In this document: one piece after another, positions 1 to 64,000 of the stretch
Layout of the letters: each line of letters begins with the position of its first letter
Position numbering within the stretch: the first letter of the stretch is position 1
NCBI RefSeq assembly: GCF_014280935.1
Contig: NZ_JACLZI010000044.1
Location: 62,001 to 126,000 of the forward strand
DNA: 64,000 nt
Origin: Aquibacillus kalidii
Lineage (GTDB): Bacteria; Bacillota; Bacilli; Bacillales; Amphibacillaceae
Direction of reading: 5' to 3'
Made by a program: the position numbers and the translations under genes
Notes under the pieces: model-generated
Databases searched by the model: none
What the model was told of the DNA's origin: nothing
What the model saw: the letters and a program-made list of their open reading frames with translations, nothing else

Positions 1-557
1 TAAGTATTGACATGAGTAACTTTCAAACCAGACTGTAAAATAAGTTCTTTAGTATTTCGATTTAGATGACAACCATCACATACCTTTTTCCAAAGTGGCG
101 TTAACTTTTCCTGTATTTTTGCTAAAAAGGGTGAATCATTCATCCTCACATGCTCAAACAGTAAAATAGAACTACCAGGTTTGCTGACTCGTTGAATTTC
201 TCGTAATGCTTGTTCCGGGTCTGGTATCGTACAAAACACGAGAGTAGCTACTACTGAATCAAATGTATTATCAGGAAATGGGAGTTTTTCAGCTCCAACC
301 AAATGAACTTGAATAGGAACACTCGCTGCCTCTATACGTTTTACTGATCTTTCCTTCATATCTGGGTTAGGCTCTATTGCATCTACATACTTAGTCCGAA
401 TAGGCAAATAGAAACCAAAGTTAACTCCAGTTCCAGACCCTATTTCTAGTACTCTTCCTTCAGCATTTGCAATAAGATTTTTTCTAAATCCTTTTAATTT
501 TTTACGTTCTAGTGGTGCCATTGCAAAATCATATATTCTAGGAAAGCATTTTCCCAT
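1..557 (-). CDS. class I SAM-dependent methyltransferase (3' end beyond window)
   Basis: The reading frame is open on the minus strand from an ATG at 557 to the window edge, so about 185 residues are visible and the C-terminus is missing. A good AGGAG site lies about 10 bases before the ATG. The glycine-rich SAM-binding motif I reads VLEIGSGTGVNFGFY, followed by an acidic residue in DAIEPNPDM (end of strand 2) and LPFPDNTFDSVVATLVFC (motif II/III region). This is the UbiE/MenG-like Methyltransf_11 type, usually acting on small molecules or lipids. Substrate cannot be told. It is followed on the other side by a NUDIX gene on the same strand with its own ribosome site. Fold is sure, role unknown. 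Confidence 0.85.
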   Translation of the reverse strand, partial: MGKCFPRIYDFAMAPLERKKLKGFRKNLIANAEGRVLEIGSGTGVNFGFYLPIRTKYVDAIEPNPDMKERSVKRIEAASVPIQVHLVGAEKLPFPDNTFDSVVATLVFCTIPDPEQALREIQRVSKPGSSILLFEHVRMNDSPFLAKIQEKLTPLWKKVCDGCHLNRNTKELILQSGLKVTHVNT

Positions 558-587
558 TCTATCTAACTCCTAACAGAAATTCGTACT

Positions 588-1112
588 TTAGATTTTCTCA
601 CTTTCTTTCTCAAACAACTTACGAATTTGCTTTAAAACATAGGTTTCCCTTTCCACCCAATCATTTTTTAATTTATCCACACTAACCATTTCATTCTGTC
701 TTATTGCTTCATCTATCTGCATCCATGTAGCTTTAAAATTCTGCTCCATTTCATATCCTTGCAGGTTCTGTTCGCTTTTTTTTCCTGTTAATTCACAAAA
801 ATAATAATATGAGGTCATTTCAAAAATTGCATCAGATTCAAACCGATCAGCATACCTCTCTACTATCATTCCTTGTTTATCCCCATTAATAATAGAGAAA
901 TATCCAGTCTCCTCGACCACTTCCCGAATTAGGGCTGTTTCATGGTTCTCGCTAACTTCTATGCCGCCTCCTGGGAGTTTGTAATCCCCCTTATTGGACA
1001 GAACAAGAAGAATTTTGTTATTAACAGTAATGATACCTCTAACTGCCTTTCTTCTTATTATTTTGTTCTGTTTTTTATCCAACTGTAGTCCGATCGTTTT
1101 ATTAAAAAGCAT
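588..1112 (-). CDS. NUDIX hydrolase
   Basis: A protein of 174 residues with the complete NUDIX box: G-x5-E-x7-REVVEETG starting in GGGIEVSEN near residue 50. These residues bind the divalent metal and the diphosphate of nucleotide-type substrates, which are split at the pyrophosphate bond. The frame stays open upstream to 1178, but the start chosen is the ATG at 1112 (MLFNKTIGLQ), because a GGGAGG ribosome site lies 6 bases before it and no such site precedes the longer start. NUDIX enzymes cannot be assigned a substrate from the box alone; ADP-ribose, NTP and capped-RNA members exist. It lies just upstream (minus-strand sense) of the methyltransferase and may be co-transcribed with it. Confidence 0.87.
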   Translation of the reverse strand: MLFNKTIGLQLDKKQNKIIRRKAVRGIITVNNKILLVLSNKGDYKLPGGGIEVSENHETALIREVVEETGYFSIINGDKQGMIVERYADRFESDAIFEMTSYYYFCELTGKKSEQNLQGYEMEQNFKATWMQIDEAIRQNEMVSVDKLKNDWVERETYVLKQIRKLFEKESEKI

Positions 1113-1267
1113 AATAAGCCTCCCTATTTCTATAAACACATTCTTACGAGTACTTATAATCATATCTATCGCAATCATAAATACATTCCCACTTAAATTA
1201 GGAAAATGGTTGAACTAATGATAGTAAAAATCCCCTTAAATGTGAACTAGATAGCTAAAATAACTCA

Positions 1268-1303
1268 CAAAAAAGGCTGTCCCTTATTCAGGAAACAACC
1301 TTT
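1268..1303 (-). terminator. Rho-independent terminator after the alpha-xylosidase gene
   Basis: On the minus strand an AAAGGTTGTTTCC / GGGACAGCCTTT stem with a 7-base loop is followed by a run of T. It sits 11 bases past the stop codon of the GH31 gene and would end the five-gene transport/hydrolase operon. Confidence 0.75.
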
Positions 1304-1313
1304 ATCATCTTTG

Positions 1314-3632
1314 TTATTTTAACGTAAAAGTATGTGATTCGTTAGTTGCATGAAATGTAATTTTAGCACCATCTTTATCATTTGACCAATCATCACTAGT
1401 GGCAGATTGTATCGATTCACCATGTAGGAGAATAGAGAAAGGGTTACCGCTCATATCATGTTTAACTGTTATCTCATTTCCAATACGTGACAACTTAATC
1501 TCACCAGCTTGTTTTCCATCCATGTCATAAATGGTTGCAGTCGCTTCCTTCCCATCTTGTAGGGTATAAACATGGAAACATACATCTCTCATGTAGTCAT
1601 AATCTGGTTTATTACTAACAGCCCCTCTAGGTAATATTGTATTCTCTTTTACAAATAAAGGTAGGCTGAAATAATCATATTTGTCTTTTCTCCACGTACC
1701 ACCTTGAACTGTTTTACCTGAAAGTAGATGTGTCCATTTTCCTTTTGGTAAGTAATATGACCCTACTCCCTCTTCATTAAAAATAGGCGCCACCAAGACG
1801 GAATCCCCAAGCATATATTGTCTATCTAATGTGTCACAAAGCGGATCCTCTGGAAATTCTAATAGCATCGAACGCATGACTGGAATTCCTGTTTGGTTGT
1901 TTTCGACAGCAGTACGAAATAAGTACGGCATTAAACTATTCTTAAGCTCTACAAAGTGTTTTGCCACGTCTACTGCCTCTTCATCAAATTTCCACGGCAC
2001 TCGATAGGAAGAACTACCATGAAAACGACTGTGGCTAGATAATAAACCAAATGCCGTCCAACGCTTAAATACATCTGGCGTAGCTGTGTTTTCAAAGCCA
2101 CCAATATCATGGCTCCAATAACCAAACCCAGACATTGTTAAAGATAAACCACCTCTTAGACTTTCCGCCATTGCCTCATAGGTAGAATCACAATCGCCTC
2201 CCCAATGTACTGGGAACTTTTGTCCGCCAGCAGTAGCTGAACGAGCAAAGACAATTGCCTCCTTCTCCCCTTTCTCTTCCTTAAGCAAGTTATACACTAC
2301 TTCATTATATTTATACGCATAGTAATTATGCATTTTATATGGATCCGAACCATCATGATAGACTACGTCTTCTGTTGGAATCCGTTCCCCGAAGTCTGTT
2401 TTAAACGAATCAACGCCCATATCTAGCAGTACTTTTAACTTGCTAGCGAACCATGCACAAGCCTCTGGATTACTAAAATCTACAATCCCCATTCCTGCTT
2501 GCCATAAATCCCACTGCCATACATCCCCGTTCGTCCTTTTTATTAAATAACCATGTTCACAAGCTTCCTCAAACAACAATGACTTTTGGGCGATATATGG
2601 ATTTATCCAAACACAGATTTTTAATCCTTTGTCTTTAAGCCTTTTCAGCATTGCTTGTGGATCTGGAAAGTTCCTTTCATCCCATATGAAGTTACTCCAT
2701 TCAAATTCTTTCATCCAAAAACAGTCGAAATGAAATACGCTTAAAGGAATACCACGCTCAGCCATTCCATCGACAAAGTGGTTAACTGTTTCCTCATTAT
2801 AATCCGTAGTAAACGACGTTGATAGCCATAATCCAAATGACCATGCAGGTGGTAGATCTGGCTTGCCAGTTAAGTCCGTATATCGACTAACTACTTGTTT
2901 AGGTGTAGGCCCATTAATGATGTAGTAATCTAAATACTCACCTTCCACACTATATTGTGATTTAGAAACAACCTCTGAACCTAATTCAAAGCTGACTTTT
3001 TCTGGGTGGTTTACAAAAATACCATATCCACGATTACTCAAATAAAAAGGAATATTTTTGTAGGATTGTTCTGAGCTAGTTCCACCATCCTCATTCCATA
3101 CATCTACGGATTGACCGTTTTTCACATAAGGTGTAAAACGCTCCCCTAATCCATATAATTGCTCACCAACCTTTAAACTGTGCTGTCCTCTCATATACGT
3201 TTTTTTCTCGGGTCCTGTAATCCATGCCAAGCCTTTTCCATCTATGTTCGTTAGCGTTGTAGTACCATTTAATATTTCCATTCCAAACGGCTTCTTATTT
3301 ATTCTTGCCGTTAGGTTTCCGCTTGAGAAAATAATTTCATCGCCATTCTCGTCAACTTGAAAGTCACTTTTTTGATCTTGAACATCAAAATTCGGATACT
3401 TTTTCGCTCCACCTTTAAAATGCCAAGTTTGTAATCGGATAACGTTTTTCATTGGTGAAGTTAATTTAATAGTAAGTAAAGGTCCATCTAGTGTATCCCC
3501 ACGGTGATTAATATCCTTACATGGTGCATAAAGAGTTATCCCATCGTCATTCACCTCCATATCATGAATGATTTTAGGAAAGTTTATCGTGAATCCTTCT
3601 CTAACAAGCCAATTCCCACTTGTAAATTTCAT
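1314..3632 (-). CDS. yicI: GH31 alpha-xylosidase (YicI type)
   Basis: A 772-residue cytoplasmic glycosidase matching E. coli YicI in length and motifs. The nucleophile is D413 in SFKTDFGERIP and the acid/base is D480 in HWGGDC; FHFDCFWMKEFEW (near 300) is the YicI signature that gives preference for alpha-xylosides over alpha-glucosides. It removes alpha-1,6-xylose from the non-reducing end of xyloglucan oligosaccharides (isoprimeverose units). The frame opens at 3647, but the ATG at 3632 is preferred: GGGGG lies 8 bases before it, and the N-terminus (MKFTSGNWL) then lines up with YicI. There is no signal peptide. It is the last gene of an operon with the GH42 enzyme and an ABC importer, so it probably acts on imported oligosaccharides. 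Confidence 0.93.
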   Translation of the reverse strand: MKFTSGNWLVREGFTINFPKIIHDMEVNDDGITLYAPCKDINHRGDTLDGPLLTIKLTSPMKNVIRLQTWHFKGGAKKYPNFDVQDQKSDFQVDENGDEIIFSSGNLTARINKKPFGMEILNGTTTLTNIDGKGLAWITGPEKKTYMRGQHSLKVGEQLYGLGERFTPYVKNGQSVDVWNEDGGTSSEQSYKNIPFYLSNRGYGIFVNHPEKVSFELGSEVVSKSQYSVEGEYLDYYIINGPTPKQVVSRYTDLTGKPDLPPAWSFGLWLSTSFTTDYNEETVNHFVDGMAERGIPLSVFHFDCFWMKEFEWSNFIWDERNFPDPQAMLKRLKDKGLKICVWINPYIAQKSLLFEEACEHGYLIKRTNGDVWQWDLWQAGMGIVDFSNPEACAWFASKLKVLLDMGVDSFKTDFGERIPTEDVVYHDGSDPYKMHNYYAYKYNEVVYNLLKEEKGEKEAIVFARSATAGGQKFPVHWGGDCDSTYEAMAESLRGGLSLTMSGFGYWSHDIGGFENTATPDVFKRWTAFGLLSSHSRFHGSSSYRVPWKFDEEAVDVAKHFVELKNSLMPYLFRTAVENNQTGIPVMRSMLLEFPEDPLCDTLDRQYMLGDSVLVAPIFNEEGVGSYYLPKGKWTHLLSGKTVQGGTWRKDKYDYFSLPLFVKENTILPRGAVSNKPDYDYMRDVCFHVYTLQDGKEATATIYDMDGKQAGEIKLSRIGNEITVKHDMSGNPFSILLHGESIQSATSDDWSNDKDGAKITFHATNESHTFTLK

Positions 3633-3659
3633 TATCTGTTCCCCCATTCTTTATAGTTA

Positions 3660-5687
3660 CTAGTTTTCTAGAATCATAATAGCTCTTCCTGGAATAGTTG
3701 CTTTTTGACTAATAGATTGACCCGTAATTAAATCTTTTCGTTGTTCTTTCAACACGAAAGTAGCCTTTTCTTCGTTATGATTTAATAGAAATAAGTAGGA
3801 TTTACCCGCTTTAACACGTTCTGATACTTCCACTCCTTGTTCCGCACTTTTGACTAAAGGTTCAATCCCTTTATCATGACAAAGATTGGAAAGTAATCCC
3901 TTTAAAAAAGCTTTATCTGGACTAGAAGCTACGTAATAAGCATGACCAGTACCAAATATATTTTTAGTCAATACTGGCATTCCCTGATAGAAGTCAGATC
4001 CGTAAGTTGCTAAAACTTCTGCTCCCTCCGTATGAATAAGATCAAATAAGAGATTACATTCATACTCACCTTGTAAATCACCCAATGTTTCTTTCATAAC
4101 AATTTGATTGGTAACCTTAGGATCAAGTGCATCAATCTCTTCTGCCCAAATACCCAATAGCTTACGTAATTCTCCTGGATAGCCACCGGTTGTAACCAGA
4201 TCATTTTCATTTACGATCCCACTAAAGAAAGTTGTAACAAGTGTTCCCCCTGCTGCTACAAAAGCTTCTAGCTTTTTTGCATGACCACTTTTCACCATAT
4301 ACAGAACAGGTGCAATCACAATATCATATTTACTTAGTTCTTCCTCTACACCAATCATATCTACTTGCACATTTTGTTCGTAAAGAGCATCATAATATTT
4401 ATGGATTTCTTGCACATAATCTAATGCGATGGATGGTCCACTAGATAAATCAATCGCCCAACGGTTCTCCCAATCAAACACAATAGCAACCCTCGCATTG
4501 ATACGAGCATCTATAAATTTGTCAGATAGTTGGATAAGCTCCCTACCTAAATCAGCAGACTCTCGAAAAACTCGAGTCTGTTCGTGTCCAACATGTTCGA
4601 TCACTGCTCCATGATATTTTTCAGTTGCACCAATTGATCTACGTAACTGAAAAAACATAATGGTATCTGCACCCCGTGCCACTGCCTGATAACTCCATAA
4701 CCTCATGACTCCTGGTCTCTTTAATGAATTATAAGGTTGCCAATTTTGTTGGCTTGGAGTCTGTTCCATCAGCATAAACGGGTCCCCACCTTTTAGCCCT
4801 CTCATAAGATCATGTGTCATAGCAGTTAGGCTTACAGGTGTATCGATCGAAGGATAATTATCCCATGAGATAATGTCCATTTCTTTTGCCCACTTAAAAT
4901 AGTCTAATTCCGGATATAAACCCATTAGATTAGTTGTGATGGGGATATCAGGTGTATGTTTGCGAATCGCATCTCTTTCCAACTGATAGCATTCTAAAAG
5001 ACGATCTGATTGAAAACGTCGATAGTCTAAAGAAATTCCTTGAAAGTTGGTGTTTTGCCCTCCCTGCCATTCTTCACTTAATCCATTTGGCGGAACAATC
5101 TCTTCCCATTCATAGAAAGTATGACCCCAGAAACTAGTATTCCATGCTTTATTAACGGCATCCAATGTATCGTATCTACTTTTTAACCACTCACGAAAAC
5201 CATTTGCACAATTGTCACAGTAACAGTAGCCACCATATTCATTGGATACATGCCAAATTAGAACTGCCGGATGATTTTTATACCGTTCAGCCAGTTTACT
5301 AGCCATTCTCTCCGCATATTTTCGATAGGTCGGACTACTTGGACAAGAGTTATGTCTTCCACCAAATTGTCTCTTTCTTCCTTCAAAGTCAACTCGTCTA
5401 ATATCTGGGTATTTCCTTGCCATCCAAGCTGGATGTGCTCCAGTACTGGTAGCTAAACAGACAAATACACCGTTCTCATGTAATCGATCAATTGTTTCAT
5501 CCAACCACTCCAAGTGATATGTATCCTCATTTGGCTGATTTAAAGCCCACGAGAAAACATTTATCGTTGCAACATCGATACCTGCTAGCTTAAACATTCG
5601 GTAATCTTCATCCCATGTGTCTTTATCCCACTGCTCTGGGTTATAATCTCCCCCATACCAAACTTTTGGTAGTCTTTTATTAATCAT
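3660..5687 (-). CDS. bgaB: GH42 beta-galactosidase
   Basis: A 675-residue GH42 enzyme with no signal peptide, so intracellular. It has a TIM barrel (about 10-385) with acid/base E150 in WHVSNEYGG and nucleophile E308 in LMEQTPS, then a class I amidotransferase-like trimerisation domain (about 395-600) and a small beta domain. C115, C155, C157 and C160 match the zinc-binding cysteines of GH42 enzymes. It hydrolyses terminal beta-galactosides; in this setting the likely substrate is the galactosyl-xylose branch of xyloglucan, though GH42 enzymes also take arabinogalactan and lactose. It starts about 100 bases after the binding-protein gene and is followed by the alpha-xylosidase gene. The symbol follows the Bacillus GH42 name. 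Confidence 0.92.
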   Translation of the reverse strand: MINKRLPKVWYGGDYNPEQWDKDTWDEDYRMFKLAGIDVATINVFSWALNQPNEDTYHLEWLDETIDRLHENGVFVCLATSTGAHPAWMARKYPDIRRVDFEGRKRQFGGRHNSCPSSPTYRKYAERMASKLAERYKNHPAVLIWHVSNEYGGYCYCDNCANGFREWLKSRYDTLDAVNKAWNTSFWGHTFYEWEEIVPPNGLSEEWQGGQNTNFQGISLDYRRFQSDRLLECYQLERDAIRKHTPDIPITTNLMGLYPELDYFKWAKEMDIISWDNYPSIDTPVSLTAMTHDLMRGLKGGDPFMLMEQTPSQQNWQPYNSLKRPGVMRLWSYQAVARGADTIMFFQLRRSIGATEKYHGAVIEHVGHEQTRVFRESADLGRELIQLSDKFIDARINARVAIVFDWENRWAIDLSSGPSIALDYVQEIHKYYDALYEQNVQVDMIGVEEELSKYDIVIAPVLYMVKSGHAKKLEAFVAAGGTLVTTFFSGIVNENDLVTTGGYPGELRKLLGIWAEEIDALDPKVTNQIVMKETLGDLQGEYECNLLFDLIHTEGAEVLATYGSDFYQGMPVLTKNIFGTGHAYYVASSPDKAFLKGLLSNLCHDKGIEPLVKSAEQGVEVSERVKAGKSYLFLLNHNEEKATFVLKEQRKDLITGQSISQKATIPGRAIMILEN

Positions 5688-5745
5688 TTATAATCAGCAC
5701 CTATCCTCTAACTTTAATATAGTAGATAACTAGTCTAGAAAATTT

Positions 5746-5775
5746 AGCCTGATTCCAGAACTACGGAACCAGGCT
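5746..5775 (-). terminator. intercistronic hairpin (attenuator or mRNA stabiliser)
   Basis: An 11-bp stem AGCCTGGTTCC / GGAATCAGGCT (one G-T pair) with an 8-base loop lies between the solute-binding lipoprotein gene and the GH42 gene. Only a weak T-run (AAATTTTC) follows on the minus strand, so read-through is likely. Such hairpins after binding-protein genes usually keep the lipoprotein in excess over downstream products. Confidence 0.6.
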
Positions 5776-5793
5776 GCATTCTTTTAATTTAAA

Positions 5794-7473
5794 TTAATTA
5801 GTACCCCATAATTCCATTTTATTTTGGGTTAATTTCGTCATTTCCTCATTGGCCTTTTCAATATTCATATCCTCTAATTCTTGAATCATGGAATCCCATG
5901 CATCATCAAATTCAGCTGGATCGCCTAAAATAGCTTGCGTAATTCTTTGCTCTACTAGATCATCCGCTTTTTGTTGAATAATTTGTAAATCACTACCAGG
6001 TGGTATAGCATAGTTTGCTGCAGCACCATGATTAGAAATCCCTAATTCTTCAGTTGGCGGGAACCAATTAGTCCAGTTTTCCATTTCATATTCAGCTAAA
6101 ACTTCTTTTTCCGCTTTATTAAAGCTTGCAATGATATCTTGTTCTGTATCTGGCGTTATAGATTGACCATTAGAATCAACGGCACCGTTACCCCATTGAG
6201 GGAAAGGGTACACATAAAATCCAACACCAGTCTCCTTCGCATAATCAGGATCGGTTAATTTACGTTCTTTATCATCTTCTTGAAGGACACGCTTACCATC
6301 AACGATATCGTAATTTTCACCTTCTACACCCCAGTTGACAAGAATTTGAGCTTCTTCTGATGCCATCCAATCAAGAAACTCGAACGCTCTTTCTTGGTGT
6401 TCACTAGTAGAAGAAATAGCAATTCCCCAACCACCAGCAAAACCATAATCTTTTAACCCTTGAGACTTGTATTCAGGACCGAGTGTTACAGGTAGTGGTG
6501 CATAGGTTTTCCACTCTTTCCCATCAGCTACAAGTGCTTTGTCTGCATCTGCTATATCCCAGTCTTGGTCTGCGATACTTAATACTCTGCCTGAAGAGAG
6601 CTTTGCAATATAAGTGTCATAGGTATGGGTAAACGATTCGGGATCCAATAGGCCTTTGTCATTCATGCCATTTAACCATTTAAAGTATTCTTTCAGCTCT
6701 GGCTTTAAGAATTTGTAAGTTGCTTCTCCTGTTTCATCGTTAATAGCCCACTGGCCGTCATCTGGGATTCCTGCTGCAAATCCAGCAGGGTTACCTACAG
6801 TGATTAGCCATCTCCAATCACTACCTAACAAAGATAGCCCTAACGTTTTTTGTCCATCGATTTCCGGATACTTCTCTTTATATTCAGTGATAGCGTTTTC
6901 AAAATCTTCAAGTGTTTTTATTTCTGGGTAACCAAGTTCTCTTAACACATCCAATTGCACTTGAAATGTTCCACTTGTAGCCCAATAGGCATTTTCCACT
7001 CCATAGGTACCTACAGTATAAATACTAGGATCATCTATTGAATTACGTAGTCGATCAAGTTGGTCACCATACAATGCTTTTAAGTTATCTCCCTTTTCTT
7101 CAATTAGGTCATCTAATTTTATTACACCACCAGCTTCTATCAACTTCCCAATATCACCTTTTGCATAAATCATGTCAGGATAGTCTCCACTAGCGATCAT
7201 TAATGGAATCGTTTCGTCATTACCACCTACAGGATAGTCTAGTTCTAGCGTTACGCCTGTTGCTTCTGTAATTTTCTTTGCGACTGGATCATCGAAAGTT
7301 TTCTCTACCCCATCCTCACTATAAAAAGTTAGTGTTACAGGTTCAGTAGATGATTCTTCACTATCCCCTTCCGAATCATCCGTTGAAGATGAATCATCGG
7401 AACAACCTGTCATGATTACTGCTCCAATAAGGAACAGTAATGACAATGTAAAAATAGATAATACCTTTTTCAT
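5794..7473 (-). CDS. ABC transporter solute-binding lipoprotein (LplA/YtcQ family)
   Basis: A 559-residue extracellular lipoprotein. The signal peptide runs from MKKVLSIF to the lipobox MTGC at about residues 21-24, followed by a Ser/Asp/Glu-rich linker typical of anchored binding proteins. The rest is a family 1 extracellular solute-binding fold (TFYSEDGVEKTF, MIASGDYPDMIYAKG). The length near 560 and the absence of a local ATPase fit the LplA/YtcQ class, which binds oligosaccharides and works with LplB/LplC permeases and a shared MsmX-type ATPase coded elsewhere. It follows the two permease genes directly. Xyloglucan oligosaccharide is the inferred ligand, from the neighbouring glycosidases only. 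Confidence 0.9.
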   Translation of the reverse strand: MKKVLSIFTLSLLFLIGAVIMTGCSDDSSSTDDSEGDSEESSTEPVTLTFYSEDGVEKTFDDPVAKKITEATGVTLELDYPVGGNDETIPLMIASGDYPDMIYAKGDIGKLIEAGGVIKLDDLIEEKGDNLKALYGDQLDRLRNSIDDPSIYTVGTYGVENAYWATSGTFQVQLDVLRELGYPEIKTLEDFENAITEYKEKYPEIDGQKTLGLSLLGSDWRWLITVGNPAGFAAGIPDDGQWAINDETGEATYKFLKPELKEYFKWLNGMNDKGLLDPESFTHTYDTYIAKLSSGRVLSIADQDWDIADADKALVADGKEWKTYAPLPVTLGPEYKSQGLKDYGFAGGWGIAISSTSEHQERAFEFLDWMASEEAQILVNWGVEGENYDIVDGKRVLQEDDKERKLTDPDYAKETGVGFYVYPFPQWGNGAVDSNGQSITPDTEQDIIASFNKAEKEVLAEYEMENWTNWFPPTEELGISNHGAAANYAIPPGSDLQIIQQKADDLVEQRITQAILGDPAEFDDAWDSMIQELEDMNIEKANEEMTKLTQNKMELWGTN

Positions 7474-7523
7474 GTTAGACCCTCCTACTATTTGTTTATA
7501 TTAATTTTTCATTAATACCAAGT

Positions 7524-8414
7524 TTAGCTTTTCACTGCCCCAAGTGTTAAACCGGTTACAAAATACTTTTGTAAAAATGGATAAACTAGCAATATTGGAA
7601 GTGTAGCAATAATAGTGATCGCCATTTTAATAGATTGTGGATTAGTTTGATCTGCTATCACCTTTGCATTTCCAGACGTAATATCTCCTGCTGAGATATT
7701 TGAATTGTCTAGAATCTTCATCAATTCATACTGCAGTGTCGTTAAATTCTCGTTTGCCCTAGCATATAGATACGTATCAAACCAGCTGTTCCATTGACCT
7801 ACTGCTAAAAATAAGGCAATCGTCGCAATAACTGGTAAACATAATGGCACAATTATCCTAGTAAAGATTGTAAAATCATTTGCACCATCGATTTTGGCTG
7901 ATTCTTCTAGCGCTTTTGGTATGTTATCCATAAAGGATCGAATGATTATAACGTTAAAAGCGGACAATAGCATTGGTAAAATATATACCCAGAAATTATT
8001 AATTAATCCGAGGTGTCTTATTAGCATGTAGTCTGGGATCAATCCTCCACTTATGAACATGGTCATAACAAGTAATATGCCTACAACTTTGTTAAACACA
8101 AAGTCTTTTCGACTCAACGTATAGGCTAGCATCGTGCTTGCGATTAATCCTGTAATTGTACCAACAACTGTCCGCAAAAGGGACATGAGAAATGCTTGTA
8201 ATAATCGATCGTTACTTCCAAATATTTCTGTATAGTTAGCAAATGTAAATTCCCTTGGCCATATATGGATCCCACCTTTTGCTGTATCTACTGCATTATT
8301 TAACGAGATCGCCAGTATGTTTAGAAATGGGTATAAGGTAATGACCAGTACGAACACCATAAATAGAACTAGCACTATATCAAATAACGTCCATTTCTTT
8401 TTTTTGTTATGCAT
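7524..8414 (-). CDS. carbohydrate ABC transporter permease (LplC/YtcP type)
   Basis: A 296-residue inner-membrane permease with about six hydrophobic segments. The EAA loop that contacts the ATPase is visible as ALEESAKIDGANDFTIFTRI around residues 165-190, and the C-terminus YFVTGLTLGAVKS is the usual end of LplC/YtcP permeases. It would form the channel together with the LplB-like protein coded just upstream. GGAAAGGGG precedes the ATG. It lies between the other permease gene and the lipoprotein gene; no ATP-binding gene is present in the operon, as is usual for this class. Confidence 0.92.
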   Translation of the reverse strand: MHNKKKKWTLFDIVLVLFMVFVLVITLYPFLNILAISLNNAVDTAKGGIHIWPREFTFANYTEIFGSNDRLLQAFLMSLLRTVVGTITGLIASTMLAYTLSRKDFVFNKVVGILLVMTMFISGGLIPDYMLIRHLGLINNFWVYILPMLLSAFNVIIIRSFMDNIPKALEESAKIDGANDFTIFTRIIVPLCLPVIATIALFLAVGQWNSWFDTYLYARANENLTTLQYELMKILDNSNISAGDITSGNAKVIADQTNPQSIKMAITIIATLPILLVYPFLQKYFVTGLTLGAVKS

Positions 8415-8468
8415 GTTATTCTTCCCCTTTCCTCAAAATCAGGAAATTTATCTCCTCATTCTTTTGTA

Positions 8469-9479
8469 CTAGAACACTCGTCCTTCACCAATCCGTTTTG
8501 CAAACTGGTTACAGATAATGATTAAAATGATACTAATTACTGATTTGAATATTCCTATTGCCGTACCGAAGGAATAACGGAACATTCCGATACCATAATC
8601 CAATGCATATAAATCAATAACTAGAGCTTTTTCAGCTACAATATTATTTCCTAATAGCATCTGTTTTTCAAAGCCAATATTGATTAAGTTACCGATACTT
8701 AAGATTAAAAGTACAATGATGACTGGTCGAATACTTGGCAGCGTTATATGCCACATCTGTCTTATCCTACTAGCACCATCAACCTTGGCTGCTTCGTATA
8801 GTTGTGGATCAACCCCCGCCATTGCAGCTAAATAAATAATGGCATTCCATCCTGTTTCTTTCCACACATCAGCGACAGTAACAATTCCCCAAAACATGTC
8901 GGGATTTGCCATAAACCCAATTGGTTCGTTGATAATTCCGATTCCCATTAACAAATTATTGATAACACCATCCTGTGAAAGCATAGTGATGACAATATTT
9001 GCACCAATTACCCATGAAACAAAGTGTGGTAAATAGGAGACTGTTTGCGTAAACTTTTTAAAATGTAACAGCCTTAATTCATTTAACAATAATGCAAAAA
9101 TGATTGCTGAGATTGTACCAAACACTAAACCAAGGATTCCCATTCCTAGTGTATTTTCTAATGCCCGATAGAACATTGGTTCATTAAATAAATCCTTGAA
9201 ATGCTTTAGTGCGACCCACTCCTGGTCAAACAACCCATTCTGTGGCTTGTAATTTTGAAAGGCCATCACCCAACCGCCAACTGGTATATATTTAAATATA
9301 ATTAACCAAATTACAAATGGGAGTGACATTAAAATTAGTGCTTTTTGGTTCTTTACTTGTTTCCAGAATCCTTTCTTGGGAAGCTTTGGAGGTTTTTTTA
9401 ATTCCCCATTATCGATAGGCCTTTCTGTAATTAGAGGGGCATTAGGTTGCCCTCTAACTTCTCTGACTGATTTCCCCAT
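8469..9479 (-). CDS. carbohydrate ABC transporter permease (LplB type)
   Basis: A 336-residue permease, the first gene of the import/hydrolysis operon. After a polar N-terminal tail of about 45 residues come six membrane segments; the EAA motif reads LYEAAKVDGASRIRQMWHI near 225. The FKYIPVGGWVMAFQNYKP stretch near 65 and the C-terminal NQFAKRIGEGRVF are typical of the LplB/YteP group. It is preceded by an AAGGAGAG ribosome site and, about 80 bases upstream of the start, by a cre-like site. The partner is the LplC-type permease. The sugar is inferred from context only. Confidence 0.92.
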   Translation of the reverse strand: MGKSVREVRGQPNAPLITERPIDNGELKKPPKLPKKGFWKQVKNQKALILMSLPFVIWLIIFKYIPVGGWVMAFQNYKPQNGLFDQEWVALKHFKDLFNEPMFYRALENTLGMGILGLVFGTISAIIFALLLNELRLLHFKKFTQTVSYLPHFVSWVIGANIVITMLSQDGVINNLLMGIGIINEPIGFMANPDMFWGIVTVADVWKETGWNAIIYLAAMAGVDPQLYEAAKVDGASRIRQMWHITLPSIRPVIIVLLILSIGNLINIGFEKQMLLGNNIVAEKALVIDLYALDYGIGMFRYSFGTAIGIFKSVISIILIIICNQFAKRIGEGRVF

Positions 9480-9556
9480 AATAATCTCTCCTTACTACTT
9501 AGAAAAGAGCTAAGAATGTATTTCTTCTTGCCTCTATTGCTTAATACAAGCATAAA

Positions 9557-9570
9557 AGAAATCGCTTACA
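9557..9570. promoter_or_regulatory. cre-like site (CcpA) before the transporter operon
   Basis: AGAAATCGCTTACA fits the cre consensus TGWAANCGNTNWCA at every fixed position except the first. It lies about 80 bases upstream of the LplB-type gene, where it could repress the importer/GH42/GH31 operon when a preferred sugar is present. Confidence 0.6.
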
Positions 9571-9771
9571 AAAGATACGCATTAAACTAGACTAAAAATC
9601 ATGTAAAAACTAGATATTATCAAACAGTAAAATATAGACACATACGATGTGAATAAGACTATGAGCAAATAGAATAATTCACATTTTAAATCCTTCCCTT
9701 ACTAGAGTGTTGAGATAAACTCTCCAGTAACTAACTTTTTACAATCTTAATAAATGCTGATCAACCGTTCC

Positions 9772-9884
9772 GGAAATATACTACGCTTTCCGCGGGCTCG
9801 CGCTGAGCCTCCTCGGTCGCAAAGAACGCTCCCTGTGGGGTCTCACCGTCTTCGCTGTTCCCGCAGGAGTCTCCGTATATTTCC
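9772..9884 (+). repeat. 113-bp GC-rich structured repeat, copy 1
   Basis: A GC-rich block in AT-rich surroundings. Its ends are perfect 10-bp inverted repeats (GGAAATATAC and GTATATTTCC). Inside, TCCGCGGGC can pair with TTCCCGCAGG. The core (GAGCCTCCTC, AAAGAACGCT, GGGGTCT, GTTCCC, AGTCTCC) is shared with copy 2 at 9981-10093 in the opposite orientation, and both copies are exactly 113 bp. From memory such elements are scattered through Bacillaceae genomes; no function is known to me. Confidence 0.8.
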
Positions 9885-9980
9885 TCCACTTGCCTAATTT
9901 TCACAAAAAGAGAGATGTGCTTTTAATTAATTCATTTCAGGTATTAAGCTAAAATTGACTAGACAACACAATCCAGCGTA

Positions 9981-10093
9981 GGCAGAATACGGAGACTTCT
10001 GTGGGAACAACACGCGTCCGAAGACCCCGGAAGAAGCGTTCTTTGCTGATGAGGAGGCTGAGGCCGTGCCCACGAAAAGCGGAGTATTCTGCC
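9981..10093 (-). repeat. 113-bp GC-rich structured repeat, copy 2 (inverted)
   Basis: The second copy, reversed relative to the one at 9772-9884 and separated from it by 96 bp. Its terminal inverted repeat is GGCAGAATAC / GTATTCTGCC: different bases from copy 1, but again a perfect 10-bp match. Internally GTGGG pairs with CCCAC where copy 1 has GCGGG with CCCGC, a compensatory change. This points to a conserved fold rather than conserved sequence. Confidence 0.8.
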
Positions 10094-10194
10094 GAAGCAA
10101 GTGATCGCACTCATCAATTAAGTAATTATGAGAATTACTTACTGCATAGTCTATAGATATTGAGACGTAACAGCTGTACGAAAAGAGTCAAATT

Positions 10195-10231
10195 AAAAAA
10201 TCCAAGCACATCACCGTGTACATGGATTTTT
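10195..10231 (-). terminator. terminator after the DUF4340 gene
   Basis: On the minus strand AAAATCCATGTACAC / GTGATGTGCTTGGATTTTTT forms an imperfect stem ending in a T-run, directly after the DUF4340 stop codon. It would separate the regulatory operon from the transporter operon. Confidence 0.65.
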
Positions 10232-10237
10232 AATGGG

Positions 10238-11662
10238 TTATTCGTCTTTTTTTACCTTGTTAATCTCATTAATCATATCCTTTACTTGTTGTTTATCAAC
10301 AAGTAACTCTGCTGTATCTCCAACAAAAGCCACATAGTTTTCTTCATCATAAGATACAAATTCAACCAGTATTTCCTTCGTTTCATCTGAGGCTAACTGT
10401 ATAGTATAAGTGATTGATACCTCGGGATGATCATACTCAGCGTTAGTTACTACATCGGTTGCACTCAAACCTGCAATTCGCTTATATAAATCTCTAAATT
10501 TTTTATCTTCCATAACATGACCATCTACTTTAAACGTCATACCCTTTTCTTTACTATTTACGGCATGATCCGCCAGATTTTTGGCAATCTTCATAACTGT
10601 CTCATTATCATTGGTCTTCACCTTGATCTCACTAAGTACATCAAGACTTATAATTTTCACGAAATGATCCACGATATCAAACGCTTGATAACTATAGGGC
10701 TCCAATAACTTTTTACTTATCGTAAACACCTTGTCATCATCTTTCATTTTAGCGTAGTAAGTATTGCCACCGGCTGGACTACCGATTAGGATGGTATCTT
10801 GGTCTGAATCTGACTGAAGCGATATTGTAAAGTTAACGTCATCTAATCCATATGATTGGAGATCATCTACACCTTCAACCATAATTTCTTCTAATTCCAA
10901 TTCGTTAACACCAAGTAGGATATTTTCCAATTTATTATACTGAACACTATATACTCCCTTATAAGGTTGATGCATAAACCACCCGGATAGGTTTGTTCTA
11001 ACTTCCTCTTCCTCGTATGGGGAGCTTGGTAGTAGTTCAATGGTTTCCATGCCATTATTGATCGTAATCTTGTTTACTGACTCAGATTTAATCGTTGTAA
11101 TAGAATTATCCGTTAAATCATGACTTCGTGTTGGAATCGGTTGTAGGAGAGCTACTGGAACTTGATAAATCGCATCTTTTTTATCAGATAAAGCAACATA
11201 TTTAAATTTCTCATCTTCACTAATCTTTCCTATTGAAATAGTAGTAACAGTCGTTCCAGATTCACCTAGTAATTCTATCGTCGTTTTTGATTCATCCAAT
11301 CCGGTATCCTCTCTTGAAATAGAACTAGCTTTAATACCCTGCAATGAAAAAATACCCACAATAGCATTATTAACTTTATTATTATCCTGCTCTCTATCTA
11401 AATCAATTCCATTCCAGTTACCACTAGCATCTTGTTTTAGCATGAGTTCACCATTTTCGTTAGTAATACGAATTTCTTTGAAGTCATCTGTTGAGGGTAG
11501 AAGATTTTCTACCGTTACAGCTGCTGCCTCTTCTTCCTTACCTTGATCTGCCTCAACATCTGGTTTTGCTGTTTTAACAGGCTGATTAGAAAGAACAATT
11601 AATAATCCGATAAATAAGGTAAACCCAACTGCGACTGATATCAACTTGTATCGTTTACTCAT
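10238..11662 (-). CDS. DUF4340 domain protein, membrane-anchored
   Basis: A 474-residue protein with one N-terminal membrane segment (about 7-26, LISVAVGFTLFIGLLIVLSN) and no lipobox, so probably anchored with a large extracellular part. The rest is repeated beta-rich DUF4340 units, seen as FKEIRITNENGELMLKQDAS, LDESKTTIELLGES and YGLDDVNFTISLQ. DUF4340 proteins are mostly found beside ABC-2/Gld-type exporters; none is here. Instead it is the last gene of the yesM-yesN-yesL-like operon, 19 bases after the DUF624 gene, which suggests an accessory role in sensing or in the cell envelope. The function is unknown. A GGGGGT ribosome site precedes the ATG. Confidence 0.8.
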   Translation of the reverse strand: MSKRYKLISVAVGFTLFIGLLIVLSNQPVKTAKPDVEADQGKEEEAAAVTVENLLPSTDDFKEIRITNENGELMLKQDASGNWNGIDLDREQDNNKVNNAIVGIFSLQGIKASSISREDTGLDESKTTIELLGESGTTVTTISIGKISEDEKFKYVALSDKKDAIYQVPVALLQPIPTRSHDLTDNSITTIKSESVNKITINNGMETIELLPSSPYEEEEVRTNLSGWFMHQPYKGVYSVQYNKLENILLGVNELELEEIMVEGVDDLQSYGLDDVNFTISLQSDSDQDTILIGSPAGGNTYYAKMKDDDKVFTISKKLLEPYSYQAFDIVDHFVKIISLDVLSEIKVKTNDNETVMKIAKNLADHAVNSKEKGMTFKVDGHVMEDKKFRDLYKRIAGLSATDVVTNAEYDHPEVSITYTIQLASDETKEILVEFVSYDEENYVAFVGDTAELLVDKQQVKDMINEINKVKKDE

Positions 11663-11681
11663 TTTAATACCCCCGACCTAA

Positions 11682-12350
11682 TTAGTGCTGCTCTGTCATT
11701 TCACGTTCCATTTGAATAAAAGGACTTTGTAAGTTAAACATGATGAAAAAACAAATTAAACTAACTGCAAATAGCGAGCTAATGCTTGGAATGTAATAAA
11801 ATATAAATCCAAATGATATGATACTGGTAGCATTTAGTAATGTAGTTTTAAAATATTTAAAATTAGAATAAATAGAAATAAGAAATAAATTCTTCATTTT
11901 CACTTCAAAACGAGTGAGGATTGGAAAGGCATACATCATAATCATCCCACAAATGAAAAGCAAAATTAAAAACAAGGGAGAGGCTGCATTTATATTACGA
12001 GTAGCATAATAAAAGTCTACTACTAAAATAAACATTACAGTTAATTGAATGAACCAGTACCTCATAGAAATTCCAAAATTACGCTTATAAGCCTTCCAGT
12101 AGTCTAAAGTAGGACTAATTTCCCTTTCTCTGATAAACCTCCCCATTGAACTCAGAACGGCGGCAATTGCTGGCCCTGCTGGTATCAGTGTTAAATAGAA
12201 TAATAATATATTTTCAAAAGTGAAATCTGCTAAAAAATAGACTACTATAAACGTAATATTACATAATAAAAAGTATATATTTATTAACAAAAATACATAC
12301 ATATACCTCATCGCTACGTAGATCGGGCGATCCGTAATTGGCTTTGACAT
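11682..12350 (-). CDS. DUF624 (YesL family) membrane protein
   Basis: A 222-residue integral membrane protein with about five hydrophobic segments. It matches the YesL/DUF624 family in length and in the N-terminal pattern, with ILLFYLTLIPAGPAIAAVLSSMGRFIRER near residues 50-75. In B. subtilis yesL lies in the rhamnogalacturonan locus beside yesM-yesN, as here. The biochemical role is unknown. It sits 50 bases after yesN, and its own AGGGG site precedes the ATG. It is probably co-transcribed with the two-component genes. Confidence 0.85.
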   Translation of the reverse strand: MSKPITDRPIYVAMRYMYVFLLINIYFLLCNITFIVVYFLADFTFENILLFYLTLIPAGPAIAAVLSSMGRFIREREISPTLDYWKAYKRNFGISMRYWFIQLTVMFILVVDFYYATRNINAASPLFLILLFICGMIMMYAFPILTRFEVKMKNLFLISIYSNFKYFKTTLLNATSIISFGFIFYYIPSISSLFAVSLICFFIMFNLQSPFIQMEREMTEQH

Positions 12351-12400
12351 AGAAATCCCCTCACAATTAGATCTTTACCTAAATATAAGATCTTGTTCTC

Positions 12401-13915
12401 TTATTCTGTCTTTACTCTTTTATCATTACATCCCTTTTGATATTCCTTTGGACTAATACCAACATACTTTTTAAATTTTTTATGAAAATAGTCAATGTTA
12501 CAGTAACCTACACGTTCAGAGATTTGATATACTTTATCATCCCCTTTAGATAGGGCCACTTTTGCTTTTTCGATTCTCACCCTATCTAAATAAGTGTGAA
12601 AATACTCTCCAGTTTGCTTTTTGAATTTTTTTCCTAAATAGGAGCTATTATAGTTAAATAGCTCCGCTAAGAGCTTCAAGTTTAAATCTTCATAAAAATA
12701 CTGGTCCACATAGTCTTTCATTTTTTGAACTGTACTTCTATTTGATGTATTTTTGTTTATATTTTGACTAACAGCTTCTAGTTCTTTCTGAATATATTGA
12801 AGTAAATCTTGTAATGTCGGCTGTTTTAAGATTTTATCAACCAAAACTTCTTTAGGTGTAAATACGACAGATGAGTGGTGCTTTTGCAAGTATTCGAAAA
12901 TCGATGCAGTAAAATCAATTATTTCTGCCTTTACACGATCTTGAGAAAAATAAGAGAATTGGTAGTACTTCTCAACTTGTTTGAGTTCATTCGTAATATT
13001 TTTAAAATCATTGAATTCCATAAACCTACAGAGATTATTTTTAATTGTTTCGAGTGATTTTCCCTGAGTCTTCTCTTCTAACATTTCATAGGAGAGGAAA
13101 GACTCCTGACTGTGGCAAAAATAAACATCTTTCAATTTTTGAGTTTGCCTAAAAGAATCAACTATTTGTACACTACCTGTTACGGGATTTCCTAGTAGGA
13201 CCGTGCAACCCTCATTACCATACTTTTCAAGGTTAGTAATAAGGAATTGAATATAATCCTTAATCACTTTTTCTTCTTGATTAATAAACAAGAGATGTAT
13301 TCGTGCGTCTTTTCGGATCAATTTAATAGCATCTTCATGATCCGTCAATTCATTTGTTAACCACTGATAACCAGGCTGGTTAATTTCTTTAAATAAACTT
13401 ACAACTTGAAATAGCTCGTCTGTCCATTCTTCCAATAGGCTTTCATCAATTTCGTGAGCTCTACCTTCCAATAGTTTTTTTAGGGACTGCTCTTCATTTA
13501 TTCTTTTAAAGAGGGTAAGTTGATTATTTATATTTTCTTCCTGTTTTAATTCCTCAGAAACTTTTACTATTGAACTAATCAATTCCTCTTCATCAATTGG
13601 TTTTAATAAATAGGATCCAATTCCTAGCTTGATAGATTCCTTCGCATAGGAAAAACTAGAATATCCAGAAAGTATAATAAATTTACATTTATAGCCCTCC
13701 TCCTTAATCTGTTGAATAATCTCTATGCCTGAGAAACCTGGCATTCGAATATCTATTAAGACAAGATCTGGATCTTGTAACCGAATTTTGTTTAAGCCGT
13801 CTCTCCCATCCACTCCAACATCACAAATATAGTACCCGTAATCAGACCAAGAAATTATGTTTCTCAACCCTTCTCTAACAATAGGTTCATCATCAATGAT
13901 TACTACTTTTCTCAT
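12401..13915 (-). CDS. yesN: response regulator, AraC type (YesN family)
   Basis: A 504-residue regulator. The receiver domain is about 1-120 with phospho-acceptor D55 in LVLIDIRMPG, acidic pair D8/D9 and K107 in YLLKPID. A long middle region (about 130-390) of the YesN type follows, then two AraC helix-turn-helix motifs (about 395-495), with VGYCNIDYFHKKFKKYVGISPKEYQ as the second. It would be phosphorylated by the YesM-type kinase and switch on the neighbouring transporter and glycosidase genes. Its start overlaps the end of the kinase gene by 23 bases, so the two are translationally coupled. The symbol gives the family; the target sugar is inferred. Confidence 0.9.
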   Translation of the reverse strand: MRKVVIIDDEPIVREGLRNIISWSDYGYYICDVGVDGRDGLNKIRLQDPDLVLIDIRMPGFSGIEIIQQIKEEGYKCKFIILSGYSSFSYAKESIKLGIGSYLLKPIDEEELISSIVKVSEELKQEENINNQLTLFKRINEEQSLKKLLEGRAHEIDESLLEEWTDELFQVVSLFKEINQPGYQWLTNELTDHEDAIKLIRKDARIHLLFINQEEKVIKDYIQFLITNLEKYGNEGCTVLLGNPVTGSVQIVDSFRQTQKLKDVYFCHSQESFLSYEMLEEKTQGKSLETIKNNLCRFMEFNDFKNITNELKQVEKYYQFSYFSQDRVKAEIIDFTASIFEYLQKHHSSVVFTPKEVLVDKILKQPTLQDLLQYIQKELEAVSQNINKNTSNRSTVQKMKDYVDQYFYEDLNLKLLAELFNYNSSYLGKKFKKQTGEYFHTYLDRVRIEKAKVALSKGDDKVYQISERVGYCNIDYFHKKFKKYVGISPKEYQKGCNDKRVKTE

Positions 13916-15713
13916 TGCTATCTAGTCCTTTCCTTAAGGGTAAGTACAAGGTGACAGTCGTGCCGATATTTTTCTCACTATTTACCTTTAAACCAAATTC
14001 GTCCCCATAATGCAACTTGATTCGTTGGTGAACGTTGAATAATCCAATACTGTTAGATGTTGACTGCTCTTCCGATTGATCCAAACGTAATTGTAACTTT
14101 TCAAGTTCTGACTTAGTAATACCAATGCCGTTATCCTTCACATCAATCATCAAATAGTTACTGTTTTCTTTAACAATAATCTGCAGCTCTCCCCGCCCTT
14201 CTTTGTTTTCTAATCCGTGTATAACCGAGTTTTCCACGATAGGTTGGAGTAGTAAAGGGAATACTTTATAGTTTGTCAGATCACATTCTGTTGAAATCTC
14301 ATACTCTATTTTTTCTCCAAAACGCAGCTTTTGAATTTCAAGATAGGTTGTTACAATGTCGATTTCATGCTCTAAAGATACAGGTTTATCCGTTCTTTCT
14401 AACCCAGATCTCATCATTTTGCTAAGTAGTTTTACAATATTGGCAACCTCAACATCTTTATTCATAAATGCTTTCATCCGAATCATCTCTAACGTATTGT
14501 ATAAGAAGTGAGGATTAATTTGACTCGATAACATTTTAAATTCCGATTCCTTTTGTTTTCTTTTCCATTTTTCTTCTTTAATTTTATGAATATATACTTC
14601 ATTAATTAATTTTTTGATACTTTCAGCTGTAATAGATAGTTCTCGATATACCTCCCCAATTTCATCTTTTCCTTCAATTTGTTTTCTTAATTCAAAGTCA
14701 CCCTTAGAAACTTTATTCATAGCATGCTTTAATAGGTTAACTCGTCGATCAAAGGTACGGATAAATAGGACAATCAATGTTATCGAAACTAAAATACACC
14801 CAATAACAACAATGAACCCCTTAAGGAGAACTGTGTTTGATTCCTGCATTACCTCTTTTACTGGAATGATTGCTGCTATCTGAATACTGTCCTCTAATGC
14901 CTTTTCAGGATGAAAGGAACGGACATTAACTTTAACCTCTTCCTCTTGATAAGTTGTATCTAGTACAAAGTTACCCTGTTCTATATCAGAACTTTTATGA
15001 TTTAAAAATGTTGGTTCCGTGCCAATTAAATCACGGTTCTTATTATGAACTATGGTTTCATTGTTTAAAGAAATATAGGCATCATATACCTCATCCTTCG
15101 ATATTTCGTTTAATACATCAGGTGAAATATAGACAGACAAAACCCCAAGTAATTGATTATTAGAGGAATAAACGGCCCTGGTTAAGGTTAGGAATTTCTT
15201 TTTTGTCCAGTGGTCTTCTTTATAAACCCAACTTACATAGCCTTTCTTTTTCAAAGCCTGTTGGTACCATTCCTTACTTGTTATCTCTTTGTCTGCGTAC
15301 ACGAAATAGGAATTAGTAATAATATCCTTTGTCATAAAAAATTGAATATTTTCTATTTCATTGTAGTATTTCAAATATTCATCGAAGATCGGGTATAGAT
15401 TGTATGCATTATATATTTCTAGATTATTTTCATAAGATTGTAAAAGGAGTTTTTCTACATCTTTGTTCATATATATAAGATCAGAAATTTTTGTAGCACG
15501 GTTAAATACTGTGTTTAATCGCATTTCTAGTTTATCGATATTGGCATGCGTTTCATTTAGTGAATTGTTCAGGACAACTTCTCTCATCCCATAGTTAAGG
15601 TAAATACCTACTAGTAATACCGGAATTAAGGTTACAACAATATAGATTCCTAGTAATTTATGTCTAATTCTAATGTCAGTTAACCAAGTTAATAACCTTT
15701 CCAGTAATTTCAT
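13893..15713 (-). CDS. yesM: sensor histidine kinase (YesM family)
   Basis: A 606-residue membrane kinase. It has membrane helices near 20-42 and 297-320, an extracellular dCache-like sensor between them, a HAMP domain (about 320-375), a His_kinase domain with H402 in SSQINPHFLYNTLEMIR, and a HATPase domain with the N-box QPIVENSVIHGLE and the G-box DNGIGI. This is the architecture of YesM-type sugar sensors. The frame is open to 15767, but the ATG at 15713 (MKLLERLLTW) is chosen because GGGGG lies 7 bases before it and the membrane helix then follows the start normally. It overlaps the regulator gene. A weak cre-like sequence lies 100 bases upstream. Confidence 0.9.
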   Translation of the reverse strand: MKLLERLLTWLTDIRIRHKLLGIYIVVTLIPVLLVGIYLNYGMREVVLNNSLNETHANIDKLEMRLNTVFNRATKISDLIYMNKDVEKLLLQSYENNLEIYNAYNLYPIFDEYLKYYNEIENIQFFMTKDIITNSYFVYADKEITSKEWYQQALKKKGYVSWVYKEDHWTKKKFLTLTRAVYSSNNQLLGVLSVYISPDVLNEISKDEVYDAYISLNNETIVHNKNRDLIGTEPTFLNHKSSDIEQGNFVLDTTYQEEEVKVNVRSFHPEKALEDSIQIAAIIPVKEVMQESNTVLLKGFIVVIGCILVSITLIVLFIRTFDRRVNLLKHAMNKVSKGDFELRKQIEGKDEIGEVYRELSITAESIKKLINEVYIHKIKEEKWKRKQKESEFKMLSSQINPHFLYNTLEMIRMKAFMNKDVEVANIVKLLSKMMRSGLERTDKPVSLEHEIDIVTTYLEIQKLRFGEKIEYEISTECDLTNYKVFPLLLQPIVENSVIHGLENKEGRGELQIIVKENSNYLMIDVKDNGIGITKSELEKLQLRLDQSEEQSTSNSIGLFNVHQRIKLHYGDEFGLKVNSEKNIGTTVTLYLPLRKGLDSNEKSSNH

Positions 15714-15814
15714 CGGTGTTCCCCCTACCGTCCTGTCGCCTGTTGTTTTTGTACGGCTGTACATCATTTATTTAAAGCTGCCTTCTTCTTTTAAAAAATA
15801 CACTCACCAAAATT

Positions 15815-15828
15815 ATTAAGCGCTTCCA
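15815..15828. promoter_or_regulatory. weak cre-like site before yesM
   Basis: ATTAAGCGCTTCCA has the palindromic AAGCGCTT core of a cre site but three mismatches to TGWAANCGNTNWCA. It lies about 100 bases upstream of the kinase start. Given similar sites before the other units of the locus it may be real, but alone it is weak. Confidence 0.35.
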
Positions 15829-15860
15829 TTTAATTAAAAATAAAAGGGTTCTCAAAGAAA

Positions 15861-15902
15861 AGGTGAGGCCATGCCTTTCTATAAAATATTAGGCACAGCC
15901 AC
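15861..15902 (-). terminator. terminator after the GH95 gene
   Basis: On the minus strand GTGGCTGTGCCT and AGGCATGGCCTCAC form an imperfect stem with a 14-base AT-rich loop, followed by CTTTTCTTT. It is about 100 bases past the GH95 stop and before the yesM promoter region. Confidence 0.55.
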
Positions 15903-16002
15903 TACTTTACCGTTATTTTACAGTATCTAACATCTGTTTACTATAGATTTCATTATATAAATACTATAAAGTTTTTTTCTTTAACCTACTTCTAAGAGAT
16001 CC

Positions 16003-18324
16003 TCAAAGTTGGAAAACTAGTTCCGCACGGGTATCTTTACTTACCTTAAGTAACAATTCTCCCTCAACTTCGCTAGTAAAGCACCTAGTACTCTCTTTTA
16101 TTATACATTGTCTAAAGTTTGGCAGTTTTATTCTAATCTCTTGGTCTATAAAAGAAGTCAGAGATATATCCACCTTCTTATTTGTGAGATCCCACTCAAC
16201 CTTATCTATAACAATTTGATTAGGTACCCTTACTCCTTCTAATCTACCTTTTGGAATATGAGTTGGAAGTGCTCTTAGTAAAATTATTTCTCCAGGAACT
16301 CCATCAATAATCATTTCATTAATAACTTGGGGAATGGCACCATTACCGTCTACATTAAATAAGTGCCGATCATTGTAATGGGATGTTATCATTGATGGAA
16401 AAATGGATTCCTTTACAACCATCATCTGTAATATTTCATAGACTAATTTGCTATCATTAAATTGGGTTGCGCAAAGGGCTGCATGCATTCGACCATGTGT
16501 AGAGGATGTGTCGGCATCCTCACTTCTTAACCAAGCCTCTAAGCGTTTGTTTAAGGCCACTTTTGATGCTTCCCATAATCTCGGTTCTGACTCCTCATTG
16601 AATTCTCTACTTTGGAATATCGAATAAAGATGTGAAAAGTGTCGGTGATTATAGTTCTCTTCTTTTCCATTTATTGCCCATTCCTGTATAGCACCCTCCT
16701 GATTAATCATGTAATCCGGAAGCTTCACAAGCATGTCTTCCCACTTCTTTATTTCAGAATGGTGTACTTTCAGTTCTCTACAACTGCTAATTAAATTTTG
16801 TAATACTTCCCTTGCAACAGCAATATCTTGCGTTGCATTGTCACCACAGCCATTTTCTGCAGAGTAGGAAGGGGTAAAACGATACTTACCATCTGGGTCC
16901 TCAATTAGAAAGTCTTCATAAAATTGAACACATTCCATTAAATAAGGGATGGTTTGTTCCTCTAAAAATTGTTTATCTCCAGTAAATAAATAATATTGAT
17001 AAAACCAGTGCCCGAGCCATCCTGCACCACATGTCCATAAATGAAGTGGCCATTCGCTGTTCCAATGAAAATGCTGCCCACTATTACTCGCATGAACCGG
17101 AGCCATAATTCCTCTTGCCCCATAATAATTCCTTGCATTATCACGGAAGCCAGGAAGCAATTCATTTATTAGTCGAAACAACCCTTTTAATCCGTCATTC
17201 ATCCCACAAGATAAAGCAGATGCAATCGAGAGCTGCACGTTCGTATCGAATGTGTAGTCACCACTCCATGCAGGTTTAAAGGTTCCCGTCCATATTCCCT
17301 GAAGATTTGGTGTTAGTTCACCAGCACTACATATATACATATATCTACCTGCATCATACATTTTCTCTATTAAAGCAAAAGGTAATTTTTCTGTTTTTTT
17401 AGTTTCAGCAAACAAATCCTCTGTTGACCTAAGTCTTTCCGTATCTGTTGATAGATTTAATCTAACACGTTCAAATAATGCTTGATGCAAACCTAGATGA
17501 CGTTCCATAAGAGCGTCATAGGAGGATAAAACTGTTTCTAATTCGGCAATGATTTGGTTAATACTTAGTAACTTTTCTGTTTTAAAGGGAACTATTTTCA
17601 TGATTAAAAGTAGTTGTTTGGCGTGTTCTATTAGTATCTGATTGTTCTCTACTTTTACAGTTCCACCTGGGGCTACAATCTTTATAGCGACTTGAAACCC
17701 ACCAGGCCCTAATACATATTTGTTCGTCAAGCCTACGAAGCTCTCTCCAATTTCTCTTTCGTGGTTAATCAATTCGTGTTTATAATCTTCAATATCAAGC
17801 TTGCAAGTTACGTCACTATGTTCATTTTGTATGGAATGAACAATAATGTCATCTGCCCTGGATACAAACGTTTTTCGAGTATGCCAATTACCGCTTCCAT
17901 CTAAAAAACTAACTTGAATTTCCCCCGAATCAAAATTTACACTTCTTCTATAGTTCTTTACCTTTCCAAAAGAAGAATTAATATGCAAATGAAAACCAGG
18001 ATGAAAAGGATCACTCATTTGTAACCCACTGTAACCTAACTCTAATGCTTTATTATAATAAAATTCGACGGCTTGTTCATATCCTTTTTCCTTGATAATT
18101 CGTCTAAACTGATCGAGATATGGTGCCATGTTAGGTAGTGAATTATTGGTACCAGTTGGCAAATATAACCTAGCATGGTTTCCAATAATGGTTTCGTTTG
18201 AAGGGTTACCAAGTACCATAACACCTTGTCTACCATTGCCACTAACCAATGCCTCTTCCCACGTATTTCCATAATTTTTATTCCAAGCTCCCCTTAAAGG
18301 AAAACTAGTTTCGAAAGTATTCAT
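16003..18324 (-). CDS. GH95 family glycosidase (alpha-L-fucosidase/galactosidase-like)
   Basis: A 773-residue protein with the GH95 layout: N-terminal beta-sandwich (from about 5, with the family pattern WEEALVSGNGRQGVMVLGN), linker, (alpha/alpha)6 barrel (about 320-690) and C-terminal beta domain. NLQGIWTGTFKPAWSGDYTF at 340-359 is the catalytic-barrel signature. No signal peptide is present, so it is probably cytoplasmic. Known members remove alpha-1,2-fucose, as in fucosylated xyloglucan, or alpha-L-galactose. The catalytic loop is odd: where the Bifidobacterium enzyme has H-M-N-V-N this one has T358-F-D360-T-N362, so one of the two catalytic asparagines is Asp and the specificity-linked His is Thr. 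Activity and substrate are therefore uncertain. It is monocistronic. Confidence 0.82.
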   Translation of the reverse strand: MNTFETSFPLRGAWNKNYGNTWEEALVSGNGRQGVMVLGNPSNETIIGNHARLYLPTGTNNSLPNMAPYLDQFRRIIKEKGYEQAVEFYYNKALELGYSGLQMSDPFHPGFHLHINSSFGKVKNYRRSVNFDSGEIQVSFLDGSGNWHTRKTFVSRADDIIVHSIQNEHSDVTCKLDIEDYKHELINHEREIGESFVGLTNKYVLGPGGFQVAIKIVAPGGTVKVENNQILIEHAKQLLLIMKIVPFKTEKLLSINQIIAELETVLSSYDALMERHLGLHQALFERVRLNLSTDTERLRSTEDLFAETKKTEKLPFALIEKMYDAGRYMYICSAGELTPNLQGIWTGTFKPAWSGDYTFDTNVQLSIASALSCGMNDGLKGLFRLINELLPGFRDNARNYYGARGIMAPVHASNSGQHFHWNSEWPLHLWTCGAGWLGHWFYQYYLFTGDKQFLEEQTIPYLMECVQFYEDFLIEDPDGKYRFTPSYSAENGCGDNATQDIAVAREVLQNLISSCRELKVHHSEIKKWEDMLVKLPDYMINQEGAIQEWAINGKEENYNHRHFSHLYSIFQSREFNEESEPRLWEASKVALNKRLEAWLRSEDADTSSTHGRMHAALCATQFNDSKLVYEILQMMVVKESIFPSMITSHYNDRHLFNVDGNGAIPQVINEMIIDGVPGEIILLRALPTHIPKGRLEGVRVPNQIVIDKVEWDLTNKKVDISLTSFIDQEIRIKLPNFRQCIIKESTRCFTSEVEGELLLKVSKDTRAELVFQL

Positions 18325-18796
18325 CCTATCACCAACATTTTTTTATTTGAATCGTTGCCATAGAAACCGGACCTTGAAATTATATATACAGATCATGCAT
18401 CCCTCGTGAAGTTACAAATGGAAATTCATAATTACCCAATTGATCAGGAATTTCAGTATCCATGTCAATTCTTCTAATTTCTTCTGATTGCACTTTGTGA
18501 ATAATAAACTAATCTACTCATCTATCGATAATTTACTCATTACATTATCTATCCTGTTTTCCAAAGTGTTTTGGATATACCAGAATGCTAGATGTTCTCT
18601 ATCCATCACCTTTCTCCTCCTCCATCAAAAAAGTAATGTATCTAATTTTCTGCGCCGGACAGTTAAATTTAAACGAATCGCTAACACCCTCACAAATGTA
18701 AGCGGTTTATTTAATTTTAACATAGCGTTTTTTTTATAAATACATGACTAATTAGATACAAATTCAGTTAAAAATTAGAGGTATAGCAAGGTAAAA
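18325..18796. other. intergenic region upstream of the GH95 gene
   Basis: About 470 AT-rich bases between the GH95 start and the GH5 terminator. I see no convincing gene. An 83-codon frame on the plus strand (18488-18739) has no ribosome site and low-complexity content. The only notable signal is the cre-like sequence at 18697-18710. Confidence 0.6.
18697..18710. promoter_or_regulatory. cre-like site upstream of GH95 gene
   Basis: TGTAAGCGGTTTAT fits TGWAANCGNTNWCA except for the last two positions. It is about 370 bases upstream of the GH95 start, rather far, so the GH95 promoter would have to lie near it with a long leader. Confidence 0.4.
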
Positions 18797-18821
18797 GAGA
18801 GTGCCCCTAAATTGGGACACC
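18797..18821 (-). terminator. terminator after the GH5 gene
   Basis: On the minus strand GTGTCCC-AATTTA-GGGGCAC forms a 7-bp stem (one G-T pair) followed by TCTCTTTT, 16 bases past the GH5 stop codon. Confidence 0.7.
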
Positions 18822-18836
18822 CCCTTTGCTACATCA

Positions 18837-21431
18837 TTATTCTATTGATTTTCTTCTTTTTATAAATAGAAAGAATACACTTCCTAATATTAATAGACTG
18901 AAGCCAGCCAACATCATATTAAATAACGGTGTTGCAGTATTGGGAAGCACTTCTTGGTTTTCTTCAGAAGTCGGCAAGTCTCCTTGATCATTCCCACTAT
19001 TGTTGTCTTGTTCATTTGCTTCCTTGTCCTTTGCCCCCTCGTTATTAAGTTGTTCCTCTTCCCTATCATCTTTAACTGGGGCTGTTATATTCGGATCTTC
19101 TTTTGTAGTTGAAATTTCTTTCTCTAAAACAGTGTAAATGCTTAAATGCGAAACATTTGCACTTACTACTCCATCTTTATAAACACTTTCAACGATCTCC
19201 CACTTTTTCGTTTCTTCATTAAAATAATAAATACTCAAGTTATCAAGTTTTTTTACATTTTCTTCGTTCACGGCAAATTTTAGTGTTACTGGATTATCTC
19301 CAAATTCACTAATATTGTTTGATTGCGTAATAGTTAAATCATAGATTTCACTTCTCACTTTCATATCTTCCGGTATACTCATTTGATCAGCATTTTCTGA
19401 TTCGATGCTTATCGATACTGATTGATTTGGATTAAAATGTGCAGTAGCCACAACCAAGCTTATTCCAAATTTTAAAATTGTTATGTTAGCATTCTTGCTT
19501 ACCAGCTTCTGCACTTGATCACTTGTTAAGATAATGTTATTAACATTTTCTCTATCACCAATCTCAATAACAAATAATCCACCATTTGCTAATTTTTCAA
19601 TATCCTCATCTGATACCGTAGCAATTCCATTTTCGATTTGTGGTGTACTTACCACTTCCTCATGCATTTGTCCATTGCCATTATCAACAGGGACTTCATC
19701 AGGAACTTTACCTTTCCCTTCAACACCCTCACCATTTTTTACAATAGTATAGGTAATTTGCTCTCCACTCCAGAAATGAAAAGTTAATTCAACTTCACGT
19801 CCATTGTCCAGTTCATTAAAAAAGCGTTCATTTCCATATGGGAAAGTTATTTCATTGGTCTCATAAGAAGGATTAAATGCATAACCAAATTCCTTAAATG
19901 TTGTCCAATTTTGTGGTCCTGCTGGGCTACTATCATCTGTATATATAGCTTCCATAGTTTTTAAGTCAGTTCCATTAAATTGAACTGGTATAGCATAATC
20001 ATTTGTACTACCTAAAGCATTCTCAAAAGTAGGTGTCTTGTAATTGTAAATGTCAAAATACCAATTTGAACCGTTATTGAAAGTTGCCGTTAGTGTTGCA
20101 TTTTTTCCTAGTTTTTCTGAAATAAGGTCAGAAAGTAAGCTCGCTTTAATCGTTAATATCTCCCCGTTCCATTCATAGTCTTGTCCTTCTTGTAAGTTTT
20201 CACCATTCACTTGAAGGGAAATAAATGTATTACCGTTTAAGTTTAGCTTTCTTTCGACATCAACAATCTTTTCGCCTTGCTTCAAATAAATGAAGTTTGT
20301 TTCAGCCGTTGCTGAACGTCCTTCCCAGCTAGCACGCATCATTTCATAAAGTTGTGGGTCCTTCCAATCGTGAGATATACGGTTGAAATGTTGACCATTA
20401 TCCCACAGCATATGAACCAAATCTTTTTCATTCGCATAGTTAATTAGAAATTCAAAGAATTTAAGTTTTTCGCCTTGTTGAATTGTTCCTATATGTTGAT
20501 CAAAACCTAACAGTCCAAATTCTCCAATTACTACTGGAATACCATTTTGAACAAATTTTTCATTTACCCGATTAAAATTATCAATGATATGATTTTTTGT
20601 TGCTTCATCGAAGGTAGTCGTACCATCCACGTTTACACTAAAAGGCCAGTACCCATAATAGTGAACAGTTGAAATGATATAGGGATCGTTTTTTGAAATA
20701 ATCCAATTGTAGAGATTATCCACATGTACTTGTTCTTCAAAATTGGTATGCAATGTTGGGATTACAAGTGGACGGATAGGATTGTTTCCACTTGAAGTTC
20801 GCACTATATCATAAAAGGAATTGTTCAATTCATCTAGAAATTTTTGTCCTTCTTCATCTCCACCTGGTCCCCAAAACTGTGGCTCATTAATACTTTCGAA
20901 CATTAGGTCAGTTGGGTATTCTTTGAATCTCTCAGAAAGTTGCATCCAGATTGAATTAAATCGCGCAACGGTATTGTCATGATCACTAGACATCCCTTTA
21001 GCAATGGAATCCCATGAATCATGGTGAATATTAATCATAACTTTTAATTCAGCTTCTAGTGACCAGTCCACCACTTGCTGAAGACGATTAAGAAATTGTG
21101 CATTAATCGTATAATCAGGACTTTCACCCGTTCTAGTTGAGAAAGTTACAGGGATACGAATACTTTTAAAACCTTGATCGGAAATGCTATTAATAAGTTC
21201 TTTTGTGACAAGTGGATTGCCCCAAGCTGTTTCATCAAATACGTCTTTTTCTGTATCAAATCCATCAAAAGTATTGCCTAGGTTCCACCCAGGTTGCATA
21301 TCTGCTGCATAAGTAGTTATATCATATTCAACCTGTGTGGCAGTTTCTGCTTGAGCAACTTGAGGAAAAATGTAAAACATTGCTACCAAAAAAGCTGTCA
21401 AGAGTCCAACAATTCCTTTACGTTTAATCAT
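18837..21431 (-). CDS. cell-wall-anchored GH5 endoglucanase/xyloglucanase with Ig and CBM46-like modules
   Basis: An 864-residue secreted enzyme. Signal peptide 1-28 (cut after AQA); GH5 catalytic domain about 30-370 of the subfamily-4 type (MQPGWNLGNTFDGFD), with acid/base E183 in ESINEP and nucleophile E304 in VVIGEFG. Next come an Ig-like CBM_X2 module (about 375-460) and a CBM46-like module (about 464-568), the layout of B. halodurans Cel5B, which acts on xyloglucan and mixed-linkage glucan. A further beta-rich domain (about 590-770), an Asp/Glu/Asn-rich linker, and a sorting signal follow: LPNTA at 829-833, a hydrophobic stretch and KRRKSIE. It would stay on the cell wall by a sortase accepting LPNTA. 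Monocistronic, with a strong cre site 36 bases upstream. Confidence 0.92.
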   Translation of the reverse strand: MIKRKGIVGLLTAFLVAMFYIFPQVAQAETATQVEYDITTYAADMQPGWNLGNTFDGFDTEKDVFDETAWGNPLVTKELINSISDQGFKSIRIPVTFSTRTGESPDYTINAQFLNRLQQVVDWSLEAELKVMINIHHDSWDSIAKGMSSDHDNTVARFNSIWMQLSERFKEYPTDLMFESINEPQFWGPGGDEEGQKFLDELNNSFYDIVRTSSGNNPIRPLVIPTLHTNFEEQVHVDNLYNWIISKNDPYIISTVHYYGYWPFSVNVDGTTTFDEATKNHIIDNFNRVNEKFVQNGIPVVIGEFGLLGFDQHIGTIQQGEKLKFFEFLINYANEKDLVHMLWDNGQHFNRISHDWKDPQLYEMMRASWEGRSATAETNFIYLKQGEKIVDVERKLNLNGNTFISLQVNGENLQEGQDYEWNGEILTIKASLLSDLISEKLGKNATLTATFNNGSNWYFDIYNYKTPTFENALGSTNDYAIPVQFNGTDLKTMEAIYTDDSSPAGPQNWTTFKEFGYAFNPSYETNEITFPYGNERFFNELDNGREVELTFHFWSGEQITYTIVKNGEGVEGKGKVPDEVPVDNGNGQMHEEVVSTPQIENGIATVSDEDIEKLANGGLFVIEIGDRENVNNIILTSDQVQKLVSKNANITILKFGISLVVATAHFNPNQSVSISIESENADQMSIPEDMKVRSEIYDLTITQSNNISEFGDNPVTLKFAVNEENVKKLDNLSIYYFNEETKKWEIVESVYKDGVVSANVSHLSIYTVLEKEISTTKEDPNITAPVKDDREEEQLNNEGAKDKEANEQDNNSGNDQGDLPTSEENQEVLPNTATPLFNMMLAGFSLLILGSVFFLFIKRRKSIE

Positions 21432-21466
21432 AAAAACACTCCTTTTCCTACTATTTTCGCGTTTAT

Positions 21467-21480
21467 TGTAAACGCTTTCT
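21467..21480. promoter_or_regulatory. cre site (CcpA) before the GH5 gene
   Basis: TGTAAACGCTTTCT fits TGWAANCGNTNWCA at all fixed positions except the last. It lies 36 bases before the GH5 start codon, in promoter position, so glucose repression of the endoglucanase is likely. Confidence 0.7.
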
Positions 21481-21665
21481 AAAATTTAACATAGAGTGAT
21501 TTTATTTAGTACACAACGAATTAGATATAAATTCAGTTATAAACTAGTGATTTGCAAAAAAGAGAGTACCGTACAGATTTAGCAAATAGACGATATTTAT
21601 AATAAGAAGTGTACTGCTACTAAAATTCTCATCAAATTAATAAATTTATTAATCTCACCACAAAC

Positions 21666-21702
21666 AAAAACAAGCTTAGATATTTAATCTAAGCTTGTTT
21701 TT
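21666..21702 (-). terminator. strong terminator after the SGNH esterase gene
   Basis: A perfect 16-bp stem, AAAAACAAGCTTAGAT paired with ATCTAAGCTTGTTTTT around an ATTTA loop, 29 bases past the esterase stop. The minus-strand copy ends in a T-run, so it ends the isomerase-esterase unit. Confidence 0.85.
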
Positions 21703-21730
21703 ACTGTCACAACTCCAGTGATCAATTTGT

Positions 21731-22354
21731 CTAGTTTTGTACCGTTTCTATCCATGTCTTTGCTAGTAACATATTACCTATTGAGTTCATATGTACATGA
21801 TCAGTTGTCAAATTATTATCATAACCACCTTCTACATATTGTCTAAAAACCTTATTTGTAGGCACTAATAAAGCATCAAATTTAACCGCTAAGTCATTTA
21901 CTATTTGAACATAATCAACAAGTAAGTGATTTCCCTTTGAAGCAAGGTTCTCTTCAATGATAGTCGGCTCCATTAAAATAATTTTAGCATCAGTCTGTTC
22001 TTTAAGTTTTGTTAAAATATCTGTATAAATTCTTTCAAAATCATTTGGATAGACTTGTTCTATACCTGGACTATCTAGTTGTCTCCAGACATCATTTATT
22101 CCGATCATTACGGATACCCAATTTGGTTGTAAGGCAATAACATCATCTTGCCATCTATCAAACAAATCTGTAACGCGATTCCCACCGACACCTTTATTAA
22201 TAAACTGTAAATTAAGTTCCGGAAAACTAGCTAAATAGTAATCCCGAATTAATCTGTAATAACCATCTCCAACTTGCTCCGGATCACTAAGACGTCCAGC
22301 ATCTGTTATACTATCACCTATTAAAATAATTTTGTCACCCTTTATAAATCTCAC
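21731..22354 (-). CDS. SGNH/GDSL hydrolase (probable carbohydrate esterase)
   Basis: About 207 residues. Block I reads LIGDSITDAG (nucleophile Ser), block III MIGINDVWR with the oxyanion Asn, and block V DHVHMNSIG with the catalytic Asp and His. No signal peptide, so intracellular. Members next to plant-polysaccharide genes are mostly acetyl esterases, e.g. of the rhamnogalacturonan acetylesterase type; removal of O-acetyl groups from imported oligosaccharides is the likely role. The frame opens with an ATG at 22369, but that codon overlaps the only ribosome site (GGGAG), which sits 8 bases before a GTG at 22354; the GTG is preferred. It follows the isomerase gene by about 50 bases and is probably co-transcribed with it. 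Confidence 0.85.
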   Translation of the reverse strand: MRFIKGDKIILIGDSITDAGRLSDPEQVGDGYYRLIRDYYLASFPELNLQFINKGVGGNRVTDLFDRWQDDVIALQPNWVSVMIGINDVWRQLDSPGIEQVYPNDFERIYTDILTKLKEQTDAKIILMEPTIIEENLASKGNHLLVDYVQIVNDLAVKFDALLVPTNKVFRQYVEGGYDNNLTTDHVHMNSIGNMLLAKTWIETVQN

Positions 22355-22406
22355 AGAATTCACTCCCATATGCTAGATACCATTCTTTAATCACATTTCT
22401 ATTTTT

Positions 22407-23225
22407 TTATAAAGTCCTCATGAACTTAGCAAATTGTTCAAATGCAACTTCAGGCTCCTCAATTTCGGGGCACCAAATCTTTTCCCATTCTAAAGTAAAG
22501 TATCCGCTATAACCATTTTCAATTAATTGATTATAGCTCTCCTTTAATGGTATATCCCCACTTCCTAATAAACATAGTTGATAGCCACGCGGATGATCGT
22601 CCCTCAAGTATGAATCTTTCCAATGGGTGTACTTAATCCGATCTCCTAACGTATTCCATGTTTCCTCAGGGAGTTCTCCAACTAGTCTATAAGGATGGTG
22701 TACATCCCACAATATCTGAAGTCGCGGACTTTCAACTTTGGTTAGTAAATGTTTTATAGATTGACTGTCAATAAAATCATCATGTGTTTCCAAAAGTAAG
22801 GTTACGTTATATTTCTCAGCAATCACCAGCATTTGCTCTACATTATCTATAGCTATCCGAAGCGCATCCTGTTTTGTCATGTCACCGATCATACCTCCAA
22901 ATACTCTAATATAAGAAGCACCAAACTGATTACATAAGTATCCATAGGCCTCCAGCTCATCTAAACTCTTTTTTAATTGCTGTTCAGATTTAGTAATTAG
23001 ACTAACAGAGCTAGAAAAACAAGGTATTTCTAGGCAAGCATCTTTGAATAACTGTTTTGTCTCCTCCAATTTTGTAGTAAATACAGGGAGCTTATATATA
23101 TCGAATTCTCCCAAATAACCACGAAAATCCACACCTTGATATCCATTTTTCACTGCATTTTTTATAATAGTATTCAAATCCCAATTAGGACACCCTAATG
23201 TGGTAAAAGCTAATTTTAAGGACAA
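22407..23225 (-). CDS. sugar phosphate isomerase/epimerase (TIM barrel)
   Basis: A protein of 272 residues of the xylose-isomerase-like AP_endonuc_2 family. Visible motifs are LAFTTLGCPNW at the N-terminus, GYQGVDFRGYLGEFD, LLLETHDDFID (metal-binding Glu), LQILWDVHHPYR (metal-binding Asp and His) and GYFTLEWEKIW. Such enzymes isomerise or epimerise keto/aldo sugars or inositols with a divalent metal; the exact sugar cannot be told. The open frame begins with a GTG at 23240, but GGAGGG lies between that codon and a TTG at 23225 with 8-base spacing, so the TTG start is chosen. It is first in a unit with the SGNH esterase, and a cre-like site lies about 45 bases upstream. Confidence 0.85.
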   Translation of the reverse strand: MSLKLAFTTLGCPNWDLNTIIKNAVKNGYQGVDFRGYLGEFDIYKLPVFTTKLEETKQLFKDACLEIPCFSSSVSLITKSEQQLKKSLDELEAYGYLCNQFGASYIRVFGGMIGDMTKQDALRIAIDNVEQMLVIAEKYNVTLLLETHDDFIDSQSIKHLLTKVESPRLQILWDVHHPYRLVGELPEETWNTLGDRIKYTHWKDSYLRDDHPRGYQLCLLGSGDIPLKESYNQLIENGYSGYFTLEWEKIWCPEIEEPEVAFEQFAKFMRTL

Positions 23226-23267
23226 TTGAATTCCCTCCACTATCTAGTAATTAATTCCAACAATAAA

Positions 23268-23281
23268 TTAAAGCGATTACA
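23268..23281. promoter_or_regulatory. cre-like site before the isomerase-esterase unit
   Basis: TTAAAGCGATTACA fits TGWAANCGNTNWCA except at position 2. It lies about 43 bases upstream of the isomerase start. Confidence 0.6.
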
Positions 23282-23346
23282 TTCATTTGGAAATACGATA
23301 TCTCTTTTAAGTCTAGACTACCATAAAACTAATTATTTATAATATA

Positions 23347-23381
23347 AAAATAGCGATTTTCTTGAAAAAAACCGCTATTTT
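23347..23381 (-). terminator. terminator after the ferredoxin gene
   Basis: AAAATAGCGATTTT and AAAACCGCTATTTT pair around a short loop, 37 bases past the ferredoxin stop; T-runs flank both arms. Confidence 0.7.
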
Positions 23382-23417
23382 ATCAATTCTATTTAATTAG
23401 ATGCTACTCTATTATAG

Positions 23418-23657
23418 TTAAAAGTTCTCAAAAAACTTCTCAGCCTTTTCCAAATATGGCTCTTGTTCTTCCGTAAGATCATATTCTTCTACAATTGCAT
23501 CCACAGGACAAACTGCCACGCATGCACCGCAGTCAATACAAATATCCGGATTGATGTAAAACTGAGATTTCCCCTCTTCTATACAATCAACAGGACAAAC
23601 TGTTGCGCATTCTCCTGCTTTTTCTATTTCACATGGGCTTGTAATAACGAATGCCAT
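23418..23657 (-). CDS. bacterial-type ferredoxin, two Fe-S clusters
   Basis: A 79-residue acidic electron carrier. The second half carries the full 4Fe-4S motif CIDCGACVAVCPVDA. The first half has C-x7-C-x3-CP-x2-C (CEIEKAGECATVCPVDC), the spacing of the seven-iron FdxA-like class, where this site holds a 3Fe-4S or 4Fe-4S cluster. An acidic tail (EEYDLTEEQEPYLEKAE) is typical of the family. A strong GGAGGA site precedes the ATG. It is the last gene of a unit with an FMN reductase and a RibF-like protein, all flavin or electron-transfer functions. Confidence 0.92.
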   Translation of the reverse strand: MAFVITSPCEIEKAGECATVCPVDCIEEGKSQFYINPDICIDCGACVAVCPVDAIVEEYDLTEEQEPYLEKAEKFFENF

Positions 23658-23682
23658 AACAATCCTCCTACCTTCATTTATC

Positions 23683-24231
23683 TTAATGACTCTTTTTATT
23701 ATCCAGACTTTTTTGCAGGAAAATCATTTCATCTGCAAGTAACTTTATTCTTTTAGATATGTCTTCATCTATTATTTCGTTTTCATCATCAAATGCATCA
23801 TTATGAACAAACACATTACCGGTTGGAACTAATCCCTTTAAATAAGTGAGGATTGGTTTCAGTTGATATTCCGAAACAAGAAAATGTTTATCAATTTCTC
23901 CAGATGTTATCATTCCTGTTACTTTTCCTTTGAATACGTCTACCTGAAAATGATCTAACAGGTTTTTTAATGCCCCAGTTATCGATGCTTGATAGATAGG
24001 CGTACCTATTATAAGAAAGTCCGCATTTGAAACCTTATTTACAACATTAAAGGTATCTTCATTATAAAAGGTTAATGGGTCCCCATTCACAAATTGAACG
24101 TCAAAGTCCCTTAAATCAATTAATTCTGTCTCAATGCTTGAGTCGATTTCCTTTGCGGCTTCCAATACTTTATGGATTAAAACATTTGTTTTCCATCCAG
24201 CTAAAGAACCAGCAACACCAACCAGTTTCAA
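23683..24231 (-). CDS. NADPH-dependent FMN reductase family protein
   Basis: A 182-residue flavodoxin-fold protein. The phosphate-binding loop after strand 1 reads LVGVAGSLAGWKTN, and the family core is IIGTPIYQASITGALKNLLDHF. This is the SsuE/azoreductase-like NAD(P)H:FMN oxidoreductase class, which supplies reduced FMN to monooxygenases or reduces quinones and metals. A GGGAGGA site places the start at a TTG (24231). It is 25 bases upstream of the ferredoxin gene and 29 downstream of the RibF-like gene. A clear paralogue lies at 34149-34715. Partner enzyme unknown. Confidence 0.87.
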   Translation of the reverse strand: MKLVGVAGSLAGWKTNVLIHKVLEAAKEIDSSIETELIDLRDFDVQFVNGDPLTFYNEDTFNVVNKVSNADFLIIGTPIYQASITGALKNLLDHFQVDVFKGKVTGMITSGEIDKHFLVSEYQLKPILTYLKGLVPTGNVFVHNDAFDDENEIIDEDISKRIKLLADEMIFLQKSLDNKKSH

Positions 24232-24260
24232 AGTACATCCTCCCTTTCCAGTATTAATTT

Positions 24261-25208
24261 TTATTCGTTCTGACCAATCAATTGTAACGCATCTTGCTTA
24301 TCTTGTTCCATTTGTTCGATAAGCGCATCTAACCCATTAAAATTTACTTCCTCCCGCATAAAGCGTAAGAAAGATACGGAAACCGTTTTATCGTATAGAT
24401 CTCCAGAAAAATTAAGTAAATGGGCTTCAACTAAATATCCTTCACCCTTAACAGTTGGTCGATAACCTGCACTTATTAACACATGATAGTATTCGGTAAT
24501 AACATCATTCTGGTGAATGCCTACAACCCCAAGGTAAACGCCTGGTTTTGGTTCAACATACTCATCTATTTCGCCCAAATTAATAGTAGGAAAACCTAAC
24601 TTCCTCCCCATTTTTTGGCCATGTACAACTTTACCCGTTATCGTAAATGGACGTCCCAATAAAGAATGAGCAGGTTCCAATAACCCATCTTCGATCAATG
24701 CACGAATGTGTCGACTACTTATCTTTGTGCCACTTTCTTTAATACTAGGAACGACTATTACATCAATCTTAAGTTGTTTACACAAACCGATAAGTGCATC
24801 CGTAGAAGATGTTGCACCACTTCCAAAACGGAACCCCTCTCCTACAATGATACGCTTCACATTTAATTGTGAGAGATGTTCTAATACAAATGTTTCCGCA
24901 GTCGTTCTAGCATATTCCTTGGTAAAGAGGATTCGATAAAAACGCTCAAATCCAAACCTCTCTAATAAATCAAACTTGTCTATATCTCGGGTTATTTTTC
25001 GTTTAAAGTTGGGATCTTGTTTTATTACCCATAACGGATTATCGGAGAAAGTCATTACTGCTAACGTATCATTTTCTTTATCCATGTATTGTCTTGCAGT
25101 ACGCAGAATTGCCTCATGTCCTTTATGAATACCATCAAATTTCCCAATTACCATTGTAAGTGGTTCTTTATTATAAGGTGGTTTTCCAGTCACTTCAATA
25201 ATTTCCAT
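24261..25208 (-). CDS. ribF: RibF-like FAD synthetase / riboflavin kinase
   Basis: About 315 residues, full length for bacterial RibF. The N-terminal nucleotidyltransferase domain shows MVIGKFDGIHKGHEAIL (the GxFDGxHxGH motif that binds ATP), and the C-terminal riboflavin kinase domain shows GKVVHGQKMGRKLGFPTINL. It would turn riboflavin into FMN and FAD. Such genomes usually carry another ribF in the rpsO/truB region, so this could be a second copy serving the flavoenzymes beside it (inference). An ATG at 25214 is in frame, but AAAGGG touches it; the ATG at 25208 with 6-base spacing is preferred. It is first in the unit with FMN reductase and ferredoxin. Confidence 0.88.
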   Translation of the reverse strand: MEIIEVTGKPPYNKEPLTMVIGKFDGIHKGHEAILRTARQYMDKENDTLAVMTFSDNPLWVIKQDPNFKRKITRDIDKFDLLERFGFERFYRILFTKEYARTTAETFVLEHLSQLNVKRIIVGEGFRFGSGATSSTDALIGLCKQLKIDVIVVPSIKESGTKISSRHIRALIEDGLLEPAHSLLGRPFTITGKVVHGQKMGRKLGFPTINLGEIDEYVEPKPGVYLGVVGIHQNDVITEYYHVLISAGYRPTVKGEGYLVEAHLLNFSGDLYDKTVSVSFLRFMREEVNFNGLDALIEQMEQDKQDALQLIGQNE

Positions 25209-25247
25209 TGCCATCCCTTTTCTCTATCACAAATAGTTTTTTACTCA

Positions 25248-25280
25248 TAGAATAAGGTACCATAACGGTACCTTATTCTA
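25248..25280 (-). terminator. hairpin after sodA
   Basis: A perfect 14-bp inverted repeat, TAGAATAAGGTACC and GGTACCTTATTCTA, around ATAAC. It follows the sodA stop by 12 bases. There is no clear T-run on the minus strand, so termination strength is uncertain. Confidence 0.6.
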
Positions 25281-25291
25281 CAAATTAACTA

Positions 25292-25912
25292 TTAGTTTAT
25301 AGCTTGCGCATATTTTTTAGCAACAGCATCCCAATTTATGATATTAAAGAAACTTGCAATATAATCTGGTCTTCTATTTTGATAATTTAAGTAGTAAGCA
25401 TGTTCCCATACATCAAGCCCTAAAATTGCAGTTTTACCTTCCATGATAGGGTTATCCTGATTTGGTGTGCTTGTTACTTCTAACTCACCATTTTGGTTTA
25501 CTACTAACCATGCCCAACCTGAACCAAAACGTGTTGCAGCTGCATCAGAAAACTTTTGTTCAAATGCACTAACACTGCCAAAAGCAGCATTTATTGCATC
25601 TGCTAACTTACCGCTAGGAGCTGCTTGTTCTTTACCCGGTGCAATGACTTCCCAGAAAAGCGTATGGTTGAAATGTCCACCACCATTATTTCTAACTGCT
25701 GTTCTAACCTCGGCAGGTACTGCATCTAAATTGCTTAGCAACTGTTCTAAAGACTTGCTTTCTAGATCTGCTTTACCTTCAATCGCAGCATTAAGCTTAC
25801 TTACATATGTTTGATGGTGCTTACCGTGGTGAATCTCCATAGTCGTTTTATCAATATGAGGCTCTAATGCATCGAAATCATATTTTAATGCTGGTAATTC
25901 AAATTTTGCCAT
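25292..25912 (-). CDS. sodA: superoxide dismutase (Mn/Fe type)
   Basis: A 206-residue cytoplasmic enzyme that converts superoxide to peroxide and oxygen. Family motifs: [18 protein letters not shown] at the N-terminus with the first metal-binding His shortly after, [10 protein letters not shown] with the second His, and [15 protein letters not shown] with the third and fourth ligands (Asp and His). The GGG-H-FNH pattern and GSGWAWLV fit the manganese-dependent Bacillus SodA. The frame opens at 25927, but GGAGGA directly precedes the ATG at 25912 (MAKFELP), which matches the family start. It is divergent from a cysteine-rich regulator gene. Confidence 0.94.
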
Positions 25913-26187
25913 GATAAATTCCTCCAATAAATTTAATATATTATTCTTTTTATACCAAAAAGTATAATAAGTATGTGTTTATCCTATCTGATACAATAGG
26001 TAAATGCAATTAATTTGCTCGTTACGGATTGAATGTTATTACTGTTAACTTTTTATACTATCTTATATAATAAGTCTAAAGATAATTAATTTAAGCTAAA
26101 GTGGTGCTCTATTAATCTGCACTGCTTTTTATTTTAGATACGCAATTTTTATCAAGGATCTTATCTCATTTTAAGGAGGTGCTTCAA

Positions 26188-26820
26188 TTGAACCAAACTA
26201 GAGTAACCACAAAGGACAGGATACTTGAAATCCTGAAAAAGCGAGTGAGGGTAAAAGTTAGTGAATTAACCGAGCACCTCGAAATTACAGATATGGCTGT
26301 ACGTAAGCACCTATCTATTATGGAAAAAGACGGACTAATCCAAGCTAAAGAGATTAAATTACCTATGGGAAGACCTACTCAAATGTACTCTTTATCAGAA
26401 AAGGGTGAACGATTATTTCCTAAAAACTATGAGGGGTTAAGTGTTGAGTTTATGAAAGAAATACGTGACCTCCATGGTGATGAGTCAATCGTTCAGTTAT
26501 TCCAAAATCGTGAACGCCGATTATCTAAGGAATACTCCATTAGAATGGAAAAGAGATCATCAACAGAAAAAATAAAAGAAATGGCTGCTATTCAAAATGA
26601 AAAGGGCTATATGGCTGACTTAATTCAAATTGATAAATCAACATTTGAACTTATCGAATATAACTGTCCAATCATGGCCGTTGCAAAAGAATTCAAAGTT
26701 GCATGCCATTGTGAAACTTCTATGTTTAAAACCGTTCTGAACACAGATCATGTGAAAAGAACTAGCTGCAAAACAGAAGGCAATGATCATTGTAAATTTT
26801 TGATTAAAGTAAACAATTAA
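26188..26820 (+). CDS. SufR-like HTH regulator with C-terminal cysteine cluster
   Basis: About 210 residues. A DeoR/ArsR-type winged helix occupies about 5-75 (VKVSELTEHLEITDMAVRKHL, then GRPTQMYSLSEKG as the wing). The C-terminal half carries five cysteines: C160, C173, C175, C194 and C202. The C160-x12-C173 spacing resembles SufR, which senses iron-sulfur status through a bound cluster and represses suf genes. The start is a TTG at 26188, 8 bases after AGGAGG; the frame also has a GTG at 26179 that overlaps this site. It lies between sodA (divergent) and ndh (convergent), a fitting place for an oxidative-stress or Fe-S sensor, but its targets are unknown. Confidence 0.8.
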   Translation: MNQTRVTTKDRILEILKKRVRVKVSELTEHLEITDMAVRKHLSIMEKDGLIQAKEIKLPMGRPTQMYSLSEKGERLFPKNYEGLSVEFMKEIRDLHGDESIVQLFQNRERRLSKEYSIRMEKRSSTEKIKEMAAIQNEKGYMADLIQIDKSTFELIEYNCPIMAVAKEFKVACHCETSMFKTVLNTDHVKRTSCKTEGNDHCKFLIKVNN

Positions 26821-26900
26821 TGACAGATACCCTTTCGCAGTAATTCTTGTGGGTGTCTGTTATAGAAGGTACGACATAACCAACAATAATTACGAGAAAC

Positions 26901-26945
26901 AAAAAGAAGTAGATCCTAATCAAATTAGAATCTACTTCTTTTTTA
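26901..26945. terminator. bidirectional terminator between the SufR-like gene and ndh
   Basis: AAAAAGAAGTAGAT and ATCTACTTCTTTTTT form a 14-bp stem; A-run on the left and T-run on the right let it serve both converging genes. Confidence 0.85.
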
Positions 26946-28124
26946 ATATGCTAAACTAAATAATCCTTTTATGTGGGAGAGGTAACGAATGTTACTAGCT
27001 TCTTTCATTAAGGAAGCAGGCATACCTTTAAGTTGAGTAGCATTTGCCCCAACTGTAGCTACTGCATCTTTACGACCAAGACTAGCAAGTGTACCTGAGT
27101 TTACTGGACTGAATTCTTCAAAGTCTTTACCCATTAAATATGCGTATAGGTTGTACCCGATTAATTCACCCATTTGCCATGCAATTTGAGCAGTTGGTGG
27201 CTGTGGACGTTCTTCACCAGGTTTGAAATAAACTGCACTATCACCAGCAATAAATACATCTTGGTGAGATGTTGACTGTAAATACTGATTCACAGTTGCG
27301 CGGCCTCTATTTACTTCTAAACCTGACTCTCCAACTAATGGATTACCTTGTACGCCACCAGTCCAAACAAACGTGTTTGTTTTAATTTTTTGTCCATCTT
27401 TTAAATCTACAACGTTTCCTTCTACACCAGTTACAGGAAGACCAGTTAAGAACTGAACTCCACGAGATTCTAGACTTTGCATTGCTCTGTCAATAAGTTC
27501 GTCTGATAGCATTGGAAGAACTTTAGGACCAGCTTCCACAAGTAACAATTTAATTTTGTTATAGTCTACACCGTATTTTTTAGTTAGTTCAGGTAGTTCA
27601 TCAGCAAGTTCTCCAACTAGTTCGACACCAGTTAATCCACCACCGCCGATTAAGATGGTAGCATCTTCTTCTTTTCCTGAATTAGCAAATTCACGAATGC
27701 GTTCTTCGACATGTTTACGGATATAATTCGCTTCATCAGCTGACTTTAATACAAGGCTATTTTCTTCAAGACCCGGAATACCGAAGTAAGCAGTTGTACT
27801 ACCTAGCGCTACAACTAGTGCATCATACGTAAGGAAAGATCCATCAGATAATTGTACTTGTTTTTTATCAACTGCGAATGATTCAACTTTGGCAATTCTA
27901 AGTGCGATGTCCTTGTTTTTAATAAGCTTCTCAAGTGGCATTGCGACTGCTTGCTCACTTACATTACCAGCTGCAAGTCGGTGTAATTCTGTAATAATTT
28001 GGTGTGTTGGAGTCTGGTTTACTAAAGTCACTTCTGCTTCTGATTGATTTAAATATTTTCTAACAGTTAAAGCGGAAAGAAGTCCCCCGTAACCAGCACC
28101 TATGATGACGATCTTTTTAGACAT
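26943..28124 (-). CDS. ndh: type II NADH dehydrogenase
   Basis: A 393-residue single-subunit NADH:quinone oxidoreductase. It has an N-terminal FAD-binding motif (IVIIGAGYGGLLSAL), a second Rossmann site for NADH (ATILIGGGGLTGVELVGEL, about 155-175), and an FAD-contacting DVFIAGDSAVY near 290. The C-terminal amphipathic stretch should bind the membrane face. It passes electrons from NADH to menaquinone without pumping protons. The gene follows a DUF1641 gene by 37 bases, matching B. subtilis yjlC-ndh, so it is assigned as ndh. That operon is under Rex control in B. subtilis, and a Rex-like site is present here. Confidence 0.92.
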   Translation of the reverse strand: MSKKIVIIGAGYGGLLSALTVRKYLNQSEAEVTLVNQTPTHQIITELHRLAAGNVSEQAVAMPLEKLIKNKDIALRIAKVESFAVDKKQVQLSDGSFLTYDALVVALGSTTAYFGIPGLEENSLVLKSADEANYIRKHVEERIREFANSGKEEDATILIGGGGLTGVELVGELADELPELTKKYGVDYNKIKLLLVEAGPKVLPMLSDELIDRAMQSLESRGVQFLTGLPVTGVEGNVVDLKDGQKIKTNTFVWTGGVQGNPLVGESGLEVNRGRATVNQYLQSTSHQDVFIAGDSAVYFKPGEERPQPPTAQIAWQMGELIGYNLYAYLMGKDFEEFSPVNSGTLASLGRKDAVATVGANATQLKGMPASLMKEASNIRYLSHIKGLFSLAY

Positions 28125-28161
28125 GTTTTCTCCTCCATTTTAAAATAAAGTCTTTTGAAGA

Positions 28162-28578
28162 TTATTTGCGTTCTGCTGAGATTTTAAGGTAAGCATTAAC
28201 GAAACGGAAAAGTTTCTGTGCCTGAGGATCCTTTAACATTTTTAAAAGTCCAAACAGCCCAATAACTTCTGTACTCTTTTCTGACTCATCCTTTGCTTCG
28301 ATTGCAGTTGCCGCTACATTTTTCACTGATGACTTAATTGGTTCTACCATTTCGGTAATCGCACCAACAGTATCACTCTTGAACACATCGTCAGTTGCAA
28401 ATGATTGAACAGTGTCATACGACTTAGATAGAAGCGTTACTAATTCTGTTAGCTTAGGAAGTTCCTTAATTAATGTAGTTAATGACTCCTGTACTTGAGG
28501 ATCTAGAAGCTGTTCAAGTAATTCTTTCTCTGAAACTGACTTATGTTGATCGTTTTCTTGTTGAAATGACTCTGACAT
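28162..28578 (-). CDS. DUF1641 protein (YjlC-like)
   Basis: A 138-residue soluble, mostly helical protein. The DUF1641 core is seen in LTTLIKELPKLTELVTLLSKSYDTVQS and in VIGLFGLLKMLKDPQAQKLFRFV near the C-terminus. The same family (YjlC) is coded upstream of ndh in B. subtilis, and other members accompany formate dehydrogenase-like genes; it is thought to support redox enzymes but has no known activity. AGGAGG precedes the ATG. First gene of the unit with ndh. Confidence 0.85.
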   Translation of the reverse strand: MSESFQQENDQHKSVSEKELLEQLLDPQVQESLTTLIKELPKLTELVTLLSKSYDTVQSFATDDVFKSDTVGAITEMVEPIKSSVKNVAATAIEAKDESEKSTEVIGLFGLLKMLKDPQAQKLFRFVNAYLKISAERK

Positions 28579-28679
28579 AACTTTTCCTCCTAATAGAACA
28601 TTCTTTTTAATTATTTATGTAAAAGAGTAATGGAAGACAGTTAACCAACCCTTTTAAAAACAAGCTATGATTCCAAAAT

Positions 28680-28696
28680 AGTGATTATATTCACAT
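28680..28696 (-). promoter_or_regulatory. possible Rex operator over a -10 box, upstream of DUF1641-ndh
   Basis: On the minus strand TGTGAATATAATCACT forms an inverted repeat (GTGA/TCAC) close to the Rex consensus TTGTGAAWWWWTTCACAA, with about three mismatches. It encloses TATAAT, a perfect -10 box, about 100 bases before the DUF1641 start. A repressor here would block RNA polymerase. No good -35 box is seen 17 bases upstream. Confidence 0.5.
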
Positions 28697-29151
28697 TAAA
28701 TTGCCCTACATAATATTAAATAAAGAAAATATATTATTACTGCTTATTTTGCAATAAAGTAATGACGGCTATTCAGATAATGAATATACTTTCTTTACTT
28801 TTTGTTCTTTTAAATCTGCCATACTATCTAATTTTATCAGTAATTTTGAATTCTAACAATCAAAGAGTACATATTGTCACAAATTATAATAAATACCGTA
28901 TTTATTTCACCAATATGTAAGTAAATCTAACTGTGTATAAGTTTATATCTACAATTTTAACATGTATTTCAGCATGATTCCTCCGACTATTATCCATTAA
29001 TTCCTATTTTATTACTTTTGTGTTAAACCAACAACAATGTTCTTCACAAAAAATAACCGCCACTTAATCAAAAATAATTAATTAATAATCACTTCATTCG
29101 TTAAATTAAAATATATATTTACTATTGACATTGTACGACTAAACAACAAGT
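28697..29151. other. AT-rich intergenic region without visible genes
   Basis: About 450 very AT-rich bases between the DUF1641 promoter and the arsC terminator. I find no open frame with a ribosome site and no repeat or RNA motif that I recognise. Confidence 0.6.
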
Positions 29152-29183
29152 AAAAAATCAGGGACGTATAAAATCGTCCCTGA
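29152..29183 (-). terminator. terminator of the ars operon
   Basis: TCAGGGACG and CGTCCCTGA form a perfect 9-bp stem around an 8-base loop; the minus strand then has six T. It lies 14 bases past the arsC stop. Confidence 0.9.
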
Positions 29184-29196
29184 ATCCTTTTCTTTT

Positions 29197-29616
29197 CTAT
29201 TCACCTGTATCAGCAAAACGCTTAATTCGTTCACCTATTTGATCACGAACACGTTGGAAAACTTGCCATTTTTCTTCATCAGTACCTTCTGCTTTCGCCG
29301 GATCATCAAATCCCCAATGTTCACGTTTCACACTAGGAGGGGTTACTGGGCATTTGTCCGCAGCATCACCACAAAGCGTTACAGCTAATGTAGCATTATT
29401 TAGAATATCTGGATCTATAATATCTGAAGTTTGATCGGATATGTCAATCTCCACTTCATTCATCGCTTTAACTGCATTTGGATTCAATCCATGTGCTTCA
29501 ATACCTGCACTTTTCACATTCCAATCCTCACCTAAATATTGTTTAGCCCAACCCTCAGCCATTTGACTACGGCAAGAATTACCAGTACATAAGAAGTAAA
29601 TCGTTTTTTTAGACAT
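29197..29616 (-). CDS. arsC: thioredoxin-coupled arsenate reductase
   Basis: A 139-residue enzyme of the low-molecular-weight phosphatase fold, the B. subtilis/S. aureus ArsC class. C10 and C15 form the P-loop CTGNSCRS, and C82 and C89 ([11 protein letters not shown]) are the two shuttle cysteines; the order matches the three-cysteine relay of the family, regenerated by thioredoxin. It reduces arsenate to arsenite, which ArsB then exports. It is the last gene of arsR-arsB-arsC, 20 bases after arsB. Confidence 0.96.
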
Positions 29617-29636
29617 ATTTACATAGTCTCCTTCAT

Positions 29637-30935
29637 TTAAAATATTAATAATGTTAGATATAGCCCTACTAATGTAATAAATAATATTGGGATAGTTAAA
29701 ATAATTCCTGTTTTAAAGTAAGTACCCCAGGAAATCTTAACCCCTTTTTGAGATAAAACATGAAGCCATAACAATGTAGCTAATGAACCAATCGGAGTAA
29801 TTTTAGGTCCTAAATCGGAACCAATTACATTGGCATAAATAAGGGCTTCTCTTATTACTCCAGATGTACTCGTTTCAGCAATTGCCAAGGCATCTATCAT
29901 TACTGTAGGCATGTTGTTCATAATCGAAGATAAAATAGCAGCGATAAAACCCATACCGATTGTGGCTACAAATAATCCTTGCTCAGCACTAGCTTGAATT
30001 AACTTAGCTAATACATCCGTTAGCCCTGCATTCTTTAGTCCATATACGACAACATACATTCCTATGGAGAAGAACACAATTGCCCAGGGTGCACCTTTTA
30101 TAACTGTTTTAGTATCTACTTCCTTACTTTCCCTAGCCATTATTAAAAAGAAAATGGCAATAATACCTGCTACAATTGAGACAGGCAAATTAACAAACTC
30201 GCTAACAAAATACCCAACTAATAATATTCCAAGTACATACCAAGAAATACGGAACATACGTAAATCTTTTATCGCATCAGCTGGTTCTTTTAATTGATCG
30301 ATATTATACGTACGTGGAATACTTTTTCTAAAATAAATCAACAAAACAGTGATTGTCGCTGCAAGTGAGAACAGATTTGGGATAATCATTCTAGATGCAT
30401 ATTCAACGAAACCAATATCAAAGAAATCTGCTGATACAATATTAACAAGATTACTCACTATCAATGGTAACGAGGTAGTATCCGCAATAAATCCACTTGC
30501 CATAATAAATGGAAAGACCATTTTTTCATTGAAATTGAGGTTACGCACCATCGCTAGAACGATTGGTGTAAGAATTAAAGCAGCACCATCATTTGCAAAA
30601 AATGCAGCAACAATTGCGCCAAGGATACTGACATAAATAAACATCTTTACCCCGTTACCATTAGCTGCTCGTGCCATATGTAAGGCTGCCCATTCAAAAA
30701 ATCCAATTTCATCTAGTATTAACGAAATAATAATAATAGCAATAAACGCCAAGGTAGCATTCCAAACTATTTCTGTTACAGCGATAACATCAGTCAATCC
30801 AACTACTCCCGCCAATAACGCAACAATTGCCCCACCACAAGCAGACCATCCAATTGATAATCCCTTTGGTTGCCATATTACTAGGACAAGCGTTATAAGG
30901 AAGATAACCGATGCCAGTAAAATTGATGTTGACAC
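29637..30935 (-). CDS. arsB: arsenite efflux membrane protein ArsB
   Basis: About 432 residues and roughly eleven to twelve hydrophobic segments of the ArsB/NhaD ion-transporter superfamily. Family motifs include [20 protein letters not shown] (about 115-135) and [21 protein letters not shown] near 385. It pumps arsenite or antimonite out, driven by membrane potential or with an ArsA ATPase, which is not present here. The frame opens at 30959, inside the arsR stop region; GGAGGG lies 7 bases before a GTG at 30935, which is taken as the start and removes the overlap with arsR. Confidence 0.94.
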
Positions 30936-30949
30936 ATTTATCCCTCCAA

Positions 30950-31294
30950 TTAACAACATGTAATTCTTGTACCTTTTTCTTCTAGTTCTTTTAAATGATA
31001 GTTTTGGTCAGGCAATTGATTAATAACTTGCTGTATAAAGCTATAGTACTCATTGCTTTTATTCATGGAATAAAAGATCCACTGTCCCCTTCTTTCTTCT
31101 TTCACTAACCCAACATCCCTCAATTTACGAAGATGTTGACTAATTGAAGGTTGACTAGTTTTAAATATTTCTACGAATTCACACACACAACAATCATGAG
31201 TATCAAGAATTTTCATCATCGTTAAACGTGTTTTATCGCCCAATAACTTTAATAGCATTGCAGCCTTATCAATTTCAACTTGAGTTTTAATCAT
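30950..31294 (-). CDS. arsR: arsenical resistance repressor ArsR
   Basis: A 114-residue winged-helix repressor of the ArsR/SmtB family. The metalloid site is DCCVCEF in the recognition-helix region (equivalent to ELCVCDL), and the C-terminus ends in two further cysteines (RITCC). The DNA-binding helix reads [19 protein letters not shown]. It represses arsRBC until arsenite binds. GGAGGTG lies 8 bases before the ATG at 31294, so the longer frame from 31309 is not used. First gene of the operon; a good sigma-A promoter lies upstream. Confidence 0.95.
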
Positions 31295-31323
31295 AGAGAA
31301 CACCTCCATTCATTCTGGATATT

Positions 31324-31352
31324 ACTATATAATAATTTACTTATATATTCAA
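31324..31352 (-). promoter_or_regulatory. sigma-A promoter of the ars operon
   Basis: On the minus strand TTGAAT (-35, 31347-31352) and TATAGT (-10, 31324-31329) are spaced by exactly 17 bases, about 30 bases before arsR. The spacer is rich in ATATAA/TTATTATAT half-repeats and could be the ArsR operator. Confidence 0.65.
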
Positions 31353-31477
31353 ATGAATTTTTTCTATAGGTTTACAAACATTTCTAAGGAGTTGTTTATG
31401 CTTCAAATGAATGTTAAGAATTTGTAAACTCTAATACAACCACTTGAAAAGAACCCTTCCTTCTTGTAAACTTCCAT

Positions 31478-31508
31478 TATCGAATTTCGATATTGGTATT
31501 CGATATTA
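31478..31508. promoter_or_regulatory. probable PadR operator before padR-chrA
   Basis: TATCGAATTTCGATA (31478-31492) is a perfect 15-base palindrome, and its half-site TTCGATATTA is repeated at 31499-31508. It ends about 20 bases before the padR start and lies where the -10 region is expected, after a possible -35 TTGTAA at 31464. Autoregulation by the PadR protein is the simplest reading. Confidence 0.55.
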
Positions 31509-31526
31509 TAGAGAAGGTGATTGATT

Positions 31527-31835
31527 TTGGAAGACAAAGTGTTACGAAAGTTGTTTCTCGGTTTCATTCATATCCACATTTTACACCACGCAAAGGAACA
31601 TCCCGTCTATGGGGCATGGATGGTCGAGGAATTACAGGAGCATGGGTATAAAATTAGCTCTGGTACGTTATACCCTATTTTACACACAATGGAAACGGAT
31701 GGCCTCTTAGACAGAGAGGATCGAACCGTAGAAGGAAAAGTGAGAAAGTATTACACAACAACAGACAAAGGAAATCAAGTATTAGTTGAAGCAAGAAAGA
31801 AAGCTTATGAGCTTTTTAAAGAAATAAGAGATTAA
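31527..31835 (+). CDS. PadR family transcriptional regulator
   Basis: About 102 residues. The PadR winged helix is complete: HILHHAKEHPVYGAWMVEELQEHGYKIS at 15-45, then SGTLYPILHTMETDGLLDREDR and the wing RKYYTTTDKGNQVL. There is no long C-terminal helical tail, so it is the short PadR-s2 type. A TTG at 31527 lies 9 bases after AAGG and is preferred over the TTG at 31521. It lies 18 bases before chrA and probably controls it, as PadR-chrA pairs do in other Bacillaceae. The signal (chromate or other) is not shown. Confidence 0.88.
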   Translation: MEDKVLRKLFLGFIHIHILHHAKEHPVYGAWMVEELQEHGYKISSGTLYPILHTMETDGLLDREDRTVEGKVRKYYTTTDKGNQVLVEARKKAYELFKEIRD

Positions 31836-31853
31836 CTAAAGAAGGTGATGATA

Positions 31854-33041
31854 TTGAAAGAAAAGAAAACAGGAATAAAGGCATTGTTAGAAATTCTAAT
31901 CATTTCTACTAGACTTGGGCTATCCTCATTTGGTGGACCCGTTGCTCACCTAGGCTACTTTCATAATGAATATATTCAACGTAAAAAATGGATGGATGAA
32001 AAGAGCTACGCAGACTTAGTTGCCCTATGTCAGTTCCTTCCTGGTCCTGCAAGTAGTCAAGTTGGGATTGGAATTGGCGTTATGCGCGCTGGTGCTTTAG
32101 GGGGAATTATTTCCTTTATTGGCTTTACACTTCCTTCGGTGCTTGCTCTTATCCTTTTCGCACTGGTTCTCGAGGGTTTAGACGTTGCCGATGCTGGATG
32201 GATTCATGGATTAAAAATAGTAGCTGTCGCAGTTGTTGCTCATGCAATTGTTGGGATGTCAAAGAAGTTAACTCCTGATGTAGAAAGAAAAACAATTGCT
32301 TTATTAGCGTTAGTTACTACCCTATTATGGCAAACTGCATTTTCTCAAGTTGGCATTATCCTAATTGCTGCCATCATCGGTTTTTTGCTCTATAGGAATC
32401 ATAGTACTACCGAAGATGCCGATATACAGGTACCTATATCAAAAAGGTTTGCTATCATATGTATTTCTTTATTTTTTGGATTACTAATTCTTCTGCCGTT
32501 TTTAAGAGAGGTTACTACACTTAACTGGATTGCTATGTTTGATAGTTTTTATCGGTCTGGCTCATTAGTATTTGGTGGTGGCCACGTTGTCTTGCCGTTA
32601 TTGGAACGTGAATTTGTTCCAACAGGCTGGCTAAGTGAAGAGTCTTTCTTAGCTGGTTATGGTGCAGCACAGGCTGTTCCTGGGCCTTTATTTACCTTTG
32701 CGGCCTATCTTGGTGCCGTCATGAATGGATGGCAAGGCGGCTTGTTAGCAACAGTGGCAATCTTCTTACCTGCTTTTCTACTTATCTATGGCACATTACC
32801 TTTTTGGGGGTCTTTACGACGTAATCCGAAAATTAAAGGGGCATTGATGGGGGTAAATGCTGCTGTTATCGGCATATTAATATCTGCCTTTTATCAACCA
32901 ATTTGGACTAGCTCCATTTTAGCACCTATAGACTTTGCATTTGCTGCTATTTTGTTCAGCATGTTAGTTTATTGGAAACTTCCACCTTGGATTATTGTAG
33001 TTACTGGTGCATTGGGCGGAGCATTGCTGTCTTTCATTTAA
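31854..33041 (+). CDS. chrA: chromate transporter ChrA (fused two-domain form)
   Basis: About 395 residues with ten or more hydrophobic segments and two homologous halves, the long-chain ChrA of the CHR family. The first half has LGLSSFGGPVAHLGYFHNEY and LCQFLPGPASSQVGIGIG; the second repeats it as SGSLVFGGGHVVLPLLEREF and GYGAAQAVPGPLFTFAAYLGA. It exports chromate, taken up by sulfate permeases, out of the cell. GAAGG lies 8 bases before a TTG at 31854, chosen over the GTG/ATG that touch that site. A strong terminator follows. Confidence 0.93.
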   Translation: MKEKKTGIKALLEILIISTRLGLSSFGGPVAHLGYFHNEYIQRKKWMDEKSYADLVALCQFLPGPASSQVGIGIGVMRAGALGGIISFIGFTLPSVLALILFALVLEGLDVADAGWIHGLKIVAVAVVAHAIVGMSKKLTPDVERKTIALLALVTTLLWQTAFSQVGIILIAAIIGFLLYRNHSTTEDADIQVPISKRFAIICISLFFGLLILLPFLREVTTLNWIAMFDSFYRSGSLVFGGGHVVLPLLEREFVPTGWLSEESFLAGYGAAQAVPGPLFTFAAYLGAVMNGWQGGLLATVAIFLPAFLLIYGTLPFWGSLRRNPKIKGALMGVNAAVIGILISAFYQPIWTSSILAPIDFAFAAILFSMLVYWKLPPWIIVVTGALGGALLSFI

Positions 33042-33074
33042 ATGATTTACAATTATAATATAGGAACACTTAAA

Positions 33075-33107
33075 CCGCTCAGAAAATAAGCTCTGAGCGG
33101 CTTTTTT
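33075..33107 (+). terminator. terminator after chrA
   Basis: CCGCTCAGA and TCTGAGCGG form a perfect 9-bp stem around 8 bases and are followed by CTTTTTT. Confidence 0.92.
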
Positions 33108-33235
33108 ATTTATTTTAATACTGAAGAAGGCTTCTTTGCGCATGCTTTACTGCTATAAGCAATAGCGCATAAACTCTTAAGTAATGAAAAGCTTTTTCAA
33201 TCCTCACCCGTTAAGTGAAAAGATTTCACTTTTGT

Positions 33236-33844
33236 TTAATCGTCCATTTTTATAACAACTTCAAAACCAGTTAGTTTTTGATATGGTACTTTATATTCTT
33301 TAAAGATTAACTTAATATTTGAAAAATCATCAGGCAATGCTGGGGATACAGTGAACGTAAAAGAATGATGTCCTCCTGACCCTCCACCGAAATTATTTTG
33401 ACAGTCATAATTAGTCCCTTTTCCTTCTATAGAAAGGTCAAAAAATGTATGTTCTTGTATTGGTAATTCCTCATCAAAAACTTCTTTGTCAATATTAAAA
33501 TGTACGACACTTGCATTTTTAAACTGACGAACAAAAGTTACCGAATAAAATATATTATCCTTTTCAAATGATTTTAAAACGGGAATATTCCTCAGAAATC
33601 CTTTTGGCTCTATATCCGGTCTGTATATTTCTTCGTTTAAAAAATGTGAAAATACACTGTTTAGAAAATCTTCATAGAAATGATACTTTATTGACCACTT
33701 GGAAATAAGTTGTTTAGTTGGAAAACCAGGGTTATTATTGGAACGTTCTTTTCGATGCGCCATTAATTCACATATTTGTTCATCAATTGATTCAATCTTT
33801 GTATCATAGTGGTCTGTTGGTGGTTCAAAGGACATTCGTTTCAT
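33236..33844 (-). CDS. protein of unknown function, 202 residues
   Basis: I do not recognise this family. The start is well supported: GGAGGTG lies 7 bases before the ATG. Residues 10-45 form a helix with a pattern (IDEQICELMAHRKERS) that resembles the first helix of chorismate-mutase-like or DNA-binding proteins in Bacillus. The rest is predicted beta-rich, with a Gly/His-rich loop FGGGSGGHHSFTFTV near 150 and an even hydrophobic pattern to the C-terminus (IKLIFKEYKVPYQKLTGFEVVIK). No signal peptide or membrane segment. It stands alone between chrA and the FMN reductase operon; no function can be offered. Confidence 0.75.
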   Translation of the reverse strand: MKRMSFEPPTDHYDTKIESIDEQICELMAHRKERSNNNPGFPTKQLISKWSIKYHFYEDFLNSVFSHFLNEEIYRPDIEPKGFLRNIPVLKSFEKDNIFYSVTFVRQFKNASVVHFNIDKEVFDEELPIQEHTFFDLSIEGKGTNYDCQNNFGGGSGGHHSFTFTVSPALPDDFSNIKLIFKEYKVPYQKLTGFEVVIKMDD

Positions 33845-34087
33845 ATGTACACCTCCAAAAAATTAAATTCTAACAGATAAATTGCTTTTTATTCTAAACC
33901 CTTATATGTCAAAAAGTCGATTCATTATTCCCCCTCTATATTACCATAAATATCCATCTCCCATAAAAGTTAGTACAATGTTTTGCAAGCAAACCTTTAA
34001 GCTGAGAGTTTACCTCGTACACTATAACAGGTGCTAATCAGAGTCTTCATTCACCTTCAGTTCATTATCAAGGCTGTAAAACCAAAA

Positions 34088-34125
34088 AATCAGCAGTCCA
34101 ATATAAGGAAATTGGATTGCTGATT
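34088..34125 (-). terminator. terminator after the FMN reductase gene
   Basis: AATCAGCAGTCCAAT and ATTGGATTGCTGATT form a long stem around 8 bases, and the minus strand continues with six T, 24 bases past the stop. The remaining 240 bases up to the next gene (33845-34087) show nothing I can name. Confidence 0.88.
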
Positions 34126-34148
34126 TCATTTGTTTTCTTAAACACTAA

Positions 34149-34715
34149 TTAAAAATCATACTCTGCTTCTTTTGCCTCGCGTACTTTTTGATATGTTTCT
34201 GTTAAGACAACTGTATCTTCCACTAATCGATCAAGTCGGAACAGTACATCATCATTCGTAATTTGTTTGCGATAAAAATCTGCTTCCTCAATAAATACAT
34301 ATGTCTGAACCATTTGTGCTTTCATGTAAGCTAAGATCGGTTTTAATTGCTGCTCTGGGATCAAATAATGCTTAGCAGAGCCTGCTGTAACTAGCATACT
34401 TACTACTTTATCTCGAAAAGCATTTACTGGTAGTAAATCAAAAATATTTTTTAACGTTGCAGGTAAAGATGCTTGAAATATTGGAGTTCCAATAATGATG
34501 GCATCTGCTTCCATAATTGTTTTTGTGACGTATCCTGTGTCTCCTTCATATTCCATAAAGTTTCTTCCATCACTAAATTGAACATCAAATTCAGCAAGGT
34601 CAATTAGTGTTACATCTATTTCAGAATACTTTTCTTTTAATGACTTTATTGTATAATCCATTGCCGTTCGTGTCTTAGAACCGACATTAGATCCGGATAA
34701 TCCAACAATCTTCAT
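34149..34715 (-). CDS. NADPH-dependent FMN reductase family protein
   Basis: A 188-residue flavodoxin-fold protein with the FMN phosphate loop IVGLSGSNVGSKTRT and the family core IIGTPIFQASLPATLKNIFDLL. It is a clear paralogue of the protein at 23683-24231 (shared GTPI-QAS, KH-L-EQLKPIL-Y-K pattern). It lies 12 bases after a luciferase-like flavin monooxygenase gene, so it probably supplies that enzyme with reduced FMN, as SsuE does for SsuD. AGGAGGGG precedes the ATG. The pair is divergent from an HxlR-type regulator. Confidence 0.88.
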   Translation of the reverse strand: MKIVGLSGSNVGSKTRTAMDYTIKSLKEKYSEIDVTLIDLAEFDVQFSDGRNFMEYEGDTGYVTKTIMEADAIIIGTPIFQASLPATLKNIFDLLPVNAFRDKVVSMLVTAGSAKHYLIPEQQLKPILAYMKAQMVQTYVFIEEADFYRKQITNDDVLFRLDRLVEDTVVLTETYQKVREAKEAEYDF

Positions 34716-34727
34716 GTTGCACCCCTC

Positions 34728-35786
34728 CTAATTTTTAGCCGTATATTCTTTAATGGCTGGTAGTATCTCATTACCAATAAGTTCGATATTCTTCATTAAT
34801 CTTTCAAAAGGTACTCCACCAAAATCAATTTGCGCAATATAACGCTGATGACCATATACTTCATGCTGATATAGTATCTTTTCAATGATTTCCTGAGGAC
34901 TTCCTATGTTCATTACATTATGTGGATCGATACCTTGGGCAAAGTGTTGCTTTGGAAAGCCTTGGCCATTCGTTTTCTTCATTCCTTCATTTATATGCGG
35001 ATACATATCTTTAAGAGCTTGTTGAGAAGTTTCTGCTGCATAAAAGAAGCCAGCTGTTGCAACTGGTAATTCATCTGGATTAAATCCACCACGCTCTGCA
35101 GCTTCACGATAGGCATCAATGGTGCGTTTAAATACCGTAACTGGCCCACCTAAATGAGCCATGAACATAGGTACCCCAGCGTAACCTGCCTTTATTGCAC
35201 TTGCAGGTGAACCGCCAACTGCACGCCAAATTGGTAGTTTTCCATTTTTCGGACGTGGTAACACTTCTGCATTTTTCAGAGAGGCACGGTATTCCCCACT
35301 CCAATTGACAACTTCCTCTTCGTTGATTTTTCTTAACAAGTCAAATTTCTCTTCAAATAATGCTTCATAATCCCGAACATTGTAGCCCAATAGATCAAAT
35401 AGACCAATTCTAGAAGCACGACCAGCTATAATTTCCGTTCTTCCTCCTGAAATTAAATCGATTGTCGCAAAGTCTTCGTAAACTCTTACTGGATCAGATG
35501 TACTAATAATGGTAGATGAGCTTCCTAATTTTATATTATTAGTTGCTTGTGCAATAGCGGAAAGTACTACTGTATGTGCTTGGGTTGCAAAATAGTCCTG
35601 ATGGCTTTCACCGACACTAAAAAAGTCTAATCCAGCCTGATCCGCTAACTTAGCATATTCTATGATTTCATTAACACGTTGTTGTGCCGAATTTCTTTCT
35701 CCTGTAACAGGATTTGGTAAGTGGTCACCTAGTGTGTAAATACCAAATTCTAGCCCCTTATTCGGATCGATCCCATATTTATCCAT
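34728..35786 (-). CDS. LLM class flavin-dependent oxidoreductase (luciferase-like)
   Basis: A 352-residue TIM-barrel protein of the bacterial luciferase superfamily. Signatures: FGIYTLGDHLPNPVTGE at the N-terminus, DQAGLDFFSVGESHQ near 53, VLSAIAQATNNIKLGSSST near 85, and IWRAVGGSPASAIKAGYAGVP near 190. Such enzymes use FMNH2 or F420 to oxidise aldehydes, alkanesulfonates or other small molecules; an FMN reductase coded directly downstream points to FMNH2. The substrate is unknown. It is first in the two-gene unit, and its promoter faces the divergent HxlR-type regulator gene. Confidence 0.88.
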   Translation of the reverse strand: MDKYGIDPNKGLEFGIYTLGDHLPNPVTGERNSAQQRVNEIIEYAKLADQAGLDFFSVGESHQDYFATQAHTVVLSAIAQATNNIKLGSSSTIISTSDPVRVYEDFATIDLISGGRTEIIAGRASRIGLFDLLGYNVRDYEALFEEKFDLLRKINEEEVVNWSGEYRASLKNAEVLPRPKNGKLPIWRAVGGSPASAIKAGYAGVPMFMAHLGGPVTVFKRTIDAYREAAERGGFNPDELPVATAGFFYAAETSQQALKDMYPHINEGMKKTNGQGFPKQHFAQGIDPHNVMNIGSPQEIIEKILYQHEVYGHQRYIAQIDFGGVPFERLMKNIELIGNEILPAIKEYTAKN

Positions 35787-36023
35787 ACCTTCTACACCTT
35801 TCTTTCTCTTATATCATACTTTTGACTTTTATGTGTTTAGCTATATTATTATATTAAACAAGGTACTAACTTAAAGTAATTTGCTTAAAGAAACGTCCTA
35901 AATTACTTCCTCATGTTAATTTGCCTTACAAAATATCATTATAGATTATAACGTCGAAATATATAAGTACGCACTTAAAAGTGGTATAGTATACAAAAGG
36001 ATACTTAAGGAGGGTGTTTAAAC

Positions 36024-36368
36024 ATGGATAAAGTACCAGATAACTGTCGGGTTGAGGATGCTTTAAGTATATTAGTCGGAAAATGGAAACCGATTATTTT
36101 ACTTCACTTATTACAATTAGGTACAAAACGATTCAATGAGCTTAAACGTAGCATGCCCGGAATTACGCAGAAAATGTTGACGAAGCAGCTTAGGGAATTG
36201 GAGGAAGAAGATATCATAGAACGTGTAGTCTATCCTCAAGTCCCACCAAAAGTAGAATACTCTGTTACTGAGTATGGGCGTAGCTTAGAACCTATATTAG
36301 AAGCTATGCATGAATGGGGTATGAACCACACTTTGCATAAGATGAAGAAAAACCAAAAGAGCTCCTAA
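36024..36368 (+). CDS. HxlR family transcriptional regulator
   Basis: A 114-residue MarR-like winged-helix regulator. The HxlR signature is complete: [23 protein letters not shown] at the N-terminus, then [32 protein letters not shown] and the wing [16 protein letters not shown]. The Cys near residue 8 is the redox- or aldehyde-sensing position in several members (YodB, HypR, HxlR). AAGGAGGG precedes the ATG. It is divergent from the luciferase-like/FMN reductase pair and probably controls it. The 237-base spacer has several AAGTA/TACTT half-sites (e.g. GATACTT at 36000) that may be its operator. Confidence 0.9.
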
Positions 36369-36370
36369 CA

Positions 36371-36418
36371 ATAGCAAAAAGAGACGAGCTGGTCATTTGG
36401 CTCGTCTCTTTTGCTATA
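36371..36418. terminator. bidirectional terminator between hxlR-like and bceB-like genes
   Basis: ATAGCAAAAAGAGACGAGC and GCTCGTCTCTTTTGCTAT pair over about 18 positions with one mismatch, between two converging genes. Confidence 0.9.
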
Positions 36419-36430
36419 GGCATTACCTGA

Positions 36431-38377
36431 CTACAATGCACTGTTAATTACCTTTTTGTAATACTGAACAGAAAGGATTCCAAAGATGGAATATAGTCCT
36501 GTATATAAGAGCATAACAATAATCATCGGCATCCAAAGCTCTGTCCCAAAGAAAAACCAACCTGATTGAACAGCAAAATAACTATGTGACAAACCTACTA
36601 TTAACGGAATACCAAAACTGAAAATTTGTTTCCCTCTGATACCTCTTACTAAGTCTTTTTTCGTAAAACCTAACTTACGCAAGATTGTATAGCTTGGCTT
36701 TTCTTCTTCACTTTCTCCCATTTGTTTAAAATATAGGATACAGCCAGACGTAATTAGAAATGCCAGTCCTAAAAAGCCCACAATAAACATCATCAATCCC
36801 ATAATTTGTTTCTGAGAATTGGCTAGTTGAATATAGGAATAGTAGCCAATTTCTTCGCTAGTTGTCATCGCTTGAAAAATTTGATTTGCTTCTTCCAAAT
36901 CTTCGTCTTTTTCTAGATTAATACTAATAAAGGATGAAGATTCTTTTTGAATCTTAGTATCTAGATCATTTTCTAATTGTGAAAAAGTTTTCTTATCGAC
37001 AATTGCTGTCGGCATACCACCATTTGAAAAGTAAGTGGAGACAACAGTGTCTTTATTTAAACCAATGTAATTTTGCGTGATTTTTTCCGTTTTCCCATGA
37101 ATTATAATTTCCCCTGAATTCTTTAGACCCATTAGCTTCCTAAGTGCATCATTATACCCAGTCAGTAGGGTTTCACTTTCTGTTACATCCACACCGGCAA
37201 CTTCTTCGTCACTAACAATTGCTAGTGGCATTAATTCCTCAGTTGCTGTTAACTCCTTTAACTCAGAACCTATGATATTCTCCATATCAACATCTGCTTG
37301 TAATACTTTAGTCGAATCTAATTCAAATTTGATCCCACTCTGTTCCAATTTCTTCGTAAACATTTCAGCATGCTCACTATTAACTAAAGAAAAATCCCCT
37401 ACTGAAATTCCCTTTGCAGTCTGCTCTGCCGAATAATAAGCAATGTAACTTAATGCTAGAAACCCAATTGCTAGTGCAGAAACAGTGGTGATTATTGTCA
37501 GCAACAACGCATTTGACTTCATACGAAACATGATGGACGACAGTGATAAGACGTCATTAATATTTAAATATCCACCTTTTCTTTTACGGATGAGATTTGC
37601 CAAAAATCTTACTGATCCTTTATAGAAAAAATAAGTACCAATAATCACCGAGGCAAGGATAAATACCATCGCAATAAATAGTTTGTTTATTGACGTGAAC
37701 TTCCCGTCAAATAATAGGGAAGAGACATAGTAACCTGTTATAATGAGAACAATTCCTAATACTCCAATTAGTACTTCAAGAATAGAGATTTTCTTAACCT
37801 TTCCTTCTGTTTTAGAAACGACCCGGAACAAAGAAAGAATACTTTGTTTCTTTATAAATAAAAAGTTCATCATCATAATAAGTAGATAAATGACACTAAA
37901 TACTAGTAAAGTCTGTTTAAAAGCTTCCATAGAGAAATTTAATTTTGCTACGGTGTCAACAGCTGTAATTTTGAATAAGATCATCGTTGTTAATTTAGAG
38001 ATCGAGAAACCTATAAATGTTCCCATTACTAGTGAGCCAAAGTAGATGATCAAATTCTCCATACTTATTAACCGGAAAATTCTGATCCTTGTCATCCCAA
38101 TTAACTGAAATAATCCAATTTCCTTACTACGACGTTTGATGAAAATGCTATTTGCATAGATAAGAAATATAGATACGATTGCTATTAGTAAAACCGAGGC
38201 TGTCTTAATGGCAGCAGCCCCCTTTATAGAACCCTTTGCTTCATCCATTGATGGGTCAAATTGCAATGTTACAAATGCAAAGTACAGGGCAACGCTAAAA
38301 ATAAGCGCAAATACATAGAGGTAATAGTTCTTTAAATTTTTCTTTAAACTCCGAAGTATTAGTTGATTAATACTCAT
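36431..38377 (-). CDS. bceB: ABC transporter permease, BceB type
   Basis: About 648 residues with ten predicted membrane helices and the large extracellular domain (about 310-525) between helices 7 and 8 that defines BceB/VraG permeases. FtsX-like segments flank it. The BceAB complex frees lipid II-cycle targets from peptide antibiotics (bacitracin and similar) and also passes the drug flux signal to the kinase. AGGAGGGG lies 8 bases before the ATG at 38377; the TTG at 38383 is too close to it. It overlaps the ATPase gene by 11 bases, so translation is coupled. The symbol denotes the family; the drug range is unknown. Confidence 0.9.
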
Positions 38378-39128
38378 ACTCAACCCCTCCTAATACCCCT
38401 TGCGTTTTCATAATATCTTTCAGGAAAGCCTGTCTCGTTTCTTCCCCTTTATTCAACTGGGTATAAATATCTCCATCCTTTATAAAGACTACTCTGCTAC
38501 TATAACTTGCAGCTACTGGATCATGTGTAACCATTACAATGGTGGATTGACGTTTTTGATTTAACTCACTCATTTTCGCCAACAGGTCAGATGCTGACTT
38601 AGAATCAAGTGCACCAGTCGGCTCATCGGCAAAAATAATACTTGGTTCATGGATAAAAGCTCGTGCTGCAGATGTTCGTTGTTTTTGACCACCAGAAATT
38701 TCATTTGGATACTTATCTTTTAACTCTTCAATTCCTAACTCTGATGCTAGAGCTTCATATCTTTTATTAGCTTCTTGCCTGGAAACCTTTGAGATAGATA
38801 GGGGAAGCAGAATATTTTCTTTAACTGTTAGTGTATCAAGTAAATTATATTCTTGAAACACAAACCCTAAATGGTATTTCCTAAACTCTGCTAGCTGTTT
38901 TTCCTTTTTTCTAGTAAGCTCTTCTCCATTGATTTTTATTACACCGTCGCTTACTTGATCAATAGAAGACAATACATTCAGTAAAGTAGTTTTTCCAGAT
39001 CCTGACGGGCCCATTATAGTAAGGAACTCACCTTTTTCAATAGTTAAATCAATTCCTTTTAATACTTCCTGTTTTGTGTGCCTATTACCGAAACTTTTCC
39101 GGATTTTGCTCGCCTCTAATATGCTCAT
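38367..39128 (-). CDS. bceA: ABC transporter ATP-binding protein, BceA type
   Basis: A 253-residue ATPase. Walker [11 protein letters not shown] (near 40), Q-loop in [14 protein letters not shown], signature ISGGQKQR, Walker [14 protein letters not shown] and switch His in VMVTHDP are all intact. It drives the BceB-type permease with which its gene overlaps, together forming a peptide-antibiotic detoxification pump. GGAGG precedes the ATG. The kinase and regulator genes lie just upstream on the same strand, separated by a terminator, so the transporter has its own promoter and is likely the regulator's target. Confidence 0.93.
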
Positions 39129-39209
39129 ATCAGTACCTCCGTCTATTTGATAGTTTTATTTTATACGGCATTTGTTCAAGAGTCCTTTCATTCTCCTAAC
39201 AAATAACAA

Positions 39210-39237
39210 AGGGATGTGACACTTTTGTCACATCCCT
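39210..39237 (-). terminator. terminator overlapping the kinase stop codon
   Basis: AGGGATGTGACA and TGTCACATCCCT form a perfect 12-bp stem around CTTT. The kinase's final codons and TGA stop (39228-39230) are inside the stem, so ribosomes finishing translation would disturb folding. Confidence 0.8.
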
Positions 39238-40235
39238 CTAGTCTTTTCAAATTCATTTTTTTCCGAAAAGAATAGTGAAAAAGTAGACCCTATTCCAACT
39301 TTCGATTCCACCTTAATGTGAATTAACAAAGATTCAGCAGCTGCTTTGGCAAGATATAACCCCATACCTGTTGCAGCATGATCACCATGTTGATTAGTAG
39401 ATGTAAAACCCTTATCAAATATACGAGGTAAATCTTTCGGATCTATTCCACGTCCGTTGTCCATTACTTGTAAGAAAGTTCGACCATTTTGTTTCCTACT
39501 TATTATCAAGATTTCAGAAGACGGATTACTATACTTCACTGCATTCGTTACTAATTGACGGATAATGAACGCTAGCCATTTAGCATCACTTAGCACTGTC
39601 TCAACCTGAAGATTTATTTCAATTCCTATATCTTTTTGCATACACCACGATCGCAATGTTGTAATTTCTTCTACAATAATAGTGTTTAATTTAACTTCTT
39701 CTATATATAAATCATTTTCGATAAAAGGAATTCTTTTTTGATGAAGCTGTTGGTCTAAGAGTAAGTGGATACGAAGCCATTCCCTAGTTAAATCAGCCTT
39801 TACATGTAGATCCCCAATTCTATCTATTATTAGATGCATCGTTGTCATCGGGGTCTTTACTTCATGGATCCAAGATAGGAGCTCATCCTTTTCTTGTTCA
39901 AGCATTAGTTTGTTCCTTGAAGATTCGTGTTTGAGATGGTCAACTGTTTTCGTGATGCTCTTCTCAACGATTTCTTCAAAAGGGGAACTTGCCTCTGGCA
40001 GGCTCGTCTTATCTAGATTGTCTTCTCGATCTAGGAGTTCTAGAAAAAAATTAGTTTCTCGATGAAATCTGATGACGATAAACAGGACAAAAATAACAGT
40101 AGATAAAAACACATAATAAAACATGGATGAAAAACTAATCGCTGAATCTAGAAAAGCCATCACCAACCCTAACAACTGCAGGGCTAGAACAACCATAATC
40201 CAACTAATTCTCTCGCGTACAAATTTTCTTATCAT
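39228..40235 (-). CDS. bceS: intramembrane-sensing histidine kinase, BceS type
   Basis: A 335-residue kinase with two membrane helices (about 11-28 and 36-56) joined by only about 8 residues, so it has no extracellular sensor, as in BceS/PsdS. H124 in LLSWIHEVKTPMT is the phospho-acceptor; the HATPase domain shows QLVTNAVKYS and DNGRGIDPKDLPRIFDKGF. It senses through the BceAB transporter rather than the drug itself. Its ATG overlaps the regulator's stop codon by 4 bases (ATGA). Confidence 0.92.
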   Translation of the reverse strand: MIRKFVRERISWIMVVLALQLLGLVMAFLDSAISFSSMFYYVFLSTVIFVLFIVIRFHRETNFFLELLDREDNLDKTSLPEASSPFEEIVEKSITKTVDHLKHESSRNKLMLEQEKDELLSWIHEVKTPMTTMHLIIDRIGDLHVKADLTREWLRIHLLLDQQLHQKRIPFIENDLYIEEVKLNTIIVEEITTLRSWCMQKDIGIEINLQVETVLSDAKWLAFIIRQLVTNAVKYSNPSSEILIISRKQNGRTFLQVMDNGRGIDPKDLPRIFDKGFTSTNQHGDHAATGMGLYLAKAAAESLLIHIKVESKVGIGSTFSLFFSEKNEFEKTRGM

Positions 40236-40921
40236 GTATTCACCTGGTCTACTGCTAAGTAACCTTGTCCCATTTTTGTTTGAATATATTTTCCTAATCC
40301 AATTTCGTCTAATCTTTTCCTCAAACGATTCACATTTACGGTTAATGTATTATCACTGACAAATCGTTGATCATCCCATAACCGGTTTATTAATTCCTCA
40401 CGACTAACGATTTTATTTTTTCTATCGATCAATATATTTAATATGTACATTTCATTTTTCGTTAGCTCCATTGTCCCCTGCTCATTGGTAACTCGGCTTC
40501 GCTCACTATCAATTGTTGCTCCAAGCCATGTTTTTAGATGGAGAGCCTCCGTATTGTAGTTATAAACACGACGTAGGATAGCCTGAATCTTAGCAATTAG
40601 AACATCAAAATGGAATGGCTTTTGAACAAAGTCATCAGCACCAAGATTCATTGACATGACCATATCAGTAGGGTGATCCCTTGAAGAAAGAAAAATAATA
40701 GGGATATTAGAATGCTCTCTGATCATTCTGCACCAATGAAAACCATCATACATAGGTAGTTGGATGTCAATGATAACTAAGTCGGGCGTAAACATAGTGA
40801 ACTTTTCCATTACTTTTTGAAAATCATCAATTCCTGATACCTCATAAGACCACTGAGACAACCTTTCTTTAATCTCATTAAATAAAGCATTATCATCTTC
40901 AACTAATAAAATTTTAAACAT
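40232..40921 (-). CDS. bceR: response regulator, OmpR/BceR type
   Basis: A 229-residue regulator. The receiver domain (1-115) has D9/D10, phospho-acceptor D52 in LVIIDIQLP, and K101 in FVQKPFHFDV. The C-terminal winged helix (about 130-225) ends in NTLTVNVNRLRKRLDEIGL and the wing MGQGYLAVD, the OmpR/PhoB class. Phosphorylated by the BceS-type kinase, it should activate the neighbouring bceAB genes. First gene of the bceR-bceS unit. Confidence 0.93.
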   Translation of the reverse strand: MFKILLVEDDNALFNEIKERLSQWSYEVSGIDDFQKVMEKFTMFTPDLVIIDIQLPMYDGFHWCRMIREHSNIPIIFLSSRDHPTDMVMSMNLGADDFVQKPFHFDVLIAKIQAILRRVYNYNTEALHLKTWLGATIDSERSRVTNEQGTMELTKNEMYILNILIDRKNKIVSREELINRLWDDQRFVSDNTLTVNVNRLRKRLDEIGLGKYIQTKMGQGYLAVDQVNT

Positions 40922-41245
40922 AAAGGCCCCACTCTCAAGACTATATCTACAAGAATTATAGCAGAGTCATCGTAATCTTTTAATAAAATAACATGCTCTT
41001 TTTCTAAAATTAGATTATTTTATCAGAAAGCTTTTAAATCATTCTAAAAGGTGACACACCTGAAATTAGTGTGGTATTCCTTTTATCACTTCTTCTCCTT
41101 TTAAACATTAACCCAACCAAATAACTATTCTATTTTTTGTACCTTCAAACTAGGAATTCCACCAATTAAATCTCTGTAATAATCCAAATTCTTCGTGGGG
41201 CGGCGTATAAGAAAACATAAACTAGGTTGAATTTGAATTAATAAA
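40922..41245. other. intergenic region upstream of bceR
   Basis: About 320 AT-rich bases. Apart from an imperfect hairpin AGGTGACACACC near 41048-41059 and the presumed bceR promoter I see no gene or named motif. Confidence 0.5.
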
Positions 41246-41290
41246 GAAAAGTGTCAATCCGAACATAAAGTAACGGGCTGACACCTTTTC
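41246..41290 (-). terminator. terminator after the GGDEF-EAL gene
   Basis: On the minus strand GAAAAGGTGTCAGCCCG and CGGATTGACACTTTTC pair (small internal mismatch), with T-rich sequence after, 14 bases past the stop. Confidence 0.75.
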
Positions 41291-41303
41291 AAAACTCTTT
41301 ATA

Positions 41304-43691
41304 TTAGAACTCATTACTACCTTGTTGCGAATAAGTGGTAATAGTAGGTAATCTCAGTTCAAACTCTGCGTAATCTAATGGTTTGCAGTAATAGAAACCT
41401 TGCGCTTCATAGCAACCTAAGTCTAGTAAGACCTCCAATTGTTCCTTATCCTCGACCCCTTCTGCAATCACCTTTAGACCCAAACCTTTAGCTAAAGAAA
41501 TAATAGTCGATACCACTTCAGAATTAACAACACATTGATCTACAAATGACTTATCAATCTTTAATCTATCTACCTCAAGTTTATATAAATAGCTTAACGA
41601 ACTATAACCTGTTCCAAAGTCATCTATGCTTATCTCTATGCCAAATTCCCTCAATTGCTGTAGCTTATAATTTACCTCTTCCTCATATTTCATTACTATC
41701 CGCTCGGTGATTTCAAATTCCAATAAAGATCCATCAATATGACAGTTTGTCAGAGTAGCAGAGATAAATTCTATTAAATCATCATTTAGTAAAGTGGGTA
41801 ATGAGATGTTAATAGACGTACGATATATTTTTCTGTTTTCACTTTTCCACCGTGAAAGCATCTCACAAACACCAACAATCATGTTTTTTTCCAATTTATC
41901 TATTATTCCAATTTCTTCAGCTAAAGGTATAAATATACTTGGAGGGATAAAACCTTTTATTGGGTGTCTCCACCTTGACAGTGATTCAGCTCCAACCATT
42001 TCTCCATTTATCATATTATATTTAGGTTGATAGTAGATTGATAATTCATTCTCTTCAATCGCATGCCTTAATTCATTCTCAATAGCTATTCCTTCTAAAT
42101 TTCCGTTTAACATGCTATTGGAGAATAAGGAGTAGCCGTTCGACCCATTATCCTTTGTATGATACATGGCAATATCAGCAAACTTCAATAATTCATCGAT
42201 ATTGTTAGAATCGATAGGATAACTCGAGACTCCTACACTAGCTGTTGAAATCACTTCTACTCCCATAATCGTCATTGGTTTTCTAAACTCATTAATAATA
42301 GCAGGAAGATAGTGGGATTCTATATCAGTCTTTTGACATACGATTAGAAACTCATCTCCACCTAACCTTCCGACAATTCCATTATCTTTCATAACTGATT
42401 TTAATCTAACAGCTATTTTCTTTAATAACTCGTCTCCGAATGCGTGACCAAAACTATCATTAATTCTTTTAAATCGATCAAAGTCTATTAACATGATCGA
42501 AAACTCTTGTTTTTTAGTAACTAAGTCATTTATTATTTCTAACAATTTCCTTCTATTATATAATTTAGTAAGGTCATCATAGTAAACTAACTTTTGAATC
42601 ACTTCCTGAGATCGTCTTTCCTCCGAAATATCCTTCATAACCGCGTAATAACCAGTTATACTACCATTAATAACGATGGTCATCGTCGTAATTTTAACGT
42701 AAGTAATTTGATTAGATTTATCCGTTATCGTTGTTTCGATATCTTTTACAGAGCCTTTTCTTACTTGAGATAAATAATCATTAATGGATTGCTTATCTTT
42801 AATTCTTAATAACAATGAAATAAAATCTTCTCCAATTAATTCTTCTTGGTCATAGCCTGTCATTTTGACCATTTCCTTATTGACACTAGTAATCTTCCCA
42901 TCTAAATCTACCGAATAAACAGCGTTCGGATTAAAACTGAATAATGATTTGTATTTTACTAACGTTGTTGAGAGGACTCGCTCTGCAAACAAATCAGGAG
43001 ATATCATAAGAATAAAGTTAGTGGACATAACATATATAAATGGGTCCAAAAAGGCATACCCACTATATTCGTGCTGTAATAAGCTATCAAAGTCCAGAAT
43101 AGTTGTAAGCACTAAATATGGGATTCCACCAATTGATAACCCACAAACAATCGATCCAAAATTTAACCATCTACTTCTAATTGATTTGTCCTCTTCATTA
43201 GTAATCTGTCTTAAAAACCTTAGCAAGCAAAAGGCTGTAGTACTTACAGTCAAAAAGCTCAAAAAGAATAAAGCAGATTTAAAATCGACAAACTCCATGA
43301 ATAGAATTGATAATCCAAAGGTTGTCACCGATAGTATAAGGAAAGTAATAAAAAAACTAGAAACTATATATTTCCATATCTTTAGTTCATGAGCTCTAGA
43401 CATGGCTAAGGTAAAGTAGCTTCCTCCAAAACAAAATAGGAACACAATGATGGAAAATTGAATTGGATTGTCTATCCCAATCGGAATGGGAATCGATAGA
43501 TAAACATACGTGTAATTAATCCAGAAACTAGCTCCCAACATTAAGGAATACAAAATTAGTTTAAGCTGCCGTCTATTACGTAGTGTTTTTAGTCGTATAC
43601 TGAATTCAAATCCAATCTTGCAGCTGATAATAGATAATATAATGACGAGAACAACATCAAAGATATTAAAAGAAAAGAATGAATATGTCAT
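41304..43691 (-). CDS. membrane PAS-GGDEF-EAL cyclic-di-GMP protein
   Basis: A 795-residue protein. About seven membrane helices cover 1-240 (an MHYT/7TM-like sensor region I cannot name), then a PAS domain (about 245-360, SFNPNAVYSVDLDGKITSVNKE), GGDEF (about 365-530, motif intact as RLGGDEFLIV) and EAL (about 545-790). In EAL the first motif reads ESL rather than EAL but keeps the metal-binding Glu; DDFGTGYSSLSYL and the Glu in VIAEGVED are present, so phosphodiesterase activity is plausible. No RxxD inhibitory site is seen before GGDEF. It may make, degrade or switch between both for c-di-GMP in response to a membrane or PAS signal. Monocistronic. Confidence 0.9.
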   Translation of the reverse strand: MTYSFFSFNIFDVVLVIILSIISCKIGFEFSIRLKTLRNRRQLKLILYSLMLGASFWINYTYVYLSIPIPIGIDNPIQFSIIVFLFCFGGSYFTLAMSRAHELKIWKYIVSSFFITFLILSVTTFGLSILFMEFVDFKSALFFLSFLTVSTTAFCLLRFLRQITNEEDKSIRSRWLNFGSIVCGLSIGGIPYLVLTTILDFDSLLQHEYSGYAFLDPFIYVMSTNFILMISPDLFAERVLSTTLVKYKSLFSFNPNAVYSVDLDGKITSVNKEMVKMTGYDQEELIGEDFISLLLRIKDKQSINDYLSQVRKGSVKDIETTITDKSNQITYVKITTMTIVINGSITGYYAVMKDISEERRSQEVIQKLVYYDDLTKLYNRRKLLEIINDLVTKKQEFSIMLIDFDRFKRINDSFGHAFGDELLKKIAVRLKSVMKDNGIVGRLGGDEFLIVCQKTDIESHYLPAIINEFRKPMTIMGVEVISTASVGVSSYPIDSNNIDELLKFADIAMYHTKDNGSNGYSLFSNSMLNGNLEGIAIENELRHAIEENELSIYYQPKYNMINGEMVGAESLSRWRHPIKGFIPPSIFIPLAEEIGIIDKLEKNMIVGVCEMLSRWKSENRKIYRTSINISLPTLLNDDLIEFISATLTNCHIDGSLLEFEITERIVMKYEEEVNYKLQQLREFGIEISIDDFGTGYSSLSYLYKLEVDRLKIDKSFVDQCVVNSEVVSTIISLAKGLGLKVIAEGVEDKEQLEVLLDLGCYEAQGFYYCKPLDYAEFELRLPTITTYSQQGSNEF

Positions 43692-43918
43692 TAGCTAAAC
43701 AATCCCTCATGTCGAAATATGCTATGTTTTGTAAACATTATACTATAAGCAAATGGATTTTTTTAGAAAAATTTCATATTAATTCAATAATAGTTTCATC
43801 ATTCTAAACTGGATTGCAGTAACACAGTCTTTACTATCCTTTTATATTAGTTTAGTTTTCCATTTCCATTTAAAAAATTAACCACCGTACAGGAAGATTA
43901 TTTTGAACTCTAATAAAA

Positions 43919-43950
43919 GAACCCCAAGTTCACTTTCAAACTTGGGGTTC
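43919..43950 (-). terminator. terminator after the ATP-grasp gene
   Basis: GAACCCCAAGTT and AACTTGGGGTTC form a perfect 12-bp stem around 8 bases, followed on the minus strand by TTTTATT, 22 bases past the stop. Confidence 0.92.
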
Positions 43951-43971
43951 CGTAATACTATTATTTTATGT

Positions 43972-44907
43972 TCATTTATTTTGATGTAAAGTATCTCCTA
44001 AGAACTTCGCAAGCTTCAACATACCAAACTTGCCCGCCTTAGCTTCAGCTTCTGAATTATAGTTTGTGTTTGTATTTATATCATACGTGAAAACTTCACC
44101 ATCTGCGTTTTGAATAAACTCAATACCTGCAACATCAATCTGCTTAGCAGCTAAAAACGATTCATATTTCGCAATTAGATTGCGATCTACATCCTCTATA
44201 ATTTCAAACATTGGTCTTTCCTCTTCTTCCCCAACTGGACAAAACTTGTCATCAATCCGACAAGCATCTGCAGGACACAATTCAAACCCATCCGATGTAT
44301 CGACTCTTACTGCATAGATAAACTTACCACCGACAAACTCAGCCCTAGTTATATACGAATCGGGTGATTCAATATACTCCTGAATAAGCGTAATTCCATC
44401 AATAGGTTCTTCAAATTCTTCACTATCCAGATAATTTTCTAGTGCCTTAACAGAGTGGAATAGTTGAACACCTAATCCTTTTCCTGCACGATTGTGCTTC
44501 GTAATAAATGGGGTTTTATCAAGCTTTTTTGCAGCCTGTAATAATGATTCACGTCCTACAGCTCCAATTGTCTTTGGTGTATTAATTCCACTTGCTTCTA
44601 AGGCCGCATATTGGTTAATTTTGCTTAGTTCTAGATTTAGTGCACTACTGCCATTTAGAACTGTCCGGTTATGTTGTTCTAGCCATGCAAGAACTGCTCC
44701 AGTTAGTTCTGGTGCATAACGGTGTCCTCTTGAATGGGATGAAGCACTCATCCGATTGTAAAAGATACCTTCTGGTGGTTCTGAAGATAAGTCGACTAAT
44801 CCCTTATCCAGATGCCATGTTTCATAAGGTAACTCTAACTCCTCGAACCTGTTGATTAAATGTTGGGTCCAATCATCATTTTCGTGAATAACATATATCT
44901 TAGACAT
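43972..44907 (-). CDS. ATP-grasp protein, RimK-like glutamate ligase family
   Basis: A 311-residue ATP-grasp enzyme. An N-terminal pre-ATP-grasp domain (about 1-100) is followed by the ATP-binding core: TPFITKHNRAGKGLGVQLF near 150 (phosphate loop and Lys), TLIQEYIESPDSYITRAEFVGG near 195, and the metal-binding end FTYDINTNTNYN near 280. This class joins an amino acid to a carboxylate through an acyl-phosphate. Members include RimK, tetrahydromethanopterin and lysine-biosynthesis ligases, but the substrate here cannot be read. No partner gene adjoins. AAAGGGG precedes the ATG. Confidence 0.82.
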   Translation of the reverse strand: MSKIYVIHENDDWTQHLINRFEELELPYETWHLDKGLVDLSSEPPEGIFYNRMSASSHSRGHRYAPELTGAVLAWLEQHNRTVLNGSSALNLELSKINQYAALEASGINTPKTIGAVGRESLLQAAKKLDKTPFITKHNRAGKGLGVQLFHSVKALENYLDSEEFEEPIDGITLIQEYIESPDSYITRAEFVGGKFIYAVRVDTSDGFELCPADACRIDDKFCPVGEEEERPMFEIIEDVDRNLIAKYESFLAAKQIDVAGIEFIQNADGEVFTYDINTNTNYNSEAEAKAGKFGMLKLAKFLGDTLHQNK

Positions 44908-45110
44908 AATAAATACCCCTTTACTTTTGTCACTACTCTAAGTGTCTTTCTTCAGTATTCACAATAGATATAATAGTGTCAAAGATAATGTTTGTTTATC
45001 GGTTTTAGATAGTAGAAAGAAAACCATCTTTTCGAAAAAAATCTTTTCCTAACCACTGTGGTATTAAAGATTTTCCATAGAATCACCAGTAAGTATTTGG
45101 ATAGGCAACA

Positions 45111-45524
45111 TAACGAAGCGAATTCTTATTGTTTATCTAACTTCGCGACGTAAGCTGCCCTCTAACGAAGCGAGTTCTTATGGTTTCTCTAATTTCGCGA
45201 TGTAAGGAACCCTCTTACGATGCGAATTCTCTTGGTTCCGCTAATTTCGCGATGTAAGGAACCCTCTTACGATGCGAATTCTCTTGGTTCCGCTAATTTC
45301 GCGATCTAAGGAACCCTCTTACGATGCGAGTTCTTATGGTTTCTCTAATTTCGCGTTCTAAGGAACCCTCTTACGATGGGAGTTCTCTTGGTTTCTCTAA
45401 ATTCGCGACGTAAGCTGCCCTTTCAAAGCGAATTCTTATTGTTTTTCTAATTTCGCAATGTAAGGAGCCCTTTACATAGAGAATTCTTGATATTTATCTA
45501 ATTTCGCGACGTTAGAATTCCTTT
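45111..45524. repeat. tandem array of about eight 52-bp hairpin repeats
   Basis: Six units of exactly 52 bp start at 45111, 45163, 45215, 45267, 45319 and 45371, followed by two more degenerate ones (45423, about 45473). Units 3 and 4 differ by one base. Each holds GCGAATT ... AATTTCGC, an inverted repeat with a loop of about 14 bases, so every unit can form a hairpin; flanking TTACGAT/GATGTAA partly extends it. No ribosome site or long frame goes with it. The rest of the gap between the ATP-grasp and serA genes (44908-45110, 45525-45670) shows nothing else. Confidence 0.9.
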
Positions 45525-45670
45525 CACTTCACAATCCGCAGCGTCGGGTTTGCACTTAAATAATTAAAGTATATCAAGTTACTACAGATTTTCTCTCAAC
45601 TACGGCTGTCTGCTTAATAACAATGAATGAGAAACTTTAATTAAAACACTTTTAATGTAATTTGTAAGCT

Positions 45671-46867
45671 TTAAATTATACGAGTCCTAACAACTTCATT
45701 GATCAGACTAATTTCATCTTCCAAACTAGGAATTATATCCTCCGTGACGTCATTTTCAATATCTACCATTGTATAGGCATATTCCCCACGACTTCTGTTA
45801 ACCATATCAGCTATATTAAGGCTAAAGCTTGATAATGCTGACGTAATTTGCCCTACCATATTGGGAACATTTTTATGAAATACAGCTAAGCGTGTTTTCC
45901 CTGTATAAGGAAGACAGGCATTGGGAAAATTTACAGAATGCTTAATATTTCCAGTTTCTAAAAAGTCCTTCACCTGACGAGCTGCCATAACAGCACAATT
46001 ATCCTCTGATTCCTTTGTGGATGCACCAAGGTGAGGTATCGCAATTACGTTTTCCATTTTCAATACATTTTCATTAGGGAAATCCGTAATATACTTACCT
46101 ACCTTGCCACTTTCAAGTGCCCCTTTGATATCTGTTTCGTTAACTAACTCACCACGTGAAAAATTTAAAATATGAACACCAGTCTTCATCAATTCAAATG
46201 TTTGTTTGTTGAACATGCCTGCCGTGTTATCTGTAAAGGGAACGTGTACAGTAATGTAATCCGCTTCAGAGAATAATTCCTCAATGGTCATTGCCCGTTG
46301 AACATGACTTGATAGGTTCCATGCTGTATCTACCGATATAAAAGGATCAAAACCGATTACATCCATCCCTAATGCAATAGCATCATTAGCTACTAATGCA
46401 CCAATCGCTCCCAATCCGATGATCCCTAACGTTTTCCCTTTCATTTCTTTCCCAACAAATTGTTTTTTCCCTGCTTCTACAAGTTTGGAAATGTTGTCCC
46501 CTTCGCCTTCTAGCGTTTTCGTCCAGGCAATACTATCAAAAAGGTTTCGAGAAGAAGCCATAATTGAAGTGAGTACAAGTTCTTTCACCGCATTTGCGTT
46601 GGCTCCAGGCGTGTTAAATACGACAATACCTTTTTCTGTACATGTTTCAATAGGAATATTATTAACCCCCGCACCTGCACGGGCAATAGCTTTTAAGCTA
46701 TTTCCAAATTCCATAGAATGCATATTAAAGCTACGCACCAAAATAGCTTCTGGATCTTCATTGTCACCGTCAATTGTATAATTATTTTTAAACACACTTA
46801 ATCCACTTTTAGAAATATTGTTTAAGGTTCTAACTGTTTTTTCTTTCTCTATTAACACTGTGCTCAT
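45671..46867 (-). CDS. serA: D-3-phosphoglycerate dehydrogenase with ACT domain
   Basis: A 398-residue short form of SerA. NAD-binding motif GKTLGIIGLGAIGALVANDAIALGMDV near 145, catalytic Arg in LNFSRGELVNE (about 228), Glu in the loop that follows, and His in VIAIPHLGASTKESE (about 278). A C-terminal ACT domain (about 320-398; VFHKNVPNMVGQITSALSSFSLNIADMV) gives serine feedback. It makes 3-phosphohydroxypyruvate, the first step to serine and so to glycine and one-carbon units. GAGGAGG precedes the ATG. The leader carries a ZTP riboswitch with a terminator, tying its expression to one-carbon/purine status. Confidence 0.93.
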   Translation of the reverse strand: MSTVLIEKEKTVRTLNNISKSGLSVFKNNYTIDGDNEDPEAILVRSFNMHSMEFGNSLKAIARAGAGVNNIPIETCTEKGIVVFNTPGANANAVKELVLTSIMASSRNLFDSIAWTKTLEGEGDNISKLVEAGKKQFVGKEMKGKTLGIIGLGAIGALVANDAIALGMDVIGFDPFISVDTAWNLSSHVQRAMTIEELFSEADYITVHVPFTDNTAGMFNKQTFELMKTGVHILNFSRGELVNETDIKGALESGKVGKYITDFPNENVLKMENVIAIPHLGASTKESEDNCAVMAARQVKDFLETGNIKHSVNFPNACLPYTGKTRLAVFHKNVPNMVGQITSALSSFSLNIADMVNRSRGEYAYTMVDIENDVTEDIIPSLEDEISLINEVVRTRII

Positions 46868-46981
46868 TTTTATATTCCTCCTCTAAATTGTCTAAGGCAA
46901 AGGCATAACAAGGCTTCCATCTGTCCATTCATCTAGTTTTCTAATCAAAATAGTTTCGACTATCCCTCCTAATAAACAGAA

Positions 46982-47074
46982 AGAGGTAAGGGATCATGAT
47001 CCCTTACCTCTGCCCAGGCGAACGGCTATGACACTAAGTGCTCCCTCGCGGTTTTCCGCGTTCGCCAGTCACAC
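46982..47074 (-). promoter_or_regulatory. ZTP (pfl) riboswitch with terminator, controlling serA
   Basis: On the minus strand the two conserved halves of the ZTP/ZMP aptamer are present: GUGACUGGCGAAC, a GCGG-AAAA-CCGC hairpin, GGGAGC, a variable linker, then GCCGUUCGCCUGGGCA. Directly after comes a perfect 30-base palindrome (46982-47011, arms AGAGGTAAGGGATC) followed by TTTCTGTTT, a terminator that begins at the aptamer's 3' edge. ZTP binding should stop the terminator from forming and let serA be read. The element ends about 110 bases before the serA start. Recognition is by motif from memory. Confidence 0.93.
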
Positions 47075-47078
47075 ATAG

Positions 47079-47550
47079 TCTTGTCTTTTTAATTTGTAGA
47101 AAGGTATTGCAATAATTGAGCAGCTTTCCAATCTCAATACTTGTTGTATGAAATCTCTAGAATATATCAAAAAAGGCCTAAGAGATATAGTGCTCCTACC
47201 CTCTAGACCGACTTGGTTAAAGTATCCTATTTCACTCAAAGCAGAGCCCAAAATTAAGGGTTCCGTCAAATACTTTAATCGTAGTCCAGTTCTTGTAGTG
47301 GGAACTTGGTAGAGACACTCAGACCATATTACTGAATATATACGAGTAAATATTTAAATTGTATATGGATAATATAGCAAAGAACATGATTTAAATCAAC
47401 TATAACTTAATATTAAACGCAAAAAACATATAATCGTTCGCCTTTAAGTACACTTTGAAATAACTTACACCTCATAATAGTCGTTTTTCACTTCAGTGTT
47501 ACTTTATATTTTCAGAGATGGAATTCTAACATTAGATTAGATTTTAACGT
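47079..47550. other. intergenic region, serA promoter side
   Basis: About 470 bases between the riboswitch and the DUF305 remnant. A 66-codon frame on the minus strand (47069-47269) runs into the riboswitch and has no ribosome site, so it is not called. The serA promoter should lie here on the minus strand; I see no other feature. Confidence 0.5.
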
Positions 47551-47763
47551 GTGGGAATGATAAGGACTGTTGAAGACACAGCATGGATGAAAGCAATGAT
47601 TCCACATCATTCTATCGCAATATTAACAAGTGAACGAGCAAACCTCTCTGATCCCCGAGTCGAAAAACTTGCCGAAGAAATTATTGAATCGCAACGTAAA
47701 GAGATTGGGGAAATAAAGCAGCTTATTCTAGACTTAGAGGCAGAGCAATTAGCCAATCCCTAA
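47551..47763 (+). pseudogene. DUF305 domain remnant
   Basis: 70 codons match the C-terminal part of DUF305 proteins: DTAWMKAMIPHHSIAILTSE carries the conserved Met-x2-Met-x2-His-His pattern, and DPRVEKLAEEIIESQRKEI follows. Complete family members have a signal or membrane N-terminus and a first half-domain; here both are missing, and the frame opens at a GTG without any ribosome site. It is probably the 3' end of a decayed gene, though a small intact protein cannot be excluded. Confidence 0.6.
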
Positions 47764-47932
47764 CTCCATGATAAGCAGTACATTAAGAACGAAGGAAGCC
47801 TCATTTGTTACACTCGTTCTTGATTTTATTATTAAACTCACTTCTATACTTCCAGGGTTAATCCATCCCACTTTAACCCTTGTTTGTTAAGACAGAATCC
47901 TTTTCTTATGACAAAGGGCATTAATGACATTG

Positions 47933-49030
47933 TCACTTTGCATTTTTTATCTTCTTTTTCATAAAAAAACCAATGATCCACATAAACCCTATTATTCCGA
48001 GAGTGATGGATAATGAATAAGTTACCCATGAATTTTCCAGAATCCCCATAGCACGGTTATGATTCAAAACTACCCAATAACCGTATGCTCCCATGATGAT
48101 GGCACTTGGTAGGATTGCAGGATGATATTTTTTAGAACCAAATAACTTAGAAAAACATACAGAGGCACATAATAGTGCTATTGTAATTTGGGTTAAAACC
48201 GAAATACCAAAAAAAGCAATCATCACCATTTCATATCTATGCAGAAAAAAACCAATGTGGGCGCTTCGAGCCATTTGCATACAGGCAACCAAATATTGTG
48301 AAGTAACTTGAGAGGTTAACACACCTGTTTCTAAAATTGGCCACATCACCACAAATATGAGAGAGAAGATTACACCAAACATACTAGATCTCCTCCACCC
48401 CTCATCATTGTTTACTGTTGGTAAAATAACCAGGCACATCATCATCACGATAGACCAATCAGCTAGGTGATGTCTACTAGCAAGAATAGGACTAGTTATA
48501 CCAAATTCAAAGACAGGAAGTAATTCACGGATATCAAAGTCCTCAAGTGAACCTATAATGAGAAGAGTATTTAATAAAATAATGCAAAAAAGACCTATTA
48601 GCGAAATTCGAGCAATTACTTCTATTCCAAAGTAAACTGCATAGGAGCCAACAATTACTGCTACTACAATAAAAAGGATGACAGGTGCGTCGGGTAAGAA
48701 AAAATCTTTCAAATGATAGACAAAGGTAACCATAATTGGACCAAAAGAAAGCACAAAATATATAAACATAATTAGAGAGACAAGTTTGGAGAACAACGGG
48801 CCAAATAAAACTTTACTATGATCAATAATATCTAATTCCGGAATACGCTGAATCACAACTACCAGTAACCAAAATATAAGGAGAGCGAGCAAAGTAGCGA
48901 CTAGTGTTGATATCCACATATCGCTCCCTACTTCTCTAGCAATACTTCCTTGTGTAATCCCTATTGCCTTTGGATAAAGCATATTAATTATTAAGGCCAT
49001 ATACATGCCATTTGTTATTTTATATTTCAT
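47933..49030 (-). CDS. gerAB: spore germination permease, GerAB type
   Basis: A 365-residue membrane protein with ten hydrophobic segments of the APC/GerAB family; MYMALIINMLYPKAIGITQGSIAREVG at the N-terminus is the family signature. In the inner membrane of the spore the B subunit binds the germinant. Its start overlaps the stop of the GerAC gene by 4 bases. Gene order here is A-C-B, one of the usual variants. The germinant (amino acid, sugar or nucleoside) cannot be read from sequence. The symbol denotes the family. Confidence 0.9.
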   Translation of the reverse strand: MKYKITNGMYMALIINMLYPKAIGITQGSIAREVGSDMWISTLVATLLALLIFWLLVVVIQRIPELDIIDHSKVLFGPLFSKLVSLIMFIYFVLSFGPIMVTFVYHLKDFFLPDAPVILFIVVAVIVGSYAVYFGIEVIARISLIGLFCIILLNTLLIIGSLEDFDIRELLPVFEFGITSPILASRHHLADWSIVMMMCLVILPTVNNDEGWRRSSMFGVIFSLIFVVMWPILETGVLTSQVTSQYLVACMQMARSAHIGFFLHRYEMVMIAFFGISVLTQITIALLCASVCFSKLFGSKKYHPAILPSAIIMGAYGYWVVLNHNRAMGILENSWVTYSLSITLGIIGFMWIIGFFMKKKIKNAK

Positions 49031-50247
49031 TGATCAACCTTCTTACCCGAAGTAGTTGGTTTAAATAAAAGCGCACCACTTTTAAGTTTCACATCCATAT
49101 TTAGATGAATAGCAGCTTTTTCAAAATGTGAATTCCAATTATTTCGAAGTTCCTTCCATTCACTTGGATGCTCGTTATTAAAAACATTACCAGCCTCCAA
49201 AATATCCACACCAAATTCATTCTGAACTTTATCTAACATGTTCGTTACATCACTTTTTAATTCATTTTCTATATCTGTCTCCAACTCAGCAATTTTATCA
49301 TCATCATCAAATCCAATAGTACAATCCGTTTCGACTAATTTGGCAGTTGTTCTCACTGTTAAAGTAAATTCTGGCTTTCCATTCTTATAATCTGGCGTAA
49401 CTTTCAATGTTTCGTGGACCAATTCAAATGTAGAGAATTTGCTCTCATCGTCTTGACACTTTACAATTCCAACACCTGATTTAACATCTTCTACAAATAA
49501 TAGGAGTGAACGTGTTTCCTTCGCAGACAATGTCCCAATCAATTTATCTCCCTTAAACACACCTGTTCCAGCAAGTGTTATATTTTTCTGCTTTTCACCT
49601 TGTTCTGGTTGTTTGTTCGATATTTCATTACTTTCTAACTTTAATCGGGCCAAGTAAAGCTCTGTACTATCACTTAAGTAGGCTGCATGCAGGTCTATCA
49701 TCTGCGTTCTCGGTGCGGAACGAGTGATTTTACTATATCGAAATAAACCATCAATAGATTGTCCTGGTATAACTTCAAGTCCTGTCAATGATGATACTAA
49801 TTCACTGGCATTATCAGGAGTGACAGCAACCCACGTACGCATCCGTAATTCCGGGTTTCGTATAAAAAAGTCTATTATGTCCTTAATCCCATTCTTAGCA
49901 AGATCCTCATTGATTACAATCACATAAGAGTGAGCCCAGAAAATTCGTCTGGAAGAAGCGCTACCTAATTTTCTAATCGCACCAAAAATAGATTTATCAG
50001 TAGCTGATATAGTCCATATTGGTTCACCTGTTTGACCTGAGGGAGCACCTGTTTGACCTCTTGCATCTGCTGGTCTAGCAATTTGGGCGGTGACTTTCAC
50101 ATGCTGTTCACCATTTTCAGCCTCTACTAGATCTAATCCAACCCCCATTACCATCGCAAGGTCATCTATTTCCCTTTTACCTACACAACTAGTCAAGATA
50201 AGTAAACAGGCTAACATAAATCCCGTTCTCCAAAAGTACCTTGCCAT
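49027..50247 (-). CDS. gerAC: spore germination lipoprotein, GerAC type
   Basis: About 406 residues. Signal peptide with lipobox LTSC near residue 20, then VGKREIDDLAMVMGVGLDL, the GerAC signature (C-G-x-R-E-I-D), and the three-domain GerAC body, with C-terminal DVTNMLDKVQNEFGVDILEAGNVF. The C subunit is an outer-face lipoprotein needed for the receptor to work. The ATG at 50247 (MARYFW) is preferred because AAGGAG lies 10 bases before it and the earlier TTG abuts that site. It follows the A-subunit gene by about 25 bases. Confidence 0.92.
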   Translation of the reverse strand: MARYFWRTGFMLACLLILTSCVGKREIDDLAMVMGVGLDLVEAENGEQHVKVTAQIARPADARGQTGAPSGQTGEPIWTISATDKSIFGAIRKLGSASSRRIFWAHSYVIVINEDLAKNGIKDIIDFFIRNPELRMRTWVAVTPDNASELVSSLTGLEVIPGQSIDGLFRYSKITRSAPRTQMIDLHAAYLSDSTELYLARLKLESNEISNKQPEQGEKQKNITLAGTGVFKGDKLIGTLSAKETRSLLLFVEDVKSGVGIVKCQDDESKFSTFELVHETLKVTPDYKNGKPEFTLTVRTTAKLVETDCTIGFDDDDKIAELETDIENELKSDVTNMLDKVQNEFGVDILEAGNVFNNEHPSEWKELRNNWNSHFEKAAIHLNMDVKLKSGALLFKPTTSGKKVDQ

Positions 50248-50272
50248 AGAACACAATCTCCTTACAGCCTAA

Positions 50273-51973
50273 TCATTTTCTATTATCTTGATCATTCTTA
50301 TTTTTACTTGCTACTAAATCAGCTAGTTTTATTGTTTTTCTTTGCTTGCGACCTCTTTTACTATTATCATCTGCTTTTTCATGACTAATGTACTTACCAG
50401 CCTCTATCACACTACTACTTCCTTTATTACTATTCTCTTCCTCCTGAGGTGGTGTTGGTTTTTTTGTAGCCTGACGCACCCCTTTTCCTGAGGCAAGCTG
50501 CGGTCTTCTGTTCATTCCCCACCAAGGAAAACGTACGACGAAATCTTTTTGGTCCGAAGGCTTAAATGGAGTAGCAGGTGCTAAATACGATTCACCAAAT
50601 GATCTAATTGACACAGCGTGAATTGCTAGAATAAAAAACATTCCAATAAAGCCTAGTAAGCCCAACGTACCGGATGCAATCAGTAAAGGAAAACGAGTTA
50701 ATCGAATAGAATAGGCCGCTGAAAAATTTGGGATAGCAAAGGAGCTAATTCCTGTAAGTGCCACAATAATTACCATAAACGGAGATACGACCCCAGCTTG
50801 AACTGCCGCTTGCCCTATAATAAGAGAACCTACAATACTAACTGCTTGACCAATCGGCTTTGGCATTCGTAAACCAGCTTCCCTCATAAGTTCAAAAATA
50901 ATTTCCATTACAATTGCTTCAAATAAGACTGGAAATGGGATTACCTCACGTCCAGATGCAATAGTTAGTGCAAGTGCTGTTGGTATCATTTCTTGGTGAA
51001 AACTAGTTAATAAAACATAGATAGAAGGTAGTGTTAGACTAATAATAAAAGCAACATAACGTACCCACCTAATAAATGTTCCAGTCAAGTAATGTAAATA
51101 GTAATCGTCACTCGCTTGTAAAAAGTCCCAGAAGTTCACAGGAACAACAAGCACAAATGGAGTGTTGTCTACGAATATAGCTACTCGTCCCTCTAACAGC
51201 GCTGCGGCCACTTTATCTGGACGCTCTGTATTCATTACGGTTGAAAAAGGGGAATAAGGGGCATCTCTTATTAATTCCTCAATATAATTACTTTCTAATA
51301 TTCCATCAATATTGATTTTGTTAAGCCTCTGTTTAACCTCTTCCACTAACCCTTTCTTTACGACACCACTAATGTAGGAAATATTAATCGTAGTTTGTGT
51401 TGATGTTCCGACCTTAAGTCCTTCCATCTTAAGTCTCACATCTTTAATTCTACGTCTAACAAGTGCTGTATTAGTCCGGATATCCTCCGTAAAGCCATCT
51501 CGTGGACCACGTACGACTTGCTCTGACATTGGCTCTTCTACAGCCCGTTTATCTCCACCCTTAGACGAGACACAAAGTCCTTGATCTGATTGATCTATGA
51601 TACATAGGCAATCACCATTTAATATTGCAGTAATCCCATCCCTAATATTGCTACAAACCATAACCGAGGAATTATGTGATAGATGTTTTTGGATAGATTC
51701 AGCCAACTCTTTGTTGCTACTTTCTTGATTCTCGGTTGCTTTATTAGCTGACCGATAGCTCATTAAGTCATGTAGTGTTGAATCTATCTTATTTGCATTA
51801 ACTATTCCTTCTAAATAAAACATTATGCACTTAATCTCTTGTTGGAATTGTAAGTAAAAAGTACGTATCACTAAGTCATCATTATCTTCTAATAGACTAT
51901 TAATTGTATTTATATTGGCATCTATATTTTCAGAAAGTTGTTGTTTCATTTTTAATTCAAGGTTCGTTGGCAT
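50273..51973 (-). CDS. gerAA: spore germination receptor subunit, GerAA type
   Basis: A 566-residue protein: soluble N-terminal domain (about 1-290), membrane region of about five helices (about 310-480; GREVIPFPVLFEAIVMEIIFELMREAG and GSLIIGQAAVQAGVVSPFMVI are hallmarks), and a basic C-terminal tail. VRGPRDGFTEDIRTNTALVRRRI near 160 is the conserved N-domain motif. The A subunits assemble into the ion channel opened by germinant binding. It is first in the operon and shows that the organism makes endospores. The tail (RGRKQRKTIKLADLVASK) is long and basic. Confidence 0.94.
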   Translation of the reverse strand: MPTNLELKMKQQLSENIDANINTINSLLEDNDDLVIRTFYLQFQQEIKCIMFYLEGIVNANKIDSTLHDLMSYRSANKATENQESSNKELAESIQKHLSHNSSVMVCSNIRDGITAILNGDCLCIIDQSDQGLCVSSKGGDKRAVEEPMSEQVVRGPRDGFTEDIRTNTALVRRRIKDVRLKMEGLKVGTSTQTTINISYISGVVKKGLVEEVKQRLNKINIDGILESNYIEELIRDAPYSPFSTVMNTERPDKVAAALLEGRVAIFVDNTPFVLVVPVNFWDFLQASDDYYLHYLTGTFIRWVRYVAFIISLTLPSIYVLLTSFHQEMIPTALALTIASGREVIPFPVLFEAIVMEIIFELMREAGLRMPKPIGQAVSIVGSLIIGQAAVQAGVVSPFMVIIVALTGISSFAIPNFSAAYSIRLTRFPLLIASGTLGLLGFIGMFFILAIHAVSIRSFGESYLAPATPFKPSDQKDFVVRFPWWGMNRRPQLASGKGVRQATKKPTPPQEEENSNKGSSSVIEAGKYISHEKADDNSKRGRKQRKTIKLADLVASKNKNDQDNRK

Positions 51974-52111
51974 TCGCTTTCTCCTTTATAAAGATACCTT
52001 CTTTATTGAATATTGCCCAAATCGTATCAATATATAACCATATTGAATAAAGCTTAATATTATTGGTCAGTATTGTGATAGTTCATTTAAACGGAGAAGG
52101 GGTGAAAAGAA

Positions 52112-52294
52112 GTGAACTTTTATCATTTTTGGGCTTATGAGAAGATACTAAATACCGAATGGTTCATCTGGACAATTGTGTTGTTAGTTTTCTTTTTAAA
52201 TTTTGTCTCTGGAATCTTAATATGGTTCACTATGAGTGGGAAATCTCTAAAACTAGATTTCAAAAAAAGAAAAGAAGAAGATTCAAATAAATAG
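52112..52294 (+). CDS. small single-span membrane protein
   Basis: A 60-residue protein that I do not recognise. One membrane helix (about 17-41, WFIWTIVLLVFFLNFVSGI) and a highly charged C-terminal tail (LDFKKRKEEDSNK). It starts at a GTG, 9 bases after AAGGGG, and is divergent from the germination operon, 138 bases from the GerAA start. It may have a role in the spore or membrane, but nothing in the sequence shows it. It does not have the two helices expected of GerD-type small receptor subunits. Confidence 0.6.
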   Translation: MNFYHFWAYEKILNTEWFIWTIVLLVFFLNFVSGILIWFTMSGKSLKLDFKKRKEEDSNK

Positions 52295-52325
52295 GCAAAA
52301 CTTATTAGTTGTCTCGTAATTTTTC

Positions 52326-52357
52326 AAAAAAACAAGGCACTATCTATTGATAGCACC
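52326..52357 (-). terminator. terminator after the GH3 gene
   Basis: On the minus strand GGTGCTATC-AATA-GATAGTGCC (two G-T pairs) is followed by TTGTTTTTTT. It is 44 bases past the GH3 stop and may also end the small plus-strand gene. Confidence 0.85.
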
Positions 52358-52400
52358 TCGCTCAGCATTCTATTCACTTATAAATTTCCCGATAAGTTCC

Positions 52401-55187
52401 TTATACTTTTTTAAATTCAACCCATTCCACTTGCATACCTGGTTTAACAAAGTCTAGTTTCAACTCATATAGACCTTCTTCTAACTCAATCTTTACAAGC
52501 TTCTGCTTAATCCATCTACCATCTGTCCCATTGGTTTGTATCGTTGTCACTAATTGATCGTTTAAAGTTAGATTACAAGCTGTTTGGGCTAGATTAGTGT
52601 CTGGTGACATAATCTTCACAATAATTCTATATTCACCTGCATGATCTACTTTTATATAAGTAGGTTTAGTTGAAGTGGTACTCACTTGTTCATTTCCTGA
52701 CAAACTTTGTACATCTGTTTGTTCGAGAGTTGGATTTGCCTGGAACTTCTTAACCGTTTCATTTAATTCTTGTTTTCTAGAAAACACTGGTGCTTGCATT
52801 AAAAAGTTACAAATATTTATAGCGGATCGCTGCAACTCTCCACGAGTTAAGCTGCCATCTTCTAAAGATTTAAGTGTATTGTCTTCAGAAGAGTTAATTT
52901 CTGCTCCATAATTGTTAACCACCATATATAAATCATTTTGAGCACGAACCATGAAGTTTGTGTTTTTCGTATCAGATGGTCCACCTTTTATCGTATCATT
53001 CATTTTTGCCCACCAGTCTGTCATTACAATTCCTTGATAACCCCATTCCTGACGAAGAACAGTTGTATTCAAATCATAGTTAGAGGCAGACCAATGACCA
53101 TTGATCGGGTTATAAGATGTCATAATCCCTTTCGCTCCACCATGTTTTACTGCCATTTCAAATCCTTTCAAATAGATTTCTCGTAGGGCACGTTCTGAAA
53201 CGACAGCATCTACCGTATGACGCTCATGCTCTTGACTATTACATGCAAAATGTTTAAGTGTAGCGTTTGATCCTCCTTTTACAATACCGCGAGCGTTGAC
53301 TGTTGCGAATGCACCTGTTATAAGTGGGTCTTCTGAGAAATATTCAAAATTACGGCCATTTAACGGGCTTCTTCTAATATTCAAACCAGGTCCTAATAAC
53401 ATATCAATGTTGTTACTAACAAGTTCTTTCCCTTCCAAACAATAAAGTTCTTCTACCAAGTCGACATCCCATGTGGCAGCTAGTAAAGTTCCAATTGGTA
53501 CTTGTGTTGCTTTATGACCACTATCCATTCTAATACCTGAAGGACCATCCGCTGTACACCCGATCGGAATACCGTAATTAAACAGACTATCACTGACTCC
53601 ACCAAATGCCGATGCTGTTCCTGGTGTAACCAAAGGACTACTCATTCCTTCTCCTCGAACAATAGTAGCAAGCTCTTCATCACTTAACTGGGCAATAAAT
53701 GTTTCCATACTGACCTTCTTATCATAGACATCTTTTAGCGTGTAACCCTGGTTACCTGTTTGTTCCAATGTTTGAGGAAGGTTCTTATTAATTCGCTCTG
53801 CTAAAGAAATCGTTTGTTTCGGCACCTCAACATATGTTAAATCATACGTTCCATCATCCTTCTGATTCCCTGGTTTCATTCTTGTAAAACTTTCAGTCGG
53901 GGCTAATGCTTCTTGTAATTGTTCAACCACACGAATATTTTCTAGTTCATAACCACTTTTCCCTTCAACAGCTACCTGATCTACTAGTTTCACACTCGTT
54001 CCAACAAAAATATTATAAAACCCACTTTCTAACACATAGGCTGATCGATAACCAGTCACCCCACTATCATCATAGGAAGCCATACTGTTAACAGGAAAAC
54101 GAAGCATTAGTGTTTCACTTTCCCCAGGATCTAACAAATTCGTTTTCGCAAATGCTGCTAATACTTTTCGTGGCTGCCCTAGTTGACCTTGTGGTGCCTC
54201 ATAATAGACCTGAACAACTTCTTTCCCTGGATAAATATCCCCTTTGTTTTTAACGAAAACTTCTAGCTCTATATACTGCTCTTCACCTTTTGTAACAATC
54301 GTTGCTTCTCCCGATTCAATTGCAAAATCTGTATAAGATAAACCGTAACCAAATTCAAATTGAACCTTTTCCGGACAAAATGTCTCAAAATATCGGTAGC
54401 CTACATAGATATCTTCCTTGTAATAGTTAGCACTCTTATTTCCATGATTACTTGTAGAAGGATAATCTTGAATCGAATAAGCGATTGTATCGGTTAACTT
54501 CCCACTAGGAGTTACATCCCCTACTAATACATCCGCAGCAGCATTTCCTCCTTCCATCCCTCCATGCCAAACATAGATGACACTTTGTATTGGATTCTCT
54601 ATCTCTTCATCATTTAACCAATCCATATCGATAATATTCGATACATTTAAGACTACAGCGACTTGTGTAAAGTGCCTACTAACGATTTTAATCATATTTT
54701 TCTCTTCAGAAGTTAACTGATAACTGCCTTCTTCGTCTGCGTTGTCTTGGTCCTCTCCGGCAGTCCGGCCTATTACAATAATCGCCTTATCTGATTTACC
54801 CCTCGCATTTAAAACGCTTTCATTTGTTAGCGGCATTTCCTTCTGATGCCATGGCTCTGCGGCCCATCCGCCACCACCATCATCAAACGGATTTTCTTCA
54901 ATCCATTGTTCATACATGACCGCAAGCTCTTCATTCACTATAATTTTATTTTTACTTCTGAGGCCTTCTATTAGATTAGTCGTATATTCTACATTTACAC
55001 TTCCACCTGACCCCGTACCACTTCGGTAATAATTAATTTGTGTTCTTCCAAAGACAGAAACACTCTCCCCTTCTTTAATAGGGAGCACCTTGCCTTCGTT
55101 TTTTAATAACACGGCGCCTTCTGCTGCTACCTTTCTACTAAATTCTGCGAATCCCTTTAATGGGATTCCAATTTTATCGTTGCTCAT
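52401..55187 (-). CDS. GH3 beta-glucosidase with permuted domain order
   Basis: A 928-residue enzyme in which the usual order is reversed. The GH3 C-terminal alpha/beta sandwich comes first (about 10-285; RKVAAEGAVLLKNEGKVLP), then a fibronectin-III-like domain (about 305-400), then the GH3 TIM barrel (about 490-790) with nucleophile D724 in GIVMTDWWAK and substrate-binding KHFACNSQE. A C-terminal beta domain (about 840-928, HAGEYRIIVKIMSPDT) resembles CBM6-like modules. Permuted enzymes of this kind are known from Ruminococcus and Butyrivibrio. No signal peptide. It would release glucose from beta-glucosides such as the xyloglucan backbone after xylose removal. Monocistronic, with a cre-like site 44 bases upstream. 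Confidence 0.92.
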   Translation of the reverse strand: MSNDKIGIPLKGFAEFSRKVAAEGAVLLKNEGKVLPIKEGESVSVFGRTQINYYRSGTGSGGSVNVEYTTNLIEGLRSKNKIIVNEELAVMYEQWIEENPFDDGGGGWAAEPWHQKEMPLTNESVLNARGKSDKAIIVIGRTAGEDQDNADEEGSYQLTSEEKNMIKIVSRHFTQVAVVLNVSNIIDMDWLNDEEIENPIQSVIYVWHGGMEGGNAAADVLVGDVTPSGKLTDTIAYSIQDYPSTSNHGNKSANYYKEDIYVGYRYFETFCPEKVQFEFGYGLSYTDFAIESGEATIVTKGEEQYIELEVFVKNKGDIYPGKEVVQVYYEAPQGQLGQPRKVLAAFAKTNLLDPGESETLMLRFPVNSMASYDDSGVTGYRSAYVLESGFYNIFVGTSVKLVDQVAVEGKSGYELENIRVVEQLQEALAPTESFTRMKPGNQKDDGTYDLTYVEVPKQTISLAERINKNLPQTLEQTGNQGYTLKDVYDKKVSMETFIAQLSDEELATIVRGEGMSSPLVTPGTASAFGGVSDSLFNYGIPIGCTADGPSGIRMDSGHKATQVPIGTLLAATWDVDLVEELYCLEGKELVSNNIDMLLGPGLNIRRSPLNGRNFEYFSEDPLITGAFATVNARGIVKGGSNATLKHFACNSQEHERHTVDAVVSERALREIYLKGFEMAVKHGGAKGIMTSYNPINGHWSASNYDLNTTVLRQEWGYQGIVMTDWWAKMNDTIKGGPSDTKNTNFMVRAQNDLYMVVNNYGAEINSSEDNTLKSLEDGSLTRGELQRSAINICNFLMQAPVFSRKQELNETVKKFQANPTLEQTDVQSLSGNEQVSTTSTKPTYIKVDHAGEYRIIVKIMSPDTNLAQTACNLTLNDQLVTTIQTNGTDGRWIKQKLVKIELEEGLYELKLDFVKPGMQVEWVEFKKV

Positions 55188-55230
55188 TTGTCCATCTCCT
55201 CTATTAGTATGTATATATTTCCATTTTAAC

Positions 55231-55244
55231 AGAAAGCGGTTTCT
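55231..55244. promoter_or_regulatory. cre-like site before the GH3 gene
   Basis: AGAAAGCGGTTTCT differs from TGWAANCGNTNWCA only at the two outer bases and keeps a GAAA/TTTC dyad. It is 44 bases upstream of the start codon, in promoter position. Confidence 0.6.
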
Positions 55245-55470
55245 TTAAACACACAAAAATAAAGATTAAAAATCATATATAAACTAGATATATACCTTTC
55301 TTATAGAAAAGTTTTTTCATGATGAATAGTTTAGATAGTTTATTAGATTTTATTAATTATAAATAAATCTATTTTTTCTGTTGCTATTTTTAATATAAGC
55401 TGATACTATGAAAAAGAATTAATTGGAAAGCTAATATTTATAACAATTTAGGATCTTTCCAGCAGATAAT

Positions 55471-55544
55471 TTTGACCACTTCTATCACGGAGTTAAGGCA
55501 ACGGTTCGCCGGGTCAAATGCCGATTGGCAACTAAAGTTGCCTT
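55471..55544. other. compact structured element with pseudoknot potential, or IS end
   Basis: A GC-rich island in a 760-base AT-rich gap. AAGGCAAC (55495-55502) pairs with GTTGCCTT (55537-55544) and encloses CGG-TTCG-CCG and GCC-GATT-GGC hairpins. TTTGACC (55471-55477) pairs with GGTCAAA (55512-55518), which crosses the first stem and gives a pseudoknot. GGCAAC-TAAA-GTTGCC is an exclusive alternative hairpin. It may be a structured RNA, or the end of a decayed IS21-type element, which often carries TGACC repeats. I see nothing else in 55245-55953 apart from presumed promoters. Confidence 0.45.
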
Positions 55545-55953
55545 ATTGATTGAGTTAAAAGCTCAAATTTTATAAGTTGGTTACTTTACAACCAGTGCTT
55601 TACGCACAAAACTTGTGAAACGATCAATAAGAGTGATAAAAGTAATTATTTGCTATATAAACTCTGATCCTAAAATGATATATATTGATATTAAAGAGCT
55701 TTCTATAATATTGTCCTAGGACTTTTCTGGTAAAAGTAAATTTGACTTTTATCTTAAATATATTTATGCTTTTTTATATTAATGATTATATCTAACAAGT
55801 GTAGTGCGCAGTAGGCGTTTTTCACTTGTTTTTTTGTTGTTATTTTTTTCAATTGTGTATAACAATAGTAATCCAGGTAGACAATTTAAACTAATTGAAA
55901 CGACAAATGGATGTACGGAACAGTATAAGTCAATTTAGATAGGAGACATGAAG

Positions 55954-57192
55954 ATGGGAAAAGCACTTGTTATAGGTTGTGGTGGAGTAGCATCAGTAGC
56001 TATCCACAAATGTGTTCAAAATAGTGAGGTATTTGAGGAAATTTGTATCGCTAGTCGTACAAAATCTAAATGTGACGATTTAAAAGCAAAATTAGATGGT
56101 GGTAAAACTAAAATTACAACTGCACAAGTTGATGCAAATAATGTGGACGAGCTTATTGCATTAATCGAAGAAGTTAAACCAGATATCGTAATGAACTTGG
56201 CATTACCATACCAAGATTTAACAATCATGGATGCTTGCCTTGCAACTAAAACTAACTACTTAGACACTGCAAACTATGAGCCCGAAGACACAGCAAAATT
56301 CGAATATAAATGGCAATGGGAATACCGCGAACGTTTTGAAAAAGCAGGAATTACTGCCCTTCTCGGTAGTGGATTCGATCCCGGTGTAACTGGCGTATTC
56401 TCTGCACATGCACTAAAGCATCACTTTGATGAAATTGAGTACATTGATATTTTAGACTGTAATGCTGGTGACCATGGTTATCCATTTGCAACTAATTTCA
56501 ACCCTGAAATTAACATCCGTGAAGTTTCAGCTAACGGAAGATACTGGGAAAATGGTGAATGGGTAGAGACAGAACCAATGGAAATTAAACGTGTATATGA
56601 TTTCCCTGAAATTGGTGAAAAGGACATGTACTTGCTTTACCATGAAGAACTAGAATCACTAGCTGTAAATATTCCTGGCCTTAAGCGTATCCGTTTCTTC
56701 ATGACATTTGGTGAAAGTTACCTAACACACCTAAAATGTTTGGAAAACGTTGGGATGACTTCCATTGAACCAATTGAATTTGAAGGAAAAGAAATCATTC
56801 CACTTCAATTCTTGAAAGCAGTATTACCAGACCCAGCATCTCTTGGACCACGTACAAAAGGGAAAACAAACATTGGTTGTATCTTCACTGGTAAAAAAGA
56901 CGGTAAAGAGAAAACCTATTATGTCTACAATGTATGTGACCACGAAGCGTGCTATAGAGAAGTTGGTTCCCAAGCAGTTTCTTATACAACTGGAGTACCT
57001 GCCATGATTGGCGCAATGTTAATGATGAATGGAACATGGAACAAGCCTGGCGTGTACAACATTGAGGAATTTGATCCAGATCCATTCATGGAAGCACTAA
57101 ATAAATGGGGATTACCTTGGCAAGAAAGCTTCGATCCTAAGCTTGTAGATGCTGAGCCTATCAAAAAAGAAGATCCGGAGTACGTTCGTTAA
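55954..57192 (+). CDS. carboxynorspermidine/carboxyspermidine synthase (dehydrogenase)
   Basis: A 412-residue member of the saccharopine dehydrogenase family. Rossmann motif ALVIGCGGVASVAIHKC at the N-terminus; TALLGSGFDPGVTGVFSAHAL near 150 and DHGYPFATNFNPEINIREV near 185 are typical of the CANSDH branch. It condenses aspartate semialdehyde with diaminopropane or putrescine using NADPH, making carboxynorspermidine or carboxyspermidine. An ATG at 55948 is also in frame, but AGGAG lies 2 bases before it and 8 bases before the ATG at 55954, so the latter is used. The decarboxylase gene follows after one base. Confidence 0.9.
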   Translation: MGKALVIGCGGVASVAIHKCVQNSEVFEEICIASRTKSKCDDLKAKLDGGKTKITTAQVDANNVDELIALIEEVKPDIVMNLALPYQDLTIMDACLATKTNYLDTANYEPEDTAKFEYKWQWEYRERFEKAGITALLGSGFDPGVTGVFSAHALKHHFDEIEYIDILDCNAGDHGYPFATNFNPEINIREVSANGRYWENGEWVETEPMEIKRVYDFPEIGEKDMYLLYHEELESLAVNIPGLKRIRFFMTFGESYLTHLKCLENVGMTSIEPIEFEGKEIIPLQFLKAVLPDPASLGPRTKGKTNIGCIFTGKKDGKEKTYYVYNVCDHEACYREVGSQAVSYTTGVPAMIGAMLMMNGTWNKPGVYNIEEFDPDPFMEALNKWGLPWQESFDPKLVDAEPIKKEDPEYVR

Positions 57193-57193
57193 G

Positions 57194-58321
57194 ATGCGTT
57201 TCGACGAATTACCAACTCCAAGTTATGTAGTTGATGAAGGTCTTCTTGTAAAGAATTTAAAAATCCTTCACGGTGTTATGGAACGAACAGGATCTAAAAT
57301 TGTTCTAGCACAAAAAGCATTTTCCATGTACGCTATGTATCCCCTAATCGGAGAATACTTAAGTGGGACTACAGCTAGCGGTCTTTACGAAGCACGGTTA
57401 GGTCACGAGGAAATGGGAAAAGAAAATCACATCTTTTCCCCTGCCTATCGTGATGATGAAATTGATGAAATTATTTCTATATGTGACCATATTATTTTTA
57501 ACTCCTTCTCACAGTTAGAAAAGTTTAAAGATAAAGTTCTGCAGGCAGGGAAAAAAGTTGGCTTACGTATTAATCCTGAATGCTCCACACAAGAAGGACA
57601 TGAAATCTATGATCCGTGTTCACCAGGATCTCGGTTCGGTGTAACATTAGAAAATTTCCGTCCTGAACTACTTGAAGGTGTGTCAGGTTTACATTTCCAT
57701 ACACTATGTCAGCAAAACTCTGATGACTTAGATAAAACGCTCAAGGCTGTGGAAGATAATTTTGGGACATGGTTACCACAGATGGAATGGATTAATTTTG
57801 GTGGTGGTCATCATATTACTAGAGATGACTATGATATTCCTCTTCTAGAAGCTTGTATTAAGAGAATGCAGGATAACTATGGTTTAGAAGTGTACCTTGA
57901 ACCAGGTGAAGCTGTTGCACTTAATGCTGGTTATCTTGTTACGACTGTGCTTGACACACTGCAAAACAAAATGGATATTGCCATATTAGATACTTCGGCA
58001 TCTTGTCATATGCCTGATGTATTAGAAATGCCTTATCGTCCTCCACTATTTGGATCAGGTGAAGTTGGGGAAAAGGCCTTTACGTACCGACTCGGTGGAC
58101 AAACATGCTTGGCAGGAGATACGATCGGAGATTATTCTTTTGATCAACCATTAAAAAGTGGCGACAGATTAGTGTTTGGTGACATGGCAATTTATTCTAT
58201 GGTAAAAAATACAACGTTTAATGGCATGGCATTACCTGCTATTGCTATCCAAGATAAAGATGGCGATTGTCGTATTGTTAAAGAATTCGGTTATCAAGAC
58301 TTTAAAATGAGATTGTCATAA
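57194..58321 (+). CDS. nspC: carboxynorspermidine decarboxylase
   Basis: A 375-residue PLP enzyme of the alanine racemase/fold III decarboxylase group. The PLP lysine is in SKIVLAQKAFSMYAMYP (near 42); GLHFHTLCQQNSD, INFGGGHHIT and LEPGEAVALNAGYLV are NspC signatures. It decarboxylates carboxy(nor)spermidine to (nor)spermidine. The frame is open further upstream inside the synthase gene, but the ATG at 57194, one base after the synthase stop, gives the family N-terminus (MRFDELPTPSYVVDE); translation is probably coupled. A strong terminator follows. Confidence 0.92.
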   Translation: MRFDELPTPSYVVDEGLLVKNLKILHGVMERTGSKIVLAQKAFSMYAMYPLIGEYLSGTTASGLYEARLGHEEMGKENHIFSPAYRDDEIDEIISICDHIIFNSFSQLEKFKDKVLQAGKKVGLRINPECSTQEGHEIYDPCSPGSRFGVTLENFRPELLEGVSGLHFHTLCQQNSDDLDKTLKAVEDNFGTWLPQMEWINFGGGHHITRDDYDIPLLEACIKRMQDNYGLEVYLEPGEAVALNAGYLVTTVLDTLQNKMDIAILDTSASCHMPDVLEMPYRPPLFGSGEVGEKAFTYRLGGQTCLAGDTIGDYSFDQPLKSGDRLVFGDMAIYSMVKNTTFNGMALPAIAIQDKDGDCRIVKEFGYQDFKMRLS

Positions 58322-58348
58322 TAAGTTTATAATTTATATACGTTATCT

Positions 58349-58383
58349 AAAAGAACCCGACTTGTGAGTCTGGTTCTTTTTTT
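58349..58383 (+). terminator. terminator after nspC
   Basis: AAAGAACCCGACT-TGTG-AGTCTGGTTCTTT stem (one G-T pair) followed by a run of T, 28 bases past the stop. Confidence 0.92.
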
Positions 58384-58646
58384 ATATTTCTTCTTTATAG
58401 TCTTCGCTTCTCGTGCATATACTTCATCCACTTTGCTAATTTATATTGACAAAGACAATATCCAATAGACAATCTTTTTATAATTATTCTTTTCACATAA
58501 TTTATTTATTTTAGAAACCTCTTTTTTTAAATACCTAACTTTATTCCTGTAATTCCTTTTTAAGATATCCTGAAAATCTATACTTCGGCTTAGACACTAT
58601 AAAAAATATTGATTAAGGCATCTAATTTTTTCCATTTGAAAATCGT

Positions 58647-59105
58647 AACGAATCAACTCCATTAGTGCAGGTATTTCCTTCCCATCCCTAATACCGCAAC
58701 GAATCAACTCCATTAGTGCAGGTATTTCCTTCCCATCCCTAATACCGCAACGAATCAACTCCATTAGTGCAGGTATTTCCTTCCTATCCCAAATACCGCA
58801 ACGTAGCAGCTCCATTAGGACAGCTATTTCCTTCCCACCCCTAATACCGCAACGAATCAACTCCATTAGTGCAGGTATTTCCTTCCTATCCCAAATACCG
58901 CAACGTATCAGCTCCATTCGTGCAGGTATTTCCTTCCCACCACAAATACCGCAACGTATCAGCTCCATTCGTGCACTTATTTCCTTCCCACCACAAATAC
59001 CGCAACGGGTCAGCTCGATTCGTGCACTTATTTCCTTCCCATCACAAATACCGCAACGTATCAGCTAAAATTATGCAAATTTCTTCCTTTCCTTCTAAAT
59101 TATCA
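58647..59105. repeat. tandem array of nine 51-bp hairpin repeats
   Basis: Units of exactly 51 bp start at 58647, 58698, 58749, 58800, 58851, 58902, 58953 and 59004; a degenerate ninth starts at 59055. Units 1 and 2 are identical except at the right edge. Each holds GGTATT ... AATACC with a loop of about 13 pyrimidine-rich bases. Because 51 is divisible by three, frames stay open on both strands (17-residue periods), which is not evidence of coding. The flanks 58384-58646 and 59106-59203 show no gene. Confidence 0.92.
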
Positions 59106-59203
59106 AAGTTTTTTTAAAACTAATAAATACTATTCGTACATTAAAGCAATCCTATCTATATAAAGTATATTTTTGCTGTATACCAAGTTAAGGAGGGCAC
59201 ACA

Positions 59204-60325
59204 TTGGAAGATTTAACGATTAATAAAAGCACTGACTATTACGATAAAGTTATCGCTTTAAATGGGAGGTTTAACGTAAAGCTAAGCAACAAGGATCCCT
59301 TAGAGTCTAAGAAGTTAACATTAAAGCCCTTAAAAGACCAAGTAATCGTCATTACTGGAGCAACAAGTGGAATTGGTCTAGTAACCGCAAGGATGGCAGT
59401 TTCAAAAGGAGCGAAGGTTGTTTTAGCAGCACGTAATGAAGAGGCATTAAATCAATTAGTTAAGGAATTTTCAAATAAAGGTTATCAAGCTACCTATGTA
59501 AAAGCTGATGTCGGGAAGGAAGAAGATGTAAACCTTGTTGCCGAAACTGCGATTAAAGAATTTGGAACATTTGACACTTGGGTCAATAATGCAGGGGTTG
59601 CGATTTTCGGTTACGCCATGGATGTACATATTGATGACATGAAACGGATGCACGACACAAATTATTGGGGTGTCGTATACGGGAGTAGAGTTGCAGTTAA
59701 GCACTTTAGAGAAAGAGGAATTCCCGGTGCCCTTATTAATGTTGGGAGCTTGTTTGGAGACAGGGGAACACTTATTCAATCAACCTACGCTCCTTCTAAA
59801 TTTGCTGTACATGGATGGACGGAAAGCTTAAGAATGGAATTAGAAAAAGAAAAAGAACCTGTTTCCGTCACGCTCATTCATCCTGGCAGAATTGATACGC
59901 CATATAATGAGCACGCGACAAATTACTTGGACAAACATCCCGTTCATAAAGGTATGATTTATCCACCACAAGCTGTTGCTGAAGCAATTCTTTACGCAGC
60001 TGAGCATCCGAAAAGGGATATGTTTGTTGGCTCGCAGGCAAAAATTGTTGAACTGCTCGGAACACTTCTACCTAGATTTACAGATAGATTAATGGAACTT
60101 TTAATTCCTCCGACCCAATATGCTAATAGACCTTCTACTCCAAATAAAGATAATGGTTTATATCATCCTGGGTATGGATTGCACGAAAGAGGTACCAATG
60201 AAGGGTGGATCCGATCCAGAAGTTTGTATGTAAAAGCCAGTAAGCATCCGCTTCTATCCTTCACACTAGTTGGATTAGGGGTCTTAGCCTTAACTAATTC
60301 GAAACGGAAAAAGAAAACAACCTAG
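59204..60325 (+). CDS. short-chain dehydrogenase/reductase with C-terminal membrane anchor
   Basis: A 373-residue SDR, longer than the classical 250. NAD(P)-binding motif TGATSGIG (near 54), NNAGVA (about 127), catalytic Ser in NVGSLFG and the YAPSK motif (Tyr/Lys near 190-194). An extra 45-residue N-terminus precedes the fold, and the C-terminus holds a hydrophobic segment (about 347-362, LLSFTLVGLGVLALT) followed by KRKKK, a likely membrane anchor. A TTG start is set by AAGGAGGG, 7 bases upstream. The next gene codes a CYP152 fatty-acid hydroxylase, so a hydroxy- or keto-lipid substrate is plausible, but this is inference. Confidence 0.88.
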   Translation: MEDLTINKSTDYYDKVIALNGRFNVKLSNKDPLESKKLTLKPLKDQVIVITGATSGIGLVTARMAVSKGAKVVLAARNEEALNQLVKEFSNKGYQATYVKADVGKEEDVNLVAETAIKEFGTFDTWVNNAGVAIFGYAMDVHIDDMKRMHDTNYWGVVYGSRVAVKHFRERGIPGALINVGSLFGDRGTLIQSTYAPSKFAVHGWTESLRMELEKEKEPVSVTLIHPGRIDTPYNEHATNYLDKHPVHKGMIYPPQAVAEAILYAAEHPKRDMFVGSQAKIVELLGTLLPRFTDRLMELLIPPTQYANRPSTPNKDNGLYHPGYGLHERGTNEGWIRSRSLYVKASKHPLLSFTLVGLGVLALTNSKRKKKTT

Positions 60326-60380
60326 CTCAACTATTACTTGTGCCACTATCATCAATAAATGAAATAAAGGAGAATTAAAC

Positions 60381-61637
60381 ATGTCAACCAATCAACAGAT
60401 TCCACATGATAAAAGTTTGGATAATACTCCAGCTCTATTGCAGGAAGGCTACTTATTTATAGATAACAGAGTTGATAGATATAAATCAGATATCTTTATA
60501 GCACGTATCCTCGGACAACAAGCCATTTGCATGAGAGGAAAAGAAGCTGCAGAGATATTTTATGATACAGACAAGTTTCAACGAAAAAAAGCTGCGCCAA
60601 AAAGATTACAACAAACACTGTTTGGTAAGAATGCCATTCAAACGATGGATAATGATGCCCACTTTCATCGAAAACTTCTTTTTATGTCACTATTAACTCC
60701 TGATCATCAACAGAAGCTTGCGAATCTTACGGACAAATATCTTCATATTGCTCTAGAAAAATGGGAATTAGATTACGAAATAAATCTATTTAATGAAGTA
60801 AAAAAGGTACTATGCACTGCTGCCTGTGAATGGGCAGGTGTCCCGTTACCTACAACAGAGGTGGAGGAACGAGCTGAAGATTTCATTTCCATGATTTACT
60901 CCTTTGGCACAATTGGACCAGAGCACTGGGAAGGTCGACGAGCCCGTAACCGAGTCGAAAATTGGATTAGAGGAATTATTTCAGAGGTACGCTCTGGAAA
61001 AACAGAAGCCACCAAAGGGACTGCGCTATATGAAATGGCCTTTTATAAACAGCAAGATGAAACACACTTAGATGATCAGATGGCAGCAGTAGAACTTATT
61101 AACGTATTAAGACCAATTGTGGCTAACGCAACCTTTATTACCTTTTCCGCTTTAGCACTACATGAATATACAGAAGAAAAGGAAAAGATTAAAGCCGAAG
61201 GAAAAGATTATTTGGAAATGTTTATTCATGAAGTTCGTCGTTTCTATCCATTTGGTCCATTTGTAGGTGCTAAAGTAAAACATGATTTCACATGGAAAAA
61301 CTGCCAATTTAATAAAGGGACACTTGTTATGCTCGATTTATATGGTACGAATCATGATCCTCGTTTATGGGATAGTCCAAATACTTTTAACCCTCGTAGA
61401 TTTGCAAAGTGGCAAGGTGGGCTATTTGATTTTATACCACAGGGTGGCGGTGATCCATCAAAAGGACACCGTTGCCCTGGAGAAGGCGTAACGGTTGAAG
61501 TGATGAAGGTTGCTATTAAATTTCTAGTAAACAAAATTTATTTTGAAGTTCCCAATCAGGATTTTAGTTTCAGTTTAGATCAAATGCCAACTCTACCTAA
61601 AAGTGGCTTCGTAATGCGTAATGTTAGAAAAAAATAA
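60381..61637 (+). CDS. cypC: cytochrome P450 CYP152 (fatty-acid peroxygenase)
   Basis: A 418-residue P450. Heme-ligand C365 in GHRCPGEG, ExxR in HEVRRF, and R244 in LRPIVANA. The Arg-Pro pair in the I-helix, in place of the usual acid-alcohol pair, is the mark of CYP152 (B. subtilis P450-BSbeta has R242 and C363). These enzymes use hydrogen peroxide directly to hydroxylate fatty acids at alpha/beta carbons, or decarboxylate them to terminal alkenes, with no reductase partner. An AAGGAG site precedes the ATG, 55 bases after the SDR gene; the two are probably co-transcribed. Confidence 0.95.
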   Translation: MSTNQQIPHDKSLDNTPALLQEGYLFIDNRVDRYKSDIFIARILGQQAICMRGKEAAEIFYDTDKFQRKKAAPKRLQQTLFGKNAIQTMDNDAHFHRKLLFMSLLTPDHQQKLANLTDKYLHIALEKWELDYEINLFNEVKKVLCTAACEWAGVPLPTTEVEERAEDFISMIYSFGTIGPEHWEGRRARNRVENWIRGIISEVRSGKTEATKGTALYEMAFYKQQDETHLDDQMAAVELINVLRPIVANATFITFSALALHEYTEEKEKIKAEGKDYLEMFIHEVRRFYPFGPFVGAKVKHDFTWKNCQFNKGTLVMLDLYGTNHDPRLWDSPNTFNPRRFAKWQGGLFDFIPQGGGDPSKGHRCPGEGVTVEVMKVAIKFLVNKIYFEVPNQDFSFSLDQMPTLPKSGFVMRNVRKK

Positions 61638-61740
61638 TAAATTGTAATACTTCCCCTCCATTTTCTGATTTGTAAAATACTGTACTGATATAAAAAATAT
61701 GGTCATATAAATGGGACATGTACTTTACAGGAGGGGAATC

Positions 61741-62013
61741 ATGTCTTCACTATTAGAAAAAACAGTTCTCATTATCGCATCATTTAGAATATTATCAGGA
61801 TGTATAGAAATCCTAGCCGCATTTTTAATCTTAAAATACAATGAAATTGAAAAAGCACTAATTATTAATAGTTCTCTTGCTATAGTTGGTCCCATAATCC
61901 TCATTCTAACAACAACGATTGGGCTGATTGGACTTACTGACAAGATGTCCCTTAGTAAGTTTTTATGGATTGCACTAGGAATCACCATACTTATTTATGG
62001 TGTCAAAAAATAG
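61741..62013 (+). CDS. YqhV-like (DUF2619) small membrane protein
   Basis: A 90-residue protein with three hydrophobic segments. The pattern RILSGCIEILAAFLILKYN, then INSSLAIVGPIILILTTTIGLIGL, matches YqhV of B. subtilis in length and sequence; that protein is linked to the sporulation spoIIIA region but has no known function. Here it is alone. The frame opens at 61711, but AGGAGGGG sits just before the ATG at 61741, which is used. Confidence 0.85.
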   Translation: MSSLLEKTVLIIASFRILSGCIEILAAFLILKYNEIEKALIINSSLAIVGPIILILTTTIGLIGLTDKMSLSKFLWIALGITILIYGVKK

Positions 62014-62163
62014 GGCAGCTAATTAAAGCACCGCTTGCTGTCATTTGTCTTGTTATGAGACATCCATCCACTTGAAAAAAGTAAAGTGTGTTGACATAAA
62101 TTCTTTATCTATCATCAAAAAAATCTATGTCACACATTCCTCTAAACTGGATACAGGTAAGCT

Positions 62164-62727
62164 TTACTCCGCTTCCACTGCATCAGCTTTGGTTGGATGA
62201 ACAGTACCAAATGGGTGGTTAGGCGGTGCATAGATAGAATAAAGTTTTAGTGGCGCATTCCCTGTATTAATCAAGTTATGCCAAGTACCAGCAGGAATGA
62301 TAATAGCTGAATCATCATAAACCCTTTTCTCAAAGGTAAGTCCATCTCTCCTTTTCCCCATTTTTACAATCCCTTGCCCTTGTTCAATACGAAGAAACTG
62401 ATCCACATTAGGATGCATCTCCAAACCAATATCTTCTCCAATACCAATACTCATTAAAGTAACTTGAAAGTGACTTCCTGTCCACAAAGCCGTTCTATAC
62501 GTACTGTTTTGTTTTGTTGCTTTATTAATATTGATGACAAAAGGATTTGGACCATAGTCTGTTAACAGATTACTGCCACCAAGATTCGTATAGCTAGGAT
62601 ACCCAAATCTGTTTGCGTAATCTATCTCATGGTCATCGGTGCGATATAAAGCATAATTTCCATGATAGTGATTTGGAAAATTACCACAGTAAGGATATTG
62701 ATAATAATACGTATAAGGATAATTCAT
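62164..62727 (-). CDS. cupin domain protein
   Basis: About 187 residues. A Tyr/His/Asn-rich N-terminal tail (NYPYTYYYQYPYCGNFPNHYH) resembles spore coat-associated proteins. A single cupin barrel follows (about 90-170): metal-binding motif 1 in GLEMHPNVDQFLRIEQGQG (His, Gln/Glu) and motif 2 in IIIPAGTWHNLINTG. Close Bacillus homologues are annotated only as cupins; a coat or spore function is inferred from the tail. The ATG at 62727 (MNYPYT) lies 9 bases after GGAGAGG and is chosen over the ATG at 62745, which has no site. Confidence 0.82.
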   Translation of the reverse strand: MNYPYTYYYQYPYCGNFPNHYHGNYALYRTDDHEIDYANRFGYPSYTNLGGSNLLTDYGPNPFVININKATKQNSTYRTALWTGSHFQVTLMSIGIGEDIGLEMHPNVDQFLRIEQGQGIVKMGKRRDGLTFEKRVYDDSAIIIPAGTWHNLINTGNAPLKLYSIYAPPNHPFGTVHPTKADAVEAE

Positions 62728-62852
62728 TTCCCTCAACCTCTCCATCGTTTATAAAATATCGTATGCACCTGTTAAGGAAACGTACTTAGTTTCAGGTTGT
62801 TTATTCCATGAATTATTTATAGTCCGTACATTGCTTCTATTACTTGGCACAA

Positions 62853-62886
62853 AAAAGTGTACCTCTATTATAAGAAGTACACTTTT
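62853..62886. terminator. hairpin upstream of the cupin gene
   Basis: AAAAGTGTAC and GTACACTTTT form a perfect 10-bp stem with a 14-base loop between two minus-strand genes; it may act as a second terminator for the gene at 63066. Confidence 0.6.
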
Positions 62887-63002
62887 ACCGAGATTCGATC
62901 TGCATGGTTGATATTAATATCCTTGTATTACAAACTATACTAGGACACTACATTGAATGTGTGCATTACTTATTTAAACACTAACTCGTCATGAAAGAAC
63001 GC

Positions 63003-63023
63003 TAATCCTTTTGGTTAGCGCCT
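63003..63023 (-). terminator. terminator after the zinc-ribbon-like gene
   Basis: On the minus strand CGCTAACC-AAAA-GGATTAGCG (one G-T pair) is followed by TTCTTT, about 45 bases past the stop. Confidence 0.7.
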
Positions 63024-63065
63024 TGTTTAGGAACGAACGTTATTTCGTATAATACTCTCGGATAA

Positions 63066-63413
63066 TTAGAAATCTAAACCAACATACATTCTCGCTGACA
63101 AAGAAGGTGCAAATGCGACCTTATACTTAGCACCTAGTTCTTGCTTTAACTTCTCCGTAAGTTGTTGACCAAGTTTATTATGCTTTTCCTCCAATTCAAT
63201 ACCGTTAGGACGTAACCTGTCTTTACTCCAGTCGATCCATTCATCGTAGATCATTACCCATTCCACTAGTTCTGCTTTTAATTCCCTTGATATAGGCAGT
63301 TCTTGTAAAGTGATATTAACTCCACATTCCCCACACCAAATCGGGTCTGTATCCACATCACCTTCAAGCTTCAACTGAAATGTTTCTTTATTATCACAAT
63401 TACACCGCAACAC
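63066..63413 (-). CDS. uncharacterised protein with N-terminal zinc-ribbon-like cysteines
   Basis: A 115-residue soluble protein that I know only as a conserved Bacillus hypothetical. The N-terminus has C-x-C (RCNCDN) and, about 20 residues on, WCGECG, the four cysteines of a possible small zinc ribbon. The rest is helical and charged (ELKAELVEWVMIYDEWIDWSKDRLRPNG, then KLGQQLTEKLKQELG) and ends in MYVGLDF. It starts at a GTG, 6 bases after AGGAG. No functional hint from neighbours. Confidence 0.75.
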   Translation of the reverse strand: MLRCNCDNKETFQLKLEGDVDTDPIWCGECGVNITLQELPISRELKAELVEWVMIYDEWIDWSKDRLRPNGIELEEKHNKLGQQLTEKLKQELGAKYKVAFAPSLSARMYVGLDF

Positions 63414-63621
63414 AAAACACTCCTATTTATCTTCTATAACTTTCATTTTCACTTTAATTTTGTGAATAGCATAGGTTAATTATTTTTGAACATATAGATT
63501 TTAACACATTTGTTTTTTGTCAGAAGAGAATTTACATCAGGATCATGTCATTCAAAAGTGACTTGTCTAAAACATACTCTTCATTATACTCATACCTAAA
63601 TTAAACACTATTTTTAAGGCA

Positions 63622-64000
63622 TTAGTTCCCTAAATATTTATAATTTGTACTTAAGCTAACCCCTACATAAGCAATCAATGATAGAATAATAGAGGTCACA
63701 ACTGAATGCATTCCTAATGGTTGTGGGTAGAATGATTGGAATACGATATAGGAAGCAATTCCAGCTATCATGGACGCTATTGCTCCATACTTGTTTCCTT
63801 TTCTCCAATAAATCCCCATAATGATTGGCCAAATAAAGGTTGCCTCTAATCCCCCAATAGCAAAAAGGTTGAGCCAGATAATCAAATCAGGTGGGTTTAC
63901 TGCCATCAGAAAAACAATGATACCTAAAACGGCAGTTACTCCCATACTTATTCGTTGTACTTTTTTTCGGGATGGATTGGGATTCACGTAATTAATATAA
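63622..64000 (-). CDS. panF: sodium/pantothenate symporter, C-terminal part (cut by window end)
   Basis: The frame is open from the stop at 63622 through the right edge; about 126 residues are visible and the N-terminal two-thirds lie outside. The sequence (KKVQRISMGVTAVLGIIVF, NPPDLIIWLNLFAIGGLEA, FIWPIIMGIYWRKGNKYGA) matches the C-terminal helices of PanF-type solute:sodium symporters closely. It takes up pantothenate with sodium. A GTG at 63987 is not a real start, since homology continues upstream of it. The paralogous proline permease is less likely. Confidence 0.85.
   Translation of the reverse strand, partial: YINYVNPNPSRKKVQRISMGVTAVLGIIVFLMAVNPPDLIIWLNLFAIGGLEATFIWPIIMGIYWRKGNKYGAIASMIAGIASYIVFQSFYPQPLGMHSVVTSIILSLIAYVGVSLSTNYKYLGN

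Follow-up and report, generated by a model that had tools for sequence, protein, structure and literature searches.

The two inverted 113-bp copies at positions 9772–10093 of the window (the whole 64,000-nucleotide stretch of Aquibacillus kalidii DNA analyzed here) belong to a larger unit of about 480 bp. The unit spans positions 9712–10189, is located between two operons and reaches beyond both copies. It is very probably a composite, non-autonomous MITE, most likely mobilised in trans by a transposase of the IS1595 family, with the hairpins as inherited modules. The preliminary description had treated the copies as two elements; two inverted 113-bp copies are present, however they are not independent and represent modules of one transposon-like unit. 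The parts of the unit are:

9712–9731, + strand: left end block of the P type, GAGATAAACTCTCCAGTAAC, a conserved 20-bp block that flanks one side of units in the A. kalidii genome
9772–9884, + strand: hairpin module A (type T1), with the terminal stem 9772–9781 / 9875–9884 and an inner stem at about 9788–9796 / 9860–9869
9885–9980, no strand assigned: inter-module spacer, which resembles the spacer of another T1-T4 unit (L003)
9981–10093, − strand: hairpin module B (type T4), inverted relative to A, with the terminal stem 10084–10093 / 9981–9990
10139–10158, − strand: right end block of the Q type, ATCTATAGACTATGCAGTAA
10160–10189, − strand: degenerate outer terminal repeat, reading inward GACTCTTTTCGTACAGCTGTTACG (compare GGCTCTTTTCGTAAACTTTG in relatives)

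The element ends at about position 10189. Only the right terminus is retained by the window copy, in degenerate form; the outer GGCTCTTTTC-like terminus expected further to the left is not recognisable in this copy, and no target duplication is demonstrable for it. There is no open reading frame of 90 aa or more within the unit (positions 9480 to 10237 checked), i.e. it displays the absence of coding capacity of a MITE. A terminator-like hairpin at positions 10196–10231, at the 3′ end of the right-hand gene, lies immediately beyond the element, and several other copies of the family likewise sit directly behind terminator-like hairpins.

The coordinates bear out that copies A and B are each exactly 113 bp in length. 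As had been described, the 10-bp terminal arms are perfect and specific to each copy (GGAAATATAC/GTATATTTCC and GGCAGAATAC/GTATTCTGCC), and an inner GCGGG:CCCGC in one copy is exchanged for GTGGG:CCCAC in the other. The identity between A and B is 74% over 101 bp (BLAST). Folding z values relative to dinucleotide shuffles are −2.98 to −3.26 for both strands of both copies, and 0 or 1 of 200 shuffles fold equally well. A covariance model of the family scores 129 bits on module A and 134.8 bits on module B, both modules being among the 26 copies from which it was built. The two copies are not a simple recent duplication, a possibility raised at the outset; A and B belong to separate hairpin types that have separate sets of relatives in the genome, and Radiobacillus has recognisable hairpins of both types. 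It had also been proposed that the head-to-head pair could form one large cruciform. When all 322 nt are folded as one single strand, the predicted energy is much lower than the sum of the two local hairpins (−144.1 versus −86.8 kcal/mol for RNA of the + strand, −78.1 versus −38.1 for DNA), thus one large cruciform appears energetically possible.

A BLAST search with copy A gives 62 matches in the A. kalidii genome (4.25 Mb, 66 contigs), fragments counted, and some of these copies are interrupted by contig ends. The copies are at different, dispersed sites and display the same architecture with differing flanks. Many occur as inverted pairs of hairpins of two types on opposite strands, and the listed pairs are 292–465 bp across. 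In the units inspected, a P end closes one side and a Q end the other, each some 60 bp beyond the hairpins; it was possible to delimit 30 units, one locus being counted twice. Beyond P and Q there is a weaker motif, AGGCTCTTTTC..TTTGTTGCTTTTGACGCA, and the Q-end profile of these units includes shifted duplicates. The P or Q ends also occur at the borders or at the start of units with arrays of repeats of about 50 bp in place of the 113-bp hairpins (L033:540–1060, L043, L044, L046 and L055, all in the A. kalidii genome); some of these repeats are palindromic (TTCGCGACGTAAGCAGCCC...).

The hairpins fall into at least five types that differ in their terminal stems, which are GGAAATATAC, GGAAATTCAC, GCTCCGGGCAGTTG, GGCAGAATAC and GGAAAAAYRC. 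For four of the types (T1, T3, T4 and T5), best matches occur in Radiobacillus kanasensis, partly as fragments. The pairing of unlike (heterotypic) hairpins is a general rule of the family. None of 29 two-hairpin units of the A. kalidii genome pairs two hairpins of the same type, where 7.4 are expected by shuffling; the units were typed manually, with partial units included, and they share descent, so the significance relative to shuffling is overstated. At external loci, outside this genome, the stems are unlike in all 23 inverted neighbours, with 3–11 of 16 letters in common, and 22 of the 23 have the inward orientation of the window copy; a few of the second hairpins in these pairs rest on doubtful anchors (L116, L117 and L124). 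A perfect 300-bp palindrome is unstable, and this is perhaps why two unlike hairpins are combined. Genes are avoided: hairpin centres fall inside open reading frames of at least 120 aa for 4 of 90 external hairpins (10 of 100 were left out for place or flank limits), as against 1211 of 1800 random positions.

Several hairpins carry further sequences. A nested insert of about 55 bp, bordered by repeated AGGA, occupies an identical position in several hairpin types, and also in Radiobacillus (L004:1597–1653, L005, L012, L019 and L076:20048–20102). An IS110-family element lies within a Radiobacillus hairpin at CCCGCAG (L076:28236–29944), and a second hairpin of that genome is interrupted at the same point, next to another IS110 (L076:48290). 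In Evansella vedderi, a stretch of roughly 1 kb contains a run of five or more hairpins, which are of two kinds and lie in either orientation (L107:1340–2384).

Intact ends are found in relatives. The Oceanobacillus massiliensis MITE L103 has the plan of the window copy, i.e. a hairpin, a spacer and an inverted hairpin of another type between terminal repeats of the same kind. Unlike the window copy, which is decayed, its ends are intact and it displays an 8 of 8 duplication, TTTTCTAA. Terminal repeats together with a duplication of 7–8 of 8 positions were sought around 86 usable external hairpins (14 of 100 were left out for place or flank limits). They are present in seven, representing six units as both L103 hairpins are counted, and ten mispaired controls gave none. 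Ends of the GGCTCTTTTC or GGCTCTGTTA type are seen in five of these seven, and the two Lentibacillus hits have quite different ends. The other 79 hairpins do not display ends plus a duplication under the criteria used. Single hairpins between terminal repeats with perfect 8-bp duplications occur in Litchfieldia, a Bacillus MAG and Evansella. Among 12 stretches from the MAG and Litchfieldia, in seven a hairpin is enclosed by such ends and 7 or 8 of 8 positions are duplicated, at least three of these being elements already counted among the other external positives. In L219 the hairpin is accompanied by a match of 5 of 8, three stretches are without a partner end, and L221 is an IS1595 element.

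In the A. kalidii genome, four units with both termini recognisable have duplications of 6, 4, 6 and 7 of 8 positions relative to a background of 2.3, the other 26 of the 30 delimited units being excluded for a short flank or for want of two recognisable termini. A scan of 29 units of this genome gave no exact duplication at a fixed offset, probably because the end lengths vary. No empty site was found in relatives; the neighbouring gene, used as a DNA query, was matched in 0 of 30 other genomes.

The source of the transposase is suggested by L221, an IS1595-family element of 1447 bp with a 346-aa transposase, PF12762, family-like ends and an 8 of 8 duplication (AAATAGAA), and by L225 from Sediminibacillus, a second IS1595 element with such ends and an 8 of 8 duplication (TTAATGAA). 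They share with the hairpin MITEs the terminal repeats GGCTCTTTTCG.../GGCTGTTTTC..., which contain TTGTTG, and target duplications of 8 bp. This likeness is seen both with the end consensus of the A. kalidii units and with the ends of intact relatives, and the right end of L225 is that of one end of L103 over 27 bases. Unlike the hairpin MITEs, L221 and L225 encode a transposase and have no hairpin, thus the MITEs are not plain internal deletions of those elements. In the proposed process, an IS1595-family DDE transposase most likely recognises the GGCTCTTTTC... ends, duplicates 8 bp of target and moves in trans an element with the order terminal repeat, hairpin, spacer, inverted hairpin of another type, terminal repeat; the inner hairpins would retain their fold as their stems diverge between lineages by matched substitutions. 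For the relatives, there is good support for mobilisation in trans by a DDE transposase, and the window copy presumably moved in the same way. The A. kalidii genome has no IS1595 transposase, thus its copies are probably relics. IS1595 was found in 7 of 25 host genomes, mostly with other or unrecognised ends: L227 and L231 have different ends with duplications, and L228–L230 and L232 have no convincing ends.

Other origins were considered and rejected. ISL3, the first guess from the GGCTCTT ends, has no transposase in the A. kalidii genome; ISL3 transposases are present in 12 of 25 host genomes, with a matching end pair at 0 of 24 loci fetched. A phage origin finds no match in phages (blastn) or in viral contigs (exact pattern only). 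Matches to plasmids comprise five records. The record NZ_CP088021.1 (L076), which is labelled a plasmid, carries metG, tmk, holB, mfd, pth, rsmA and spo genes and by appearance is a piece of chromosome.

The preliminary description took the paired changes as a sign of selection for structure. The covariation is real. In 138 hairpins clustered into 27 arm classes there is an excess of pairing, with a mean of 5.5 Watson-Crick pairs out of 10 versus 2.96 when shuffled, a value reached by 0 of 5000 shuffles; slid registers give 2.3–3.2 pairs. Nine classes pair at 8 or more of 10 positions and 11 at 4 or fewer, some of the poorly pairing classes being shifted registers or doubtful anchors. With the arms of 100 external hairpins set against each other without gaps, the Watson-Crick fraction is 0.53 at offset 0 (0.30 expected) and 0.31 and 0.24 at offsets −1 and +1 (0.27 and 0.24 expected). 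A third stem is complementary at 5 of 5 positions, G-U allowed, in 34 of the 100 hairpins versus 4.9 expected. An alignment of 26 sequences, which were chosen and not random, has 31 invariant columns out of 146 and an inner stem with paired changes in 3 of 15 predicted pairs.

The covariation is however mainly between types. Within types (three untyped hairpins left out), 14 of 19 one-sided changes break the pair and 5 keep it; two-sided changes comprise 8 cells kept and 4 broken, the 8 representing about three inherited events. Stem sites differ from the consensus in 43 of 1330 cases and unpaired sites in 14 of 280, at most a weak difference. As within-type changes mostly break pairs, selection, if any, would act on the mobile lineage, and not demonstrably on an RNA serving the host at this site. 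Template switching within quasi-palindromes is a mechanism by which a polymerase corrects one arm from the other, and it may have produced the paired changes with no selection for structure at all. The changes would then come in one step, and the arms do differ wholesale between types and not by single compensations. However, core letters are conserved as well, both paired and unpaired (the invariant columns of the 26 chosen sequences), and mismatches within types are seen uncorrected, in a small sample. Template switching is thus regarded as rather unlikely.

The hairpin is homologous in sequence and fold to tsr24 (Rfam RF02577). Both display the core GAGACTCCTG-GGGA..GAAGACC..GCTGAG..CCC..GGAAAGCG; the tsr24 model gives 30–32 bits on both hairpins of L017 and matches several T4 and T3 copies at consistent model positions. 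The best score in the A. kalidii genome is 32.4 bits, which is below the curated gathering cut-off of 50. A reciprocal model made from Bacillaceae copies matches all 15 loci tried of the 30 returned by tsr24. Nine of 12 genomes searched with tsr24 were matched, five above the cut-off, and three genomes have 49, 33 and 24 matches. In Rfam tsr24 is an sRNA gene of S. aureus, whereas here it is a dispersed element. The available passages of the S. aureus USA300 study report 39 novel sRNAs, tsr1 to tsr39, and do not name tsr24 individually (PMC7392542). These sRNAs, the tsr24 homology and the strong stem covariation favor a structured RNA that serves the host, i.e. a regulatory RNA or sRNA gene under host selection as the Rfam label has it. 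Such a role is nevertheless improbable. The family has dozens of dispersed copies with differing flanks, and target duplications in relatives; tsr24 itself is multi-copy; one-sided changes within types mostly break pairs, and variation at stem and unpaired sites barely differs.

In one genome of group f33, presumably Staphylococcus, a unit is 99.9–100% identical over at least 1783 bp (four loci compared). It carries a transposase frame with the domains DUF772 and DDE_Tnp_1_6, and the hairpin precedes this frame by about 90 nt. We take this transposon to be of the IS1182 type. In Lentibacillus kapialis (L096 and L137), family hairpins lie between quite different ends (CCAAAATCTATGGTTGA) with duplications of 7 and 8 of 8 positions. 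A tentative proposal, which may well prove wrong, is that the hairpin is a mobile RNA module carried by unrelated DDE transposons, commonly as an unlike inverted pair, and that tsr24 is a piece of it and not a host sRNA gene. Its carriers would be the MITEs with IS1595-type ends, the Lentibacillus units with other ends and the end of the IS1182-type transposon. If so, the hairpin may guard elements against transcription entering from outside, and the Rfam sRNA would be recast as part of a mobile repeat.

In 113 of 133 hairpins (80 of 96 external, 33 of 37 from A. kalidii) the tsr24 strand gives the more stable RNA fold, several hairpins per species being possible and hairpins longer than 170 nt being dropped (4 of 100 external, 1 of 38 from A. 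kalidii). This bias agrees with an RNA role, but may merely reflect the conserved core. The tsr24 strand is opposite to the frame of the DUF772/DDE_Tnp_1_6 transposase; the better-folding strand thus does not lead the transposase message, which weighs against the simplest reading of the hairpin as a guard in a leader. The best guess at the job of the hairpin, one that is possible but doubtful, is that it folds at the RNA level and thereby protects the element against transcription from outside. A DNA fold that joins the element ends is a possible alternative.

The inverted hairpin pairs, together with two Y1_Tnp genes in the A. kalidii genome, recall REP/BIME-type elements moved by a RAYT (HUH) transposase. 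However, the hairpins are 113 nt in length, relatives have inverted ends and 8-bp duplications, and no family hairpin is seen by eye within about 1.5 kb on either side of the two Y1_Tnp genes (L077 and L078); an origin of this type is highly improbable. The two genes are solitary and RAYT-like (L077:1474–2235 and L078:1471–2040), and a small repeat, GGTGCCTGTCACC, lies near L078. As a MITE the element is of an ordinary kind, with an unusual interior of two unlike hairpins that is conserved and covarying, and with a wide spread. Bcr1, RUP, NEMIS and ERIC are not known to resemble the hairpin family in sequence. Like it, they are small, non-coding, dispersed DNA. Passages available from one source describe them as MITEs that fold, are transcribed and are mobilisable by transposases that recognise their ends (PMC3733652).

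Of 398 genomes sampled from the class, 123 have a hairpin matched by the covariance model, as do 36 of 146 genera; at most eight candidates were scored per genome, thus copy numbers from this survey are lower bounds. The exact core pattern is found in at least 110 stretches of named genomes, with 80 from Bacillus-like genera among the matches listed. A description of the family was not found in the titles and abstract openings of the literature searched, whose coverage leaves out most subscription journals. A repeat family of many Bacillus-like genera thus gains ends, a likely mobiliser and a fold. Its many natural compensatory variants would allow one to ask whether the hairpins are required for movement or for RNA shielding, or are dispensable, and why two unlike hairpins always pair. 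Elsewhere in the window, on the − strand, a purine riboswitch (positions 47262–47365) is followed by a ZMP/ZTP riboswitch (positions 47005–47082).
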